A stretch of 64,000 nucleotides of DNA, from positions 1 through 64,000 of the forward strand of contig JABIKU010000032.1 of the NCBI GenBank assembly GCA_018654845.1. The letters are read 5' to 3'. Position 1 is the first letter of the stretch. Every line of letters begins with the position of its first letter. This DNA comes from Methanobacteriota archaeon. Lineage in GTDB: Archaea > Thermoplasmatota > Poseidoniia > Poseidoniales > Thalassarchaeaceae. Positions 1 through 64,000 of the stretch are shown one piece after another. The position numbers and the translations under genes are program-made. Below the pieces are notes generated by a model. It had not been told where the DNA came from and ran no database searches. It worked only from the letters and a program-made list of their open reading frames with translations.

Positions 1-2599
1 CATCTGCGCCCGAGTCAAAATTGGTCCAGTAAGTTGGACCCATATTGTCGAGAACGGCTTCTTTGAAGGAAGCCGCATCTTCATCACTAATTTCGCTAAA
101 GGTATGGATTTCGAAAACCGGTTGGACGTCTGAGCCAAAGTCTGGATTCATTGACCCGGCTCCTCTCAGGTCAAGGTAGAATCGTGAAACAGATTTTCCA
201 TACATGACTACATTTGTGACCGGTTCTACTTTTAGATCAACTGTCGAGCCAAAGTAAATTGGTAATCCACCCGGCATTACATCGAGGATTGTTCCTGTTC
301 CGAGTAATTTTGCTTGAATTTGGTGTGTCGAGGGGTCGAGATTTATGGTATGCTCTACCATAGGGATTCCCTTGTAGACCACATTGTCTCCAACGATACT
401 GTCTGCTGTAGCATAACCAACTAGATTTACTTTGAATGATTCATCAGCATCTCCAATACCGCCTATGGTTCCATTGAGGGTTGTATCTGCATTACCTACA
501 TGATCAGTCAATAATCCATATGTGGATTCTTCAGCAGCCGGAGCCCTCCATGGTAAATATTCACTCATGTCATAAATTTCGCCAGTTTCTCCACTGATGT
601 ATCCTTGAGCAATTCTATGTTCGACACTGTCGAGTCCGTCTGGACCACTTCCTGTGCTCATCTTGTAAACTGAATAATCTCCAGTACTGACTCCTTCTGA
701 TCCGTAATAGGTCATGTTTGTTTCCAAACTAACCCAGCCAAGAGTCATGTCGTTGATATCGCCAAGCGTATCTGCAACTGCGATATCTCTCCAACCATAG
801 AGCCAGTTATTGAGTGATTGAGTTGTATAAGGTGATGTTTCATATTGGAAAGCTAACAATGCCCCAACTACTTGGTCGAACATCAAATCCTTTACCCATG
901 ATCGTAGTGCTGATGCAGCTTCGGTATCGATTCCGTACATACCTGCAATTAATTCATCATTCCAATCAATCTGCGCTCCACCACTAACTGGAATGCCATC
1001 TGCTCCCGTTGGCAGTGTCTTTCCAGATAATTCACCATACATGAAAACTGTAGCAAAATCGCCGGTCAGTGCAAATGGGCCATCATAGAGAATTTCTCTA
1101 ACCTTTTCAGGTGCCAAATCAGCATCTCCTGCATGATCTGCTCTATTCAATCCAATTGATAGGTATCCCCCCTGAAGAGGTTCGACAGACCCGAATGAAA
1201 GTTGCCACCAAAGGTCAGCATTGATAGTGCCTTGCCCACCGATTAAAATCGCTTCAAATTCAGTCATTGTTCCAACCATACCAATCCACCCTCCAGCATA
1301 ATCCGCGAGCGCGAGTACTTGACCAAGATTGACGCTGTATTCTAACATCGTGCCGAATGGATCACCATCTGCTCCCAATAATAGAAGCGCGACACCGTTT
1401 AGTGGAATACCATTGAAATCAGTCTCAGTCAATAAGCCAGCACCTAATCCAGTCTCTTCATTGATTCCGAATAATAAATAATTCAAGGTATCTGGATTTG
1501 TAATGTCCATTCCATCATCGTACGGTATTCCATTTCCATTAGAATCCTGATTAATATAGGGGTCGGTTGCAGTTCGAAATCTCTCACGAAGGTTGTCTGC
1601 ACTTTCTAATTCTGCACCTCCTCCGTTTGATAGGAAAGTTGTTCCAGCCAATGCGTAAACAGTCCAGTCGATGAGGGTGGTGTCGAGACGGTCTGAATAT
1701 CCGTAAAGTGCTGCGCGGACTGCAGTAGTTTCGTCAGCCGGTTCACCGATTCCAGCAGCTAACATTGGTCCGATTTCACATGTTAATGCGATACAATTAC
1801 CAGTTGAAGGGTCTACTGCATCATAGAGAATATAATTCGCAACTTCAGTGAAGTCTGGATCCATAGGACTCGTACCTCCTGCTGAAGCATTCCAACTTGC
1901 ATAAGCTGCGTTAAGGTATGCGACCGGAGCCATTGCTGAAGCTGTGGCTTCGTCATATCCTGCTTGTACCAGTTGTGCGGCGACTCCATCTACCATCATA
2001 TTGATTTCAGCAGCTGACCAAATGCTTGGTGCACGGTTTTGTAAATCGTTAGCCATCATTGCGTTGGCAAATCCAGCTTTTGCGAAAATCTCACCATAAG
2101 TAATCCCAGTGGATAGACCAGCGATTTTCTGAGTATTGTATAGGATATTGACATTGGTTAGTTCGGTATCTCCCGATATCGATGCCTTTCCATCGTGAAT
2201 ACAATTTTCACACCAATCGAATACATCATATTCTGAATAAGTCATTTCTCCAGCATCTTCATCAAAAGCAAGAATTTCTCGATGGGTAGTTACTGTGTAT
2301 ATTGCAGGGCCAATCAATTCAAATTCAGGCGCATCTGTTTCGCCGGAATTTATTGCATCAATATTGGCAATATTATAGGCATAATATGCCCTCTCATCTG
2401 TAGAATTCATCCAACTTTCGTCACTTTCCCAATCTTCAAGGTTATCGCGACCATCTACGATTGCTCCCGCGACAGTTTCCGCGACAATTCCATCAACAAT
2501 CGAAGTCAAAACGACTGCATTTACAATCATCAGTAACATTCCAACAACTACAAAAATTGCCGGTATCATATTTTTATTTCCATTCAAATTTCCATTCAC
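1..2599 (-). CDS. CD36/LIMP-2 (scavenger receptor B)-like membrane protein, 3' end truncated by the window edge
   Basis: Open minus frame running off position 1 (absent from ORF track because it is open). Possible starts: GTG 2599 or ATG 2569; in-frame stop at 2621-2623. N-terminal TM (MIPAIFVVVGMLLMIVNAVVL), then NLEDWESDESWMNSTDERAYYAYNIANIDAINSGETDAPEFELIGPAIYTV, GDTELTNVNILYN, LYGWRD, VDLKVEPVTNVVMYGKSVSRFYLDL, VQPVFEIHTFSEISDEDAASFKEAV, matching CD36 landmarks in order. Confidence 0.65.
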   Translation of the reverse strand, partial: MNGNLNGNKNMIPAIFVVVGMLLMIVNAVVLTSIVDGIVAETVAGAIVDGRDNLEDWESDESWMNSTDERAYYAYNIANIDAINSGETDAPEFELIGPAIYTVTTHREILAFDEDAGEMTYSEYDVFDWCENCIHDGKASISGDTELTNVNILYNTQKIAGLSTGITYGEIFAKAGFANAMMANDLQNRAPSIWSAAEINMMVDGVAAQLVQAGYDEATASAMAPVAYLNAAYASWNASAGGTSPMDPDFTEVANYILYDAVDPSTGNCIALTCEIGPMLAAGIGEPADETTAVRAALYGYSDRLDTTLIDWTVYALAGTTFLSNGGGAELESADNLRERFRTATDPYINQDSNGNGIPYDDGMDITNPDTLNYLLFGINEETGLGAGLLTETDFNGIPLNGVALLLLGADGDPFGTMLEYSVNLGQVLALADYAGGWIGMVGTMTEFEAILIGGQGTINADLWWQLSFGSVEPLQGGYLSIGLNRADHAGDADLAPEKVREILYDGPFALTGDFATVFMYGELSGKTLPTGADGIPVSGGAQIDWNDELIAGMYGIDTEAASALRSWVKDLMFDQVVGALLAFQYETSPYTTQSLNNWLYGWRDIAVADTLGDINDMTLGWVSLETNMTYYGSEGVSTGDYSVYKMSTGSGPDGLDSVEHRIAQGYISGETGEIYDMSEYLPWRAPAAEESTYGLLTDHVGNADTTLNGTIGGIGDADESFKVNLVGYATADSIVGDNVVYKGIPMVEHTINLDPSTHQIQAKLLGTGTILDVMPGGLPIYFGSTVDLKVEPVTNVVMYGKSVSRFYLDLRGAGSMNPDFGSDVQPVFEIHTFSEISDEDAASFKEAVLDNMGPTYWTNFDSGAD

Positions 2600-2684
2600 G
2601 GTATCCACTGCTCTATGTGGTTACGAACGGGTTCCGAACATAAGCGTTCCAGTTACTGTTAGCAGGTGATTTAGATAGAATTGT

Positions 2685-4337
2685 TCAGATAAATCCGAAG
2701 CCGTCGAATTGTTGAGCAAAAGTGTAGAGCATTATCGGAACGAGAATAATACCCATTGCGTGACTTCTTCGTATACCAATTCGGGGAGGCATCAATCCGA
2801 GTTGAGTACCAATCATTAGAACTCCAACCCCTATCCAACCAGTCGATAACCAAACCAGTACTGTGACGAGGAGTGTGACTGCACCAACTAATGTTCGTAA
2901 TGGAACCATTTCATGAACTCGCAACATTCCTTTCCCTACTCGAATCATTACTGGAACGGCAAATAATCCAGCACCTATCGTAATTCCGAGAAGCCGAATA
3001 AAATCAGACGGAGGTTCGATGCCGTTCCAAATGTCGATGGGGTACATCATGTTCAGAGCGAGGGCTGCTCCGGAACGAGGTCTTCCCACCATGTATAGGA
3101 ATCCGAGAACCATTACGGTAACCGCTGTATTAACGGAGGAGAGAATTGCGATAATTTCCAAATCCTGTTGCTGGCTCCTACTTGCAAAATCATCCTCTGA
3201 TGTATCTCCTGCTTCTTCAAGTGCTGCAGAAAATAACGCAGCTTCTTCATCAGATAAATCGTCCAATCCTTCGTAAATTGAGCTAGAACTTTTTTTCGGG
3301 AAGTCCTGTGTCCCATGTTCAAAATCAGCAGGGACATAATTGGGGTCGGTCAATCGACCCCAGAAATTTCGCATACTCATTACTACGACAGTGGCTTGAG
3401 CAGCAGTCATTCCTGGTAAAATTGCCATGACTGAAGATACGATTGCCGATAGGAATGTTGGAACTGCAAGTGGGCGCATCTTCGGCATCTCCCAATTGGG
3501 TTCTTGTGGTGGAATCTCTGATGTTGTAACATAAATGTCGATGAGATTTGCTATGCCGAAAAGGCCTGCAAGTCCCGGGAATAAGAGGGTTGCAGAAGGC
3601 ATTCCTATAGGAGATCTGCCTGGTAATTCGAATACAGCCCAGCCGTAAAACCCGGACAAGCAAAAGAAGGCTGTGGCAACGAGGATTCCAGCTATTCTAG
3701 AACTCGAGCCAAATGTGAAATCGAGGTATTCCCAACTACGATAGATCCTGCTTTTACCTATAGGAATCGATAGTTCGAATTTTTTCGGTAGTTTCCATCT
3801 CAAATTTTTTGTCAAATTTTGCACCCAAACTGGCCAAGGTAATCGGGTAGTCTCCGTAGTAATCAAGAATATTGAAATGAATAAAAGTAACCAAGGCAAG
3901 ACTTCACGACTTGCTTCATACAAACCCAATCCTGGTTCTTTACCGAACATTAGACGAGCAACGATTAGCAATGGAATCGACATCATCATGCCCATTTGAG
4001 AGCCTCGGGCTGAGTAAGCAACTCCCTGGGCTGCCTGGCCAGAAACCAGCATTCTGTGGCCTGGCAAAAGTGCCAATGCCATATTGTCATCTGGCGCGCC
4101 GACCAGCGCACTAGGAATATAATTCAGGAAAGTGTGAACGGTTCCAGTTGCGACAATTATTCCAGCGACTGCATCGAGAGGAATTCCCAGACCAACTGCG
4201 ATGGGAGATAATGAAAGTGCAATTAATGCGACGTTATTCACGTGGAAACCGGGGATTAAACCGGTTAAACAGCCAAGGAATACTCCGATGACAAAAGAGG
4301 TGATTAACCATCCGAAGTCTACGAAAAACGGGTCCAT
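2685..4337 (-). CDS. TctA/DUF112-family polytopic membrane protein (archaeal TctA-like permease)
   Basis: 550 aa, many TM segments; N-terminal FLGCLTGLIPGFHVNNVALIALSL and repeated AILPGMTAAQATVVVMS typical of TctA/COG1784 proteins. Confidence 0.75.
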   Translation of the reverse strand: MDPFFVDFGWLITSFVIGVFLGCLTGLIPGFHVNNVALIALSLSPIAVGLGIPLDAVAGIIVATGTVHTFLNYIPSALVGAPDDNMALALLPGHRMLVSGQAAQGVAYSARGSQMGMMMSIPLLIVARLMFGKEPGLGLYEASREVLPWLLLFISIFLITTETTRLPWPVWVQNLTKNLRWKLPKKFELSIPIGKSRIYRSWEYLDFTFGSSSRIAGILVATAFFCLSGFYGWAVFELPGRSPIGMPSATLLFPGLAGLFGIANLIDIYVTTSEIPPQEPNWEMPKMRPLAVPTFLSAIVSSVMAILPGMTAAQATVVVMSMRNFWGRLTDPNYVPADFEHGTQDFPKKSSSSIYEGLDDLSDEEAALFSAALEEAGDTSEDDFASRSQQQDLEIIAILSSVNTAVTVMVLGFLYMVGRPRSGAALALNMMYPIDIWNGIEPPSDFIRLLGITIGAGLFAVPVMIRVGKGMLRVHEMVPLRTLVGAVTLLVTVLVWLSTGWIGVGVLMIGTQLGLMPPRIGIRRSHAMGIILVPIMLYTFAQQFDGFGFI

Positions 4338-4346
4338 GAAATCACC

Positions 4347-5996
4347 TCAGCGTACATCTAAGCAAAAATAAATTGTATTTTCAAGTGGTAAATCTGCCAT
4401 TGTCAATCGACCAATCCAAGTCAAAGGTTCACCTGCATTTTCCTGTTGGCTGGATTCAGACCCGTCTCCTAGTAAGCATACTTGTTCAATAGATCCAGAA
4501 CGATTTACCCATTGGTTTCCATCTTCATCTGTCACCGCTTCACCGGTGATGCTGACTAATTTTCCAACCTCCCAACGCCATGAATCATATCCATCCCCCC
4601 AATTCAAGGCGGTGGGTTCAGGAGTATCTCCTAAGGTCCATGATCGAGCTTCGAGGATAATGCGACCTTCTGATTCGGACCAGATAACGGTCGCGTTGAA
4701 TCGGATTAATTGGTCCGCTTCAATCCATTCGACGTGTTCGCCAATTAAATGAATTCGTAATTTTGTATTTCGCGAGTAATAATCAGGGCCGTCGCCAACA
4801 TATCCCTTATCATAATCTGGAGAAATTGGATCTGTAATCCATCCTTCAAATGTGTAATTTTGATTTGCAAAACCGAATGGATTTTGAGCGACATCAAGCA
4901 TGTTTGTAGCACCATCGCCAATTTGACCATGAGGGTTACCGAATTCGGGTTGTTGACCTCGGTCAAGACAAATTACCGCTTCATCGGTTGCCCAAACAAG
5001 TCGGCCAGTCCATTCGTCTGAAATCCCATCGATATTATTCGAAATATCTTCTGGGGAGGCAAGAAGGCACAATCTGTCAGTAGGGGTTGGACCGAGTAGC
5101 CACCAATTTGTTCCATCAAATGATGCAGTGCCATCGATAATGACCATTTTACCGACATCATAAGTTAGCATATATGGCTCGACATCCCACTTAATTTTCA
5201 CAGGGTCTGCATAATTTAGAACTTCAACGGATGTTGCCTGAGCAATCAGGCGCCATCTCAAGGATCTCTCATCATATTGTAACCATCCAGAAACGATAAC
5301 ATGACTGCCTGCTTCGATTGTGCCTAATTCTGGCTCGAGACGACCTTCTACTTGCATGTAGAGAAGGTGGTCTGAATTTCCATAAGCAGGATTATCCATT
5401 AGGCTGAGCGATTGATAGGTGACGTTCGGCGATAATGCTTCACTGAGGTATCCTTCAATTTCAAGGGATTGGTTTGCATAATTTGAAGGATTTTGAGCGA
5501 CATGAACAAGAGTCTCTCCTCTAAATTGAATCACCTGCTCTTTCGCCGTAATCGCACCATAACCATTGGATTGTAACCAAATTCTTCCATTCCATTCAGA
5601 AACTTCTCCTTCTATTGTTACAACGCTACCAATAGGGGGGACGGTAACTGTCAGGTCGACATTCCATCTGATTTTTATTACAGAATTTCCATCATGTGAG
5701 GCGACCTGTAAATCTATTCTATTTGCCTGTTCACCATATGGATCTCTTACATAACTGGTTAAAATTCCTTCAATTTTCACTGTTTCTCGCGGAAAATTTT
5801 GAATATCCTCGATTTCAATCATATCTGGCTCACGGATAACCGCATAGAAATTCATCCCTGAAACCAAAAGGAGTGAAGTGAAGAACATCACCCATAACTT
5901 TCCCTCACCACCGGTTGGCTCAAATGGTGCTCTGAGAATTTTTGCCAGTCTCGATTCGTTAGTCATAACTACCGGCGGTAGTCGATAACGCTTCAA
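4347..5996 (-). CDS. Membrane-anchored exported protein with repeated OB-fold-like domains
   Basis: N-terminal TM (LWVMFFTSLLLVSGMNFYAV), then repeated beta-rich units (VHVAQNPSNYANQSLEIEGYLSEALSP / LDVAQNPFGFANQNYTFEGWITDPISP). ATG 5966 (MTNESRL) is an alternative start. Confidence 0.6.
   Translation of the reverse strand: MKRYRLPPVVMTNESRLAKILRAPFEPTGGEGKLWVMFFTSLLLVSGMNFYAVIREPDMIEIEDIQNFPRETVKIEGILTSYVRDPYGEQANRIDLQVASHDGNSVIKIRWNVDLTVTVPPIGSVVTIEGEVSEWNGRIWLQSNGYGAITAKEQVIQFRGETLVHVAQNPSNYANQSLEIEGYLSEALSPNVTYQSLSLMDNPAYGNSDHLLYMQVEGRLEPELGTIEAGSHVIVSGWLQYDERSLRWRLIAQATSVEVLNYADPVKIKWDVEPYMLTYDVGKMVIIDGTASFDGTNWWLLGPTPTDRLCLLASPEDISNNIDGISDEWTGRLVWATDEAVICLDRGQQPEFGNPHGQIGDGATNMLDVAQNPFGFANQNYTFEGWITDPISPDYDKGYVGDGPDYYSRNTKLRIHLIGEHVEWIEADQLIRFNATVIWSESEGRIILEARSWTLGDTPEPTALNWGDGYDSWRWEVGKLVSITGEAVTDEDGNQWVNRSGSIEQVCLLGDGSESSQQENAGEPLTWIGRLTMADLPLENTIYFCLDVR
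5968..5982. promoter_or_regulatory. Inverted repeat ACTACC-GGC-GGTAGT abutting alternative start codon 5966
   Basis: Perfect 6-bp stem read directly; one base from ATG at 5966 (minus). Would be coding if the start is 5996. Confidence 0.35.
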
Positions 5997-6075
5997 GGTT
6001 GAGAGGTAATCAACTGGCGGAATTTAAAATTGACATAAGATAAGTTCATCTCCGATTGTTCGATGAGACGACTCA

Positions 6076-6152
6076 GGACCCGTAGCTCAGTTGGTTAGAG
6101 CGCTCGGCTCATAACCGAGTGGCCACCGGTTCAAATCCGGTCGGGTCCACCA
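6076..6152 (+). tRNA. tRNA-Met(CAT), elongator type, 3' CCA encoded
   Basis: GGACCCG...CGGGTCC acceptor stem, CTCGG-CTCATAA-CCGAG anticodon arm, CCGG-TTCAAAT-CCGG T arm; discriminator A then CCA. Anticodon stem lacks the three consecutive G:C pairs of an initiator. Confidence 0.93.
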
Positions 6153-6387
6153 TCTTTCAAATCGTATACAACTCGAGAATGCTAACTTTGAGAAGGATTG
6201 GGAATTGTAATATTTTGGTGAATTAATTAGCCTAGATTTACTAGAATTAGCCCAATTTTGTACTTTTTCACCCTGCTATGAAATTTCGTTTCTCTATCTC
6301 CCAATTATTGATTAGGTTGGATTTTGATGCTTTTCGCCACACTCAACGTGAGAAGGCTCAAATACGGTCTTTGGCGGCATTCGGTTA

Positions 6388-7323
6388 ATGAAGTCGGCAC
6401 GCTCGGTTAGACCTGTCTTGATGATACTCGCTGTGTACATGCTCAGCATGTTCGCAGGCGTTGCTGCTGTGCAAGCACAGAATCCAACTCCAGATATCAC
6501 TCTGACATGTGATAATCCTCAACCTATCGAGGTTTATCCTGGTTCAACCAGAACAGCAATTATCAATTGTAAATTAGATAATCCAACGATTTATTCAGAG
6601 AAAGTTAACATCCAGATTCAATCTGGTGCTCTCATCTCTGCTGGACCTGCTTCTCTGACTGTTGGAGCAGGTGGTGTGGTGAATTTCCAAGTCATCCTTC
6701 GGGGTGAGTTGCGAATGGCTGAGGGGCAGCATCAAATTTCGATAACCGCAGAAGTAGTACAGGCAAATGGGGTAACAGTCGTTGGTACTCCTACAACTTA
6801 CAAGGTTCTTGCAGTGATTAAACAATTCAGCAGGCTCCGAGTTGCGTCCGAGATCGCCTTCCTTCAACTCAGACCTAAAGTCGATTACAATCTAGTATTC
6901 GATTTATACAATGACGGAAATGCAATGGATAGATTTAATGTTGAAATTTCAAATTATGACGAATTAAATGATGAAGGATTCCAGTTAAGTATTCCTCTGG
7001 TTTCGGTTGAAATTGAATCGATGTCTCCTGCTGAAAAGGTTAGAATACAAATGAGAACTCCTAAAAATCAAGGTTGGACTGATAAATATTTTAATTTACA
7101 ATTCAAAGCAACTTCTGAGTATTCTGTTAGAACAGAAGGAATTCCAAATTATCAGATTCAAACTGTAACAATTTACATTCGTGGAGTTTATCTCCCTGGA
7201 TTCGAATTACTAGGCACTTCGATGATCACAGCTCTTGCAGCAGCAGCCTTCGCTGGCCGATATCGTAGTGATGAAGAAGAAGACTCAGAACTTCCCAATG
7301 AATTAGATGCCCGACTTTTCTGA
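6388..7323 (+). CDS. Exported protein with signal peptide, beta-sandwich (NEW3/CARDB-like) ectodomain and C-terminal TM
   Basis: MKSARSVRPVLMILAVYMLSMFAGVAAVQA signal; C-terminal LLGTSMITALAAAAFAGRYRSDEEED anchor. Confidence 0.7.
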   Translation: MKSARSVRPVLMILAVYMLSMFAGVAAVQAQNPTPDITLTCDNPQPIEVYPGSTRTAIINCKLDNPTIYSEKVNIQIQSGALISAGPASLTVGAGGVVNFQVILRGELRMAEGQHQISITAEVVQANGVTVVGTPTTYKVLAVIKQFSRLRVASEIAFLQLRPKVDYNLVFDLYNDGNAMDRFNVEISNYDELNDEGFQLSIPLVSVEIESMSPAEKVRIQMRTPKNQGWTDKYFNLQFKATSEYSVRTEGIPNYQIQTVTIYIRGVYLPGFELLGTSMITALAAAAFAGRYRSDEEEDSELPNELDARLF

Positions 7324-7362
7324 TAGCGGATATTTTCTAATTCGAACATAACTAAACGGCAA

Positions 7363-7377
7363 CGGGTTGATAACCCG
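7363..7377. promoter_or_regulatory. Stem-loop CGGGTT-GAT-AACCCG in intergenic leader
   Basis: Perfect 6-bp stem, 3-nt loop, 39 nt before ATG 7416. Confidence 0.35.
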
Positions 7378-7415
7378 CGAGTGAGACCCGAGTTTATCCA
7401 ACGAGGTGTATCTCA

Positions 7416-8714
7416 ATGAGTGATGGCGGTCTTCTACAGAAAGCAATCGAACAACAATCTGAATCTGACACGGTAATAGACGGTGTTGTTTCAACAAGTA
7501 ATTCAAGTTCTATCGTCTCATCAGGTTCCAAACCAATTTCATTCGTTGGAATGATAAAAATATTATTTATTGGCGCTATTCTACCATTTTTTCTACTAAT
7601 GTGGTTTGGAATATATATCGATTTGATTCCGATCACAATATTAACTCCTCTTGTTATTTCAGCAACTCTTGTGTTTGTTTGGTGGAAATTAGACGTAGGA
7701 TTGCCAACAATACTAGGTGGGAACGGATTCGATTTGAAAAAATTATTCGCCGTCGTAATGACGTACATGATACTGGTTGGCACCCCTTTTGTCTTTGCAA
7801 CAATTTTTGTAGGCGATATCTCTCTTGGTGAGGTGGAATTCAATGATGATGGTTCACAATTAACAGTTAAAATACGTCAGAATGGAGGGGGTGGGACTCA
7901 CGATGCTATGGTGAGCGTTTTCCACACCAATCAAGAAGTTTGGAGTAGTACCGAATCATTTACGTTCAACAAAGAAGATTATCAAGGAGATTATGGGCAA
8001 TTTACAATTAATACGTTAGATTTCTGGGATGGAAATTCACTCCCTTCACTTTCTAATAATTATTCTATTCAAGTAAAAATTGGAGATTACACCTCCGATG
8101 CTGAATTAGATCCGATGGTGATGACTAGAGTGGTTACCGCTGCACTATCATCAAGTATCGGCTCAATAAGTAATAATGCTGATGATTGCGAAGGTGAGGA
8201 CAAAGAAACTTGTATTGTTGCCGTAGGACTTACTACATGGGCAGGAATAACATCATTAGAAGACTATCCGGGGCCATTATCCTATGCCGATTACACCATT
8301 AAGGCCACCTTATATTATGAAAACCATGTTGCTATTGATTATCCAATAATTACAGTTGTTAAAACCGAAGCTACTTGGGAATCGATGTCGGGTAAGTTTG
8401 GAACTGGTAGTGGCACTGTTGGTATCGACGGTTCCCAACTCGCCTTAACCGGGTCGGCCGATGACAATAGCTTAGGCATGTCTGTAATTCCTAAATCTGA
8501 TTGGGAAGAGAGTGATTTTGGTTGCTACACATTCACTGTGGAAGTGATGTCTTCGGATGAATGGAGTGACGAAGCGGATTCTGTAATTTCTTCATCATAT
8601 TATTTGTATGAAGAAACCGGCTCACACTCTGGGTCTGGTCCACCTAATCCCTCTGACCCTCATGGTGCCACTGATGAGGCATGGACTGAATTAGTAGATG
8701 GCGAGACCTGTTAG
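7416..8714 (+). CDS. Polytopic N-terminal membrane protein with exported C-terminal domain, unknown function
   Basis: 432 aa; several TMs in the first ~135 residues, then a beta-rich soluble region. Confidence 0.65.
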   Translation: MSDGGLLQKAIEQQSESDTVIDGVVSTSNSSSIVSSGSKPISFVGMIKILFIGAILPFFLLMWFGIYIDLIPITILTPLVISATLVFVWWKLDVGLPTILGGNGFDLKKLFAVVMTYMILVGTPFVFATIFVGDISLGEVEFNDDGSQLTVKIRQNGGGGTHDAMVSVFHTNQEVWSSTESFTFNKEDYQGDYGQFTINTLDFWDGNSLPSLSNNYSIQVKIGDYTSDAELDPMVMTRVVTAALSSSIGSISNNADDCEGEDKETCIVAVGLTTWAGITSLEDYPGPLSYADYTIKATLYYENHVAIDYPIITVVKTEATWESMSGKFGTGSGTVGIDGSQLALTGSADDNSLGMSVIPKSDWEESDFGCYTFTVEVMSSDEWSDEADSVISSSYYLYEETGSHSGSGPPNPSDPHGATDEAWTELVDGETC

Positions 8715-8716
8715 AA

Positions 8717-10471
8717 TTATTCGCCCTTGTCGTATTCGTAATCGTCATCGATGAAATCTTCCTCCTCATCTTTTTGCTTGACGAAATTATTGAAGTAATA
8801 ATAACCGGCTCCGATCATTGTCAATGCAGTGGCGATAAGGATTGGAATTATCGACATACTTTCTTCTTCAATAGGTTGTATCCATGTAATTACACCAGTA
8901 GTTCTCAAACCTCCACCGAATGCATCGTCCTCGACTAGTTGAGTTGGTGTCAGTACTCGGCAGGTTAGGCTTGCATTGCCTTGGTTTGCATTTCTCCAAC
9001 CAAATGAAATTTCGAGAGATTCTCCAGCATCGATAACTGCATTTTGATATCCCCCAATATCTGCAGCTTCACCAGTTTCTGCAATGTCACAAGTGAAGAA
9101 AAAATTAGCCGGAGCCGTACCACGATTTGCTAGTCGAGCGAGAATTGGAACGGAGTGAACAGTCGAGCTTTCAGTAACTTCATCTGTCATAGCCAGTGAT
9201 TCCCATTGGATATTAGGAATATTAGAATCGATTACAATTTGTTTTTCCCAAGTTAGAGGAATCATTTGTGGCCCATAATTCCCAATATCATTTTCTAGTG
9301 TTTCTGGATTCCAAGCAGTTCTATACGATGTGATTATTATATTCGCATTTTCATTGGTAATACTACCATCAGCCCAACCAATTTCAATAACTCTTTCTTC
9401 CCCTCCTACAATGTACGAAACTCCATCGTCTCCACTCACATTGTTAAATTCCAAATCTCCACTCGGACTCTCTCCTAATACACTATAGAAAACGCCTATT
9501 GCATCGAACTGAATCGATTGACCCCTGATTCGCCTTTCCCATCGATCGATAATTTCAACACTCGTTTCGACATTATCTCCCCACTGTATTACCGATTCTG
9601 GAAATGCTCTGACATAGTGGTCATCGTGACTTCCTGAAAGTATCGAAAATCCTCTGATGTCAATTTCTGCTGTATTCGATTCTAAAAATATTGGAGCACT
9701 ATTTTCAATAACTGAATCATCGATTGTGATTGAGCCATCTGAATTTATTTTTCCACCTTGCATAGTAGATGAAATTAATTCGATATTTCCAGACGAATCA
9801 ATCGTAAACCCTGCCTCGCCCTCAATCATCATATTGTGATATTCTAATTCAATACCTAGCAGTTCATCGATTAAGGTGCCTGTAGACATCATAGTCTGAA
9901 TTTTTGATAGGGTAACTGGAGCGAATCCAAAGGCCGTTAATCCTACCCAAATATCCTCTGTTCCAGCAGGGAATGAGAGAGTATATTCCCCTCCATTCAT
10001 CTCGATTGGTTCACTGCCTTCGATATGTGCATGTGCTCCATCAAATGAAAGTCCATCAACTGGAAATAAAGTTGCATCGAATGATTCATTATAGCCTCCC
10101 CGTGGAATTAGAATTCGAGAGCGGTTTTCCTCATCCCAATATGTCGATGAAATTAGGGATGTTGGAGGGGAATTTGCATTTAGTATTGATGAATCGAGTC
10201 GTAGACTGCTTCCTTCAGCAATTTCGATACTCGATCCAGCCATCATGGTAATCTCCGCGTTATTAATCGTCAGACTACCTCCATCTACAATCGAGATTAA
10301 TCCAGTAATCGATTCGTCATTTTCCCAAATAGTATCCGAATCGATGGTTATCGTATCATTAGAGTCAGCAAATACAATTGATGAGGATAAGATTGCTATG
10401 ACCGATGTAATAATCAGAGTTGTTTGTATTACTGCCGCAGTACGAGACATAATTCTGTGGCGGCGAATCAT
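8717..10471 (-). CDS. Cell-surface protein with signal peptide, repetitive beta (solenoid-like) region and C-terminal TM with acidic tail
   Basis: N-terminal hydrophobic signal; repeated ITIDS/SLTINNAEITM units; C-terminal TM SIIPILIATALTMIGAGYYYF then KDEEEDFIDDDYEYDKGE. Confidence 0.65.
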   Translation of the reverse strand: MIRRHRIMSRTAAVIQTTLIITSVIAILSSSIVFADSNDTITIDSDTIWENDESITGLISIVDGGSLTINNAEITMMAGSSIEIAEGSSLRLDSSILNANSPPTSLISSTYWDEENRSRILIPRGGYNESFDATLFPVDGLSFDGAHAHIEGSEPIEMNGGEYTLSFPAGTEDIWVGLTAFGFAPVTLSKIQTMMSTGTLIDELLGIELEYHNMMIEGEAGFTIDSSGNIELISSTMQGGKINSDGSITIDDSVIENSAPIFLESNTAEIDIRGFSILSGSHDDHYVRAFPESVIQWGDNVETSVEIIDRWERRIRGQSIQFDAIGVFYSVLGESPSGDLEFNNVSGDDGVSYIVGGEERVIEIGWADGSITNENANIIITSYRTAWNPETLENDIGNYGPQMIPLTWEKQIVIDSNIPNIQWESLAMTDEVTESSTVHSVPILARLANRGTAPANFFFTCDIAETGEAADIGGYQNAVIDAGESLEISFGWRNANQGNASLTCRVLTPTQLVEDDAFGGGLRTTGVITWIQPIEEESMSIIPILIATALTMIGAGYYYFNNFVKQKDEEEDFIDDDYEYDKGE

Positions 10472-10544
10472 CTCAATTAAGAGTTCGATTCTTTGTGAAG
10501 GGTTGGCGAGGGTTCATGTCCCCAATCTACTCGCACGCATTTGT

Positions 10545-11195
10545 ATGTCTATAGCCGGACTCCCAATGGATATCGCTACTGTGTTATTGATTGCAGGGCC
10601 GGCATATTTGGCAAATACTGGTGCAATGCTATTCGGCAAGTGGTTGCCAGAAAAATATAATCTTCCTAAATTTGTTATTGATGGCGGTAAGGACTGGCGA
10701 GATGGCAATCGTATTCTAGGTGATGGTAAATCCTGGAATGGATTGTTTGGTGGAGCATTTTTATCAGGTCTATTGATGATGTTGACTCATTTTTTGTTTT
10801 TTGAACAGGGGTTTGAGTCTAAACCATTTGTTGACCCTCTCTTTTTTGCAAACGAATCACACTGGTTTTGGTTTGGTAATGAGTGGAGCGCCGCTTTTAC
10901 TATGGGATTCATCCTTGGTTTCGGGTGCTTAGTCGGAGATTCTCTCGGTTCTTTTGTGAAGCGTAGGAGGGGTTTGAGGCGTGAAGGAGAAATCAGTTCG
11001 AAAGCACCAATTTTGGATACATTGCCATTTGCAATTATGATTTTTGTATTTGCGTTTGCATTTTTCCCAGAACAAATAATAGTCGATGAGAACTTTAATA
11101 ATTCTATTATTGGATTGATTATTTTCACTCCGATTATTCATCGTTCGTTCAATATTTTTGGCCATAAAGTCGGACTAAAAGATGTGCCATATTGA
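10545..11195 (+). CDS. carS: CDP-archaeol synthase
   Basis: GPAYLANTGAMLFGKWLP, GDGKSWNGLFGGAFLSG and GCLVGDSLGSFVKRRRGLRREGE motifs. Upstream part of ORF 10245.. overlaps the divergent gene, so the start is placed at 10545 (or 10566). Confidence 0.85.
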   Translation: MSIAGLPMDIATVLLIAGPAYLANTGAMLFGKWLPEKYNLPKFVIDGGKDWRDGNRILGDGKSWNGLFGGAFLSGLLMMLTHFLFFEQGFESKPFVDPLFFANESHWFWFGNEWSAAFTMGFILGFGCLVGDSLGSFVKRRRGLRREGEISSKAPILDTLPFAIMIFVFAFAFFPEQIIVDENFNNSIIGLIIFTPIIHRSFNIFGHKVGLKDVPY

Positions 11196-11253
11196 ATTTG
11201 ATTTCTGAATTCGTAGCGGAATTAATTATTTCCCTCGTGTCCTGCCTTAAGCC

Positions 11254-12522
11254 ATGTCGGGCATGAATGTCTTGGTTGTCGGTGGCGGCGGACGTGAGCA
11301 TGCTTTGGTAATAGGCTTGAATGAAAGCCCATCTGTCGATGCCATACACATTGCTCCTGGAAATGCTGGAACCGCTGTACTGGGCTTGAATCATCAGGTA
11401 GAGGCAGGAGATGTGGATGGCCTAGTTTCTCTTTCTCAACATCTTGAAGTTGATCTCGTTATCGTTGGTCCGGAGGGGCCACTCGTAGATGGGTTGGCCG
11501 ACCGACTCCGAGAAGTGGGCATATCTTGTTTTGGTCCACATTCAGCTGGAGCTGAATTGGAGGGTTCGAAATTACATGCAAAGAAAATTATGCAAGAATT
11601 AAACATTCCAACTGCTGGAATTATTTTGATTGAAAATTCCGAGCGCATCAAAGAGGCGCTCGATACATTTTCACCACCTTGGGTTGTAAAAAGAGATGTA
11701 TTAGCTGGCGGCAAAGGGGTTGTTGTGACTGAATCTCGAAAAGAGGCTTATGAGGCACTATCCTATGGTCTAGAAAGCGATGGTTTTGTTCTTCTCGAAG
11801 AATTTTTATCAGGTGAAGAAGCCTCAGTTTTGGTGATAATGGATGAATCAGGTTATGTCTGTTTACCACCAAGTCAAGATCACAAACGGGTTGGTGATGG
11901 AGATTCTGGACCCAATACTGGTGGTATGGGTGCATATGCTCCAGCGCCAATCGCAACTGCTGCGGTGATGCAGAGAGCGATTGATGAGATTATTGAACCA
12001 ATGCATCATTATTTGCGCAATCAGAAAATACCCTACCGGGGTTGTCTCTATGTTGGGTTGATGATCGATGAAAATCGCGCTCCAAATGTAGTCGAATATA
12101 ACGTCCGATTTGGCGATCCAGAGACTCAGGTTACAGTGCCTTTGATTGCCAGCGATTTGGGTCAACTTCTGTTATCGGCAGCTGAAGGTCGGTTGTCAGA
12201 ATTTGATGTAGAGTTTCATAATTATTCGGCTGCGACGATTGTACTTGCCTCTGAGGGTTATCCAGCCTCATCAAAAACTGGCAGGGAAATTTTTTGCTAT
12301 GACACAATAATAGACGAAGGGCATATTCAGGCCTTTGTCCATCATGCGGGAACAGGAGTTTCTGAGGCGGGATCTGTTGTGTCAACGGGTGGCCGCGTGC
12401 TTGCAGCAACCGGAATTGCGCCTGATTTGAATTCAGCCGTCAACGCGGCTTATGAAATAATTGAAAGTATCAAATTAGATGGTTCGCATTACCGTTCTGA
12501 CATTGCTTTTCGGGCACTTTGA
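11254..12522 (+). CDS. purD: Phosphoribosylamine-glycine ligase
   Basis: MNVLVVGGGGREHALVIGL, IAPGNAGTA, GPEGPLVDGLAD, AGGKGVVV, EEFLSGEEASVLVIMD, GGMGAYAPAP. Confidence 0.96.
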   Translation: MSGMNVLVVGGGGREHALVIGLNESPSVDAIHIAPGNAGTAVLGLNHQVEAGDVDGLVSLSQHLEVDLVIVGPEGPLVDGLADRLREVGISCFGPHSAGAELEGSKLHAKKIMQELNIPTAGIILIENSERIKEALDTFSPPWVVKRDVLAGGKGVVVTESRKEAYEALSYGLESDGFVLLEEFLSGEEASVLVIMDESGYVCLPPSQDHKRVGDGDSGPNTGGMGAYAPAPIATAAVMQRAIDEIIEPMHHYLRNQKIPYRGCLYVGLMIDENRAPNVVEYNVRFGDPETQVTVPLIASDLGQLLLSAAEGRLSEFDVEFHNYSAATIVLASEGYPASSKTGREIFCYDTIIDEGHIQAFVHHAGTGVSEAGSVVSTGGRVLAATGIAPDLNSAVNAAYEIIESIKLDGSHYRSDIAFRAL

Positions 12523-12606
12523 GTCAAGGAAGAAGCATTGCTACGGCTAATGGTTTTATTTCCCTCGCCAGCAAGGCTATAACACGAATAATTTTCGCCG
12601 CGTTGC

Positions 12607-12622
12607 CGAGCCTATAGGCTCG
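12607..12622. promoter_or_regulatory. Stem-loop CGAGCC-TATA-GGCTCG upstream of STT3-like gene
   Basis: 16-nt perfect palindrome, 18 nt before ATG 12641. Confidence 0.45.
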
Positions 12623-12640
12623 ACCAAATGGTGATTGATA

Positions 12641-15600
12641 ATGAACGAAATGAAATATGCAAAGGATAGTGATTTTCCAATAGGAAATCTCCTTCCGGCT
12701 CCTGCTGTACTAGTGACTTTACTGGTACTATTCTTTGGAGCTGATTTCCTTGCAAATGGCAATATAGAAAATGACGGATATATGAACATCCTGATTCTGC
12801 CAATTGCTGCAGCATTTGCTGCGGCACTAGGCCGAATCGCTACTACTATTTCCCTCAGTAATTCATTCACCTCGAAACACCGAGCAGCAATTATTTCACT
12901 CGGATTTTTCGTCGCTTCAATAGTTGTGATTAATGCTGGACTAACATCTACGATTATCGGATTCACATTCGCATTGGTTGGTATATCCACATTTGCGCTT
13001 ATTTTGAACAATAGGAATGAAGAATCATCAATTCTTCTATCAATTGTTATCGGATTTCATCTCGCAGTTGCTTATTCGGCTCGACATGTATTCGATGACA
13101 GTAATTGGTCAGGCAGCGCAGCAGAGATGATTGATGCAGCTCGAGCTGCAAGTGGTTCGATGTTTTTTGCATTCTGGGCTGCGGCAATAGTTCTGGGTTT
13201 ATTCCTCACATTGGCAATGCGTGGTAGAATCGAAGAAGCCGGATCAGGTTCTTGGTTTTCTGATATTCCACAGGTTTTTGGAATTGAAAGTCTCTCATTT
13301 GTGGGTGCAATTTTTGTTACAAACTTGATTCCAGTGATTTGGCTTGGTCAAATCGATGATTTACAAGTTTTCACTAACCACCATTATCTTGGTTCTGTTT
13401 GGGCATTATTTACATCGGTAGTTATCGTTTTCCTCGCATTCTGTCATGCAGAACGCTGGCATGTATTGGGAACACTTGCCGGAGTAAACTGGACAATGTA
13501 CACCTTTGGACATCTACAAGAAATAGGTAATAGTTTTCCTGAATTGCTTTCAGGTAATAGTTTCACCAGCACAATCGCTTGGTTCTTCTTGGCTTTCTGG
13601 TTGAATGTTGGTGGGGTAATGATAGCATCTCGTGGTTACTTTGGTGATATTGCTCCTATGCGACAGAAATCAGATATTCGCCGCTGGTGGCAAGCTCACT
13701 CGTATGGTATTTTAGTCGGTTCAGCAGTACTTATTGGTCTAGCGGTTCGAACTGGCTGGAACATCCTTCCTGCTATGAATGCATCAGGAACTGGACTTTG
13801 GGATATGACTGGAGGCTCTGACCCTTGGTACATGAAGCGAGTTGTCGATTATATCATCGCAGAACGCAGTCACTACATCTTTGACGCCGATCGTGCTTAC
13901 CCAATGGGTGCCATCAATCCTCGGCCGCCACTTTTCTCGTGGTCGTTAGCACTTGGTGGAATCGGTCTTTCTTGGCTTACCGGAATTGCAGCAGAAGAGG
14001 TTGCATGGTGGAGCGTTGCCGCTATGCCAGCAATCTTTGGTGCATTAATCGTTTTACCAATAGCTGGATTAGCAAGTCGAGTTCATAGTAAGCAAGCAGG
14101 AATATTTGCTGCTTGGCTTATCGCTTTGATGCCAGGTCATATCAGTCATTCCACATTTGGTTTGGCGGATCACGACGCTTTCGCTCTGCTATTCCTCGCT
14201 TTGGCATTTTACTTCTGGGTTAAAGCAGTTGAACAAATTAAGAATGAAAGGATGTTCTCAAATCCTAGTTCAAATCCACTCTATCTTTTCGCTGGAATTA
14301 GAGAAATGTGGTCTCGCAGCCCTGCTGTGATGGCCAATGCTACTCTTTCTGGAATTTCATTTGCAACTGTTGCACTTGGTTGGAAAGGTTTTGTTTACGG
14401 ACCAGGGATTCTATTCCTTGCATTCGCTGGACAAATTTTCCTGAATATGATTCGTCGCCGTGACAGTCTACCATTGACTTCGGCAGCTCTACAAATGATG
14501 CTTACTACTTTCTTGATTCCATTTCCATTCTACATATGGCCTGGATTAAATCTTTTATTCGACCCAAGTGGATTCCAACCGATGTTCTATATCATTGGAT
14601 TTACCCTTGCTCTCGGTTGGGTTACATGTTCATTCCGAGACAAGCCTTGGCTTCTTGTTCTAGGTAGTGGAATATTCCTAATGGGTGGAATTTTAGGTTT
14701 ACTATATGTTCTACAATACGCAGAAATTTACAATGGTTGGGACATTCTCTTTACCGGTGGTTTCTACTTCTCTAAGAACAAGATTTTCGGAACAATTGGT
14801 GAGGCACAAGCACCAAGTCGTGGAGTTCTTTTCGCTTCGTATGGGCCTATTGTATTCCTAATATCAATCGGTGTTGCTTGTATCATGATTTGGAAAGGTG
14901 CAAGAAAGGAGAGGCAAGGAGATATGCTACTCGGGCTCTGGGTTTTCATCGCAGCATACATGGCTTTCTCAGCAGGCCGTTTCATCTTTAACGCTACACC
15001 TGCTATGGCTGTTGTAGGCGGAATTGGAATTTCGTCGATGTGGCAACGTGCTAATTTCGTCAACTTCGCTAAGGAATGGCGCCGGTCTGGTATTGGAACA
15101 CCTCGAACACGGTTCCGATCTATTTGGCCTGCTACCAAGAGAAATCCTGGCATACCAGCAATGTTGATGGTAATATTGATGATTTCCTCACAACACATGA
15201 CTTACGGAATAGACTCCGGTATCCCACGTGGTGAAGATTCAGCAACCGATGTAGACCAAACAATTCATGACATTGCACCAGATATCTTCAGACTTGAAGC
15301 CCTCGGCTTATCAATTCTAAACAGCAATAATTACGATCCAGACAGTGGAAAACTTTGGTACATGGGCACATTCGGTCCTGGTTTCAATTCCGGTTCTTGG
15401 AATATGGCTTATGACTGGTTAGCAGAACAAGATTCTGACGTTTCATTTTCTGAGCGACCCGCATTCGTTTCGTGGTGGGATTATGGTTTCCAAGCTTTAG
15501 CACAAGGTCAGCACCCAACAGTAGCTGATAACTTCCAGTCCGGTATTCCAAATAGTGGAGCAATGTTACTGGCTGCTGGACAAGACGATACGCTTTCGTT

Positions 15601-18600
15601 ATTCATCACAACTCTCGCTCAAGGTGACCGCCGATACAATGGTGGTCAAGGATTCACCGATGAATTCAACGACATTCTATTGTCACACATGAGCGATGCT
15701 CAAATAGAAGAATTCAACTCAATTATTAGTCTTGCAGTTGGTGACTCAGCAATTGTTGAGTCACGCGCACTAGCGATAATGGCTTCTGATGACAATGTTG
15801 AACTATTGTTTGGCGGTATACTTGCTGATGATGGTACATTAGAATTAGAAGACCAATGGAAGGTTCGCGTAGATGGTGAACAATATGGTAACCTATCAAC
15901 CGACCAGTCAGAGGCGATGTCTCTCTACAACGAGGCGCGTTCAAGTGTTGGAGAATTTGATTTAGAGGTTGAATACTACGAAATTGGTGGTTATTTATAC
16001 ACCCCTGATTTGATTATAGATTTTGACGATGTTTCAACGGGTCTTCATCGTACAAATGCAAGATTATCTCTTAGTCGAGCATTCCTCTTAGAGGCCTTCG
16101 ATAATGATCAACTCACCGATATGTATCATGATATGACAACAAGCATCGAGTATGATGTACAAGATTACGAAGGTAGCCTTGGAGAATTGATAACTCGAAA
16201 TAACGACATCCGATACTTTGCTGTCGATAACAGACTATACCCACTTGGAGGTAAGTATTACGAAGATTATTCCTATCATCGAGGACAGACTACTGGAATT
16301 TTCCATGCACCTACTACTCTTTCGGGGTTAGATACTGATACATACATCTCATCCCTTTATCTTACACAGAGAGGAGACGGACCGATAATTCCTCGAACAG
16401 TTGAAGAATTCAATTTAGAGTATCAGAATGATATCATCCGCAATCAATACAATGGTCAAAACGACGCAAGCGATATTATTCGTATGGTCGATATTGATTA
16501 TCAACACCAGCCGGAATTTTTCGAAACCATGGTTGCACGAATATACGTGGGATACGGTACCTCGACTCTCGGTTTGGCAGGGGATGCAGAACAACCAATG
16601 CCTCATTTCTATACGAGTGGTGCTCCTGGTTCATATCTAGAAAATGCCTACCCCCTTCCAGGTGCTATGATGAACGATCTAGTTCTTTCGAATTGGTACG
16701 ACGCAGAGCGTTGTGAAGTAGATGAAAACGGAACAATGCTTGACTCAACTTGTACGAACCCTACCATCGGTTCTGCAAATACTCAAGTCAAGATAATGAA
16801 ATACTATAGTGGTGCAACTCTAGAAGGGACTGTCGAATTAGATGGCTATGGAGTGGTTCCTAATGCTCGCATATTGATTGAGCGTGATGCATTTAGCGGC
16901 GATGAAATCGCTGTTGATGGAGAAGTCGTAGATCGAGATGACAGAACTTATTGGATTCCAATTGGAACTACTGATGCTGATGAAAACGGCAGATATAGTT
17001 TCCAAGCACCAGCAGGTAAGATTCGTGTCACGGCATTTTTCGGTGAATCTGATCTTGTATCTGCTCGAACTCAGATTATGACTTCAGATATTCAATCTAC
17101 TTTCGGCGATATATTCGAAGCTTCAACAACCGGAGTAAGATCAATTAATCCAGTTACTGGAATTCTTGGCAATGTTTCTGGTTCAACGTGGTTATCTGAG
17201 ACCATCGTTAATATTTCTGGTGAAGATGGGCACAGTAATGGAGACGCTCACATCGATGCTCCAATAATTGTCAACCCTGCTCACGCTACAGGCCGCCTAG
17301 TTTGGACTGGTTCAGAATTTTTCGATGGGGATTCAGTTACCAATGTCACGATCGAACTCACCCCTGCTTGGGATGAGATTGAACTTGAACCATATGTGTT
17401 ATCAACTTCAGTTGGGACTGTCGAGGGTGAAAACCTAAGATTTGAAGGTCTTGGAGAAGTAACATTTACTGGAGATGGTTCAGTAGTTTCTCAAAGTATT
17501 ATGACTGCAACTGATTTCACTGGTAATTTCACTCAAGTCATTTATCATAATCACAGTTTGACTGGTGACGGAGAATTCTCCGGGCGAGGTTTGCTCGATG
17601 GAACGGTTAACGATGATATCGAAATTACCGATTGTGATGAGAATGATACCATGCCAGAAGACTTTGGCCTTTGTATGACTTCATCTGGAGAATATTTGTT
17701 GGAAGGAACCGTAAATGCGACCGGCCGATTTACAGCAAATGGTTCATCTTCTTTCACACAAAAGTACACTCATGCAACGCTGATTGGAAGTGGTGTGTTC
17801 TCGACTAACACGACGATGGATCTAGAATCATACGGGACTCTAAATGGATCAGGAATCTTTACCGGTGAAGGAATATTTGGTGGAGAAATGGTCGAGCCAG
17901 GTACATTCCATATCGTCGATGCAATCCCTGGTAATTACGATGTGACTATTGTCTTTGATGATGATCGTCGAATTGAAATTAATGATGGATTTACGATTCC
18001 TCAAATGGCTGTAAATTATATCACTAAGATTGATATTAACGGTGGAGCTCTCTTTGGTTTACTAATCAATCCTGAAGGTGAAGCCGTTAATGGAACAGTT
18101 ATTCTCCGCGATATTGACACGGTTGCAGCAGATATTGTCGATAATTGTGAAGATACGGGACAAGCTCCTTGTTTGATTACACCTGATGAAGATGGCAAAT
18201 TTGAATTCGGACCTATTATTCCTGGTGAATATATAGCAGAAATCGATATTGATGGAGATGGATTCAGCGAATTATCTGAAAATTACTTCTTTGATGCGAA
18301 TGAGACATCCGAATTTGAATTCCCAATGCCGGTTCCTATGACCTCTGATGTCAACTTCGGTTTATTCCAGATAGTAGACGGTGTAGATGAAGAAATTGCT
18401 GACCTAAATGTTAGTTTCCACCTGAAAGATGGAAGTGGTAATCCTGTCGAAGCAATTTATGATTCAGACGCTGGTTCGTATTATGTAGAGTTAACAGAAG
18501 GTATTTGGATTCTAAATCACACACTTTCGAATGAAGACCAACTCTGGGAGCAGATTGAGATTGGTTCCGATGATTTTAGTGCAGATTATTATTTCCATAC

Positions 18601-21600
18601 TAGCCAATTGGTGACTGGAACGGTTTACTATAATGAAGATGCAAATCTAGATACACCTCTGAATGAATCCAAAACTCTCGATCATGTTCAAGTTGACTTC
18701 AATTGGGATGGATTTAGCACCTCGGTTCAAACCGATGGGGAGGGGCATTTCTCAGTAGTTCTCCCTCAAGGGTCTACAGTAGATGCAACAGTTCAACTCG
18801 GTGAAAATCTCAAATTAGTCGATGGAATTCATTTCACTGTCGAGGAGGGAATGGATGCAATTTCAATCGATGCTCGGCCAGGCTATGGTGTAGCGGGTGC
18901 GATTAACATTAATCGAATAGGTAATAGTTACAACGCAAATCTTGGTGGTTGGGAATCTGTAGTAGTTATTGCTACGAATTCTGATTATGATGTGACATGG
19001 CGAGCTGGAACTGATGAGAACGGACTATTCCAAATGGTTCTCCCCAAAGGGGAGTGGGAATTCACTCTCGAAGATAGTGAATGGTTGTCCCCTGATACCA
19101 ATATAACAAATGTTGATGGAATCAATAATACGGTGGAAATCTTGGTATATCCTGCAAATACAAATGTAGAAATTGATTTCTTCCTAGACAATTCCGAAGA
19201 TAATAATGCTTCAAACGGGACTGCTGTGACTTATGATTTCACAATCATTTCGATGATGAACGCAGGAATTGATTATCCAATTCAATCTAATGGGACCGAA
19301 TGGACTAGTGTCGGTCACGCACAGGTTCCAATTGAACCCGGAATATATCGAATAGAGGTTGATATTTCCGATGCGAACGAGGGTGACTTATTCGGAACTC
19401 GCATCATGAGCGGCGATGTTCTTATCGACATTGGTCTTGATGGCACCGTTGTTGAACGGGCTATTGGTTTTGATCCTGAGTGGCGCGTTAGTATTGCTTT
19501 CACAAACGAAAGCGGCGGCATCTTAGCTGAACAATTAGTTAGATTTACCAATACAGAAAGTAATTGGATCCTTTCAAGAATTACTGATGATAATGGCATA
19601 ATTAACGATTTCATTGGTGAGGGCGATTGGGTCGTCTCAACCGATGTGGAATCGGTGGGAATATCAGAAGGATTACGTGAGTTGATTTCGGTTTCTGTCG
19701 ATAACGCGGAATTGGATTTAGAAATGTCTACTAGCGAATTGGCACAAGTCTCTTTCACTCTCTATGAAGATAATTCAGCAAACCCTATTGGTGATGTGCG
19801 ATTAAATCTTGAATCTACAGATGGGTTAGGCTCTTTCAGTATCGAGAATACCAATTCTGAAGGAATGGTCACTATCGATCTAGTTCCAGGAAATTGGGAT
19901 GTGTCATTGGATTACATGGACTATGGCAAACAATGGTTGGTCGAATCCATGCCAATTTCAGTCGATGTTGGTGGAGATAATGATTACAATATTACTGCTC
20001 AATTATTTGTAGAACTCAGTGGTACAATCTTCTGGGATTTGAACGATAACAATGAGGCCAATGCGGTTGAAGGAATCGTCAATGTCACTTTGATGATTTT
20101 CGATAGTGAGGGGGTGTTAGAAGCAAATCTCACGACAGATAACAACGGCGATTGGAGTTATTATGTTCCTGCTGAGACGGCTTGGCAACTCAATACTTCA
20201 TACGAAGGATTCGAGGATGTCAGTCGTGCAGTTTCGGTTGGGAGCTCCTCTAACAGTATCGATATTGAATTAACAGCTGGTCAAGTTTTGACATCAGGAA
20301 TAATCTCGTATATCGATGAAACACAATTCTCTTCAATCTCCGATTCAATTGTTCTTGAGTTAATCCCAACAGAGGGATTGATTCGAGATAACATCACTCC
20401 AGAAAAGATTCTGGAAGATGGTGAGTGGAATGGGAATTGGTCAGCAATGGTAGAACCAGGCAATTGGATACTGCGTGCTAGTGTTGCCGATCAAAATTTA
20501 GTTGCTATGGGATTGATTGATGCAAGCGTAGTAGACGGTGGAACCCTAGATGTTTCATTATCCAATGGTGGAATTTTATCCATCGAGACACACTGGTTAG
20601 ATTATGATGGAAATTCATTTACTCTTGCTGATGTTGTAGATTCTGAATTAGTTCTTGATCTAGGTCTTGGCTTAGAATGGATTGGTGAAACCGATGAGGA
20701 CGGTGGAATGAGCATCCTACTACCAAATGGTCGAGTCGATCTTCGAAGTGAATTTGAGGTTCACCAGATGGACAGAAACATGTCCTACATTGGAGGCCAA
20801 GGAATTGATATTCATGCTGGTCAAGAAACTCCTAAGATTACATTAACACATGCACGAACTGCAGATCATTCAATTGATGTTACTACGTTGAATTTGACTA
20901 GCGGTGATGATTCATACATCGGTTCCGCTGGAGATGTCACGGTCGTTGTCGATGATGAGAACGGCTTTGTACCAGTAGAGTTTGTATTAGCTGTAGATTA
21001 TCTCGGCCACGAATCGTTCGACTCTTACTCAGTCGGTGCACTTGTGACTGGTTCTGATTCTACAGATTGGGTTGTCGAGTTCCACAATGGTTCAGGCGAT
21101 TGGAATATTTCTACTACTTTCGATATAGGATTAGATAATTCAGTTTCGTTCACTGATTTGCACGTCAGAGTGACTCCAGCAGAACAAAATGTATCTCATT
21201 CTTTCATAGAAGGCCACACGATATCTATTCAATTCTCAACCCAAGATGGCTTCTTCCAAGCTCATGATGTCTTGGTGAAAGTTCCACAGTTGCACGGTTT
21301 CGAACTTTCCGAGCCGATGGATGATGTGTATGGTATTTCTATTGGGGAGTCAAAGCAAATTGGTATTAAATTCACAAATTCTGGAAATGGTGATGAAAGA
21401 TACGAATTCGAATTTGATGATTCTGAACTCCCTGTGAGTTGGGAAAGAACTGGAGCAACTTCACACACGATTGGTGGATTTGTCAGCTCAACCCATACTA
21501 TCATCGTCACCGCTCCTGCAAATGCTACAGGTGAAGAGGATTTCACAATCTATGTCTCGGTAACCGATAAGGTAAATGGCACTTATGATACAATTGAAAT

Positions 21601-22078
21601 TAATGTGAGAACTTCAGAACCAGTTTTGAAAATATTAGATTTCGCAACATCGAGTGGTGATGCAGGACAAGTGGAAACAGGAACCAAGGTAAATTATCTC
21701 GTGACCGTTGAGAATAGTGGTCTCGTGGATGCATCTTTGGTACAAGTGAATGCAACTCTTTGCGAAGATATCCATTGCGCTGAACCAACTGATGTTTCAG
21801 CAATAGCAATCAAGGATGTTCCTGCTGGAACTTCCGTGTCATTTAGTTTAGTCATTGATCTATCTGATGTTGTTATTGGACCATATTATATTAATTTCGA
21901 TATCAATTCAAGTGGTTTCAACTCTGTTGAAGAATTCCCTGCGAAGAACGTCGATGTCCGTTCACCTTCAGTTGATGGAACAACCGATTGGATTGGATGG
22001 TTACTAGGTGCAATGTTGTTAATCGCAGCATTCCTATTAACCAAAACTCGTTCACGCCGACCCAATGCACCGTTCTGA
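12641..22078 (+). CDS. aglB: Giant STT3/AglB-type oligosaccharyltransferase with N-terminal membrane extension and very large C-terminal ectodomain
   Basis: SWWDYG catalytic signature (WWDYG at 15473-15487), GGSDPWYMKRVVDYI first-loop acidic motif, TFGLADHDAFALLFLALAFYFW; ~2000-aa downstream beta-rich region and terminal TM WIGWLLGAMLLIAAFLLTKTRSRR. TTG 12635 is an alternative start. Confidence 0.9.
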   Translation: MNEMKYAKDSDFPIGNLLPAPAVLVTLLVLFFGADFLANGNIENDGYMNILILPIAAAFAAALGRIATTISLSNSFTSKHRAAIISLGFFVASIVVINAGLTSTIIGFTFALVGISTFALILNNRNEESSILLSIVIGFHLAVAYSARHVFDDSNWSGSAAEMIDAARAASGSMFFAFWAAAIVLGLFLTLAMRGRIEEAGSGSWFSDIPQVFGIESLSFVGAIFVTNLIPVIWLGQIDDLQVFTNHHYLGSVWALFTSVVIVFLAFCHAERWHVLGTLAGVNWTMYTFGHLQEIGNSFPELLSGNSFTSTIAWFFLAFWLNVGGVMIASRGYFGDIAPMRQKSDIRRWWQAHSYGILVGSAVLIGLAVRTGWNILPAMNASGTGLWDMTGGSDPWYMKRVVDYIIAERSHYIFDADRAYPMGAINPRPPLFSWSLALGGIGLSWLTGIAAEEVAWWSVAAMPAIFGALIVLPIAGLASRVHSKQAGIFAAWLIALMPGHISHSTFGLADHDAFALLFLALAFYFWVKAVEQIKNERMFSNPSSNPLYLFAGIREMWSRSPAVMANATLSGISFATVALGWKGFVYGPGILFLAFAGQIFLNMIRRRDSLPLTSAALQMMLTTFLIPFPFYIWPGLNLLFDPSGFQPMFYIIGFTLALGWVTCSFRDKPWLLVLGSGIFLMGGILGLLYVLQYAEIYNGWDILFTGGFYFSKNKIFGTIGEAQAPSRGVLFASYGPIVFLISIGVACIMIWKGARKERQGDMLLGLWVFIAAYMAFSAGRFIFNATPAMAVVGGIGISSMWQRANFVNFAKEWRRSGIGTPRTRFRSIWPATKRNPGIPAMLMVILMISSQHMTYGIDSGIPRGEDSATDVDQTIHDIAPDIFRLEALGLSILNSNNYDPDSGKLWYMGTFGPGFNSGSWNMAYDWLAEQDSDVSFSERPAFVSWWDYGFQALAQGQHPTVADNFQSGIPNSGAMLLAAGQDDTLSLFITTLAQGDRRYNGGQGFTDEFNDILLSHMSDAQIEEFNSIISLAVGDSAIVESRALAIMASDDNVELLFGGILADDGTLELEDQWKVRVDGEQYGNLSTDQSEAMSLYNEARSSVGEFDLEVEYYEIGGYLYTPDLIIDFDDVSTGLHRTNARLSLSRAFLLEAFDNDQLTDMYHDMTTSIEYDVQDYEGSLGELITRNNDIRYFAVDNRLYPLGGKYYEDYSYHRGQTTGIFHAPTTLSGLDTDTYISSLYLTQRGDGPIIPRTVEEFNLEYQNDIIRNQYNGQNDASDIIRMVDIDYQHQPEFFETMVARIYVGYGTSTLGLAGDAEQPMPHFYTSGAPGSYLENAYPLPGAMMNDLVLSNWYDAERCEVDENGTMLDSTCTNPTIGSANTQVKIMKYYSGATLEGTVELDGYGVVPNARILIERDAFSGDEIAVDGEVVDRDDRTYWIPIGTTDADENGRYSFQAPAGKIRVTAFFGESDLVSARTQIMTSDIQSTFGDIFEASTTGVRSINPVTGILGNVSGSTWLSETIVNISGEDGHSNGDAHIDAPIIVNPAHATGRLVWTGSEFFDGDSVTNVTIELTPAWDEIELEPYVLSTSVGTVEGENLRFEGLGEVTFTGDGSVVSQSIMTATDFTGNFTQVIYHNHSLTGDGEFSGRGLLDGTVNDDIEITDCDENDTMPEDFGLCMTSSGEYLLEGTVNATGRFTANGSSSFTQKYTHATLIGSGVFSTNTTMDLESYGTLNGSGIFTGEGIFGGEMVEPGTFHIVDAIPGNYDVTIVFDDDRRIEINDGFTIPQMAVNYITKIDINGGALFGLLINPEGEAVNGTVILRDIDTVAADIVDNCEDTGQAPCLITPDEDGKFEFGPIIPGEYIAEIDIDGDGFSELSENYFFDANETSEFEFPMPVPMTSDVNFGLFQIVDGVDEEIADLNVSFHLKDGSGNPVEAIYDSDAGSYYVELTEGIWILNHTLSNEDQLWEQIEIGSDDFSADYYFHTSQLVTGTVYYNEDANLDTPLNESKTLDHVQVDFNWDGFSTSVQTDGEGHFSVVLPQGSTVDATVQLGENLKLVDGIHFTVEEGMDAISIDARPGYGVAGAININRIGNSYNANLGGWESVVVIATNSDYDVTWRAGTDENGLFQMVLPKGEWEFTLEDSEWLSPDTNITNVDGINNTVEILVYPANTNVEIDFFLDNSEDNNASNGTAVTYDFTIISMMNAGIDYPIQSNGTEWTSVGHAQVPIEPGIYRIEVDISDANEGDLFGTRIMSGDVLIDIGLDGTVVERAIGFDPEWRVSIAFTNESGGILAEQLVRFTNTESNWILSRITDDNGIINDFIGEGDWVVSTDVESVGISEGLRELISVSVDNAELDLEMSTSELAQVSFTLYEDNSANPIGDVRLNLESTDGLGSFSIENTNSEGMVTIDLVPGNWDVSLDYMDYGKQWLVESMPISVDVGGDNDYNITAQLFVELSGTIFWDLNDNNEANAVEGIVNVTLMIFDSEGVLEANLTTDNNGDWSYYVPAETAWQLNTSYEGFEDVSRAVSVGSSSNSIDIELTAGQVLTSGIISYIDETQFSSISDSIVLELIPTEGLIRDNITPEKILEDGEWNGNWSAMVEPGNWILRASVADQNLVAMGLIDASVVDGGTLDVSLSNGGILSIETHWLDYDGNSFTLADVVDSELVLDLGLGLEWIGETDEDGGMSILLPNGRVDLRSEFEVHQMDRNMSYIGGQGIDIHAGQETPKITLTHARTADHSIDVTTLNLTSGDDSYIGSAGDVTVVVDDENGFVPVEFVLAVDYLGHESFDSYSVGALVTGSDSTDWVVEFHNGSGDWNISTTFDIGLDNSVSFTDLHVRVTPAEQNVSHSFIEGHTISIQFSTQDGFFQAHDVLVKVPQLHGFELSEPMDDVYGISIGESKQIGIKFTNSGNGDERYEFEFDDSELPVSWERTGATSHTIGGFVSSTHTIIVTAPANATGEEDFTIYVSVTDKVNGTYDTIEINVRTSEPVLKILDFATSSGDAGQVETGTKVNYLVTVENSGLVDASLVQVNATLCEDIHCAEPTDVSAIAIKDVPAGTSVSFSLVIDLSDVVIGPYYINFDINSSGFNSVEEFPAKNVDVRSPSVDGTTDWIGWLLGAMLLIAAFLLTKTRSRRPNAPF

Positions 22079-22090
22079 TAGGGCTATTAC

Positions 22091-22105
22091 ACGAGCCTAT
22101 CTCGT
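22091..22105. promoter_or_regulatory. Stem-loop ACGAG-CCTAT-CTCGT upstream of subtilase gene
   Basis: Perfect 5-bp stem, 20 nt before ATG 22126. Confidence 0.4.
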
Positions 22106-22125
22106 AATGATTGGTAGGAATTGAG

Positions 22126-23364
22126 ATGAGGTCACTGGAAGGATTGGAGTTACTTCCCGAACCCGAAGATCATCGAATTCTAACTGCAGTCGACCCAACA
22201 GCACCAGGCTATCCTGGCAAAGATTACGGCATTAGCGATGAAGATGCAAAGGAACTTCGTTGGCCGGCTGGGCCGATTAAGGAATTTTTGTGGCCATGGG
22301 GTGCTGTAATGTTTTCAATTGGGACGGTTTTCCTAATCGTCGCATGGCCATGGATTAATGCTTATTTGGCTCCTGTTTTGCCAAATTCTGAATGGGCTTT
22401 TGAGGAAACCGGAATTCGAGAATTACAAAGTTTAGGTCTCGATGGTAGTGGAATTCATGTTTGTATTGTCGACACTGGGATAGACATGAACCACCCCGAT
22501 TTTGCACATCAAAATATAGTTGGATTTAGAGATTTTTATTCTGGGCAACACGATGTTATTCGTGATGTCGGTGAAGAATATCACGGAACACTAATGGCTG
22601 GTATTTTGATAGCAAATGGAACCTTTAGAGGTGCTGTGCCCAATATCGATCTGTCTGTTGCTCTTGCACTCGGCCCTGAAGGTAGTTCAGGTCAAGGTGA
22701 CAAAGTGGCACAAGCTATCAGATGGTGTCGGATAACAGAACGTGTTGATATCATCAGTCTCAGTTTAGGTGGTGAGTCTGGAGATGGAATGACTCAACAT
22801 TCGGCTACTGCTGCCGCGGTTCAAGAAGCACTTGATGTAGGTATATTTGTTGTTGCAGCAGCAGGAAATACAGGACTCGACACGGATATCAATGATGTTT
22901 CAACACCCTCAAGTATTGAGGGCGTTATTTCTGTTGGAGCACAAACAAAGAGTGGCTCTGTTTGGAGTAGAAGCGCATACGGCTCACAGAGTGACCCATC
23001 CACGGGATTAGATAGAATTTATCCAAATCAAAAACCAGAAATCATTGCTCCTGGAGTTAATATTTTTTCAACCGCATCCACCGATCTTGCAGCGAACTAC
23101 GCATACTCTTCAGGAACCAGTGATTCAACAGTATTCGTTACGGGTGCTCTTGCATTGATATTACAATTATATGGAGACGAAATTGCCGGTGATGATGGTG
23201 TAATAGATGCATCTGAAATCGACTTAGTAAAACGAAACCTTGCAATTTCTGCAAATCGAAACGATTTCGATACTAATACACATGATTCTCACTTTGGATA
23301 TGGCAAATTAGATGCAATGAAATGGGCCGAAGCCATTGCTTTTGAATTGAATATTGATAACTAA
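22126..23364 (+). CDS. Membrane-anchored subtilisin-like serine protease (S8)
   Basis: Catalytic motifs CIVDTGIDMNHPDF, EEYHGTLMAGI, SSGTSDSTVFVTGALAL; AAAGNTG. Single TM near the N-terminus (WGAVMFSIGTVFLIVAWPWI). ORF track start TTG 22111. Confidence 0.87.
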   Translation: MRSLEGLELLPEPEDHRILTAVDPTAPGYPGKDYGISDEDAKELRWPAGPIKEFLWPWGAVMFSIGTVFLIVAWPWINAYLAPVLPNSEWAFEETGIRELQSLGLDGSGIHVCIVDTGIDMNHPDFAHQNIVGFRDFYSGQHDVIRDVGEEYHGTLMAGILIANGTFRGAVPNIDLSVALALGPEGSSGQGDKVAQAIRWCRITERVDIISLSLGGESGDGMTQHSATAAAVQEALDVGIFVVAAAGNTGLDTDINDVSTPSSIEGVISVGAQTKSGSVWSRSAYGSQSDPSTGLDRIYPNQKPEIIAPGVNIFSTASTDLAANYAYSSGTSDSTVFVTGALALILQLYGDEIAGDDGVIDASEIDLVKRNLAISANRNDFDTNTHDSHFGYGKLDAMKWAEAIAFELNIDN

Positions 23365-23395
23365 TTTATATCAAGATTTTTTTCATTTTATCAAA

Positions 23396-23410
23396 CGAGC
23401 CTACGGCTCG
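23396..23410. promoter_or_regulatory. Stem-loop CGAGCC-TAC-GGCTCG upstream of giant surface protein gene
   Basis: Perfect 6-bp stem, 10 nt before ATG 23421; near-identical to 12607-12622. Confidence 0.45.
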
Positions 23411-23420
23411 ACATGACCCT

Positions 23421-26400
23421 ATGATTAAATCACTATTCGAACCCGCAAATTACATGACTGACCCACGTGCGAGAAGTTACTTCCTTGTTTTCCTGATGTT
23501 CTCGAGTGTATTGGTCGCATTAGTAGGGCCTGCAAGTATAGTTTTGGCAAATAACGAAACGACCGCTGGAACAATTGCCGGAACTGAAGTTTGGTCTGGT
23601 ACGCATCAACTAACTGACGACATTACAATCGCTGCCGGTGCCAAGCTGATTATTGAACCTGGAACTATAGTTATTTTTCCAAATGGAACTTATCTCGACG
23701 TTCGTGGAAACCTCTGTGCTGGAAAAGCCTCTTGTGGCGCCAGTGGCGATTCAAGTGCTGCTAATAAAATAACATTCAGATGGACAAATCCCATCGACGA
23801 TCAAGCAAATGGAACTTGTTTGGGAATGTCTGAGGGCACCCAGGACATCGACATTAACGACCCATCATGCTTTGAGGGAATTTTAATTCGAAGTTCGATT
23901 GATCTTTCACAAACCGGACTTCGACATATGACATTCGATGGGGCTTGGGGAATTCCATACTTTATTGATTCAGTAAACCGTTGGAGGTATGGTGTAATGG
24001 TTATCGATGGTGCTGCACCGACGTTGACGGAAATGGTATTCACTGATATCAATACTAGCAGTGTTCTGACCACTAATTTAGCACAACCTACTTTTGTTGG
24101 CGGTGAATATATTGCAGGAAATGACGCAGAGAGTGATGTTGGTGGTTCCGCTGTTCAAATCTACGGTTCTGGGACACATATTTCTCCATTGATAATGGAT
24201 TCTCCTTCTTTCGTTGGAACAAATAATGGCTGTGGTCGAAGAGATGGTGGCCGACCAACCGTTTGGGCTGAAGACACATTTATCGAAATTAATGATGCAA
24301 GTGTTGGAATCGGAGATTATGGATTTAGTTTAATCAATTCAGCAGGTCATGTAATTAATTCCGTAATGAGTGTGAATTGTAATGCAATTGAAATCAATAG
24401 CCACAAAGCAATTCAAGGTGTTGATTATGAATTCGAAATTTCAAATAACGAACTTACTACTGGTGAAGGAGCAGGAATTTATGCTTATGATGGGGCGATA
24501 GCTGAACTATTCAATAATGAAGTTTCAGGAGCAAGCGACGCATCTGGAATTTCAATATCATCTAGTAAAGTGAATATGCATGATAACGATATTGGACCCA
24601 TTGGAGGGTGGAATGGAATTTGGTTAATCGGTTCATACGATGTAATGGCTGAGCGAAACAATATAGTTAATACAGCCAAAGAGCCACTTCGTGCGGGAGA
24701 ATTTGGTAGCCAAGCTCCTTCTCCTGCTGCTTCCCGCCTATATTTCGTAAACAATACAATTACACAAAATTCGCCAGGAGTTTGCTCCAGTACCAAATAT
24801 TGGGGAGGAGATTATACTTGCCCTGCTGTAAGCGTATTCCGAACTGGAGTAACATTGAAAGATAATCAAATCAGTGTTGGAGGTGATGCAGATGGAATCC
24901 GTGCTATCGGAGCTATTCTGGATGTTCAAAGAAATACGTTCGACGTTGGAAGCACCGGCGCAATTATCAAACATTATGATGATGGTTATGCCAATTCCCA
25001 ACAATATGGTTCGTTAGCGTTCTTTTCTCAAAATATGTGGAATGGTGTGGCCACTACCTACAATGTCACCAAATCTTCAGTTACAGTTCAGTCAGAATAT
25101 ATCCCTAGCCCTCCTGCGGGAATTAATCCCGTATTGCTTTCTTGGCCAGATCAAGAAGCTTGGCCTGCTAATAACTTTCAAAACGCGATTCTCCCTACTC
25201 CCGTTTCAGAGTGCTCCACTTGCAATAACCTGGCTCCCATCGATTTCCCTCTGGCAATATCGATGGATAATAACTCAACAACCTTCACGTTTGCTAATTT
25301 ATCGAATCTTGATCGTTCGAAAATAAATATTGCGACTCAACCGACTCCATTTGCAGTTCAGGTGCGTCGAGCGGAGATGGTCCGATTCCAAACTTTAGTC
25401 AACGGTGAGCGAGTTGAAAACGCGAATGTTTTGATTGAAGATGCGCTAGGGAACGATATATATTCATTACATACTAATCAAGATGGATATACCCCCTGGT
25501 TCGCTTTACCCTCGGATTTTCACCTTGACTTCAGGGGTTTAGCGGGGGGAGATAATCCTGATGGATTTGCAGATGATGAATATGAAGATTCATGCTCGGA
25601 TGGAATCGATAACGATGGAGATTTAATTATTGATACTGACGATGAAGATTGCAATGATGCGGCAGGAACCCGTGAATTTTCGCGATATTTCTATTCTGCT
25701 TACAAATTTGGTTTTGGATACGTTAGAGGGGAGTTCACATTAGATGATACTACATATCAAGAAACGGTTAATCTTGTCAATGAAGGCCCAACTATGATGG
25801 TCACTCAAAATGAAGGCCATTCATTCCGAAAAATTGTTAATTTCACTGGTTCCGCTCACGACGGACAATTAGCAGGTTTCTACGCTACAGATGAATTAGC
25901 TCAATGGGATCAACAAGGATATGTTCACTCCATCGAAATTAGAGATCCATTCACCAGCGAATGGGTTGAGGCGGGTCTTGCCGTCGATGATAGTGGAATG
26001 GAAACAGGAACCGTAACTAGATACAATCATCCATTTTCTGATTGGTATTATTCTTTCGATATGTCTAATCGTCAAGAAGGCGATTACACCTTTGAATTCC
26101 GCGCATTTGATGGTGTCGATTACAGTCCGATAATTTCCCGAACAATCAAATTGAATACAGTAGCACCGACGATTTCGGTCTCGACACCAAGCGACCATTC
26201 AACCTGGTCAGAAGGTATGATTACTTTCGAAGGAACCGCCTACGATCAATACGGTTGTCCTCTTGATTGTAGTAAGGACGTCGGCGAGGTATACTTCCAT
26301 ATCAGTGGCCCTAATTTTGAGGGTGTCACACCTACATCAGGTGGTTCTGATTGGAGTTGGACTTGGGACTTTAGTGGTCAACCTAGGACCATTGCAGAAT

Positions 26401-27668
26401 ATACATTTACAATCTGGGCATCCGATGAAAATTTCTGCATCGGAGTGATTGAGGAATGTGAGCCAGTAGTTCTTACTTTAACAGTGGATAATTCCAATTC
26501 GATACCGTTTGTGAGCTTGATTTCACCACAAGATAATGAGAGAATGTCAGTTGGAGAAAATTCTCAGATTCAAGGGGTAGCTAGAGATAATGATGGCGAA
26601 GTATCTAGAATCGATATTACTGTCCGAGATATTTTCAATGGCGGAGTAATTGTCCACGAGCAAGCAGTGACTGAAATATTGCCTAATGGTGGCTGGGTCG
26701 CCGACTGGGATTCGACACATTTGATTCATGATTACCAATATTCGATTGAAGTCACTGCATTTGACGGATATGATTACAGTGAGATGACAACCATCGTTAT
26801 CACTGCTGATAATCCACCAGATGCTGGAAATAATCAACCCTCATTTGATTCAACAAATTGGGTACAAGAAATCACACTTTATTGTGAAATCGAATCCCAA
26901 TCTCAAGATCGCTGTACCAAAGGCACAATTGATTTAATGCAATTCTTTTCTGATGCCGATGTTAATCAAGAATTGATATTATCAGTTTACGATAATCCTG
27001 AACTCACTTCGGATGACAGATATGGTCTTGTAATCAACGTCGGTGTCGATGGTATTGCTGTCTATGATCCGATTTCTATGTTTTTCTATGATACAGACAT
27101 GGATACTTGGACATTAGAAGATGTTGTATTTGTCGCAACTGACCCCCATGGCTCGAAAATGAACTCGATGCCAGTATCATTCACAATCGCCGGAATAGAT
27201 TTCAAAATATTTTCTCCCGAATCAACTCGAATTAATAGTGGCGAAATAGCAATATTCACAGGAGTGGCACTACCTGGAAAAACCGTAGTAGTAACCATTG
27301 ATGGGAATCCTGTCAACAATACAATTGTTAGTGACAATGCCACCTGGATTCTTGGAATACCTTCATCAAGGATTTTGGGAGGTTCAGCAATCCCTGAATT
27401 CCGTTATTCTGGAGAAATTTACCAAGGAGAGAAAATCTATGTTGGAGAAGTTGACGAAGGCATGTCATTGATGAAGATGATTATAATCTCGATTGTAATA
27501 TTAGGAATGGCCGGAGGCGCATTTGTATACTTCTTTGTGGAAATCGAAGATGACGAAGAATCTACTGACTCTGAATCAGAGGAAAGCACAGATGAATCTA
27601 GCACCGATGGATGGATTTGGGATGAAGAATCTGAAGAATGGATAGAAGATCCAAACTACAATAATTGA
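23421..27668 (+). CDS. Giant surface protein: right-handed beta-helix region, Ig-like domains, acidic Cys-flanked motif, C-terminal TM
   Basis: 1415 aa; signal sequence; beta-helix-type runs (GIYAYDGAIAELFNNEVSGASDASGISISSSKVNMHDNDIG); CSDGIDNDGDLIIDTDDEDC; TM MKMIIISIVILGMAGGAFVYFFV and acidic tail. Confidence 0.75.
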   Translation: MIKSLFEPANYMTDPRARSYFLVFLMFSSVLVALVGPASIVLANNETTAGTIAGTEVWSGTHQLTDDITIAAGAKLIIEPGTIVIFPNGTYLDVRGNLCAGKASCGASGDSSAANKITFRWTNPIDDQANGTCLGMSEGTQDIDINDPSCFEGILIRSSIDLSQTGLRHMTFDGAWGIPYFIDSVNRWRYGVMVIDGAAPTLTEMVFTDINTSSVLTTNLAQPTFVGGEYIAGNDAESDVGGSAVQIYGSGTHISPLIMDSPSFVGTNNGCGRRDGGRPTVWAEDTFIEINDASVGIGDYGFSLINSAGHVINSVMSVNCNAIEINSHKAIQGVDYEFEISNNELTTGEGAGIYAYDGAIAELFNNEVSGASDASGISISSSKVNMHDNDIGPIGGWNGIWLIGSYDVMAERNNIVNTAKEPLRAGEFGSQAPSPAASRLYFVNNTITQNSPGVCSSTKYWGGDYTCPAVSVFRTGVTLKDNQISVGGDADGIRAIGAILDVQRNTFDVGSTGAIIKHYDDGYANSQQYGSLAFFSQNMWNGVATTYNVTKSSVTVQSEYIPSPPAGINPVLLSWPDQEAWPANNFQNAILPTPVSECSTCNNLAPIDFPLAISMDNNSTTFTFANLSNLDRSKINIATQPTPFAVQVRRAEMVRFQTLVNGERVENANVLIEDALGNDIYSLHTNQDGYTPWFALPSDFHLDFRGLAGGDNPDGFADDEYEDSCSDGIDNDGDLIIDTDDEDCNDAAGTREFSRYFYSAYKFGFGYVRGEFTLDDTTYQETVNLVNEGPTMMVTQNEGHSFRKIVNFTGSAHDGQLAGFYATDELAQWDQQGYVHSIEIRDPFTSEWVEAGLAVDDSGMETGTVTRYNHPFSDWYYSFDMSNRQEGDYTFEFRAFDGVDYSPIISRTIKLNTVAPTISVSTPSDHSTWSEGMITFEGTAYDQYGCPLDCSKDVGEVYFHISGPNFEGVTPTSGGSDWSWTWDFSGQPRTIAEYTFTIWASDENFCIGVIEECEPVVLTLTVDNSNSIPFVSLISPQDNERMSVGENSQIQGVARDNDGEVSRIDITVRDIFNGGVIVHEQAVTEILPNGGWVADWDSTHLIHDYQYSIEVTAFDGYDYSEMTTIVITADNPPDAGNNQPSFDSTNWVQEITLYCEIESQSQDRCTKGTIDLMQFFSDADVNQELILSVYDNPELTSDDRYGLVINVGVDGIAVYDPISMFFYDTDMDTWTLEDVVFVATDPHGSKMNSMPVSFTIAGIDFKIFSPESTRINSGEIAIFTGVALPGKTVVVTIDGNPVNNTIVSDNATWILGIPSSRILGGSAIPEFRYSGEIYQGEKIYVGEVDEGMSLMKMIIISIVILGMAGGAFVYFFVEIEDDEESTDSESEESTDESSTDGWIWDEESEEWIEDPNYNN

Positions 27669-27701
27669 TGATATTTTGAATATCACCCATACCGAACATT
27701 A

Positions 27702-30257
27702 TTGAGTGCATCAGTACGCACGCCGAGCATGACGAGTATGGCCTTGCCACGTCCAGGTGTTCAGGAACGTATCCTATTGCATCTACGTGATTATGTCGAT
27801 TATTCTGAGAGGGTCGAAGTTCCTTTCGCCCTTTCGCAGATGGGAATCGCAAATGCCGTCGCTATTGCTCGCTCTAATGTTCCCCGAGCGATATCTGGAA
27901 TGCGAGAACAAGGTTTACTCATTGAACGCCAAGCTCATGTAACTGGTGTTTCAAGAAAAAGAAAGGCATATTTTCTGACCGATGAAGGAGCGAAAGTTGC
28001 CAATAATATTTGGGATACTGTTAGCCAACAACCAGTTAGGTTGATACATTCCGATGGAAGATCTGAGACTGTTGAACTCTCTAACGCATTGGAAATAACT
28101 GATTTACCATTACGTCATGTCGATTTTCTTCGCTATATTGATGATAATGGTACAGTTGATTTATCTGTACTTTCAGCAGAATTAATCGAGAGAGATTTAT
28201 CTAAGCAAATTGAAAAACAATTGATTTCCTCTCTTAATGATCTGCCTAGAACAAGAAAATTTTACGGACGTGAAAAGGAAGTCGACGATATTGTCCAACT
28301 TCTCGAAGCCCAATCATCTTCAATACTGATTCCTGGAATAGCAGGGATTGGGAAAACTGCCTTGGCAGGGAAGGTGTTGGAGAGATTCACTCATCGCCGT
28401 AATTTGATATATCATCGATGTCAAGATTGGGAAGGTTCGAGAGCTTTTCTTGAAGCGGTTGGAGAGTGGCTCTCGGCTATGGGCTCCAACGATTTATCTG
28501 ATTATTTAGCTGCAACTCCAGTTCCACAGGCATCTGTTGCAGTCGATTTGATTATCGAAGGACTCGGCTATGCACCAGCACTTATCGTAATCGATGACTT
28601 ACACAAAGTTGGAGATGAAACGTTGATTTCGACATTACGAGGGCTTTCTCAAAAGTTCCCAAAATTGGATGAAGTCGGCCTAATCATGTTTTCTCGGTCT
28701 TTCCGTATGGTTGTTCCGGACCAAGATTCAAGTGGAAAAATTTTGACTTTGATTATGCCACTAGAAGGGCTCGATCAAGATTCTAGCAGGCAAATTCTCA
28801 ATGCAATGCCAGATATTGAATCGACACAATTTTCACACATTTATTCACTTTCTCGTGGCCACCCTCTCATACTTGAATTGATTAATCGAGGGAGTGTAGG
28901 TGGAACTTTCCATGCAACCTTAGAAGCATTCGTCGAGCAAGAAATCTTCAGCCGCCTTTCTGGGCCTCAAAAAAGGTTACTTGGATCTATTGCTGTATTC
29001 CGCGAGCCAATGTCATTAGATGCACTTAGTGAGCAAGAAGTGGTCATTGATTTGCTTGATGAATTAGTTGAGAAAGGACTTGCTCGTCAAGCTGATAGCG
29101 AAAACTATGATGTGCATGATTTGGTTCGTGAATTCTTGGTAAGATCTATGGACTCTGAGCTCAAATTAGAGTTACATAGCAGAGCAGTCGATTGGTATCG
29201 AACACGTAAAGGTAGTCCAACTGACCGAATTGAGTTTATTTATCATCTTCATAGCTCTGATCTAATCGAAGAATTAGCTGAAGTACTAACCAATGAAGGA
29301 CATGGTCTAGTTGAAACAGGTCATACTGAATTATTGGGAATATTACGTGCCTTGGATCAGGATGGATTCGATGCTCAAGGTTGGGGTGTGGTTCGAGAAT
29401 TAAGAGGTAATATACTCTCTTTACAAGGCCGATGGGATGAGGCAGAATTAGAGTATGATTCTGCAATTACTTCCGCTAAAAAGAATCGGTTAGGCAATCA
29501 ATTAGCTCGCCTATATTCTGCTCGGGCAGATATTGCAGTTAAGCGAGGCGCTACCGACGATGCTTTAGAATTACATAGAAAGGCTTTAGAAATTCAAATT
29601 GCGATTAGGGATGCAGTTGCTGCAGCTAGATCCTACAATAATATGGGCTATATTTTCCGTCGTCGACGAGATAATCGTCATGCCTTGGAAGTTTACGGAA
29701 ATGTCGAGGAGTTACTTGATTCGGAAGACAATCCAAAACTATGTGAATCGAGGATTAGACTCGCATCCGCCTTCCTTGAGATGGGAGAACTTGATAGAGC
29801 TCGAAATCATGCAATGATTGCTCATGATGAAACGAAAGAGAACGGCGACGAAACTCTACATGCACGCTCTCGGGCGGTTCTTGGCCGATACTATGCGCGG
29901 ATTAAGGACAACGATTTAGCGATGATGCATTATTCAGGAGCATTGGAAGTATTATCTAGGCTAGCAGACCCACATAGCGCAGTCGAAGTTCAAATGCTTC
30001 TAGGACATGTTCTCAGCGATGCTAATCAAAAGGATGATGCTGCAGAACATTATTTAGAAGGATTAGCACTCGCTGAAGCGAACGATTTCCGCCATCTCCA
30101 AGGTGAATTATTAGCTCGATTAGGTGAGGTGGAAAGTGAGAGGTCTCAACGCATGGAATATCTTCAAAGGTCATTAACTGTTTTCCGAGAATTAGGGGCA
30201 ATTGATCGAATGAGGGAAGTTCAAAATTCAGTACATCGAGTTATTATGGGCCATTGA
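27702..30257 (+). CDS. wHTH-STAND ATPase-TPR protein (signal-transduction ATPase)
   Basis: N-terminal winged-helix-like region, Walker A PGIAGIGKTALAGKV, Walker B PALIVIDDLH, C-terminal TPR-like helical repeats (ALELHRKALEIQIAIRDAVAAARSYNNMGYIF). ATG 27729 (MTSMALPRPG) is an alternative start. Confidence 0.8.
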   Translation: MSASVRTPSMTSMALPRPGVQERILLHLRDYVDYSERVEVPFALSQMGIANAVAIARSNVPRAISGMREQGLLIERQAHVTGVSRKRKAYFLTDEGAKVANNIWDTVSQQPVRLIHSDGRSETVELSNALEITDLPLRHVDFLRYIDDNGTVDLSVLSAELIERDLSKQIEKQLISSLNDLPRTRKFYGREKEVDDIVQLLEAQSSSILIPGIAGIGKTALAGKVLERFTHRRNLIYHRCQDWEGSRAFLEAVGEWLSAMGSNDLSDYLAATPVPQASVAVDLIIEGLGYAPALIVIDDLHKVGDETLISTLRGLSQKFPKLDEVGLIMFSRSFRMVVPDQDSSGKILTLIMPLEGLDQDSSRQILNAMPDIESTQFSHIYSLSRGHPLILELINRGSVGGTFHATLEAFVEQEIFSRLSGPQKRLLGSIAVFREPMSLDALSEQEVVIDLLDELVEKGLARQADSENYDVHDLVREFLVRSMDSELKLELHSRAVDWYRTRKGSPTDRIEFIYHLHSSDLIEELAEVLTNEGHGLVETGHTELLGILRALDQDGFDAQGWGVVRELRGNILSLQGRWDEAELEYDSAITSAKKNRLGNQLARLYSARADIAVKRGATDDALELHRKALEIQIAIRDAVAAARSYNNMGYIFRRRRDNRHALEVYGNVEELLDSEDNPKLCESRIRLASAFLEMGELDRARNHAMIAHDETKENGDETLHARSRAVLGRYYARIKDNDLAMMHYSGALEVLSRLADPHSAVEVQMLLGHVLSDANQKDDAAEHYLEGLALAEANDFRHLQGELLARLGEVESERSQRMEYLQRSLTVFRELGAIDRMREVQNSVHRVIMGH

Positions 30258-31067
30258 TTATAATCGAATTTTCACATCCTCATTCTTCAATTCTCCAACT
30301 CGAATTGTAAAATCAGGACCATCTTGTGTCGAAATTGAAATTGTGCCGGAATATTCTTCTCCAATATGCATCAATACTTCGCTTTCTGCTAGGTGCGGCG
30401 CATTATTTTTTTCAGATAAGTGACAAAGGACGATACTCTGAAGTTTTGGATTCATGATATCTTGTAAAATTTCTGCAGTTTGAAGATTGGATAAATGACC
30501 TCCACGACCACTTATTCTACGTTTTAATGAATGAGGATAAGGGCCATTCATTAACCGCTCCTCATCATAATTTGCCTCGATAGAAATATGTGAACAACCA
30601 TTTAGATGCCTCTTCAGTTCATGGGTTGCTTCGCCTAAATCTGTTACTATTGCTGCCCGGTGCCCGTCTCCATTTGTTGCAATAACTGCAACATTATCTG
30701 CGTCATCATGTGGAATTGGTATAGGCAATAAGCTCATTTCATCACTAATTTGAATCCTCTCAACATTACCAAATGTTCTGCATTCAGAAATCGGAGCCCA
30801 ACCCATTCGAACAGCAGTTTCTGGGTTGCAATGCAATATCGCATCCCATTTTTCTGATGCACGCTTTGCAGATTTTGCATGGTCTGAATGATGATGTGTG
30901 ATAAAAATACCATCGATATCAAGAGGATTTACATTGATTCTACTCAGCCTTAATTCAAGCTGTTTTAAGGAAAACCCACAATCGATGAGCACCATTGTGG
31001 AACCAGATCTAAGCAAGGTCGAATTACCTCTACTGCCTGAACCGAGAGGTGTTATCTCTAACGCCAT
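30258..31067 (-). CDS. Metallo-beta-lactamase-fold hydrolase (YycJ/WalJ-like)
   Basis: MALEITPLGSGSRGNSTLLRSG, LIDCGFS, FITHHHSDHAKS, ISIEANYDEERL. Longer ORF start (31265) would overlap the divergent gene. Confidence 0.85.
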   Translation of the reverse strand: MALEITPLGSGSRGNSTLLRSGSTMVLIDCGFSLKQLELRLSRINVNPLDIDGIFITHHHSDHAKSAKRASEKWDAILHCNPETAVRMGWAPISECRTFGNVERIQISDEMSLLPIPIPHDDADNVAVIATNGDGHRAAIVTDLGEATHELKRHLNGCSHISIEANYDEERLMNGPYPHSLKRRISGRGGHLSNLQTAEILQDIMNPKLQSIVLCHLSEKNNAPHLAESEVLMHIGEEYSGTISISTQDGPDFTIRVGELKNEDVKIRL

Positions 31068-31254
31068 GTTAATCGATGCACTGTGACGACAGACACCCCT
31101 TGAATGAATCCGTTTAATCGGCCGTATTTCTTCTTCTTCCATACCTTTGTAACATCGCCATATTTTTGTCACCAACCAAGTGTGTCCGAACGACGCTCCA
31201 TCATCGTCATAAATCAAACAAGTTGGCTTAGTATTGTAAAGAGGAGGTGATATC

Positions 31255-34200
31255 GTGCGTCGCAAGCAGTCAGCAGTACTAATGACACTCTTGATATTGA
31301 GCAGTTTGGCTTTTGTTTCACAAACAAGGCCTCAGGCTCCAGTCGATCATATCGACCCTGGAGATGCACATGGGGGGGCCCCTCCAGTAACTGATGCTGA
31401 TGGAGATCAGATACCCGATTTGCATGAAGCAATCTTTGGTAATGAAATTCTTCTTGATACCTCTACTGGCGTGGTTCGCATCAAAGGTTTAGATCCTACT
31501 AACGGAACTGATAATATGACTGATTTTGATCGAGATGGTGCAAGCGCTTTACTCGAGTATTGTTGGCCGTTTACTCTCGACAAGTGTTTTACAGATCGTA
31601 TCGCCCTAACTGGTAAACCACCCGAATTATCGGAATCTGGGTTACGTGAATTCCTCGACCCACGTGTTGCTGATACCGATGGTGATGGTTTACCAGATGG
31701 TTATGAGATTTTTATGTGTACTGAGGGTGGATTAGGATATCTTAATGCTACAAATGCATGGAATTGCCTATGGTTCGACCCGTTGAATCCAATTGATCAA
31801 TACGATGATATCGACCGGTGTCAAGATTTTACTTTTGGCTGCGGCGATGGCTTTGATGTCAACCGAGATGGGACAATCGATGAGGGAGAAATGTATACGA
31901 ATTCAGAGGAGTATGCTTTTGGTATGTCTGATAATTGGGTTACAGAACGTGATGGATTGTGGTGTTTTGGGGAAATCAGTGGTTTGGACAAGAATGCTTG
32001 CCAAACTGAAATTAGTCGGGAAACTGGTGATGATGGTTGGCTTGGAAGCAATCCAACACAGTCAGATTCTGATTATTACACTTGGTCAGATGTCCTCGCC
32101 ATCGGCTTGGCCGTTCCAGGAGATGGTATTCCTGATGGTTGGGAAGTTCACTATGGATTGGATCCAAGGAATGCGAGTGACTCAATCCTCGATAGTGATG
32201 GTGATGGTTGGGATTTAGATGCGGATGGTTATGTTATCCCTGATACATCGATTGCCACTGCTGCTTGGGGAGAGGCATTCAGTAATTATGAAGAATACAT
32301 GATACACTATGATGGTGGTGCTTGGGTGACCCCTGGTATTCGAGGTATCAGTTTATCGAATGTTGGAGATGAAATTTATTCATTCGATCAGTCGACCTCA
32401 CCTCAACTCGTCGATGGTGCAGTTCATTCCGTAATTCCTGACCAACAACGAGATCGGCTAATTGTCGGTTCTCGTTATGGAATTACAATTCTCGACCCAT
32501 ACAGCATGAGTTCAACACTTTACGAATTGCCTGATGGTTTGGAGATGTACACTATGCATCATTGGAATCAAGGTATATCTGAATATCTTATTGTAGGAAC
32601 TAATGTGGGTATTTTGAGCATTGAGTTAGAGAGTGGATTGCCACAAATCGACTCTTCATTGAATACCGAGGGGGCTTATCACGAAATTGGACCAATTTAC
32701 TCGATGGTGCCATTGCTAACAGGAAGCGGTTCACTTGAAATGATGGTTTTTGGTAAAGGTGAGGCTTGGACGATTGTAATCAACAGCGACGATTCGAGCG
32801 AAGAGCCAAGAATTACTGAGCCAATTTTCCGTGAGGATATCTCCGATTTACTTAGCTCGGCAGATGTTACTGTCAACACGGCATTACATGTAGATATGGA
32901 TGGCCGTGGCCCATTATTGGTTATTGGAACAGATGCGGGATTAATCGCGTGGAATACGACCGATGGTTCTGATTCAACAGGTTGGCCTTGGTGGGTATTC
33001 AATTCACAAAACGCAGAAAATTATGTCCAACGTGCTGATTTACTAAATGTTTCAAAATCTGCAATTGTAAATGTCCTTGAACCTGCAGGTTCAAAAGACT
33101 CATCAGGTGAATTTGAAGAAATAACTGGATTTTGGATGGGAACTGCAGGAGGTATTCACCTAACTGACTTGTCAAGATTAGTGACGACACCGAAGAGTGC
33201 GTTCAATACAGATAGAATGTGGAATATTGAGCGTTGGGCAAACGGGGCTAATGATATTCGTTCTATATACACGACTAATGATGAAATCTTTGTCGGCTCT
33301 AGAGATGGAACATGGGTTCTCGATGGTGGTCATCACGGAGTTACTGGAATCGCGGATAATCAAACTCGCCTTCCGGGTTTAGTAACTTCATTGGTGACTC
33401 TTGAAAGCTCTGATGGAGTTTCCCTATTCGCTGGTATCTCACCCGGACGATTCATGAATATCATGCCTATTGACCCTATGTCGATGGATTCTGATTTGGA
33501 TGGAATGCCAGACGGTTGGGAATTTATCTATGGTTTAGACCCAACCGACCCTTACGATCGTGATCGTGATGCTGATGCTGATGGGGTTCACTTCACTCCT
33601 ACGTCAGGTGAAGGCATTGATCGAAGTTGGACAAATCTTGACGAATATCGATATATTTCTACCAGCGAGGGAGGTTTTAACGGAACTGATCCAAGGGAGA
33701 TGGATTCGGATGGCGATGGCCTAACTGATGGTGAAGAATATTGGGGGTGGTTCGCTGACTCAACAAATTTTGATTGCCATTATTTGAATACAGAATATGT
33801 CTGTGATGAAACTGCCGGTGCCCTTGCACAAACTGTACATCTTGAAGGATGGTTAGGTTCTGGGGCAGGTGGTGGAACTGATGGGCCTACTGATCCAACC
33901 AACTTAGATTCAGATGGAGATGGAATGCCAGATGGTTGGGAGATTGAACATCGCCGATGGATTGGTGATGTGTATAATGGCGGAAACCTCTGGACATTGA
34001 ATCCAAGAAATTCTGACGATGCAGACCTCGATGCAGATGGGGATGGTTTGTCGAATTTATGTGAATACAAATGGGGTGCCTTACTCGATCAGGTATTGCG
34101 TGAAGGATTGCCGAGTCATGGCGAAACATCTGAGGCTGCTGAGAATTGGACAAAGACTGATCCTAACGAAATCGATTCTGATGGAGATAGTTTACCAGAT

Positions 34201-36987
34201 GGCTGGGAGGCACGATATACTTGTTCATGGAATAAAGATGAAGCGGGAATTAATCCCTTGAATGGTTCTGATGCATTGAACAATCCAGATGGAGATGGTT
34301 ACGATGTTAATCACGATGGAATACTCGATCTCGAGGAGAGTTTAGTAAATTGGCTAGAATATCATTGGAAGACTGAAGTTATATTCGGAGATAGTACGAA
34401 TAACGACATACCTTTCCCAGAAAATTTCACTACCGTTCTCTATAATCTAACCTGGGAAGATTTTGCAGGAGGGTCATTTGGCGAATACACCAGTCCCGCA
34501 TACCGGAGTTTGATTAATGGAACAACTTCATTCGATATAGGCTCAGGAAATCCTTTACTCGCAGATTCTGACCGCGATGGAATGCCAGATGGTTGGGAAT
34601 TTTATCACGCACGTTGGAGTCTTTTTGATGAGAAGTGGACACTGAATCCTGTGGATGAACGTGACAAAAATGGCGATTCTGACGGTGACGGGATGAACAA
34701 TTGGGAAGAATACAATGTCATTGCTGGTAATTTGAGTGAAACTGATAATTTAATCACAGTTCCACAATTCTACCTATTACCAATTGGTGGAGAGCTGCTC
34801 GCAAATCCATGGCTATCTGCTGAATCTTCGGAATCCTTCGGAACTTTCTTGACCGAAGAACAGAAAAATTTGACTGGATTAACTGCGGATCCAAACAATC
34901 CCGATACCGATGGGGATGGATTGTTAGACGGTATCGAATTAATTTTTACTAAATGGAATTCAACAAATAATGTTTGGACATTGAACCCCTTGGTTGCCGG
35001 AGACGGTCAATATGATTCAGATAGGGATGGCATTACAGATCAAATCGAACTTAATCTGACGATTAACAATCCGGCGAACGGAGGATTGTCGCCGCCCGAT
35101 GCCCCACGGATGTGGGAAGAGGCGGAATTGCTCGACCCAGATGAAGCGGTGAATCGAGTTTATCGCATTCTATTCAATAAAGAGGGACGGGCGTTAATTG
35201 CGCTGGAACAATTCCAAGATTGGCAGGATGGTAAGCCCGCCAAGCCATTGTTGCAAGCATTGCTTGGTGTATCTGATCCAACTTCAGATGACACTGATCG
35301 AGATGGAATGAGCGATGGATACGAATATTGGTTTACAGAATGGAATTTAGAGAGCAATAAATGGGAAATGAATCCATTAACCGATACAGATATTCACGTT
35401 GATACTGATGGCGATTCCTTTGATTGCAATGATGATGGAATTATTTCTGATTCCGAATCCTTTGACAATCTCGCAGAATACGAGAGTAGAATTTATGGAA
35501 AGAAAACTGCAATCGATACTATACCAAACGGAACTGGCTTAGTCTCCTACGGAGCTGATGCAGTTAATGCTTACATCGATGAAGAAGGAATGTTTCCAAG
35601 TGCAGCATTCGGCCAACTTTATGTTCAATTCGTGTCAAAAAGTTTGATTTCAGCCGAACGGGCTGGTCTAATCAATCAACACGATTCGAATAATTTCAAT
35701 ATCAGCCTAGCTGGTGTTAGCGATCCTACCGACGACGACTCAGATCGAGATGGTATGCCGGACGGTTGGGAATTCTGTTTCTCAATATATGGTGAGTTTC
35801 TTCCAATCAACGATTATCGCTGGTCGATGAATCCAATCAATCCACTAGATGTGGATTACGATCCAGATGCCGATGGTTGGTATGACCGCAACTGGCTCGA
35901 CACCCCTGCAACACAAGGTGTCTGGGAAAATCGTGAATTTACCGCCCTAGGTACCGATATGCAGATTGGTCATGGTTCCCTTGGACTTTTCTTTGGTAAT
36001 CTAATGGAATATGAGAATGGTACACTCCCTCTCAACCCAGATTCAGATGATGACTCGATGGTGATGGAACCAGTCTTCCAGAACGGTGAAGTAACCGATT
36101 ATATTCAAAACATGAATTTGAGCGATGGGCGCGAGGTGTTCAAGTATGGGACAAATCCACTCGATAATGATACAGATGGCGATATGATGCCTGATTTCTA
36201 TGAGTATTATCGTGGCTGGAATGAAACGAATGACAACTGGTCTTCTTATCTAAAAATCGAAGTTCAATGGCAGCAAGTAACGACAAATAATTGGAAACCG
36301 GTTGATATTACCGGAGGAATAATTGCTCGCCCTATTTTGAATTGGGTTTGGTTTACCCATGATGCAACTGATCCTGATGATGCTGGACAAGATGCAGATA
36401 AAGACGGGGGATGGGATTGTTCTAGTGGCTCATGCATTTATCAGCCGTACAATAATTTCCAAGAATACTATGGTGTGGTTAACGCCACTCTATCCTCACC
36501 TACGCTAGTTCGACAAGCTATGCTCTACGATTGTTCTGGTGATTATGTGCAAGAATGGTGGCAATTACGAGAATCCCTTCTTGGTACATGTGCTGGTTCT
36601 GCAGCAATTAATTCGAATTATTTCCGCATGTACCGGATCAATAATGCGGACGACTTGTTCGCATTGATAATTGATGACAACGATGTAGATTACCAATATC
36701 TAGATACCTCTGATGACCAAACATTGTGCAGTGGTGAATGGACCGATTTATGGCAGCGCTTTGCTGGAGATCAGTACCATTTGCCAAATACTGGACTTGG
36801 AGAATACGTATTCGGTTGGTGGGTTTTGGATATAGATGGTGATCAAATCGCTGATGGGACCGATCCAACAAAATGGGATACTGATGGAGATTGGTTGAAT
36901 GATTTCTTTGAAATTGAAGATGATATGCTCGATGGTGTCCGTGGAAATAGCGGTTCTCCAATTCGATACGACGACAGGACGACATAA
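31255..36987 (+). CDS. Giant secreted protein with many thrombospondin-type-3-like DxDxDGxxD repeats and a beta-propeller-like region
   Basis: GTG start preceded by GAGGAGGTGA; signal peptide; at least 15 DSDGDGMPDGWE-like units; central VGSRYGITILDP / VGTNVGILSIE / IGTDAGLIAW blade-like repeats. Confidence 0.8.
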   Translation: MRRKQSAVLMTLLILSSLAFVSQTRPQAPVDHIDPGDAHGGAPPVTDADGDQIPDLHEAIFGNEILLDTSTGVVRIKGLDPTNGTDNMTDFDRDGASALLEYCWPFTLDKCFTDRIALTGKPPELSESGLREFLDPRVADTDGDGLPDGYEIFMCTEGGLGYLNATNAWNCLWFDPLNPIDQYDDIDRCQDFTFGCGDGFDVNRDGTIDEGEMYTNSEEYAFGMSDNWVTERDGLWCFGEISGLDKNACQTEISRETGDDGWLGSNPTQSDSDYYTWSDVLAIGLAVPGDGIPDGWEVHYGLDPRNASDSILDSDGDGWDLDADGYVIPDTSIATAAWGEAFSNYEEYMIHYDGGAWVTPGIRGISLSNVGDEIYSFDQSTSPQLVDGAVHSVIPDQQRDRLIVGSRYGITILDPYSMSSTLYELPDGLEMYTMHHWNQGISEYLIVGTNVGILSIELESGLPQIDSSLNTEGAYHEIGPIYSMVPLLTGSGSLEMMVFGKGEAWTIVINSDDSSEEPRITEPIFREDISDLLSSADVTVNTALHVDMDGRGPLLVIGTDAGLIAWNTTDGSDSTGWPWWVFNSQNAENYVQRADLLNVSKSAIVNVLEPAGSKDSSGEFEEITGFWMGTAGGIHLTDLSRLVTTPKSAFNTDRMWNIERWANGANDIRSIYTTNDEIFVGSRDGTWVLDGGHHGVTGIADNQTRLPGLVTSLVTLESSDGVSLFAGISPGRFMNIMPIDPMSMDSDLDGMPDGWEFIYGLDPTDPYDRDRDADADGVHFTPTSGEGIDRSWTNLDEYRYISTSEGGFNGTDPREMDSDGDGLTDGEEYWGWFADSTNFDCHYLNTEYVCDETAGALAQTVHLEGWLGSGAGGGTDGPTDPTNLDSDGDGMPDGWEIEHRRWIGDVYNGGNLWTLNPRNSDDADLDADGDGLSNLCEYKWGALLDQVLREGLPSHGETSEAAENWTKTDPNEIDSDGDSLPDGWEARYTCSWNKDEAGINPLNGSDALNNPDGDGYDVNHDGILDLEESLVNWLEYHWKTEVIFGDSTNNDIPFPENFTTVLYNLTWEDFAGGSFGEYTSPAYRSLINGTTSFDIGSGNPLLADSDRDGMPDGWEFYHARWSLFDEKWTLNPVDERDKNGDSDGDGMNNWEEYNVIAGNLSETDNLITVPQFYLLPIGGELLANPWLSAESSESFGTFLTEEQKNLTGLTADPNNPDTDGDGLLDGIELIFTKWNSTNNVWTLNPLVAGDGQYDSDRDGITDQIELNLTINNPANGGLSPPDAPRMWEEAELLDPDEAVNRVYRILFNKEGRALIALEQFQDWQDGKPAKPLLQALLGVSDPTSDDTDRDGMSDGYEYWFTEWNLESNKWEMNPLTDTDIHVDTDGDSFDCNDDGIISDSESFDNLAEYESRIYGKKTAIDTIPNGTGLVSYGADAVNAYIDEEGMFPSAAFGQLYVQFVSKSLISAERAGLINQHDSNNFNISLAGVSDPTDDDSDRDGMPDGWEFCFSIYGEFLPINDYRWSMNPINPLDVDYDPDADGWYDRNWLDTPATQGVWENREFTALGTDMQIGHGSLGLFFGNLMEYENGTLPLNPDSDDDSMVMEPVFQNGEVTDYIQNMNLSDGREVFKYGTNPLDNDTDGDMMPDFYEYYRGWNETNDNWSSYLKIEVQWQQVTTNNWKPVDITGGIIARPILNWVWFTHDATDPDDAGQDADKDGGWDCSSGSCIYQPYNNFQEYYGVVNATLSSPTLVRQAMLYDCSGDYVQEWWQLRESLLGTCAGSAAINSNYFRMYRINNADDLFALIIDDNDVDYQYLDTSDDQTLCSGEWTDLWQRFAGDQYHLPNTGLGEYVFGWWVLDIDGDQIADGTDPTKWDTDGDWLNDFFEIEDDMLDGVRGNSGSPIRYDDRTT

Positions 36988-37072
36988 TCCGCTTGATTCT
37001 TGTATTAATATTGTATATTTTCTGAATATGGGCGGATTGCATTAATTTGCTCACCACGATTGGGGCGACCTG

Positions 37073-37540
37073 ATGGAGGATAGTCAAATTCCGAGCGTTG
37101 ATGCTCCGATTGAAGAAAAATTATTATTCCTTCAAGAAAACATGTCTAATTTTGTCAAACAATACAGTTTACCGGTCGTTGAAGTTGCGTTAGTTATTTC
37201 TAAATATATCAAAATATTACTTAGTGAATTAACCACAAAAGCCAACACTGTCGGTGAAACTTTACCAATTGAATTAACTCAACCTTGGGAAATTGATACA
37301 AATGATCAAGATTCCCTAATCGATTCATTCCCAATCGAGAGGGTGCTTTCGACCATTGATCAAGATCGAATGGATATTTTTGACACAATTATTCGAACAA
37401 TTTTGAATAATGCCGAAATTCCATTGATTAATGGTCTGACGTTATTACGAGATTGGGAATCTGTGACTAGAAAACAATTAGTCAACGCGGCCAGCCCTGG
37501 CCATCTTTTCAGCCCCTTTGTATTACCTGATAATTTTTAG
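37073..37540 (+). CDS. Hypothetical protein, 155 aa
   Basis: Intact ORF in a gap between annotated genes; no family recognised. Confidence 0.5.
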   Translation: MEDSQIPSVDAPIEEKLLFLQENMSNFVKQYSLPVVEVALVISKYIKILLSELTTKANTVGETLPIELTQPWEIDTNDQDSLIDSFPIERVLSTIDQDRMDIFDTIIRTILNNAEIPLINGLTLLRDWESVTRKQLVNAASPGHLFSPFVLPDNF

Positions 37541-37567
37541 AATCTTAATAATCTGATATTTGATTAT

Positions 37568-37924
37568 TCATTCATTTTGAGCAGATGCGACAATTCTACT
37601 TGAAATCCACCATGCATCACCGATTGACCAGAAAAAGAAGAGAGGCCAAAGTACTACTGAAACAATTAGTGGCAATTGAATCAAAAACCAACTAGCTGCT
37701 TTCGAATGTTGGCCGTTGAAGTGTTGGCCAAGAAATAAAAACGGAACCAGAGATAATGCTAGAGCAACCAAAGGTCTAACAGTCCCCCAAGGCCCAATTC
37801 CGCCACTGAGTTCTGACCAAATCACGCCAAACACGCCTAGAGGATTTACACGATTCGGCTCCTCTTCCGGAGCAACTTGAACCACATACTCCTCTACCAT
37901 TAAATTGGCCCGAACATATACCAA
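37568..37924 (-). CDS. Small multi-TM membrane protein
   Basis: 118 aa with about three hydrophobic segments (PLVALALSLVPFLFLG, FLIQLPLIVSVVLWPLFFFWSIG); start may be internal (MVEEYVV). Confidence 0.5.
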   Translation of the reverse strand: MVYVRANLMVEEYVVQVAPEEEPNRVNPLGVFGVIWSELSGGIGPWGTVRPLVALALSLVPFLFLGQHFNGQHSKAASWFLIQLPLIVSVVLWPLFFFWSIGDAWWISSRIVASAQNE

Positions 37925-37988
37925 TCATCAATCTGACGCTATATTGGTCATAGAAAACGCCAACAGTAGGTACTCGCTGGAAACTCTA

Positions 37989-38996
37989 ATGGCAACGCCA
38001 AAGGTTCTAGTGACTGGATTTCCTGTTTTTTCAAATTATTCAAATAATATCTCTGAGTTGATTGTAAAACAATTATCTATCGATGGTATTGACGGGGTTG
38101 AGTTGGAAACTGAAATATTATCAGTTGATGAAGCCGGGTCAGATAAAGTTGCATCGCGATTACGAAATGGGGATATTTATGATGCGATATTACATTTGGG
38201 ATTGGCAGCAAAAAGGCAAAAAATTTCTTTAGAAAGATTTGGCAAAAACCAATTTCGGATGAATGAGAATGATAATTCAGGTAGAATTGTAAAATCAGGT
38301 GAAATTATTGAAGGTGGAATGGATCGGTTAGAAACAACCGCTTCAATCCATGTTTTTGATGAGGAATTTGATGACGATGATATCATTTGCTGGAGTGAGG
38401 ATGCTGGTGGTTATGTCTGCAATGAAACGATATATCGAACTCTCAATGAAATTATAGAATTGGGATTGTCGAATTCGAATGGTCGAACACTACCTGCAAT
38501 ATTCATTCATTTGCCGCCTGAAGAATCTCTGGAATTGAATATTCAAATTAATGTAGTCAAACGAATTGTAAATTGTCTCGTTCATAGGCCATATATGCAC
38601 GTAGTTGGAGCCTTGCTCTTCAATTCTAATCAAGAGATATTGGCATGTCGTCGTCCAATAGGTGATGCTTGGGAAGGTTGGTGGGAATTCCCAGGGGGGA
38701 AAGTCGAAGGTCTCGAAAGTGATTTTGAAGCTCTGCGTAGAGAAATAATTGAAGAGTTAGGATTGATAATTTTGAAAGGTGAACTGATTGCAAAAACAAT
38801 TCATGAATATAATGACAGAATAGTAAATTTACGAATTTTTAATTGTGGAATAATTAATCCGAACGAAGTTAACCACACTGAACATGACGAAATTCGTTGG
38901 CTTTCAATAAATGAGTTGATGTCGGTAAAATGGTTACCTGCGGATTTACCTATTATTCAAGAATGGCAGAGTCAAGGATTCCCATCATCTTCTTGA
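37989..38996 (+). CDS. Pyroglutamyl-peptidase I (C15)-like domain fused to Nudix hydrolase
   Basis: C15-like: VLVTGFPVFSNYSNN, ILHLGLAAKRQKISLERFGKN, EDAGGYVCNETIY, AIFIHLPP. Nudix box: GGKVEGLESDFEALRREIIEELGL. Confidence 0.8.
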   Translation: MATPKVLVTGFPVFSNYSNNISELIVKQLSIDGIDGVELETEILSVDEAGSDKVASRLRNGDIYDAILHLGLAAKRQKISLERFGKNQFRMNENDNSGRIVKSGEIIEGGMDRLETTASIHVFDEEFDDDDIICWSEDAGGYVCNETIYRTLNEIIELGLSNSNGRTLPAIFIHLPPEESLELNIQINVVKRIVNCLVHRPYMHVVGALLFNSNQEILACRRPIGDAWEGWWEFPGGKVEGLESDFEALRREIIEELGLIILKGELIAKTIHEYNDRIVNLRIFNCGIINPNEVNHTEHDEIRWLSINELMSVKWLPADLPIIQEWQSQGFPSSS

Positions 38997-39499
38997 TTAA
39001 TGGTTGGATGACCCCTTTTGTCGAACCACTCTACTGGGAAACCACTCCTCCTCATCGACAAATCATCTCCTGCACTTCTTGGGATTTCGTTTCTTCCTTC
39101 GTGCCAAGTTTGTTGCTCGATCCATAGTTCTAAGTCATCTCCCGAAAGACTGACAGTTAATTTCCCACCTAGATTCACATCTTCAAGTGCAAAAGCGACC
39201 TTTCCCGCCATAGCAGCCTGTCTAGAAAGGTCAAATACTGTTGTGTCAAATTCTAGGTTCATCGTCATAGCATCTAGTGCGGTGTCTAAAATTCTTTGAG
39301 TTTTCATCAAATTTAATATGAATTCTATAGATTCAGACTTTCCGTGCATAAGTTGAGCTCGTCGGTCGCTAGGGAATGAAGCACGCTCCGGAATCCGATC
39401 AGGGATCCAATCTGGAAATAATTTCTGGATAGCTTCTACTACTTTCTGCGCATCCTCCCATGCTCGCACAGTAGTTGAGACGCTAATCATCGGCTCCAT
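38972..39499 (-). CDS. UPF0201-like RNA-binding-fold protein
   Basis: ISVSTTVRAWEDAQKVVEAIQKLFPDWIP start and ILDTALDAMTMNLEFDTTVFDLSRQAAMAGKVAF match the expected UPF0201 layout; read by eye. Confidence 0.55.
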   Translation of the reverse strand: MEPMISVSTTVRAWEDAQKVVEAIQKLFPDWIPDRIPERASFPSDRRAQLMHGKSESIEFILNLMKTQRILDTALDAMTMNLEFDTTVFDLSRQAAMAGKVAFALEDVNLGGKLTVSLSGDDLELWIEQQTWHEGRNEIPRSAGDDLSMRRSGFPVEWFDKRGHPTINQEDDGNP

Positions 39500-39594
39500 A
39501 CCTCCCTGCGGATGTCGATGGGTCATATGTTCTCTGTTTCATTGACCTCGCAACAACACGAATGGTTCAAACCTGAAACTATCCGCCTAGATTC

Positions 39595-40395
39595 ATGGCG
39601 GACCGTTCACCAGGCATTGGATTGGCTTTACTTATCGCACCTACGATGTGTGTTGTTGCCCTACGATTTGGATTGCCAATACTCGACGAGGCAATATCAA
39701 ATGATTATAATATTGAGGTGGGAATACATGCCACAGCTATCATCATTGGTGTTTTGATGTTCCTTAGATATCGTGTCGTTGAAGATCATGAATATCACCG
39801 CTCTGCTGCAATAAAGCGATTGACAAAATCATATTCACAAGAAGATAAAGGGCTTTGGAACAAGGGCGATATTGCTATTGAAAAACTAGAATCAGCGGCT
39901 TCAATTCAACAAACTGGCAAGGGTGCATTACGAACCCAAACAATGCTGTCTGGTAGTATCGGATCGATGAATGCAGAATCCCCCGAAGTAGAAGTCGAAG
40001 AAGATATTGAAACAGAAGTTGTTACTCATTTAGGTGGAATTAACACATTAGTTGACCTGCAAGTAGTCGATGGTAATAATTCGAAGAAAGCAAATATTTC
40101 TGACCGCCTTGATACTTCTGCGGCTAATCGTCTGGAAAAACAAAGACTCCAAGCCGAAAAGAAAGCAGAAAAACAACGATTGAAAGTAGAAAAAGCTCAG
40201 GCCAAAGCTGAGAAAAAAGCTCAAAAAGCATCTGCTCAATCAATAAAATCACAAAAAGGTGAATCTAAAGAATCTCGTTGGAATACCCCGGTGGTTTCTA
40301 CCATGGCTAAATCTGTGGTCTCCTGTTATGATTGTGGGACACTAAACAATTCTGGGGATTCGTATTGCTCTTCTTGCGGTTCATTTCTCAATTGA
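39595..40395 (+). CDS. Two-TM protein with coiled coil and C-terminal zinc ribbon
   Basis: Two N-terminal TMs, KQRLQAEKKAEKQRLKVEKAQAKAEKKAQKA coiled coil, CYDCGTLNNSGDSYCSSCG. Confidence 0.65.
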   Translation: MADRSPGIGLALLIAPTMCVVALRFGLPILDEAISNDYNIEVGIHATAIIIGVLMFLRYRVVEDHEYHRSAAIKRLTKSYSQEDKGLWNKGDIAIEKLESAASIQQTGKGALRTQTMLSGSIGSMNAESPEVEVEEDIETEVVTHLGGINTLVDLQVVDGNNSKKANISDRLDTSAANRLEKQRLQAEKKAEKQRLKVEKAQAKAEKKAQKASAQSIKSQKGESKESRWNTPVVSTMAKSVVSCYDCGTLNNSGDSYCSSCGSFLN

Positions 40396-40445
40396 GGATG
40401 GAGAGATTCAAAGAGGGTCCCTTGGAGCCACGCTTAGGTGAGTAG

Positions 40446-41600
40446 ATGGCAGGGAAACGTGATTATTACGAAATTCTAGGGATTTCTAAATCTGCTTCGG
40501 ATAAAGAAATCAAAAATGCATTTCGTAGCCTAGCTCGAAAACATCATCCAGATAAGAACCCTGATGACCCTGATTCAGAGAGACTTTTCAAAGAAGTTCA
40601 GGAAGCCTATGCGGTCTTATCAAACCCTGATGAGCGAAGAAAGTTTGACACATTTGGTCATGAAAGACCGGGAGGCTCACCGTTTGGGCCAGGTGGATTT
40701 CAAAGTGTTAATATCAATTTTGATGATCTTTTCGGTGGTGGTGGATTTGAATCAATTTTCAGTTCTCTTTTTGGCGGAGCCTCGGGAGGTCGACAACGCC
40801 GTCAGCGTGGTTCAGACTTACTAGTACACCATCAAGTTCCTTTTCAAGCTGCCATGGACGGCATTGAGGATTCGATAGAAATTGATGTGCTAAAGTCTTG
40901 TGATGATTGCTCAGGTTTGGGTTCCAAGAGCCCGGACGAGATTAGAGAATGTCCTGCATGTGATGGACGGGGAAGAATACAGCGAATTGAGAGGGTCGGG
41001 CCGTTTACTCAGCAGGTTGTCAGCGACTGTGCGAGTTGTCGTGGTTCTGGTCGTATAATCCCAAATCCATGTACAAGATGTCAAGGAGAGGGTAGAGCAT
41101 CTCGTACAAAGAAAATACAATTTCACGTGCCTCCTGGAATCGATAGTGGTACTCGATTAAGAATGTCTGGACATGGTGAAGCAGCCAAAGGCAATCGTGG
41201 TGAACCCGGGCATCTCTATATCGAAATTCAGGTTGAGGAACACGAATGGTTTGAACGTGATCGTTCAGATTTATTGATGGCATTACCAATTAGTTATGTC
41301 GATTTAGTACTTGGAACATCTGTAGAAATATCTCATATCGATGGTCAAAATTTGAAAATAAATATTCCTGCAGGTTCGAAACCTGGTGATACAATTTCTT
41401 TGCGAGGCAGAGGGTTGCCAAGCCAGAGGAGTCGAATTGGTCGTGGCTCAGTGATGGTATTGTTAAAACTCGATATTCCTGATAAAATTCCTCGTTCTTT
41501 GAAGAAACAATTGGAAGAAATACGAGATGAACTGAGTATCAACTCGGATATGTTAGATGAAAAGATTCGATCTGAAGCGCGACAACGCCGTCAATCTTGA
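40446..41600 (+). CDS. dnaJ: Chaperone DnaJ
   Basis: J domain with HPDK (RDYYEILGISKSASDKEIKNAFRSLARKHHPDKNP), G/F region, four CxxCxGxG zinc motifs. Confidence 0.97.
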   Translation: MAGKRDYYEILGISKSASDKEIKNAFRSLARKHHPDKNPDDPDSERLFKEVQEAYAVLSNPDERRKFDTFGHERPGGSPFGPGGFQSVNINFDDLFGGGGFESIFSSLFGGASGGRQRRQRGSDLLVHHQVPFQAAMDGIEDSIEIDVLKSCDDCSGLGSKSPDEIRECPACDGRGRIQRIERVGPFTQQVVSDCASCRGSGRIIPNPCTRCQGEGRASRTKKIQFHVPPGIDSGTRLRMSGHGEAAKGNRGEPGHLYIEIQVEEHEWFERDRSDLLMALPISYVDLVLGTSVEISHIDGQNLKINIPAGSKPGDTISLRGRGLPSQRSRIGRGSVMVLLKLDIPDKIPRSLKKQLEEIRDELSINSDMLDEKIRSEARQRRQS

Positions 41601-41604
41601 TTGT

Positions 41605-43746
41605 TCATTCAATAGGTGCGTCCCAATCGATTGCTCGATTTGGTACTGCTGCGAGAGGTTGATTATCTACCAGTCCTGATAATTGAAATCCTAAGCTTGA
41701 AGGGTTTCCGTCTAAAGTAATTCTCAAAAATAATTGCGAACGTGCTTTCATATTATCTAGAAAAACCTCGTCGTTTTGAAATAATCGTGATGGAGAAACA
41801 TCACTGATACTAACCAAAGATCCTTCTGGAGCATGGACGCGCATTGCTGCTAAATTCCAATCCTTATCTCCAATTCTGATACCAAGTAATAATGATGCAG
41901 TACCTTCACGGATACGCCAGACACAAACCTCCACTTGCTCGGTCATATGCCGTAAGGTCGGCTCTCCCCATTCGCTGATGATTGATTTCCACGGACAATC
42001 TCCTAATTGGTGTAATGCCGAATTTATCGCACCTTCATCTATCGAATCGTTAGCCAGAGCTAACGACAATCTTTCACGTATTCGTTGAAGACGTCGCCGC
42101 TCATGTTTTTCAACTTGAACGGGTAATATTTCTCCTGAGAAAATAGAGCGGCGATTCCAAAATATTACTAATAATATTGGAGATAACATTACACCCCCTA
42201 TCAAGAAATAAAAATTCGTGAATAGATAAGAAAGATCTGTATAATTTTCTAACTCGGGTGGTTCATGAGGGCCCAGATAACCGACTTCGAAGGAATAATC
42301 AATGATAGTTCCTTGATCCCCCAGCCTCTCTATCCGGAGTGCATGAATTCCTTTTGAAATAATAATGGTTGAGCCATCGGTGGTGTTTACGATCACTCCG
42401 GTGCTTTGGTCGAGGGCTTGAATTTGATAATTCACTCTTGATTGTGAACCACCATCAATGAAGATGCGTGAACCATTTTCGTCGGTGATGATAATTTGGT
42501 AGATGTCAACATTATCATCTGAATGAAGGTGGCCAGAATACATCTCATTTGGTGATAAATATGCCTTTCCACTATTAGAATCGGTGGGAATTGGAAGTTC
42601 TTCTTGCGCATCAGCAAAATCTCCCGCATCAGGAGGTTGGATAGGGTCGATTATGAAGGACCATATTGCTGCCTCATCAGATGTAATACGTACTTCGATA
42701 GCGACAGTTCCAACTGGCGTTGTAAATTCAGTTGTTATCGGTTCAGCGGAGATGTATTCGATTATTTCTGAACCGTCTTCAAGGTGAAATATTATCTCGT
42801 AATGGCAAATTCCTGAAATAAATTCGGGAGTAATTGAGAAGGTATATTCTTCACCGATATCTAATAGGACCGCATCTCCATCTTCATCGAAAGAACTGAT
42901 TGAGGAACGGAAAGAGGTATAATCGTTCAACGAAAGCGGCTCTCCATGATTCCAAGGGTTGGATAATTCCCCCCCCCCTGGTGCTTCATCGTTATTGGAA
43001 TCTCTAGATATTTTGAACATATATGTAGAATAATTCACTCCAACTTCAGGAGTTGTTCTGAACCAAAGTTGGCCATCTTGTGGGTAATCAATTATTTTAT
43101 TTTTTGAATCAACTGGAGAATATTGTGTAATCAGTTTATTTTCTAAACTATTTCGTGACCAAATTTCGAGATTAGCACCTTCGGGTGCGACGAAATCGTA
43201 GAGAAAAACCACATCACCTGCACTGCCTTCTATCATTATCGCATCTTTATCAGAAGCGTTATCTAACCCGCCAACAAATAATACAATTGATGAATTGATT
43301 TGATCATCATTGCAGTTCCAAAGGAAGCAATTGTGCAATAAGGGCATTAGAATTGGTAATTCTATATCAGTCCCTGGTGATGGAACCGAATTAGGTTGGT
43401 CAAAATATTCTGTTGATGCCAATAGCCAACCTCCAATTCTTGATGAAGAATAGCTGTTGGAATGTTCTGAATCGATTTTAGCAGTAACGGTTGAACCTGT
43501 ATTCAAATAACCTGACCATGTGACCTCGTGAAGATCCTCGATAAAGATGGAATTATTTCCATCAATTATCTCTAATTCCATTCCAGTACAACTAGTAATT
43601 TCACATTCAAGACTATAATAAAATGGCCCAGAATTGTAAATGAATATTTCATCAGCGACGTGTTTTTCTTCATTTTCTGCTTCTACATTCACCACCATCG
43701 ATGATAGTATCAGTAGAGCGAGAACGCCGGCAACACTCTTGTTCAC
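41605..43746 (-). CDS. Surface protein with signal peptide, C-terminal TM and cytoplasmic domain
   Basis: 713 aa, GTG start; ectodomain rich in beta segments; TM LFTNFYFLIGGVMLSPILLVIFW; ~170-aa cytoplasmic region. Confidence 0.7.
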   Translation of the reverse strand: MNKSVAGVLALLILSSMVVNVEAENEEKHVADEIFIYNSGPFYYSLECEITSCTGMELEIIDGNNSIFIEDLHEVTWSGYLNTGSTVTAKIDSEHSNSYSSSRIGGWLLASTEYFDQPNSVPSPGTDIELPILMPLLHNCFLWNCNDDQINSSIVLFVGGLDNASDKDAIMIEGSAGDVVFLYDFVAPEGANLEIWSRNSLENKLITQYSPVDSKNKIIDYPQDGQLWFRTTPEVGVNYSTYMFKISRDSNNDEAPGGGELSNPWNHGEPLSLNDYTSFRSSISSFDEDGDAVLLDIGEEYTFSITPEFISGICHYEIIFHLEDGSEIIEYISAEPITTEFTTPVGTVAIEVRITSDEAAIWSFIIDPIQPPDAGDFADAQEELPIPTDSNSGKAYLSPNEMYSGHLHSDDNVDIYQIIITDENGSRIFIDGGSQSRVNYQIQALDQSTGVIVNTTDGSTIIISKGIHALRIERLGDQGTIIDYSFEVGYLGPHEPPELENYTDLSYLFTNFYFLIGGVMLSPILLVIFWNRRSIFSGEILPVQVEKHERRRLQRIRERLSLALANDSIDEGAINSALHQLGDCPWKSIISEWGEPTLRHMTEQVEVCVWRIREGTASLLLGIRIGDKDWNLAAMRVHAPEGSLVSISDVSPSRLFQNDEVFLDNMKARSQLFLRITLDGNPSSLGFQLSGLVDNQPLAAVPNRAIDWDAPIE
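42969..42978 (-). repeat. Homopolymer C10 (G10 on coding strand) inside surface-protein CDS
   Basis: gataattCCCCCCCCCCtggtg read directly; encodes PGGGE. Confidence 0.9.
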
Positions 43747-43750
43747 GCGT

Positions 43751-43764
43751 TGTCGGGCGCGACA
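43751..43764. promoter_or_regulatory. Stem-loop TGTCG-GGCG-CGACA upstream of GTG start 43746
   Basis: Perfect 5-bp stem, 4 nt from the minus-strand start codon. Confidence 0.35.
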
Positions 43765-43808
43765 TCCCCTTAGAATCCTTCAAGCGAATTGTGCGGCACG
43801 CACGCACT

Positions 43809-45593
43809 ATGAGTGAGAGGCCGATGGCGCGGAGTGTCGTCGCAAGGCAGCGTTTTTCGCGACTTTTCGCACTAGGTGACCGTAAATCTCCGATTTCTTG
43901 GTCGCCGGGATTAGTTATCGCACCTGAAGACAAAGAATTAGCAATTTCTATCGCACCTCTAACTTATTCTAGAGATGGTACTTCATTACCTGCGAAGATA
44001 CAAATGAGTACTAGGGGAAACCTTTGTTTACCATTCGATTCAATCGAGGAATGGTATGCAAACGAGGGTTTGATACTCCCACCGAGTCTTTCTGAATCAA
44101 ACTCGGGGGAATTTGGAACAGGTGATCAAATATTGCCGGTTTCTTGGCAATCACTTCACCATGATATTTCATTATTAGAAGAAACAATTGAACCATCAGT
44201 GATAATATTGACTGATGCACCGCAACTTGCTCAGCGCCCTGGGATGCTCGTCGATGCGATCTATACACTCCGTACACGCTTCCCAACATCTTTACTTTGG
44301 GCGGTGGGAATTGGTGGACCGGATAATTGTGCACTTTTGGCTTGGATGGGGGTCGATTTGTTCGATCTGGCGAGGTCGAGATACGCTTCATCTCTTGGGG
44401 TTCTTCTGACGGAAAATGGCCCTAGGCCTGTAGAGGATTCTCTAGATGAAGATTGTTCGATGACTTCTCAAGTTGCGGCTTGGAAAACCGCGTTGGCAGC
44501 AACACGCTCAGCAATTCGCGATGGCTCACTTCGTGAATTAGCTGAGCGTCAGAGTATGTCCAGTCCTCGTTCGGTTGAGCGTTTACGTCGTCACGATGCT
44601 AAAATGGGCAGCTTGAGTGGTGAAGAATCCGGACTTACTAGAATAAAAGGTCAAGAATTCCCACTCCGTTGTCATTCGTACACGAGTCGAAATGATGCTT
44701 TAATTACCGATTGGCAGAAGCGCATTGCAGAATCGCATACTCCACCAGTACATCAAACGGAAATATTACTTCTTCTCCCATGTTCGGCAAAAAAACCCTA
44801 TCGATTATCTGCCTCACATCGTAGATTTCGTAATTCGATTACATCCAATCGAGTTCACCAGGTGATGGTGACAGCTCCGTTAGGACTTGTTCCTCGTGAA
44901 CTAGAAGATATATGGCCTGCTGGAAATTATGATATTCCAGTTACAGGTGAATGGGATTTAGATGAATTAACTACAATTAGATATATGGTCAATAAATACG
45001 CAATTAGAAACGGATATTCAAGAATAATTAATCATTCTGGAATTCATATTGAAGTTGAAGGAATTGACATAATCGATACACGTCAGGGCGAAAGTGCTGG
45101 AAATTCTGAATCACTCTCCCGATTAGAAAAAGAGGTTGGTCGAGCCGCTCAAGAATACAAACTTTCAAGTCCCAAAGAAAATATACACCGCCTCAATAAA
45201 TTACGTGCATTGTCATTGTTCCAACACGGGACAGATGAATGGTTGGCCGGTTGCAAAATCGAGGGTCGCCCACCAATATTCACAATAAAAAAAGATAAAA
45301 CTCAATTGGCTAGATGGAATCCAAGACTCGGGCGTTTCTCATTTTCTAAAGCATGCTTACCACTTTTACAAGAAAGCGGTAAATTCCCTATTGTAAATTT
45401 AGTCGACAATTTCGATTGGAAAGGTGATCTATTCTCAACTAATATCAAATCAAAAAAGGGTGAAATTCGCGTTGGCGATGAGGTTTTGGTCTATCAGGAT
45501 GACACATTAATCGGCTCAGCAAGAGCGGATGCTGCAGGTTGGGAATGGCCTGAAGGACCTGGTAGGCTGGCGAAGGCTCAACACCGATTGTGA
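43809..45593 (+). CDS. arcS: Archaeosine synthase (TGT-like domain, DUF5591, PUA)
   Basis: LLLPCSAKKPYRLSASHRRF, VHQVMVTAPLGLVPRELEDIWPAGNYDIPVTGEWD, C-terminal PUA GDEVLVYQDDTLIGSARADAAGWEW. Start at internal ATG to avoid overlap with the divergent gene. Confidence 0.87.
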   Translation: MSERPMARSVVARQRFSRLFALGDRKSPISWSPGLVIAPEDKELAISIAPLTYSRDGTSLPAKIQMSTRGNLCLPFDSIEEWYANEGLILPPSLSESNSGEFGTGDQILPVSWQSLHHDISLLEETIEPSVIILTDAPQLAQRPGMLVDAIYTLRTRFPTSLLWAVGIGGPDNCALLAWMGVDLFDLARSRYASSLGVLLTENGPRPVEDSLDEDCSMTSQVAAWKTALAATRSAIRDGSLRELAERQSMSSPRSVERLRRHDAKMGSLSGEESGLTRIKGQEFPLRCHSYTSRNDALITDWQKRIAESHTPPVHQTEILLLLPCSAKKPYRLSASHRRFRNSITSNRVHQVMVTAPLGLVPRELEDIWPAGNYDIPVTGEWDLDELTTIRYMVNKYAIRNGYSRIINHSGIHIEVEGIDIIDTRQGESAGNSESLSRLEKEVGRAAQEYKLSSPKENIHRLNKLRALSLFQHGTDEWLAGCKIEGRPPIFTIKKDKTQLARWNPRLGRFSFSKACLPLLQESGKFPIVNLVDNFDWKGDLFSTNIKSKKGEIRVGDEVLVYQDDTLIGSARADAAGWEWPEGPGRLAKAQHRL

Positions 45594-45597
45594 CGCT

Positions 45598-45610
45598 CAC
45601 CCTATGGGTG
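45598..45610. promoter_or_regulatory. Stem-loop CACCC-TAT-GGGTG between arcS and rps15
   Basis: Perfect 5-bp stem 4 nt after the arcS stop codon; could instead be terminator-like. Confidence 0.3.
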
Positions 45611-45667
45611 TGTATACGTAGCGATTAAAGAGGGGCAGCAGGTCGCCCGCACGCCTGAGGTATCAAA

Positions 45668-46123
45668 ATGGCTCGAATGCACAGTAAAGGAAAAGGCACA
45701 AGTGGCTCCTCAAAGCCAGATGCAAGCAAGGCTCCTGCATGGTCGGAGACTAGTAAAAAGGATGTTGAAGAATTAGTTCTCAAGTATTCCAATGAAGGTC
45801 ACTCAACTGCAATGATTGGTACAATTCTTCGTGATCAACACGCAATACCAGATGTGCGCCTAGTCACTGGAGAAAGAATAGGGCAAATATTGTCCCGAAA
45901 TGAAATTTCTTCAACATATCCAGAGGATATGATGAACCTTATGCGCCGTGCTTTGAGCTTAATTGATCATCTCGGTGCAAACCGCAAGGATATCCACAAT
46001 CGTCGACAACTCGAACTTTGCGAATCCCGGATTCGTAGATTGGCGCGGTATTACAAGGGTAATGGCCGCTTACCTGCTACTTGGGCTTACAAGCGTGATC
46101 AGTTACGCTTGATGGTCGAGTGA
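45668..46123 (+). CDS. rps15: 30S ribosomal protein uS15
   Basis: MARMHSKGKGTSGSSKP...HLGANRKDIHNRRQLELCESRIRRLARYYKGNGRLPATWAYKRDQLRLMV. Confidence 0.97.
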   Translation: MARMHSKGKGTSGSSKPDASKAPAWSETSKKDVEELVLKYSNEGHSTAMIGTILRDQHAIPDVRLVTGERIGQILSRNEISSTYPEDMMNLMRRALSLIDHLGANRKDIHNRRQLELCESRIRRLARYYKGNGRLPATWAYKRDQLRLMVE

Positions 46124-46207
46124 TTGTTTACCAATCAAAGATTCAATCGCTTCAATCGTGATTATAGTGGCGCAGAAGATTTGAACCACAACCGCTCAGA
46201 CCTCGTT

Positions 46208-47065
46208 ATGACCGCGCTTCTGGAGACGGCTCCATTCGCTCCTGTTTCTGATATCCTCATCAGTGCGGCCGATGAAATTCGCCGGATAAAAGTTCCAATT
46301 CTCTTATTGGCAGCTCCTTCTATTGAAGGTTCTCTGGCTTTGGCACCAATCGAAGCCGCATTAGTAGATAGTGGAATTCCATATCGACGGCGGTTTAAAT
46401 TGGAAGCACCAAACGAAGGATCTTGGATTCATATTTTAGGAAGTGGTGAAGAAACAGGACCGAGAATAGAGACAAATCCGTTTCGATTAACGATTGCTGG
46501 AACAGTTGTGAAAGGATTGACAGGTCATCGTGGTGATGAAAGAAAGGGGCCGCTAACCGCCATAGCTCAATGCAATGTGCTCGGTCAATTAATTTCACCA
46601 CACGGGCTTAGAACGCGGCGAATGAAGCCTTGGGCACTATCTGGTAACTGGCTGCATTCATCTCTTGATACGACATATGATCCCGTGTTCACAACGATTC
46701 GTGATCAATTGGTAGAAGAGGGGGTAATCCGAGTCGTATGTTTACCTGAGGTGCCAGAACCCAATGTTTCAATTCACAATTGGATTGATCCAACTGCCCT
46801 TGATGCGATAACTTCCCGTTGGCCTACTTTGGATGTAGAAGGTAGAGCCCGCGCACTATCTCACCTTGTGAAGCCGTCATTGGCTAGTTCGACACCTTCA
46901 ACAGCTAGGTTAGAAGAAATTATTTGGCATTGTGTACTATCTTCTGGATGGTCAACAGACTTAGCTGGTCAAATTACTGCCGGTGCTCAATTGTGGAAAG
47001 AATATGCTGCGCCGATTGCGGCAGCAAAATTAGTTGACAAATTATTGCGAGATGGAAAAATTTGA
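46208..47065 (+). CDS. Putative degenerate RecJ/GAN-like (DHH superfamily) protein
   Basis: Directly follows rps15, the position of a RecJ-like gene in many archaea. N-terminal ILLLAAPSIEGSLALAPIEAALVDSGIPYRRRF can be laid over the RecJ SHxDADGxxSAAIL..AL...GIP motif. ORF track start TTG 46124. Confidence 0.45.
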   Translation: MTALLETAPFAPVSDILISAADEIRRIKVPILLLAAPSIEGSLALAPIEAALVDSGIPYRRRFKLEAPNEGSWIHILGSGEETGPRIETNPFRLTIAGTVVKGLTGHRGDERKGPLTAIAQCNVLGQLISPHGLRTRRMKPWALSGNWLHSSLDTTYDPVFTTIRDQLVEEGVIRVVCLPEVPEPNVSIHNWIDPTALDAITSRWPTLDVEGRARALSHLVKPSLASSTPSTARLEEIIWHCVLSSGWSTDLAGQITAGAQLWKEYAAPIAAAKLVDKLLRDGKI

Positions 47066-49066
47066 CTATTCTTCAATACGCAGGATTGCATCACAGCCTT
47101 CACATTCGAATCGCAATGGCCGAATGTCCGATTCTACCGGATTGATAGAATCGCAGGCCGGGCATTGAATCGTTGGTCCACGGATCTTTCGTGGATGATT
47201 CGATGGGTCCGAACGCGGTGAAACCAATGCGACAGGGAAAACTAACAAGATGCTTGAACCAACTATGCCAAGAACGATTTGCATTGGCATGCCTAGAACA
47301 TAAATAATGAAGGCTAGACCTCCGAGTGTTACAACCGTTAGTAAAGACGGCACACTTGCTCGTTTCCGAGTCATCAATAACCCCATACCGATAGCAGCGC
47401 AAAGTGCGAATACCGAAATCATTGCAGAAATAAGTGGACTGAATGCCATATTTGCGGTCGGTAAAAACTCGATTCTATATTCTAGTTCTGGATCTAACTC
47501 ATCTATATCGACGGTAATCATTTCCATGAAAATCCATCTTCGATGACTATAATCTATCTCTTCAGCAGAAACCGCTCCCAATCCTGCGAGCATCGTTGTC
47601 TTAATTTCAACATCTAAGTTAACTTTTTGCCAATAATCATTTCCAGGATTTCTAATGAAGTTTTCAACCAAAGGTTGCCTAGAACCTAATTCTACTATAC
47701 TAGATGTGTCGATTGTTATGATAATTATCTCTGCATTGAATGCACGAGTGCCTCCCATATCTAATGTGATTTCAGTTGGCCCTAGATCGACTGGATTAAC
47801 TCCTACTAGGGACTCAATCTCAATTGATAAACCGTTTGAGATGAATGAACGTAAATCAGATCCTGAACCAGTAAGGTGAGCGGTCAAGGCAAGGAGCTCT
47901 GAATCATCAACTCTACCATTATTTTTTTCAACACTCGGCACCGAATCTGAATATGTTTGCAAATTTCTCCACCAACTATTCGAATCCAAACTATCATTTC
48001 CAATGTTATCCAGTCCCCATCGCATCCATTGAGACATGGCTCCATCAAAGGAAATAGTTACGACACGACCCATTGAATCTCCATCGAATTTCACATCAAG
48101 ATCGATTTCTAAATCGGAACCTCCTGATCGTAGAGGTTCCGAGGCTGGATACCAGCCACCGGTTCCGTCAGTATCTTCGCCGATGGTGATTTCATGTGTG
48201 CGACTCATACTCACCTCTAGTCCTGATTGTGGTTCGAGGTGGAAGCGAATTGAATAGGTTCCACTTTGAGCATCTTCTGGCGCTTCCCAGACAAATGTGA
48301 CTTCAACTCCTGAATCTAATCTTGTTGCGATAGGCCTCTCACTCAATTCATTATTTTGTACAGATAGGCCACCGCTCGATGCTGACCACATTCGATCATC
48401 AAATCCTGAATTGATGACAATTGGAAAGTAGATTAGCCGCCCCTTCACGCTTGCATCTTTTGCGGTTATTTCGAGTAATGGAAATTTTGTAGAAACTTTT
48501 GAAATTGAATCTTCGGAACCCCAGAGGAATCTTAATCCTGCATCTTCACCAGGGCTTGAAAATAGTAGGCTTCGAACAGATAAGGACAATTCGACTAAAT
48601 CTCCATCTCGAATTTCACCGGTTTCAACATTTACTGTTATTTGCAAATCTCCTTCTCCAGTAAGATACGGAGCTATTCCCGCATCCCCTGAATAGATAGA
48701 ACCGCCAATTTTTATGTCGAGGGTTGAATTAATCGTCACACCGACTGCCCCCTCAACTTTGTAAGGCATAGTAAATGTCCACCCATGCTCTGGATAACTA
48801 CCATCAATTCCCCATATAACATCCCAAGAACCGATATTTACCTCGCCTCCGATAGAAGGCGTAACTAGAACGGAGTATTCTTGATCGAGGTCACCTTGAA
48901 AGGGTGTTAACGAGCCATCTGCGGATTCTCCAATTAGGAATAAATCAAAATCTGTTGAAATACAACATTCCGTAGCATCTTCGGCACTTGCTGGCGAGAT
49001 GGCGAAACTGGTCAAGACTAGCATAGTGGTTAGGATAATTGCCGAGGCCACTCTATTACCAGTCAT
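47066..49066 (-). CDS. Surface/membrane protein with C-terminal TMs and zinc ribbon
   Basis: 666 aa; signal peptide, beta-rich ectodomain, three C-terminal TMs, IQCPACDSINPVESDIRPLRFECEGCDAIL. Confidence 0.7.
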   Translation of the reverse strand: MTGNRVASAIILTTMLVLTSFAISPASAEDATECCISTDFDLFLIGESADGSLTPFQGDLDQEYSVLVTPSIGGEVNIGSWDVIWGIDGSYPEHGWTFTMPYKVEGAVGVTINSTLDIKIGGSIYSGDAGIAPYLTGEGDLQITVNVETGEIRDGDLVELSLSVRSLLFSSPGEDAGLRFLWGSEDSISKVSTKFPLLEITAKDASVKGRLIYFPIVINSGFDDRMWSASSGGLSVQNNELSERPIATRLDSGVEVTFVWEAPEDAQSGTYSIRFHLEPQSGLEVSMSRTHEITIGEDTDGTGGWYPASEPLRSGGSDLEIDLDVKFDGDSMGRVVTISFDGAMSQWMRWGLDNIGNDSLDSNSWWRNLQTYSDSVPSVEKNNGRVDDSELLALTAHLTGSGSDLRSFISNGLSIEIESLVGVNPVDLGPTEITLDMGGTRAFNAEIIIITIDTSSIVELGSRQPLVENFIRNPGNDYWQKVNLDVEIKTTMLAGLGAVSAEEIDYSHRRWIFMEMITVDIDELDPELEYRIEFLPTANMAFSPLISAMISVFALCAAIGMGLLMTRKRASVPSLLTVVTLGGLAFIIYVLGMPMQIVLGIVGSSILLVFPVALVSPRSDPSNHPRKIRGPTIQCPACDSINPVESDIRPLRFECEGCDAILRIEE

Positions 49067-49084
49067 ACGAGCCTGTGGTCGACC
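49067..49084. promoter_or_regulatory. Imperfect stem-loop ACGAGCC-TGT-GGTCG(ACC) abutting ATG 49066
   Basis: Resembles CGAGCC-TAC-GGCTCG of 23396, with a bulged base; orientation inverted relative to the gene. Confidence 0.25.
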
Positions 49085-49173
49085 TTCAAGACTTCAATGC
49101 GCCGCTTCCGAGAGCCTGCGATATTAGGTTTATAGAGTGCTGAGAATCACACGAATACCCTAGTTTGCAATAT

Positions 49174-50925
49174 TCAACTATGAAGCCAAATTAATTTGAC
49201 CGGTAAATCATCTGTTAATGATTCAATTTTGGCAAATCCAACTCTTTCTAGCTGTATGATTTGCCCAATCTTCAATTCATAATCTTCAATCATCCCATTG
49301 ACTGAACGCAATTCCATACCGTGTGGAATGGATAATTCAGCCTCTCGTGCCATATTTTCTGGAATCCAGTGAACAATTGGGCGTTTATCTGAGCGATCCC
49401 AAGATTGCACAATAGCTTTCCCATTAATGTTGGAAATATCAGCATAATCCTTCAAGCGAATAGTTTCAATTTCAGCATCTTGCTTTTCAACGAGAATTTT
49501 TCGACTACCAAGGTTCCAAATTCTTGACCCTTCAATCGCCCCATCGGGATGTTTTGAAATAGAAATTATGTCCCCGGGGTTACTTTCATCTATTTCTGTT
49601 ATCAAATCCAAACATACTGCATTTCTGACAAATGCACGTCGCTCACAATTTGCATCGATTTCTTTGGCATTGAAAGCCTCGATAGTCTGCAAAGAAACTG
49701 AGATGTCTTTCTGAGTCAGTCCAAGGTCAATCCAAAATGCGCGTAATGCAGTTGCATTGAAGCCGCGACGGCGAAGTGCACGAAGTGTAGGTAGGCGAGC
49801 ATCATCCCAACCTGAATAAATCCCATTTTCAATATCTGTTCGCATACCTGAAGTAGAAAATCCACCAAAGTCATGCACCTTTACACGCCCCCAGTAAAGC
49901 GTTTCGGGGTAAGTCCAACCAAAGTGAGAATAGAGAATTGTTTGTTTTCTTGTTGAATCCATCAAATCTTTTCCACGAATGATGTGAGTTACTCCTTGCT
50001 GATGGTCTTCGATAGCACTTTGGAAATCTAATAGGGGCCACACTTTGTAGCGTTCGCCAACCATTGGATGAGTTGAATGTTGAATGCGCAGAGCTGGCCA
50101 ATCTCTCAATGCAGGATTAGGTAAATCCATGTCTGTTTTTACACGAACAACCGCTTCACCTTCAGCGATATTTCCTTCTATCATCAATTTCCAATCGATT
50201 AGATTGTCTTCGATGGAACGAGGTCTACAGGGGCAAGCATCTTTCCCATCACGTAATTTTTTGAAGTCAGTGGCTGAGCAACGACATACGTAACCAAAAC
50301 CACCTGCGAGCATCTGTTCAGCATGATCGAGATAGACTGGCATTCTCTCAGATGCTCGAATTATGATATCTGCTTTGGTTCCAGTTAACCATTCGTAATC
50401 AGATTTAATCCAATCATATGCTGCTGGCATTGGTGGTTTAACTTTTGAATCGGTGTCATCGAAACGGAGTACAACTTTTCCGTGATACATTTTCGCATAT
50501 TCTGAATTTATTGATACACCTCTAGCATGACCTAGAGTAAGCGGACCATTTGGATTTGGAGCAAATCGGAGAACGACTTTTCCTTGTTCAGCATTAGGCA
50601 ATTCTTTCAGTCCAACGCGTTTTTTTTGTTTCTCGCGATGAAGGGCTTCTGGATTCGTTGCAGCCAACGCATCACGTGCAACCTGAATACCTTGGCTGGA
50701 GGCGAGCTTATTTGCTGAAGCAACCTCTTCTTCGACGAGTGTTTTGAGTTCTTGAGCCATCTTTCGAAGATCTGCACGTTCACCAAGAAGTCGGCCTAGA
50801 ACGGATCCTGCTTGACCTGCGCCATCATATTCGACTGCATTTTGAAGGGCATATTTTCTCACCGTAGCGATAATTTCAGAATCCCAATTGTCAGAATCCA
50901 CCATGCTATCATTCACTTCCGTCAA
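49174..50925 (-). CDS. gltX: Glutamyl-tRNA synthetase, archaeal type
   Basis: VVLRFAPNPNGPLTLGHARGVSINSEYAKMY, RFDDTDSKVKP, GWDDARLPTLRALRRRGF. Confidence 0.94.
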   Translation of the reverse strand: MTEVNDSMVDSDNWDSEIIATVRKYALQNAVEYDGAGQAGSVLGRLLGERADLRKMAQELKTLVEEEVASANKLASSQGIQVARDALAATNPEALHREKQKKRVGLKELPNAEQGKVVLRFAPNPNGPLTLGHARGVSINSEYAKMYHGKVVLRFDDTDSKVKPPMPAAYDWIKSDYEWLTGTKADIIIRASERMPVYLDHAEQMLAGGFGYVCRCSATDFKKLRDGKDACPCRPRSIEDNLIDWKLMIEGNIAEGEAVVRVKTDMDLPNPALRDWPALRIQHSTHPMVGERYKVWPLLDFQSAIEDHQQGVTHIIRGKDLMDSTRKQTILYSHFGWTYPETLYWGRVKVHDFGGFSTSGMRTDIENGIYSGWDDARLPTLRALRRRGFNATALRAFWIDLGLTQKDISVSLQTIEAFNAKEIDANCERRAFVRNAVCLDLITEIDESNPGDIISISKHPDGAIEGSRIWNLGSRKILVEKQDAEIETIRLKDYADISNINGKAIVQSWDRSDKRPIVHWIPENMAREAELSIPHGMELRSVNGMIEDYELKIGQIIQLERVGFAKIESLTDDLPVKLIWLHS

Positions 50926-50951
50926 CTTTCGGCATTTGACGCTTGTCTAAT

Positions 50952-51680
50952 TCACCAGTCATCAAGTGAGGATTGAATGATACCACGGCCATCTTCAGTC
51001 CTAATGGGAATTGGAGTAGAATGAACCTCGGACCATAGATCTGATGTCGTTGACCAAGTCCATCGAAGACAATCTGCTGGAAGATTGCCTTCGACCATTT
51101 TCTTAACCGCAGCTCGAGTTTTTGGATCGGATGGGTAACCGCTTCCTATATCGAAATTATATTCGGCTGCAATTTTTTCAATCTCCAAGTCACGGCATAC
51201 TTTTGCAAGTATGCTCGCAGCACCCGCGACCCGATCTATAGAATCCATGCCATGGCGTGAATCTATTTCCCAATTTTTCCAATTTTCGCCGAGTGCATTT
51301 TCCAGTCTTTTTCCAAAGCGCTCAGCATTACTATCACAAGCATCAGCTAAAATAATTCCATTCTGATGTGAATTATTAGCTAATCTAATTGCTTCGGCAA
51401 ATAATTCAATTTCAAGAGTATTCAAATCAGAAACGGATTTATTCAAATCAATTCTACTTGGCGGGCAAATCACTAGGCCTATTCCCCAGTTATGTTTTTC
51501 TGCTGCCTTCTCAATTTGTCCTGCGATTACTTTGCGAGCTTTTGCTGTCAATTCCTTTGAATCTCTTGCACCAATCCATTCGAGTACATCTCGATTGAGG
51601 TCAGGAATTTTCAATGCGCAGACGACTAATGGGCCGATTACAGGGCCACGTCCAGCTTCATCGACACCGATGCTGTTCAT
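50952..51680 (-). CDS. rnhB: Ribonuclease HII
   Basis: MNSIGVDEAGRGPVIGPLVVCA, ARDSKELT, IILADACDSN, RVAGAASILAKVCRD, GSGYPSDPKT. Confidence 0.95.
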   Translation of the reverse strand: MNSIGVDEAGRGPVIGPLVVCALKIPDLNRDVLEWIGARDSKELTAKARKVIAGQIEKAAEKHNWGIGLVICPPSRIDLNKSVSDLNTLEIELFAEAIRLANNSHQNGIILADACDSNAERFGKRLENALGENWKNWEIDSRHGMDSIDRVAGAASILAKVCRDLEIEKIAAEYNFDIGSGYPSDPKTRAAVKKMVEGNLPADCLRWTWSTTSDLWSEVHSTPIPIRTEDGRGIIQSSLDDW

Positions 51681-51682
51681 TT

Positions 51683-54517
51683 TCAATCCTCAGCATCGTT
51701 CTTTTTGGAGAGTTTTGAAATTCTTGATTCAAACTCCTCATCTACGTCGAGCATTACATTGTCAGGGTGAATGAGTTCGCCCTCATTAAAATCATCTGCA
51801 ATTTCTACGATGTCATCGAGAGCATCTTCCGTCATTGCTTGGTCGAGGGCGTGACTGGCTTTGTCAATAATTTGTGGAGCCGGTGCGGAGCGAATCCTTT
51901 CTGTTAATCCACCAGATTTTTCAATAAACTCAGTAGCAAACTCACTGGCATCTTGTTGGGGCGATTCGATTGAAACTTTCATTCCTCCTTCTTTTTTCGA
52001 ATATTTTTCCATCCAATTTTCAACAATGTTTTCTTCTTCAGAAGGTAATCCTAGCCTTTTACGATCTTCTTTCAATCGATATTTAATCGCTAATGCAACT
52101 CCGATACTGCCTAAAATAATAACCATTATGCTTAGAATAACGGTATGCCAAGACTGTAACCATTCCAATATTTGTGATTCTTCCTCATCTGAATTTTCAT
52201 TTCCACTGCTCACCCCACCTATTGTTGCAGAATCGGTCGCAGTGAAACTAATTCGTGGATCTCTCATCGAATGAGCTTCGATAGTTAATGTCGCCATAGT
52301 ATCGACAGGCGCTTCTTCGGGAACTATCATCCAAGCAGTAAATATCACAGTTTCCCCAACTTGAATGCTTAAAATGTCGAAGGAGCGAGGATTTCCAGTG
52401 CTGCTAAAGGCCGCTCCTTCGGGAGGAATTAACCCAAATTGCGTAAATACATTAACGTCGAGATTAACTACTAATCCATCATCGATATTTCCTAAATTTG
52501 TTAATTTCCAAGTCGATGTTAAATTATTTTCATTTATCATTTCGGTGGAGATCATCTCCAAACTCCACTCGAAATAATCTCCGGTTGTAATCACAAATTC
52601 CACCGTTGAAGGGTTCCAATTATCTACCCATAATTCAACGATAATTGTGGCCTGTAAATTCGCACTCGTCCCTGGCCTTACACTGGCATTCATGTTTATT
52701 CCGTTAACGACTTCGGACGGATTTAGCTCGATGAATCGAGTATTCAAATCGACATCTAACCATTCTGGAGTCGATAAGAGTTTGAGTTCAAATTCATATG
52801 GTACGTCTCCTGTATTTTCTACAATTAATTCCGTGCGGCAGCTTTCACCAGGAGAAATTTCGAAATTACAATCGATATTGTTCAATTCTAATGAGCCTCC
52901 TGACCTTGGAACAATATTCACTCGTTGAGTTGTGTATACAGCATCTTCTGGTGCTGCTGAACTCCAAATTTTCACTTCAAAGAACATCGAACCAGAAGTT
53001 AGGAAAGGAGACTCAACTTGAAAACGAATATTTGCTGTTTGATTCGGATATAAATCATTCAATTCATGCTTATCGAGAACAAAGATATTCCAATTATCTA
53101 ATGCGAATGCTTGACCGAAATTTTCCAGTGGTGTTCCATTTTCATCAACTGGCCTTATGCCAATTTCTAAATCGCGTTGAGTATTGCCCAAGTTTCTTGC
53201 AATCATTGTAATCGTTGCGACATCAAAAGGCGATATTGAAAATATACCTCCTCCCTCAACAATTTCTGCTTCATGATGGTACCCATATTTCATAGAAAAG
53301 TTGTACCAATCTTGACGTCCGTCAGAATCTGCTGTCAATTCCATACTAAATTTGTGTATTGAATTTGCTAACGGAAGTCCATTTTTTGTCACTGGTGCCG
53401 TGATTGAAAATTGCACCCATCCAGTGGAGCTAGATGGAGCACTGAATTCATTCTCAAGAGTGGTGTCATTATTGTAACCCCACCAAATATTCCATCCTTC
53501 CGCGCCAGTAATTTTTATCTCAGCAATATCTGAATGTTCTGCATAATTTGTAAAATTCACATTCAAATTCATCTGTATTCCTGGGTCTATTGAAAATACA
53601 GATCCCGAATCTGGCCCAAATTTGATGCCAGGAGGTTCGATTTGGAATGGATAGAGATAATTTGGAGTATTATTGAATACAGTTTCTGTTGCTGCCTGTT
53701 GTAATTCTAAAGCGCGAGATGCTGTAATTTGGTTAGGGTAATCGAGTCCAATTGTTGAATTACCTGTTAGAATTGAATGAAAAACACAAGCGGCCAAGTA
53801 GGTTCCATCTATCGATGGGTGTGCTCCATCGGCTGAGTATAGATCTGAGAAGGAAGTGGAGCCCAGCGACGGGTCGGCACCAGTATCTGCAATATTGTTG
53901 TAAATATATTCAAACGCGAGACCAACAGGTGCGATAAAAGCAGGTTGTAAATCAGTAGTAATGTTTTCAAGATACATTTCATATCCTTGTCGAAGATGTA
54001 ATTGCATAGTCAAATAATCAGGATTTCTCCATTGATTATTGCTATCTCCATCCTTGTACCCCCAAGTCATGAAAAGAATAGTGTTTCCATTCGAATTGAT
54101 TATGCGTTCGTTCAGATAGATTGCTCCTGCCTTACTTTCTCTCCAAGATGTTGAACTGGTTGGAAATGAGGGTATTTGACTTTGGTCTTGAATAATGACA
54201 TAGTCATTTGCTTCGTTCAAAGTTAAGTTCCATGAATTCCCAGCTTCTTTGGCTTTTTCTTCATGATCTTTCAAATTAAGTCCACCACCAGTTAATGCAT
54301 TCACTGATACTTCTTCACCTCCTGAATCCATTAACTCATTGAGTTTGGATGCAAGATTATTCTGATTTGTATAGGAATTTCCTAGGAATAATATATCCGT
54401 AGCAACGTTTTTTTCTATAGATTGAGATGCCCCAGTAGAATCTTCTAAACTCGCCGGCGTTGAGAGTGGTGCTAATAGTAAAAAAATGAGAATCACCGCG
54501 TTCAACCGCTCATTCAT
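51683..54517 (-). CDS. SGNH-hydrolase-like domain fused to NEW3/CARDB-like ectodomain and C-terminal TM
   Basis: ILFLGNSYTNQNN (block I), DYVIIQDQSQ, DGAHPSIDGTYLAACVF (DxxH block V); later FEISPGESCRTELIVENTGDVPYEFEL modules; TM and ~130-aa tail. Confidence 0.72.
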   Translation of the reverse strand: MNERLNAVILIFLLLAPLSTPASLEDSTGASQSIEKNVATDILFLGNSYTNQNNLASKLNELMDSGGEEVSVNALTGGGLNLKDHEEKAKEAGNSWNLTLNEANDYVIIQDQSQIPSFPTSSTSWRESKAGAIYLNERIINSNGNTILFMTWGYKDGDSNNQWRNPDYLTMQLHLRQGYEMYLENITTDLQPAFIAPVGLAFEYIYNNIADTGADPSLGSTSFSDLYSADGAHPSIDGTYLAACVFHSILTGNSTIGLDYPNQITASRALELQQAATETVFNNTPNYLYPFQIEPPGIKFGPDSGSVFSIDPGIQMNLNVNFTNYAEHSDIAEIKITGAEGWNIWWGYNNDTTLENEFSAPSSSTGWVQFSITAPVTKNGLPLANSIHKFSMELTADSDGRQDWYNFSMKYGYHHEAEIVEGGGIFSISPFDVATITMIARNLGNTQRDLEIGIRPVDENGTPLENFGQAFALDNWNIFVLDKHELNDLYPNQTANIRFQVESPFLTSGSMFFEVKIWSSAAPEDAVYTTQRVNIVPRSGGSLELNNIDCNFEISPGESCRTELIVENTGDVPYEFELKLLSTPEWLDVDLNTRFIELNPSEVVNGINMNASVRPGTSANLQATIIVELWVDNWNPSTVEFVITTGDYFEWSLEMISTEMINENNLTSTWKLTNLGNIDDGLVVNLDVNVFTQFGLIPPEGAAFSSTGNPRSFDILSIQVGETVIFTAWMIVPEEAPVDTMATLTIEAHSMRDPRISFTATDSATIGGVSSGNENSDEEESQILEWLQSWHTVILSIMVIILGSIGVALAIKYRLKEDRKRLGLPSEEENIVENWMEKYSKKEGGMKVSIESPQQDASEFATEFIEKSGGLTERIRSAPAPQIIDKASHALDQAMTEDALDDIVEIADDFNEGELIHPDNVMLDVDEEFESRISKLSKKNDAED

Positions 54518-54612
54518 AGTCTCGGCTCATCGTTCTCACTCTTTCATTCCTACCCTTATATGTTGATTACAAAAAACGAAGGGTCTATGGTACTAGGCCT
54601 TGTTCGAATACC

Positions 54613-54810
54613 ATGGTGCCGATATGGCCATTTGGAAAAAAACAACCCGAGCCGGTGAAGACCATTAAAATCAGAAAACCAGAAGTTGTTGAATATGAAA
54701 GACCAACTAGTGATGGCCAAGAGAATTTGGTTTCAAATCGATCGCATCTTAAAGACAAAGAATTTATTGATGCGATGAACTTTTTTGGCGAAGACAAAAA
54801 AGAAGAATGA
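54613..54810 (+). CDS. Small charged hypothetical protein, 65 aa
   Basis: Intact ORF filling the gap between divergent/convergent neighbours; no family recognised. Confidence 0.45.
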   Translation: MVPIWPFGKKQPEPVKTIKIRKPEVVEYERPTSDGQENLVSNRSHLKDKEFIDAMNFFGEDKKEE

Positions 54811-54817
54811 TTACATT

Positions 54818-56572
54818 TCAGAGAACCGGGTCGGGTATTGATTGGCCGATGGCGTTGATATCAAATTCACCGGCCTGGATGGGAGATTTTAATCCAAATT
54901 TTCGACTTACAATTGGGTCGATTTCTCCAAATTCTCCGACTTCAACTCCATCATAGAAAATTTTTGCACCTCTGCCCTCAATCCATGGTCCTAATTGGGG
55001 AGTAGTCGCTTGGTAAGTAATGAGATTAATTTCAGCTCCAAGGTCACGCAATAGGGCTTGTGCAATGCCTTTTGCTGCTGCAAACCCTCCACCAACCTCA
55101 GCACAAGCCCAAGCGGTTTTCAGTTGATTTTTTGAATCTATCACAACAGTACCAAATTCATGAATTCTCTGTGGGAGTTCATGATGGCGATTGGCAGCGA
55201 GCAAATTCAGCAGAGACGGTAAGAGATGTTGCCTCAATATTGTATGATCTTTGGTAATAGGATTTGCAATTTCCGTTATCTCCCCCTTTGCTTTCCATCT
55301 TAGATTATTGAATTGGTCTAAATTATTTGAAAGGGTCAGACTCTGTGTTTCTTGTAAACCAAGTGCGCATAAACTAGAGCTAACTCTGCGCCTTAATTGT
55401 GATGATTTTAACGGAATAGCATCTAAATGAACAGTTGAGAGAATATCGGGTAAATTGTCATAACCATAACCGATAGCGATTTCCTCGACGATATCAACAG
55501 GGTGCATAATGTCTGAGCGCCATCTTGGCATTGCAATCACATGCTCTTTTTCCCCGACAGCGCAATCTGCCCACTTCTCAGATTTTTCAGCACCATCGGT
55601 AACGGTCCTTGATTCGAGTAAAACACCTCCCATCTTCTTAATCGCTAAGTTAATTTCTTCGTTAGACAATTCGATGCCAAGGATTCTTTGAATCAAATTA
55701 TGTGGAAGGTTGTGAAGTTTTGAATCTCCTCGTGGGCAATTTGAGATTTCATCATCCCAATTTCTCAACTCGATCGATTCAATGATTCCTCCGCGTTCAG
55801 AAAGTGACAGGCAGGTTAGTAATAAACAAGCTTCACAAGATCGTTTATCCCAACCTGTTACGTCGATGAAAAAATCGGTAGTAGAAGAGCTAACTGCTGT
55901 GTGGTTTCCGTTAATTATAGGTGGAAATGATAGTACCTTTTCATTCGAATCAATAATCACTGGATATTTCGTTAATCCTTTCATCAGATGGGCATAATCA
56001 ACTCCCTTTGGATGGGTGGTGAGGATTTTTTCGATGCTTATTTCCTTATCCATTGCCAAAGGGATAAATTTGAATCCACTATCAACTGTAGTTACTCTAA
56101 ATGGGGGTTTAATTTTTGCTAAATCATGCACTCCAATGGATGAAAATTTCCTTCTTCTTCCAAGTGTCATATGCAATTTTTCTTGATGTTCCATAAGTGA
56201 TTGAATAAATTCGTCCTTTTCCTGGGGTGTCGAACCATTATCCACGCCTCGTACAATAGCGCCGAGTATAACGGGTCTAACTTCGGCTAATGATGATTCA
56301 ACCTTCATCTCAATTTCACCGTGATGAATTTCTAGATCTGGGGTGATATCTATTGAGTGAAGGAATGAACGAGCAGCACGTGCAATATTTTCATGGCTGA
56401 GTAAATCGGGCCTGTCGGGAAAAATTTCAATTTCAATTCCATTTTCATCATTAGCTTCGACGACACATCCAATTCCTGGAAGCCTTTTTTCCCATTCTTC
56501 AGCATTATATTCAATGCCTGAACGATTTTGTAATTGGGATAATATCGAATGTTGAAATGTTAATGTCGGCAT
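54818..56572 (-). CDS. pheT: Phenylalanyl-tRNA synthetase beta subunit
   Basis: MPTLTFQHSILSQL, EIEIFPDRPDLLSHENIARAARSF, FFIDVTGWDKRSCEACLLLTCL, VEEIAIGYGYDNLP, GEFGEIDPIV. Confidence 0.94.
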   Translation of the reverse strand: MPTLTFQHSILSQLQNRSGIEYNAEEWEKRLPGIGCVVEANDENGIEIEIFPDRPDLLSHENIARAARSFLHSIDITPDLEIHHGEIEMKVESSLAEVRPVILGAIVRGVDNGSTPQEKDEFIQSLMEHQEKLHMTLGRRRKFSSIGVHDLAKIKPPFRVTTVDSGFKFIPLAMDKEISIEKILTTHPKGVDYAHLMKGLTKYPVIIDSNEKVLSFPPIINGNHTAVSSSTTDFFIDVTGWDKRSCEACLLLTCLSLSERGGIIESIELRNWDDEISNCPRGDSKLHNLPHNLIQRILGIELSNEEINLAIKKMGGVLLESRTVTDGAEKSEKWADCAVGEKEHVIAMPRWRSDIMHPVDIVEEIAIGYGYDNLPDILSTVHLDAIPLKSSQLRRRVSSSLCALGLQETQSLTLSNNLDQFNNLRWKAKGEITEIANPITKDHTILRQHLLPSLLNLLAANRHHELPQRIHEFGTVVIDSKNQLKTAWACAEVGGGFAAAKGIAQALLRDLGAEINLITYQATTPQLGPWIEGRGAKIFYDGVEVGEFGEIDPIVSRKFGLKSPIQAGEFDINAIGQSIPDPVL

Positions 56573-56581
56573 AGTAATACC

Positions 56582-58120
56582 TCAATTTCCAAGCCAAATC
56601 GGAAGTGGTCGTTCGAAACCAATCAATCGTAATCCAGTTATTGCTGCAGTGTCATAATCCATTGCACGAAGATTTTTTCTGTTTATCATCTCAATGCCAT
56701 CAATTCCTAATTCTCTCATCCAACCTCTGATTGTAGAGTCCAACCACGCACAGTATTCTTCTAAATTTTCATCTGGAGCTGGTGCTACGACAATGGAACA
56801 GCCAGCTCCACGTGCGATTAGACAATCTTCTGCACTTGGTGGTTCATCCAGTTCAATCATTAATTGACGTCCTTGGTTGACCAAATCCATAGCTCTTGCT
56901 GCCAAGCCAATCCTTGGCAATGCTGCAGCTGCTCTACCTCCTCCCGGGCTTGATGCGTCGATTATTGCTCCATCCAAATCTAGTTCAACAACCAATCTGA
57001 AAAGATGATCGACACGGTCTACACGATCTCGTAACATTATTAGAGCAGAATTTTTAATTTTGCTTGATAAAGAAACTAATAATCCTTCTATTTCAGCATC
57101 GTTCATCACTGGTAATTTTGCAAGATTTAGGACAATGCCTGCACAATTTATTAAGGAATCTACTGAATCAACTAGATTTTTCTCATCGATTAACAACAAA
57201 TCGATTTCCCGGGGATTTTCTGAAACCAATGACGGTTGAGTCGCAGATTTTGGACCTGAATTTCCAGTACCAATTTCTTCGATAAGCCAGGGAATTGGGA
57301 ATAAAAGTCCTCCTTCTTCTTCACCAGGAGGCAATATCAGTGTGTAAGGATCTAATGGAGAATGTGAAGCCAGTCTGTCTTGGGTAGTTGGTACTACTGC
57401 AATGCCTTCGAAACCTTCTATGATGGAGCATTCCGGCTGTTCTCCAATCGAGGGAGAATTTACATCGGTGACTAAAACCAATGCATCTTCATCGATGGAA
57501 AGACCAAGTGGTTCCAAATATTCTGAAATATCTTTCATTTCTGCTTGTTCTATACCTCGCATCGTCGCTCCATCGCCGGGTGGTGGACAAGAGCCCGCGA
57601 CAATGATTCGTCCCCCTCTCATCCCAACACCGGGTTCAGAACCAACCGAGCCAAGGACAACGATTGTTCCATCATGCATACCGGCTCCAACCCTATTTCC
57701 AGCATGACCTCTAACAAGAATCAATCCACCTTTCATTGAAGACCCAGCTTCTTTGGCAACAGAACCGTTGACATTGATGGTTCCGCCACTCATATTTGCT
57801 CCAATTCGATCTCCAGCATCCTTCTCGATGATTAATCTCCCTTCGACTTGGAAAGCGCCAGCCATCGACGTGCAGCCTCCTTGCAATGTAAAAGTCCCGC
57901 CTCTATTCATTGCACCTGCGCATTCACCCAAATTTCCTAGCAATAATACTCTAGATTTTGGTGGAAGATGGGTGATGACTCCAATTTCACCATTTTTTGG
58001 TTTTTCATCACCTCCGCGACCCCAACCGATTCTTACTAAGAGATCCCGTTGTAGCGCTTCAGTAAGCATTTTTTCGAGGTCACGATTCAATTTCATACTC
58101 TTACCAGTGACCTCGCGCAT
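56582..58120 (-). CDS. GXGXG (FwdC/GltB-C-like) domain fused to degenerate glutamate-synthase-like domain
   Basis: Repeats GGTINVNGSVAKEAGSSMKGGLILVRGHAGNRVGAGMHDGTIVVLGSVGSEPGVGMRGGRIIVAGSCPPP; C-terminal DGAIIDASSPGGGRAAAALPRIGLA, LIARGAGCSIVVAP, WMRELGIDGIEMINRKNLRAMDYDTAAITGL. Confidence 0.75.
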   Translation of the reverse strand: MREVTGKSMKLNRDLEKMLTEALQRDLLVRIGWGRGGDEKPKNGEIGVITHLPPKSRVLLLGNLGECAGAMNRGGTFTLQGGCTSMAGAFQVEGRLIIEKDAGDRIGANMSGGTINVNGSVAKEAGSSMKGGLILVRGHAGNRVGAGMHDGTIVVLGSVGSEPGVGMRGGRIIVAGSCPPPGDGATMRGIEQAEMKDISEYLEPLGLSIDEDALVLVTDVNSPSIGEQPECSIIEGFEGIAVVPTTQDRLASHSPLDPYTLILPPGEEEGGLLFPIPWLIEEIGTGNSGPKSATQPSLVSENPREIDLLLIDEKNLVDSVDSLINCAGIVLNLAKLPVMNDAEIEGLLVSLSSKIKNSALIMLRDRVDRVDHLFRLVVELDLDGAIIDASSPGGGRAAAALPRIGLAARAMDLVNQGRQLMIELDEPPSAEDCLIARGAGCSIVVAPAPDENLEEYCAWLDSTIRGWMRELGIDGIEMINRKNLRAMDYDTAAITGLRLIGFERPLPIWLGN

Positions 58121-58270
58121 GGATATCCCTAAGCGGACATAATGCTAGTAGTCTTGATTCTGACGGGTGAAGGCACTCCGCCATAGCGAGTTTGTTAGGT
58201 TGTAAAATAACCTGAAGGGTATATTGATAGAGGTTCGCTTAGGGCAACGGATTACCGATAGGCGTGTGGT

Positions 58271-59317
58271 GTGGTCATGGGAAAAATCAAAGTTGCAATC
58301 AATGGATTTGGGACGATTGGAAAGCGTGTTGCTGATGCGGTCGATGCACAGGATGATATGGAGATTATCGGAGTAACAAAAACCGGGCCTTCTTTTGGCT
58401 GTGATTTAGCTGTCAAGAAAGGTTTTCCCTTATTCTGTACTTTCGATGATAAAGAGAAAATTGCCGCCTTTGCCACACAAGGATACGAATGTTCTGGCGG
58501 CATATCACAAATGCTCGCTATAGCCGATGTCGTCGTTGATTGCTCCCCTGGGAAAATGGGTGCAGAAAATCTGCTAAAATATCAAAATGCAGGAGTCAAA
58601 TATATGTTTCAAGGAGGTGAAAAACACGCCCTCACCGGCCTTTCATACACCTCATGTGCAAATCATAGCGCAAACCTGAATGCTGCCGGCACAAGAGTTG
58701 TTTCGTGCAATACTACTGGTCTATCCCGGACACTTGTTCCATTGTATGATCACTGCGGCTCGCTTACGGTTGAATGTACAATGATTCGTCGAGCTGCTGA
58801 CCCAGGTGATTCGAAAAAGGGTCCAATAAATGCTATCAAGCCAGTACTAAGTGTCCCCAGCCATCACGGCCCGGATGTTATGACGGTGAAACCAGAAATT
58901 TCAATCAATTCTCTCGCTGTCGCTGTACCTACTACGATAATGCATGTTCACTCGATTATTGCTGATCTACCTAGTGGCCATGGATTAACCACTAATTCAA
59001 TTCTAGATATGTGGAAAAATAGCCCTCGCATCATCGTCATGAGTGGTGCTGAAAATAAGCTTACAACCACTGCAGAAGTCATGGAAATGGCTCGTGATAT
59101 TGGTCGAAAATGGGGGGATTTGCATGAAATTTTCGTTTGGGAAGATGGAGTGAAGTTAGTTGGTGATAGATTGTATTATTTCCAAGCTATTCACCAAGAA
59201 AGTGATGTGATTCCCGAGAACGTTGATTGTATCCGTGCTCTGATGGGAACCGAAACCGATTGGCGGGCTAGTGTGGCTAAGACAGATGCAGCAATTGATG
59301 CATATTACGGCCTTTGA
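58271..59317 (+). CDS. gap: Type II (archaeal) glyceraldehyde-3-phosphate dehydrogenase
   Basis: IKVAINGFGTIGKRVADAV, RVVSCNTTGLSRTLVPL, IRRAADPGDSKKGPINAI. Confidence 0.96.
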   Translation: MVMGKIKVAINGFGTIGKRVADAVDAQDDMEIIGVTKTGPSFGCDLAVKKGFPLFCTFDDKEKIAAFATQGYECSGGISQMLAIADVVVDCSPGKMGAENLLKYQNAGVKYMFQGGEKHALTGLSYTSCANHSANLNAAGTRVVSCNTTGLSRTLVPLYDHCGSLTVECTMIRRAADPGDSKKGPINAIKPVLSVPSHHGPDVMTVKPEISINSLAVAVPTTIMHVHSIIADLPSGHGLTTNSILDMWKNSPRIIVMSGAENKLTTTAEVMEMARDIGRKWGDLHEIFVWEDGVKLVGDRLYYFQAIHQESDVIPENVDCIRALMGTETDWRASVAKTDAAIDAYYGL

Positions 59318-59334
59318 ACACCTCTTTGAGGTGT
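59318..59334. terminator. Stem-loop ACACCTC-TTT-GAGGTGT immediately after gap
   Basis: Perfect 7-bp stem starting at the base after the stop codon. Not followed by a T tract, so the terminator role is uncertain. Confidence 0.35.
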
Positions 59335-59390
59335 GATACTCCGACCCATCTAGTATCAATAGTCAAAAACTCCAGTGAGTCGGGTTAGTC

Positions 59391-62300
59391 ATGCTTGGTA
59401 AGAGGTCAGCAGTGCCGATTCTGTTTATTCTCCTCTTCTCGACTTGGGGGAGCGCCCTTTCTTCTGCTTCGATTAATGATTCAGAATCGGATATTGAGAC
59501 AAACCCTCAAATCATTTCTCCTACTTCTCAAATGAGTCAATTTACCGATGTTGTCGCCTCATCATATGAACTACGAGATATCTCGAGATTGATTCATTCA
59601 CCATTAGGTTCTTTTGACCCACTTTCCGATCCGATACCATTAGGCCCTGAAAATTTATTCGACCCCTCAGCAATCTTACGAACTGAAATGGTCGTAGTTC
59701 AATCGAATGATGCTGATATGACTGATTTGTATGAATTATTAGATTTGAATGGATTCAGTGTGTTAGATGTAATTCCTGATTCCGCTCTTGTAGTACGATT
59801 ACCAGTTGAGCACCTCAGTTCTTCGATGAAAATATTGCAGGAATCGAATTCAGTGAGATGGGTCGGCGAGTTACCAATCGCCTGGCGAGTATCCAACGAG
59901 CTTAGCGAATTAGCCGGTCGTTCTGGTATCATCATTGATTTGGACATCACTCCTGCTTCAGATTTGTCAGCTATCGAGATAAGTGAACTTGAAACTGATT
60001 TGAAAATGGTCTCCAACAATGATGAATACAGAAGTGTATGTGATTTTCATCTATGCCAAATTCATTCTGTCGATGCTGCTTGGCTTCCTATTCTTGCCAT
60101 GGACGGAAGAATTCTTTCCATTGATTCTGCTTCGGTTTTGGTAATTCACAATGATAACGCCCGCTCTATCGCAGGAATTGATTCCGCTCTAAGTTTGTCT
60201 GATATGACATTAAATGGAAGTGGTGAGGTATTAGCTATTTCAGATACTGGTTTAGATGCTGATCATGGAGATTTTTCAGGAAGAGTTCGAGCAATATACA
60301 ATCAATTCGGGCCTGATAACTCTCATCTAGATCGTAATAGTGGCCACGGCACTCACGTTACAGCAACCTTGCTTGGGGATGGCTCAGGGTCTTCTCAAAC
60401 TACGGGTGTCGTTCCTGCGGCATCTTTCCACTTCTATCAATTAGAGGCTGATTCATCAGGAATCCTTGCTCGATGGGGTTCTCTTTACGACATGTTCTCT
60501 CATTCTTGGCAACAAAGTGCCCGCATTCAAACAAATAGTTGGGGTAATGAGAATTTGGTGGGTGAATATAGCTCTGATTCACGTTCAGCAGACACTTTCC
60601 TAGTAGATTATCCCAGATTCATCGTTCTTTTCTCAGCAGGTGAATTAGGAGAAAATGGATATCAAAGTATCACACCACCTGGAACTGCAAAAAACGTGAT
60701 TACAGTAGGCGCATCGACTACCGGATCATATGGTACAGAAGCGATTGGCGCGGTAGCTGATTTCTCCTCTCAAGGTACTACATTAGATGGGCGTATCAAA
60801 CCAGATTTGGTCGCACCTGGAGTGATGATATGTTCAGCTAGAGCCGAAGAGGCTCAATTCATCTCAGGACTAAATTGTACTGGAGAAACTCATTTGAACG
60901 GTGTCACGCCACTTTACACAACCATGAATGGTTCATCGATGGCAACAGCGGTCGTTGCTGGCGGTGCCACGATGGTTCGACAATATCTTCGAGATGTAGA
61001 ATCAATTAGTGAACCTCGTTCAGATTTAATAAAGGCGATATTAATCAACGGCGCGGAAGATATTGGTGCTGAAAATATTCCAAATGCTATGGAAGGATGG
61101 GGGCAAATCGACTTGTCAAATTCTCTTTATCCACAAAATAGTGGCCAAAATTTAGACATTATTTTCGATGATTCAAGAGAATTATTACCAGGTCATAGTT
61201 TCATCTACACAATTGAAAATTCTGGTGACGGTACCAATCCTCTTGACTTTACTATAGTTTGGAATGATGCTGAGGGTTCAGCAACTGGGAATCAGAGCAG
61301 TACTCGATTGGTAAACGATTTGGATATTATTGTTACAGCACCTGATGGTTCTGTTTACTATGGTAATTCTTTCATCAATGGATTTAGCACAACTTCTGGC
61401 AGTGCAGACAGGTTGAACAATGTTGAACGAGTTCAAATTGAAAATGGAGTTGTCGGAACGTGGTCGGTTGAAATAGGCCATGCAGGTGGTTCTCAACAAG
61501 GATTCGCTCTCGTTTTGAGCGGAATGGTTACTGAAACTGTTTCAGCAGATTTGACGACTTTCCCCGGTTCATTATCAACTTCGGTTCTAAGCCCGCTTCA
61601 AGGTGACACCTTCCTCGTTGAAACGGCATGGAGAAACCAAGCGGCGGGTGCAACTGGTGCATATTCAATAGAGGTTGAAGATTTGACGACAGGTTCTATC
61701 TTGTTGACTCAGCAAAAATCATCTCTAGCTGGTGGTTCTCTAGATTCACTATCATTTCCCCATTCATTCTCAACTACTGGAATACATACACTTGAATTAA
61801 GATTAGACTCAAACTCTGAGGTTACCGAACTTAATGATGAGTTGAATGGAATAAACAATAATATTATTCAACTCGATGTATATGTTTCACAAATTGGTGT
61901 CAGATTAACTCCACTGATGGAAAACGGCAATTTACCAATCAATGCAGCGGAATTGGCTTTAGCAAAACATCGGACATTAAATCCAAGTTCTGCAAGCCAT
62001 GTGATTTTTGAATTAGAATTGAAAAATGAGGGGACATCAGAAGTAACCGTTGACATTTCAGCATCCCCAATACAATTGGTTGGTGATGGTGGATTATTAC
62101 ACCAACCACAAGACGAATGGTGGAAAATTTTCAATGAATCAGGGCCATGGGTTCTCGCTCCTTTCGGGGATGTAGGTGACCGTATTATCATCTCTCTGAA
62201 TTATTCTGATATTGACGCTGATTTCAGTAATCCTGCTGGCCCTCAGTATGCTATTCCGGGTACATTTGTTTCTCAATTAAATCTCTGGGATAAAAACGCC

Positions 62301-64000
62301 CCTACTATCTCGCACTCTATTGAGTTAACCACTGAAGTTGAGAGGGTAGAAGGCCTATTTACAGTGGTTGCGGGTACTGATAATCTTGGGGCTCAACCAG
62401 GTGATTTTGCAATATTTTCTTTATCGATTCGAAATACTGGAAATGGTCCGACACAATATACAGTTTCATGTGAAACTGAAAATCACTGGATAAGTTTTTT
62501 GGGAAGCAGTCAGTCACCAGTACTGACAATTGAGCCATTAGCTCGACTCCAATTTTTACCTTTACCAGTCAAGATCAAAGTTCCAAATGATATCATTGGC
62601 CAACCATTGGCCGGCTCCACAGAATTGGTTACTTGTACAACAGAATCAGTCAATGACCCGTCCTTATCCACGATCGAGAATGCAATCGTCGAAGTGTTCG
62701 AGAATCATGATTTTATCGCCGATATTTACGATGAGGGTGTCGCACTGGGTGCGATGGCTTTAGCTGCCCCACGACCCGTGTTGAACGATGAATCTGTTTC
62801 AACAGAATTAATTGTATCAAATCTCGGAAACGTACCACTCCAATTCACAGTGTCTGCGACATCTTCACAAAATAGCTGGCCAATACAACTTGTTCAAGGT
62901 TCTACTGAGGTAATAGGGGAAGACCTCTCGATAAGTATTCCTGCAGGTGGTATAAAATCCATTTTCATCAATACCATAGTCCCTCTGAGTGCGTCAATGG
63001 GAATATCGAATGTTATTACCATCCGGACAACTCTTGAAGATGGACCAACCATAACTAATGGAACAAAATTAATCGTTCAAGAATTAGCACTATTAGATAT
63101 CGAGAACCCTGAAATCTTAGACGTAGCACTCGGATTATCGAGTGTGTCTGCAATAAATGTACAGAACATTGGGAATGTGCCATTGTCGATATCTCTGACG
63201 ATGGGAAGTTTAGCTGCAGGATGGTCTGGAGGATTCCTCTCCGGTAAAAATTTCGAAATGGATATGAATCGCCATGCAACAATATCGGTAGGGCTAGATC
63301 TTCCGGGGAATCTTCCTGTTGGCATGCTTGATGAAGAGATTTCTGTGATTATCGAAGCGCAAACTCCTTCCGGTGAAATAGAAATTTATACTATTGAAAT
63401 GGGAGTAAATGTTGTACCTTCTATATGGATGAGTTTGAGTGTTGACAATATAAATTTGGAAGAGATAGATTTAGGAACTACTAAAGAATTTGAAATTAAT
63501 ATATCAAATATAGGAAATGTCCCCACCTCTTTGGAATTAGGTTATCTTGCACCTGATGGATGGGATGTAGTGTTAGAACATTCCAACATAGATAACCTTG
63601 CAGCAGGTGATTCAGTTATGGTAACAATAAATATTCGCCCTGATTCAATATCTGCATTGGGATTGACTTCTATTACATTTTATTCAAATTCAACAAATAG
63701 TGAATTAGAATCATGGACTACCAACGCAATCCTTGAACTAGAGATGAGCCGTTCAAGAGATGAGCAGTGCAGCGGACTCAGCTGTATTTTTGTCAGTCTA
63801 GGACTTCCTAGGTGGACATTGGCTCTAATATTTGTTGTCGCTCTAGTGGGGTTGATTATTGGTGGTCTTAACATGCGTCGCTCCTCGGAAGATTATATTT
63901 CTTCGGACGAAGAATTAATTCCAAAAGGCTCAGCTCTATTATCCGGTTCAACTTCAGAAAGGCGAGCCGCTGCTTTGGATACTTCTCGTTCAGGAGATGT
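59391..64000 (+). CDS. Secreted/membrane-anchored subtilisin-like serine protease (S8), 3' end truncated by the window edge
   Basis: Open frame from ATG 59391 (MLGKRSAVPILFILLFSTWGSALSS). LAISDTGLDADHGDF, SGHGTHVTATLLG, NGSSMATAVVAGGATM; C-terminal TM WTLALIFVVALVGLIIGGL. Confidence 0.9.
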   Translation, partial: MLGKRSAVPILFILLFSTWGSALSSASINDSESDIETNPQIISPTSQMSQFTDVVASSYELRDISRLIHSPLGSFDPLSDPIPLGPENLFDPSAILRTEMVVVQSNDADMTDLYELLDLNGFSVLDVIPDSALVVRLPVEHLSSSMKILQESNSVRWVGELPIAWRVSNELSELAGRSGIIIDLDITPASDLSAIEISELETDLKMVSNNDEYRSVCDFHLCQIHSVDAAWLPILAMDGRILSIDSASVLVIHNDNARSIAGIDSALSLSDMTLNGSGEVLAISDTGLDADHGDFSGRVRAIYNQFGPDNSHLDRNSGHGTHVTATLLGDGSGSSQTTGVVPAASFHFYQLEADSSGILARWGSLYDMFSHSWQQSARIQTNSWGNENLVGEYSSDSRSADTFLVDYPRFIVLFSAGELGENGYQSITPPGTAKNVITVGASTTGSYGTEAIGAVADFSSQGTTLDGRIKPDLVAPGVMICSARAEEAQFISGLNCTGETHLNGVTPLYTTMNGSSMATAVVAGGATMVRQYLRDVESISEPRSDLIKAILINGAEDIGAENIPNAMEGWGQIDLSNSLYPQNSGQNLDIIFDDSRELLPGHSFIYTIENSGDGTNPLDFTIVWNDAEGSATGNQSSTRLVNDLDIIVTAPDGSVYYGNSFINGFSTTSGSADRLNNVERVQIENGVVGTWSVEIGHAGGSQQGFALVLSGMVTETVSADLTTFPGSLSTSVLSPLQGDTFLVETAWRNQAAGATGAYSIEVEDLTTGSILLTQQKSSLAGGSLDSLSFPHSFSTTGIHTLELRLDSNSEVTELNDELNGINNNIIQLDVYVSQIGVRLTPLMENGNLPINAAELALAKHRTLNPSSASHVIFELELKNEGTSEVTVDISASPIQLVGDGGLLHQPQDEWWKIFNESGPWVLAPFGDVGDRIIISLNYSDIDADFSNPAGPQYAIPGTFVSQLNLWDKNAPTISHSIELTTEVERVEGLFTVVAGTDNLGAQPGDFAIFSLSIRNTGNGPTQYTVSCETENHWISFLGSSQSPVLTIEPLARLQFLPLPVKIKVPNDIIGQPLAGSTELVTCTTESVNDPSLSTIENAIVEVFENHDFIADIYDEGVALGAMALAAPRPVLNDESVSTELIVSNLGNVPLQFTVSATSSQNSWPIQLVQGSTEVIGEDLSISIPAGGIKSIFINTIVPLSASMGISNVITIRTTLEDGPTITNGTKLIVQELALLDIENPEILDVALGLSSVSAINVQNIGNVPLSISLTMGSLAAGWSGGFLSGKNFEMDMNRHATISVGLDLPGNLPVGMLDEEISVIIEAQTPSGEIEIYTIEMGVNVVPSIWMSLSVDNINLEEIDLGTTKEFEINISNIGNVPTSLELGYLAPDGWDVVLEHSNIDNLAAGDSVMVTINIRPDSISALGLTSITFYSNSTNSELESWTTNAILELEMSRSRDEQCSGLSCIFVSLGLPRWTLALIFVVALVGLIIGGLNMRRSSEDYISSDEELIPKGSALLSGSTSERRAAALDTSRSGD

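Follow-up and report, generated by a model that had tools for sequence, protein, structure and literature searches.

A CD36/LIMP-2-type protein family with a large insert in Poseidoniales archaea

CD36-family proteins have been studied as animal receptors for lipids and pathogens. The class B scavenger receptors (SR-Bs) are defined operationally by a CD36 ectodomain lying between two transmembrane (TM) helices (PMC10715195), and the family-wide survey, which covered eukaryotes alone, traced it back to LECA. CD36 holds palmitate. In LIMP-2, cholesterol and phosphatidylcholine occupy a tunnel that runs along the ectodomain (PMC5712522). In eukaryotic members, every expansion of the apex sits at alpha4 and alpha5, two helices of the ligand-interacting bundle (PMC10715195). 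Two to three disulfides are found in the metazoan members; the pairs are missing in the non-metazoan ones, and disulfides are therefore not family-defining. A further branch of the same fold is known from Actinobacteria, where LmcA encloses cavities (PMC8972800) and PgfA binds trehalose monomycolate (PMC9678360); DUF3068 was described in 2022 as exclusive to actinobacteria (PMC9678360). The statement in the initial annotation of the locus that the family is known mainly from eukaryotes holds apart from this LmcA/PgfA branch, which it overlooked, and this is the sole point at which that annotation is corrected here.

The window, that is, the whole stretch of DNA that was analysed, comprises 64,000 bases (bases 1–64000 of contig C36, of 68,007 bp) of a 1.55-Mb genome. 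A CD36/SR-B-family gene occupies positions 2..2608 of its minus strand. The open frame starts with GTG, has 869 aa readable and runs off the contig start, so that its 3′ end is cut; the next in-frame GTG, at 2599, is the start position given earlier. Since the contig begins at window base 1, the missing ~37 aa are unreadable from this assembly. A complete copy of 906 aa, 96% identical, is carried by a Ca. Poseidoniales MAG (L073:4668-7388, DUAE01000043.1). The parts of the gene, all on the minus strand, follow from the N terminus. The TM helix proposed in the initial annotation is recovered by hydropathy at aa 10–46 (2471..2581) and as helix 14–52 of an AlphaFold2 model. The N-terminal part of the CD36 barrel (aa 47–165; 2114..2470) is delimited by the PF01130 stretch, the alignment and the modelled strands 68–80, 96–116 and 121–132, and contains W66, G100-P101, Y124 and N154-I155, invariant in the alignment of relatives. 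The apex insert (aa 166–559; 932..2113) is placed by the model and by its position between the CD36-profile stretches of relatives. The C-terminal part of the barrel (aa 560–869; 2..931), assigned through a profile that reaches LIMP-2, includes the motif WLYGWRD (aa 602–608; 785..805), equivalent to LLWGYKD of LIMP-2, in which W602, L603, G605 and D608 are invariant among relatives. It also includes the strand KVEPVTN...SRFYLDLRG (aa 790–816; 161..241), equivalent to the EPxTG strand of CD36 and similar as well to the VEPxTG strand of PorA/PgfA. No Cys is invariant or near-invariant in the C-terminal half of the alignment, and the disulfide feature is thus absent.

The peptide blocks that had been cited in favor of a CD36 relationship are all present in the order given, and profile searches show them to be collinear with LIMP-2. 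The match of the window protein to PF01130 is significant (aa 22–192; E 3.8e-11; 42.6 bits against a cut-off of 26.5), as that proposal would demand, and 30 of 30 full-length relatives match the same profile at E<=0.1, the best at 1.6e-20. Several relatives possess a second collinear PF01130 stretch past the insert. For instance, one frame of 901 aa covers profile positions 4–133 and 147–253. PF01130 scores over cut-off in 58 of 296 genomes of the phylum, and no match to the family was obtained in 14 well-known control genomes. A single-sequence phmmer search of the PDB with the window protein returned no match, and a profile was therefore needed. The profile of 30 family sequences found LIMP-2 at 2.1e-6 to 5.6e-6 and CD36 at 0.0087, with no other PDB chain at E<=10. 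It aligns with LIMP-2 in three collinear blocks: the N-terminal block with 20–103, tQsvnnWLyGwhD with 128–166, and the EPxTG strand plus the final block with 344–410. To rule out a match driven by the N terminus, the C-terminal half (aa 560–865) was profiled alone. All seven PDB chains found at E<=10 were LIMP-2; the matches are weak (E 1.1–6.2), lie in the right order, and span the WLyGWrD hinge, the EPxTG strand and the block after it. The archaeal protein is almost certainly a bona fide member of the CD36/SR-B/LIMP-2 superfamily.

The fold was predicted with AlphaFold2 for the complete L073 protein (61 sequences; pLDDT 82.8; pTM 0.73) and, as its own query, for a paralogue ~34% identical (42 sequences; pLDDT 75.1); the two alignments have many rows in common, and the models are thus not fully independent. 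All 13 PDB matches of the L073 model at E<=1e-3 in Foldseek are CD36/LIMP-2 (best 5LGD, 8.8e-7, probability 1.00). The paralogue model likewise retrieved 12 chains at E<=1e-3, CD36/LIMP-2 only (best 1.2e-6, probability 1.00). The LIMP-2-type fold anticipated for the protein is thereby what both models return, and no fold match was found among viral structures. Next after CD36/LIMP-2 comes mycobacterial LmcA, with three matches of the L073 model at E 0.02–0.05. The TM-scores of both models, normalised to the CD36/LIMP-2 target, are 0.38–0.44 with rmsd of 6–13 Å; the fold assignment is firm, yet the barrel does not superpose closely when treated as one rigid body. Within this range of scores, the models predict the asymmetric beta-barrel of CD36/SR-B. 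An LmcA-type barrel devoid of the apex bundle does not appear to describe the protein, given that LmcA ranks behind CD36/LIMP-2 in the models and a large apex is predicted. A simple hydropathy scan identified a hydrophobic segment at each end in 35 of 36 complete relatives, and the terminal helices of the L073 model are 14–52 and 868–905. The topology is that of class B, with an N-terminal TM helix, a large ectodomain and a C-terminal TM helix, and the relatives conform to the two-TM definition.

The insert of about 400 aa that had been noted between the N-terminal and central blocks measures ~395 aa (aa 166–559) and is mostly helical in the model. It is conserved across the order, with a mean column identity of 32% in 24 sequences, and its length differs among lineages; no sequence relative of the insert was found in the PDB at E<=1. 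Relatives having two profile stretches place the insertion between CD36-profile positions ~134 and ~140. The insert starts within helix 165–215 and ends at helix 562–589, after which come a strand and the WLyGWrD hinge, corresponding to LIMP-2 127–166. The helices on either side of the insert thus match alpha4 and alpha5, where the long-apex SR-Bs of protists are expanded too. As judged from the model, the archaeal family shares with eukaryotic SR-Bs the variation in length at alpha4/alpha5.

By profile search the family is present in 172 of the 195 genomes of Poseidoniales (31 of the 34 best), in both families of the order, including a single-contig genome of ~2.06 Mb. Genomes outside Poseidoniales in a 292-genome sample of the phylum did not contain it, nor did plasmids and phages; among defence (PADLOC) and phage (PHROGs) families nothing notable was found. 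Genus g9 (8/8 listed members) and genus g16 (3/3) have no CD36-type gene, which looks like loss at the genus level. A tree of 37 proteins resolves two deep groups, mainly along the two families of the order, and some genera (g5) have one gene of each deep group, head to head. The two deep groups and the head-to-head pairs argue for a long history of the family in the order, during which some duplication or transfer took place. Diverged paralogues in this arrangement are found at L037:5419-8028(-) and 8115-10667(+), and also at L145 and L147; an AIM24-family gene adjoins the pair. The single-contig genome (G015) has a CD36-type gene in two overlapping frames, L044:4544-5539(-) and 5500-7236(-), and an intact second copy, L045; the split gene is a frameshifted copy or an assembly error. 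A contig filed under 'Pedosphaera sp. ARS72' (L100, NYYT01000082.1) bears an MGIIb-type CD36 gene; its N terminus hardly differs from those in other MGIIb records, and the contig is probably mis-binned.

Directly upstream of the gene, on the same strand, is a TctA-family membrane protein (PF01970; 2685..4337, minus strand), an arrangement found at 32 of 74 loci. The second gene upstream (4347..5996, minus strand; 31 of 74 loci) encodes an N-terminal hydrophobic stretch and has no Pfam match. An acyltransferase-3/HGSNAT-like gene lies downstream at 51 of 74 loci (L073:11279-12352), and a PLD/LTD protein is near the CD36-type gene at 27 of 74. The synteny is local and other lineages have quite different neighbours; since the neighbours vary, no pathway is inferred from operon context. 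Co-loss of the CD36-type gene with beta-oxidation was considered and is not seen: acyl-CoA dehydrogenase is present in all sampled genomes of the two CD36-less genera, and 3-hydroxyacyl-CoA dehydrogenase in all but one. As these genera keep the enzymes, the gene is neither strictly required for fatty-acid oxidation nor tied to it. Separately, some Thalassarchaeaceae genera have a second 3-hydroxyacyl-CoA dehydrogenase of ~800 aa with an acyl-CoA dehydrogenase of ~600 aa nearby (G000:C1:94571-97726; equivalents in G045, G129, G152, G182 and G185); it is confined to those genera, and the sampled genomes of the order's second family do not have it.

Lipid is held by LIMP-2, CD36 and PgfA and cavities are enclosed by LmcA, and a role as a surface lipid receptor or transfer protein of the tunnel type is therefore proposed for the archaeal protein, with a probability of roughly 0.6. 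The protein would sit in the cytoplasmic membrane of Marine Group II (MGII) archaea, held there by a single TM helix at either terminus. Its ectodomain would be an asymmetric beta-barrel on which a helical apex of ~395 aa replaces the short three-helix bundle. The apex may dock or sense hydrophobic cargo outside the cell, such as fatty acids, lipid of algal or particle origin, or something that carries these. The lipid would then be held in an internal cavity of the barrel, and cargo would travel along the barrel, either reaching the membrane's outer face or leaving it. The cavity, the binding of lipid and the transfer through a tunnel are suggested by analogy with the family. Uptake of environmental fatty acid would fit the lifestyle described for MGII, which are reported as degraders of fatty acids and protein (PMC6336850, PMC6461757).

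Alternatively, a protein of CD36 fold may work in the manner of PgfA/LmcA and move lipids of the archaeon's own envelope, or glycans linked to lipid, outward, instead of importing food lipid. The existence of PorA/PgfA-type cousins in the same phylum bears on this possibility. PF11271 (PorA/DUF3068) exceeds its cut-off in 24 of the 118 genomes sampled from the phylum (L158-L184; G107, G061, G057, G003, G084, G082 and others). These archaeal proteins are mostly 540–1060 aa long, with a TM helix at both ends and a tandem array of two to four PorA domains, and one is a single domain of 316 aa. A profile of the set finds LmcA at 2.2e-7 and also matches the NCBIfam PgfA model, with a score inflated by the multiple domains. 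The sister family f3 of the same class has the PorA/PgfA type in 16 of its 21 genomes and lacks CD36, and Poseidoniales have CD36 with no PorA over cut-off; the two are complementary, a replacement-like pattern that speaks for this alternative. The position of LmcA as the structural neighbor next after CD36, the near-core distribution of the family, which suits a housekeeping role, and the acyltransferase-3/HGSNAT-like gene downstream at most loci point the same way.

Membership of the window protein in PorA/DUF3068 was examined, as the initial annotation had advised, and rejected. PF11271 does not match the window protein, NF053601 does not match the complete L073 copy, and LmcA stands behind CD36 structurally; among the 30 relatives, PF11271 gives weak matches below cut-off in two. 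Cross-matches between the types are weak (a CD36-type protein against PorA, 0.0058; a PorA-type protein against CD36, 0.0077). When the archaeal CD36 set was aligned to the PorA tandem set with hhalign, the match was not significant (probability 0.5%, E 0.11; the VEPxTG strand alone aligned), and the link between CD36 and PorA thus rests on structure and the weak cross-matches. We read the CD36 and PorA types as two branches of one superfamily, for which the main support is structural (PMC8972800). Against outward transport of envelope lipids are the lack of a PorA match in the window protein, the large apex, which is missing in LmcA, and the loss of the CD36-type gene from whole genera, which shows that it is not essential. 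Moreover, these archaea are not known to have a mycolate-like outer membrane. Such a role is less probable than that of a surface lipid receptor or transfer protein.

The protein may also be an adhesin or particle receptor, with an apex that binds protein or polysaccharide surfaces and a barrel that is a scaffold only. MGII are thought to attach to particles, no other part is as enlarged as the apex, whose length differs by lineage, and the apex bundle binds protein partners in LIMP-2 and CD36 (PMC5712522). However, the C-terminal half of the barrel shows stronger conservation than the apex (mean column identity 45% against 32%, from two non-identical sequence sets), a pattern that would be surprising if the barrel were only a scaffold, and adhesion as the sole function is improbable. 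That a eukaryotic gene was mis-binned into archaeal assemblies, or that the N-terminal hydrophobic helix produced a chance HMM match, is suggested only by the position of the gene at the edge of a draft-assembly contig and can be set aside, since the family occurs in 172 of 195 genomes, which excludes eukaryotic contamination, and in a single-contig genome and many separate assemblies, in uninterrupted frames with archaeal neighbours, and since CD36 is also where the profile of the C-terminal half and both fold searches point.

The reading as a surface lipid receptor makes the family a candidate for surface lipid handling by the uncultured, fatty-acid-degrading archaea of Marine Group II. No report joining CD36 with MGII/Poseidoniales, or on archaeal CD36, was found in the literature searched, which took in few subscription journals and few preprints. 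Because these proteins already exceed the PF01130 cut-off, some may well carry the label 'CD36 family' in automatic annotation. Three things seem not to have been described before: the occurrence of the family across the order, its archaeal apex, and its link to PorA/PgfA proteins of the same phylum. The archaeal family ties CD36 to mycobacterial PgfA/LmcA, and, being near-universal in highly abundant planktonic archaea, can serve as an outgroup or donor for testing the origin of CD36. It is possible, as a tentative suggestion, that CD36/SR-B is not a eukaryotic invention and has prokaryotic roots in an LmcA/PgfA-like carrier, the MGII proteins being the closest prokaryotic relatives and forming an environmental-lipid receptor with its own apex.

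Compared with known systems, the family is nearest to the eukaryotic SR-Bs (LIMP-2/SCARB2, 4F7B and 4Q4B; CD36/SCARB3, 5LGD), with which it shares PF01130, the collinear blocks, the two-TM topology, the predicted fold and the site of expansion at the alpha4/alpha5 apex. It differs from them in its size of ~900 aa, the ~395-aa insert, the lack of a conserved cysteine in the C-terminal half, and a moderate TM-score. The long-apex SR-Bs of protists (oomycete, ciliate, and amoebozoan LmpA; PMC10715195) likewise have an ectodomain well over 500 aa, the same expansion site and no CD36 disulfide pairs; their expansions are described as lineage-specific (PMC10715195). PorA/DUF3068/LmcA (7N3V, 7SHW) and PgfA of Actinobacteria have a membrane-anchored, CD36-like barrel with cavities and a function in envelope lipids, but are ~300 aa long with a single helix in place of the apex bundle, and proteins of the window type do not match PF11271/NF053601. 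The archaeal tandem proteins of PorA/PgfA type resemble the family in having a TM helix at each end and in belonging to the same phylum, and for f3 to the same class. They are probable cousins within the CD36 superfamily, built of two to four PorA domains, whereas the protein described here has one CD36 domain with an apex insert.
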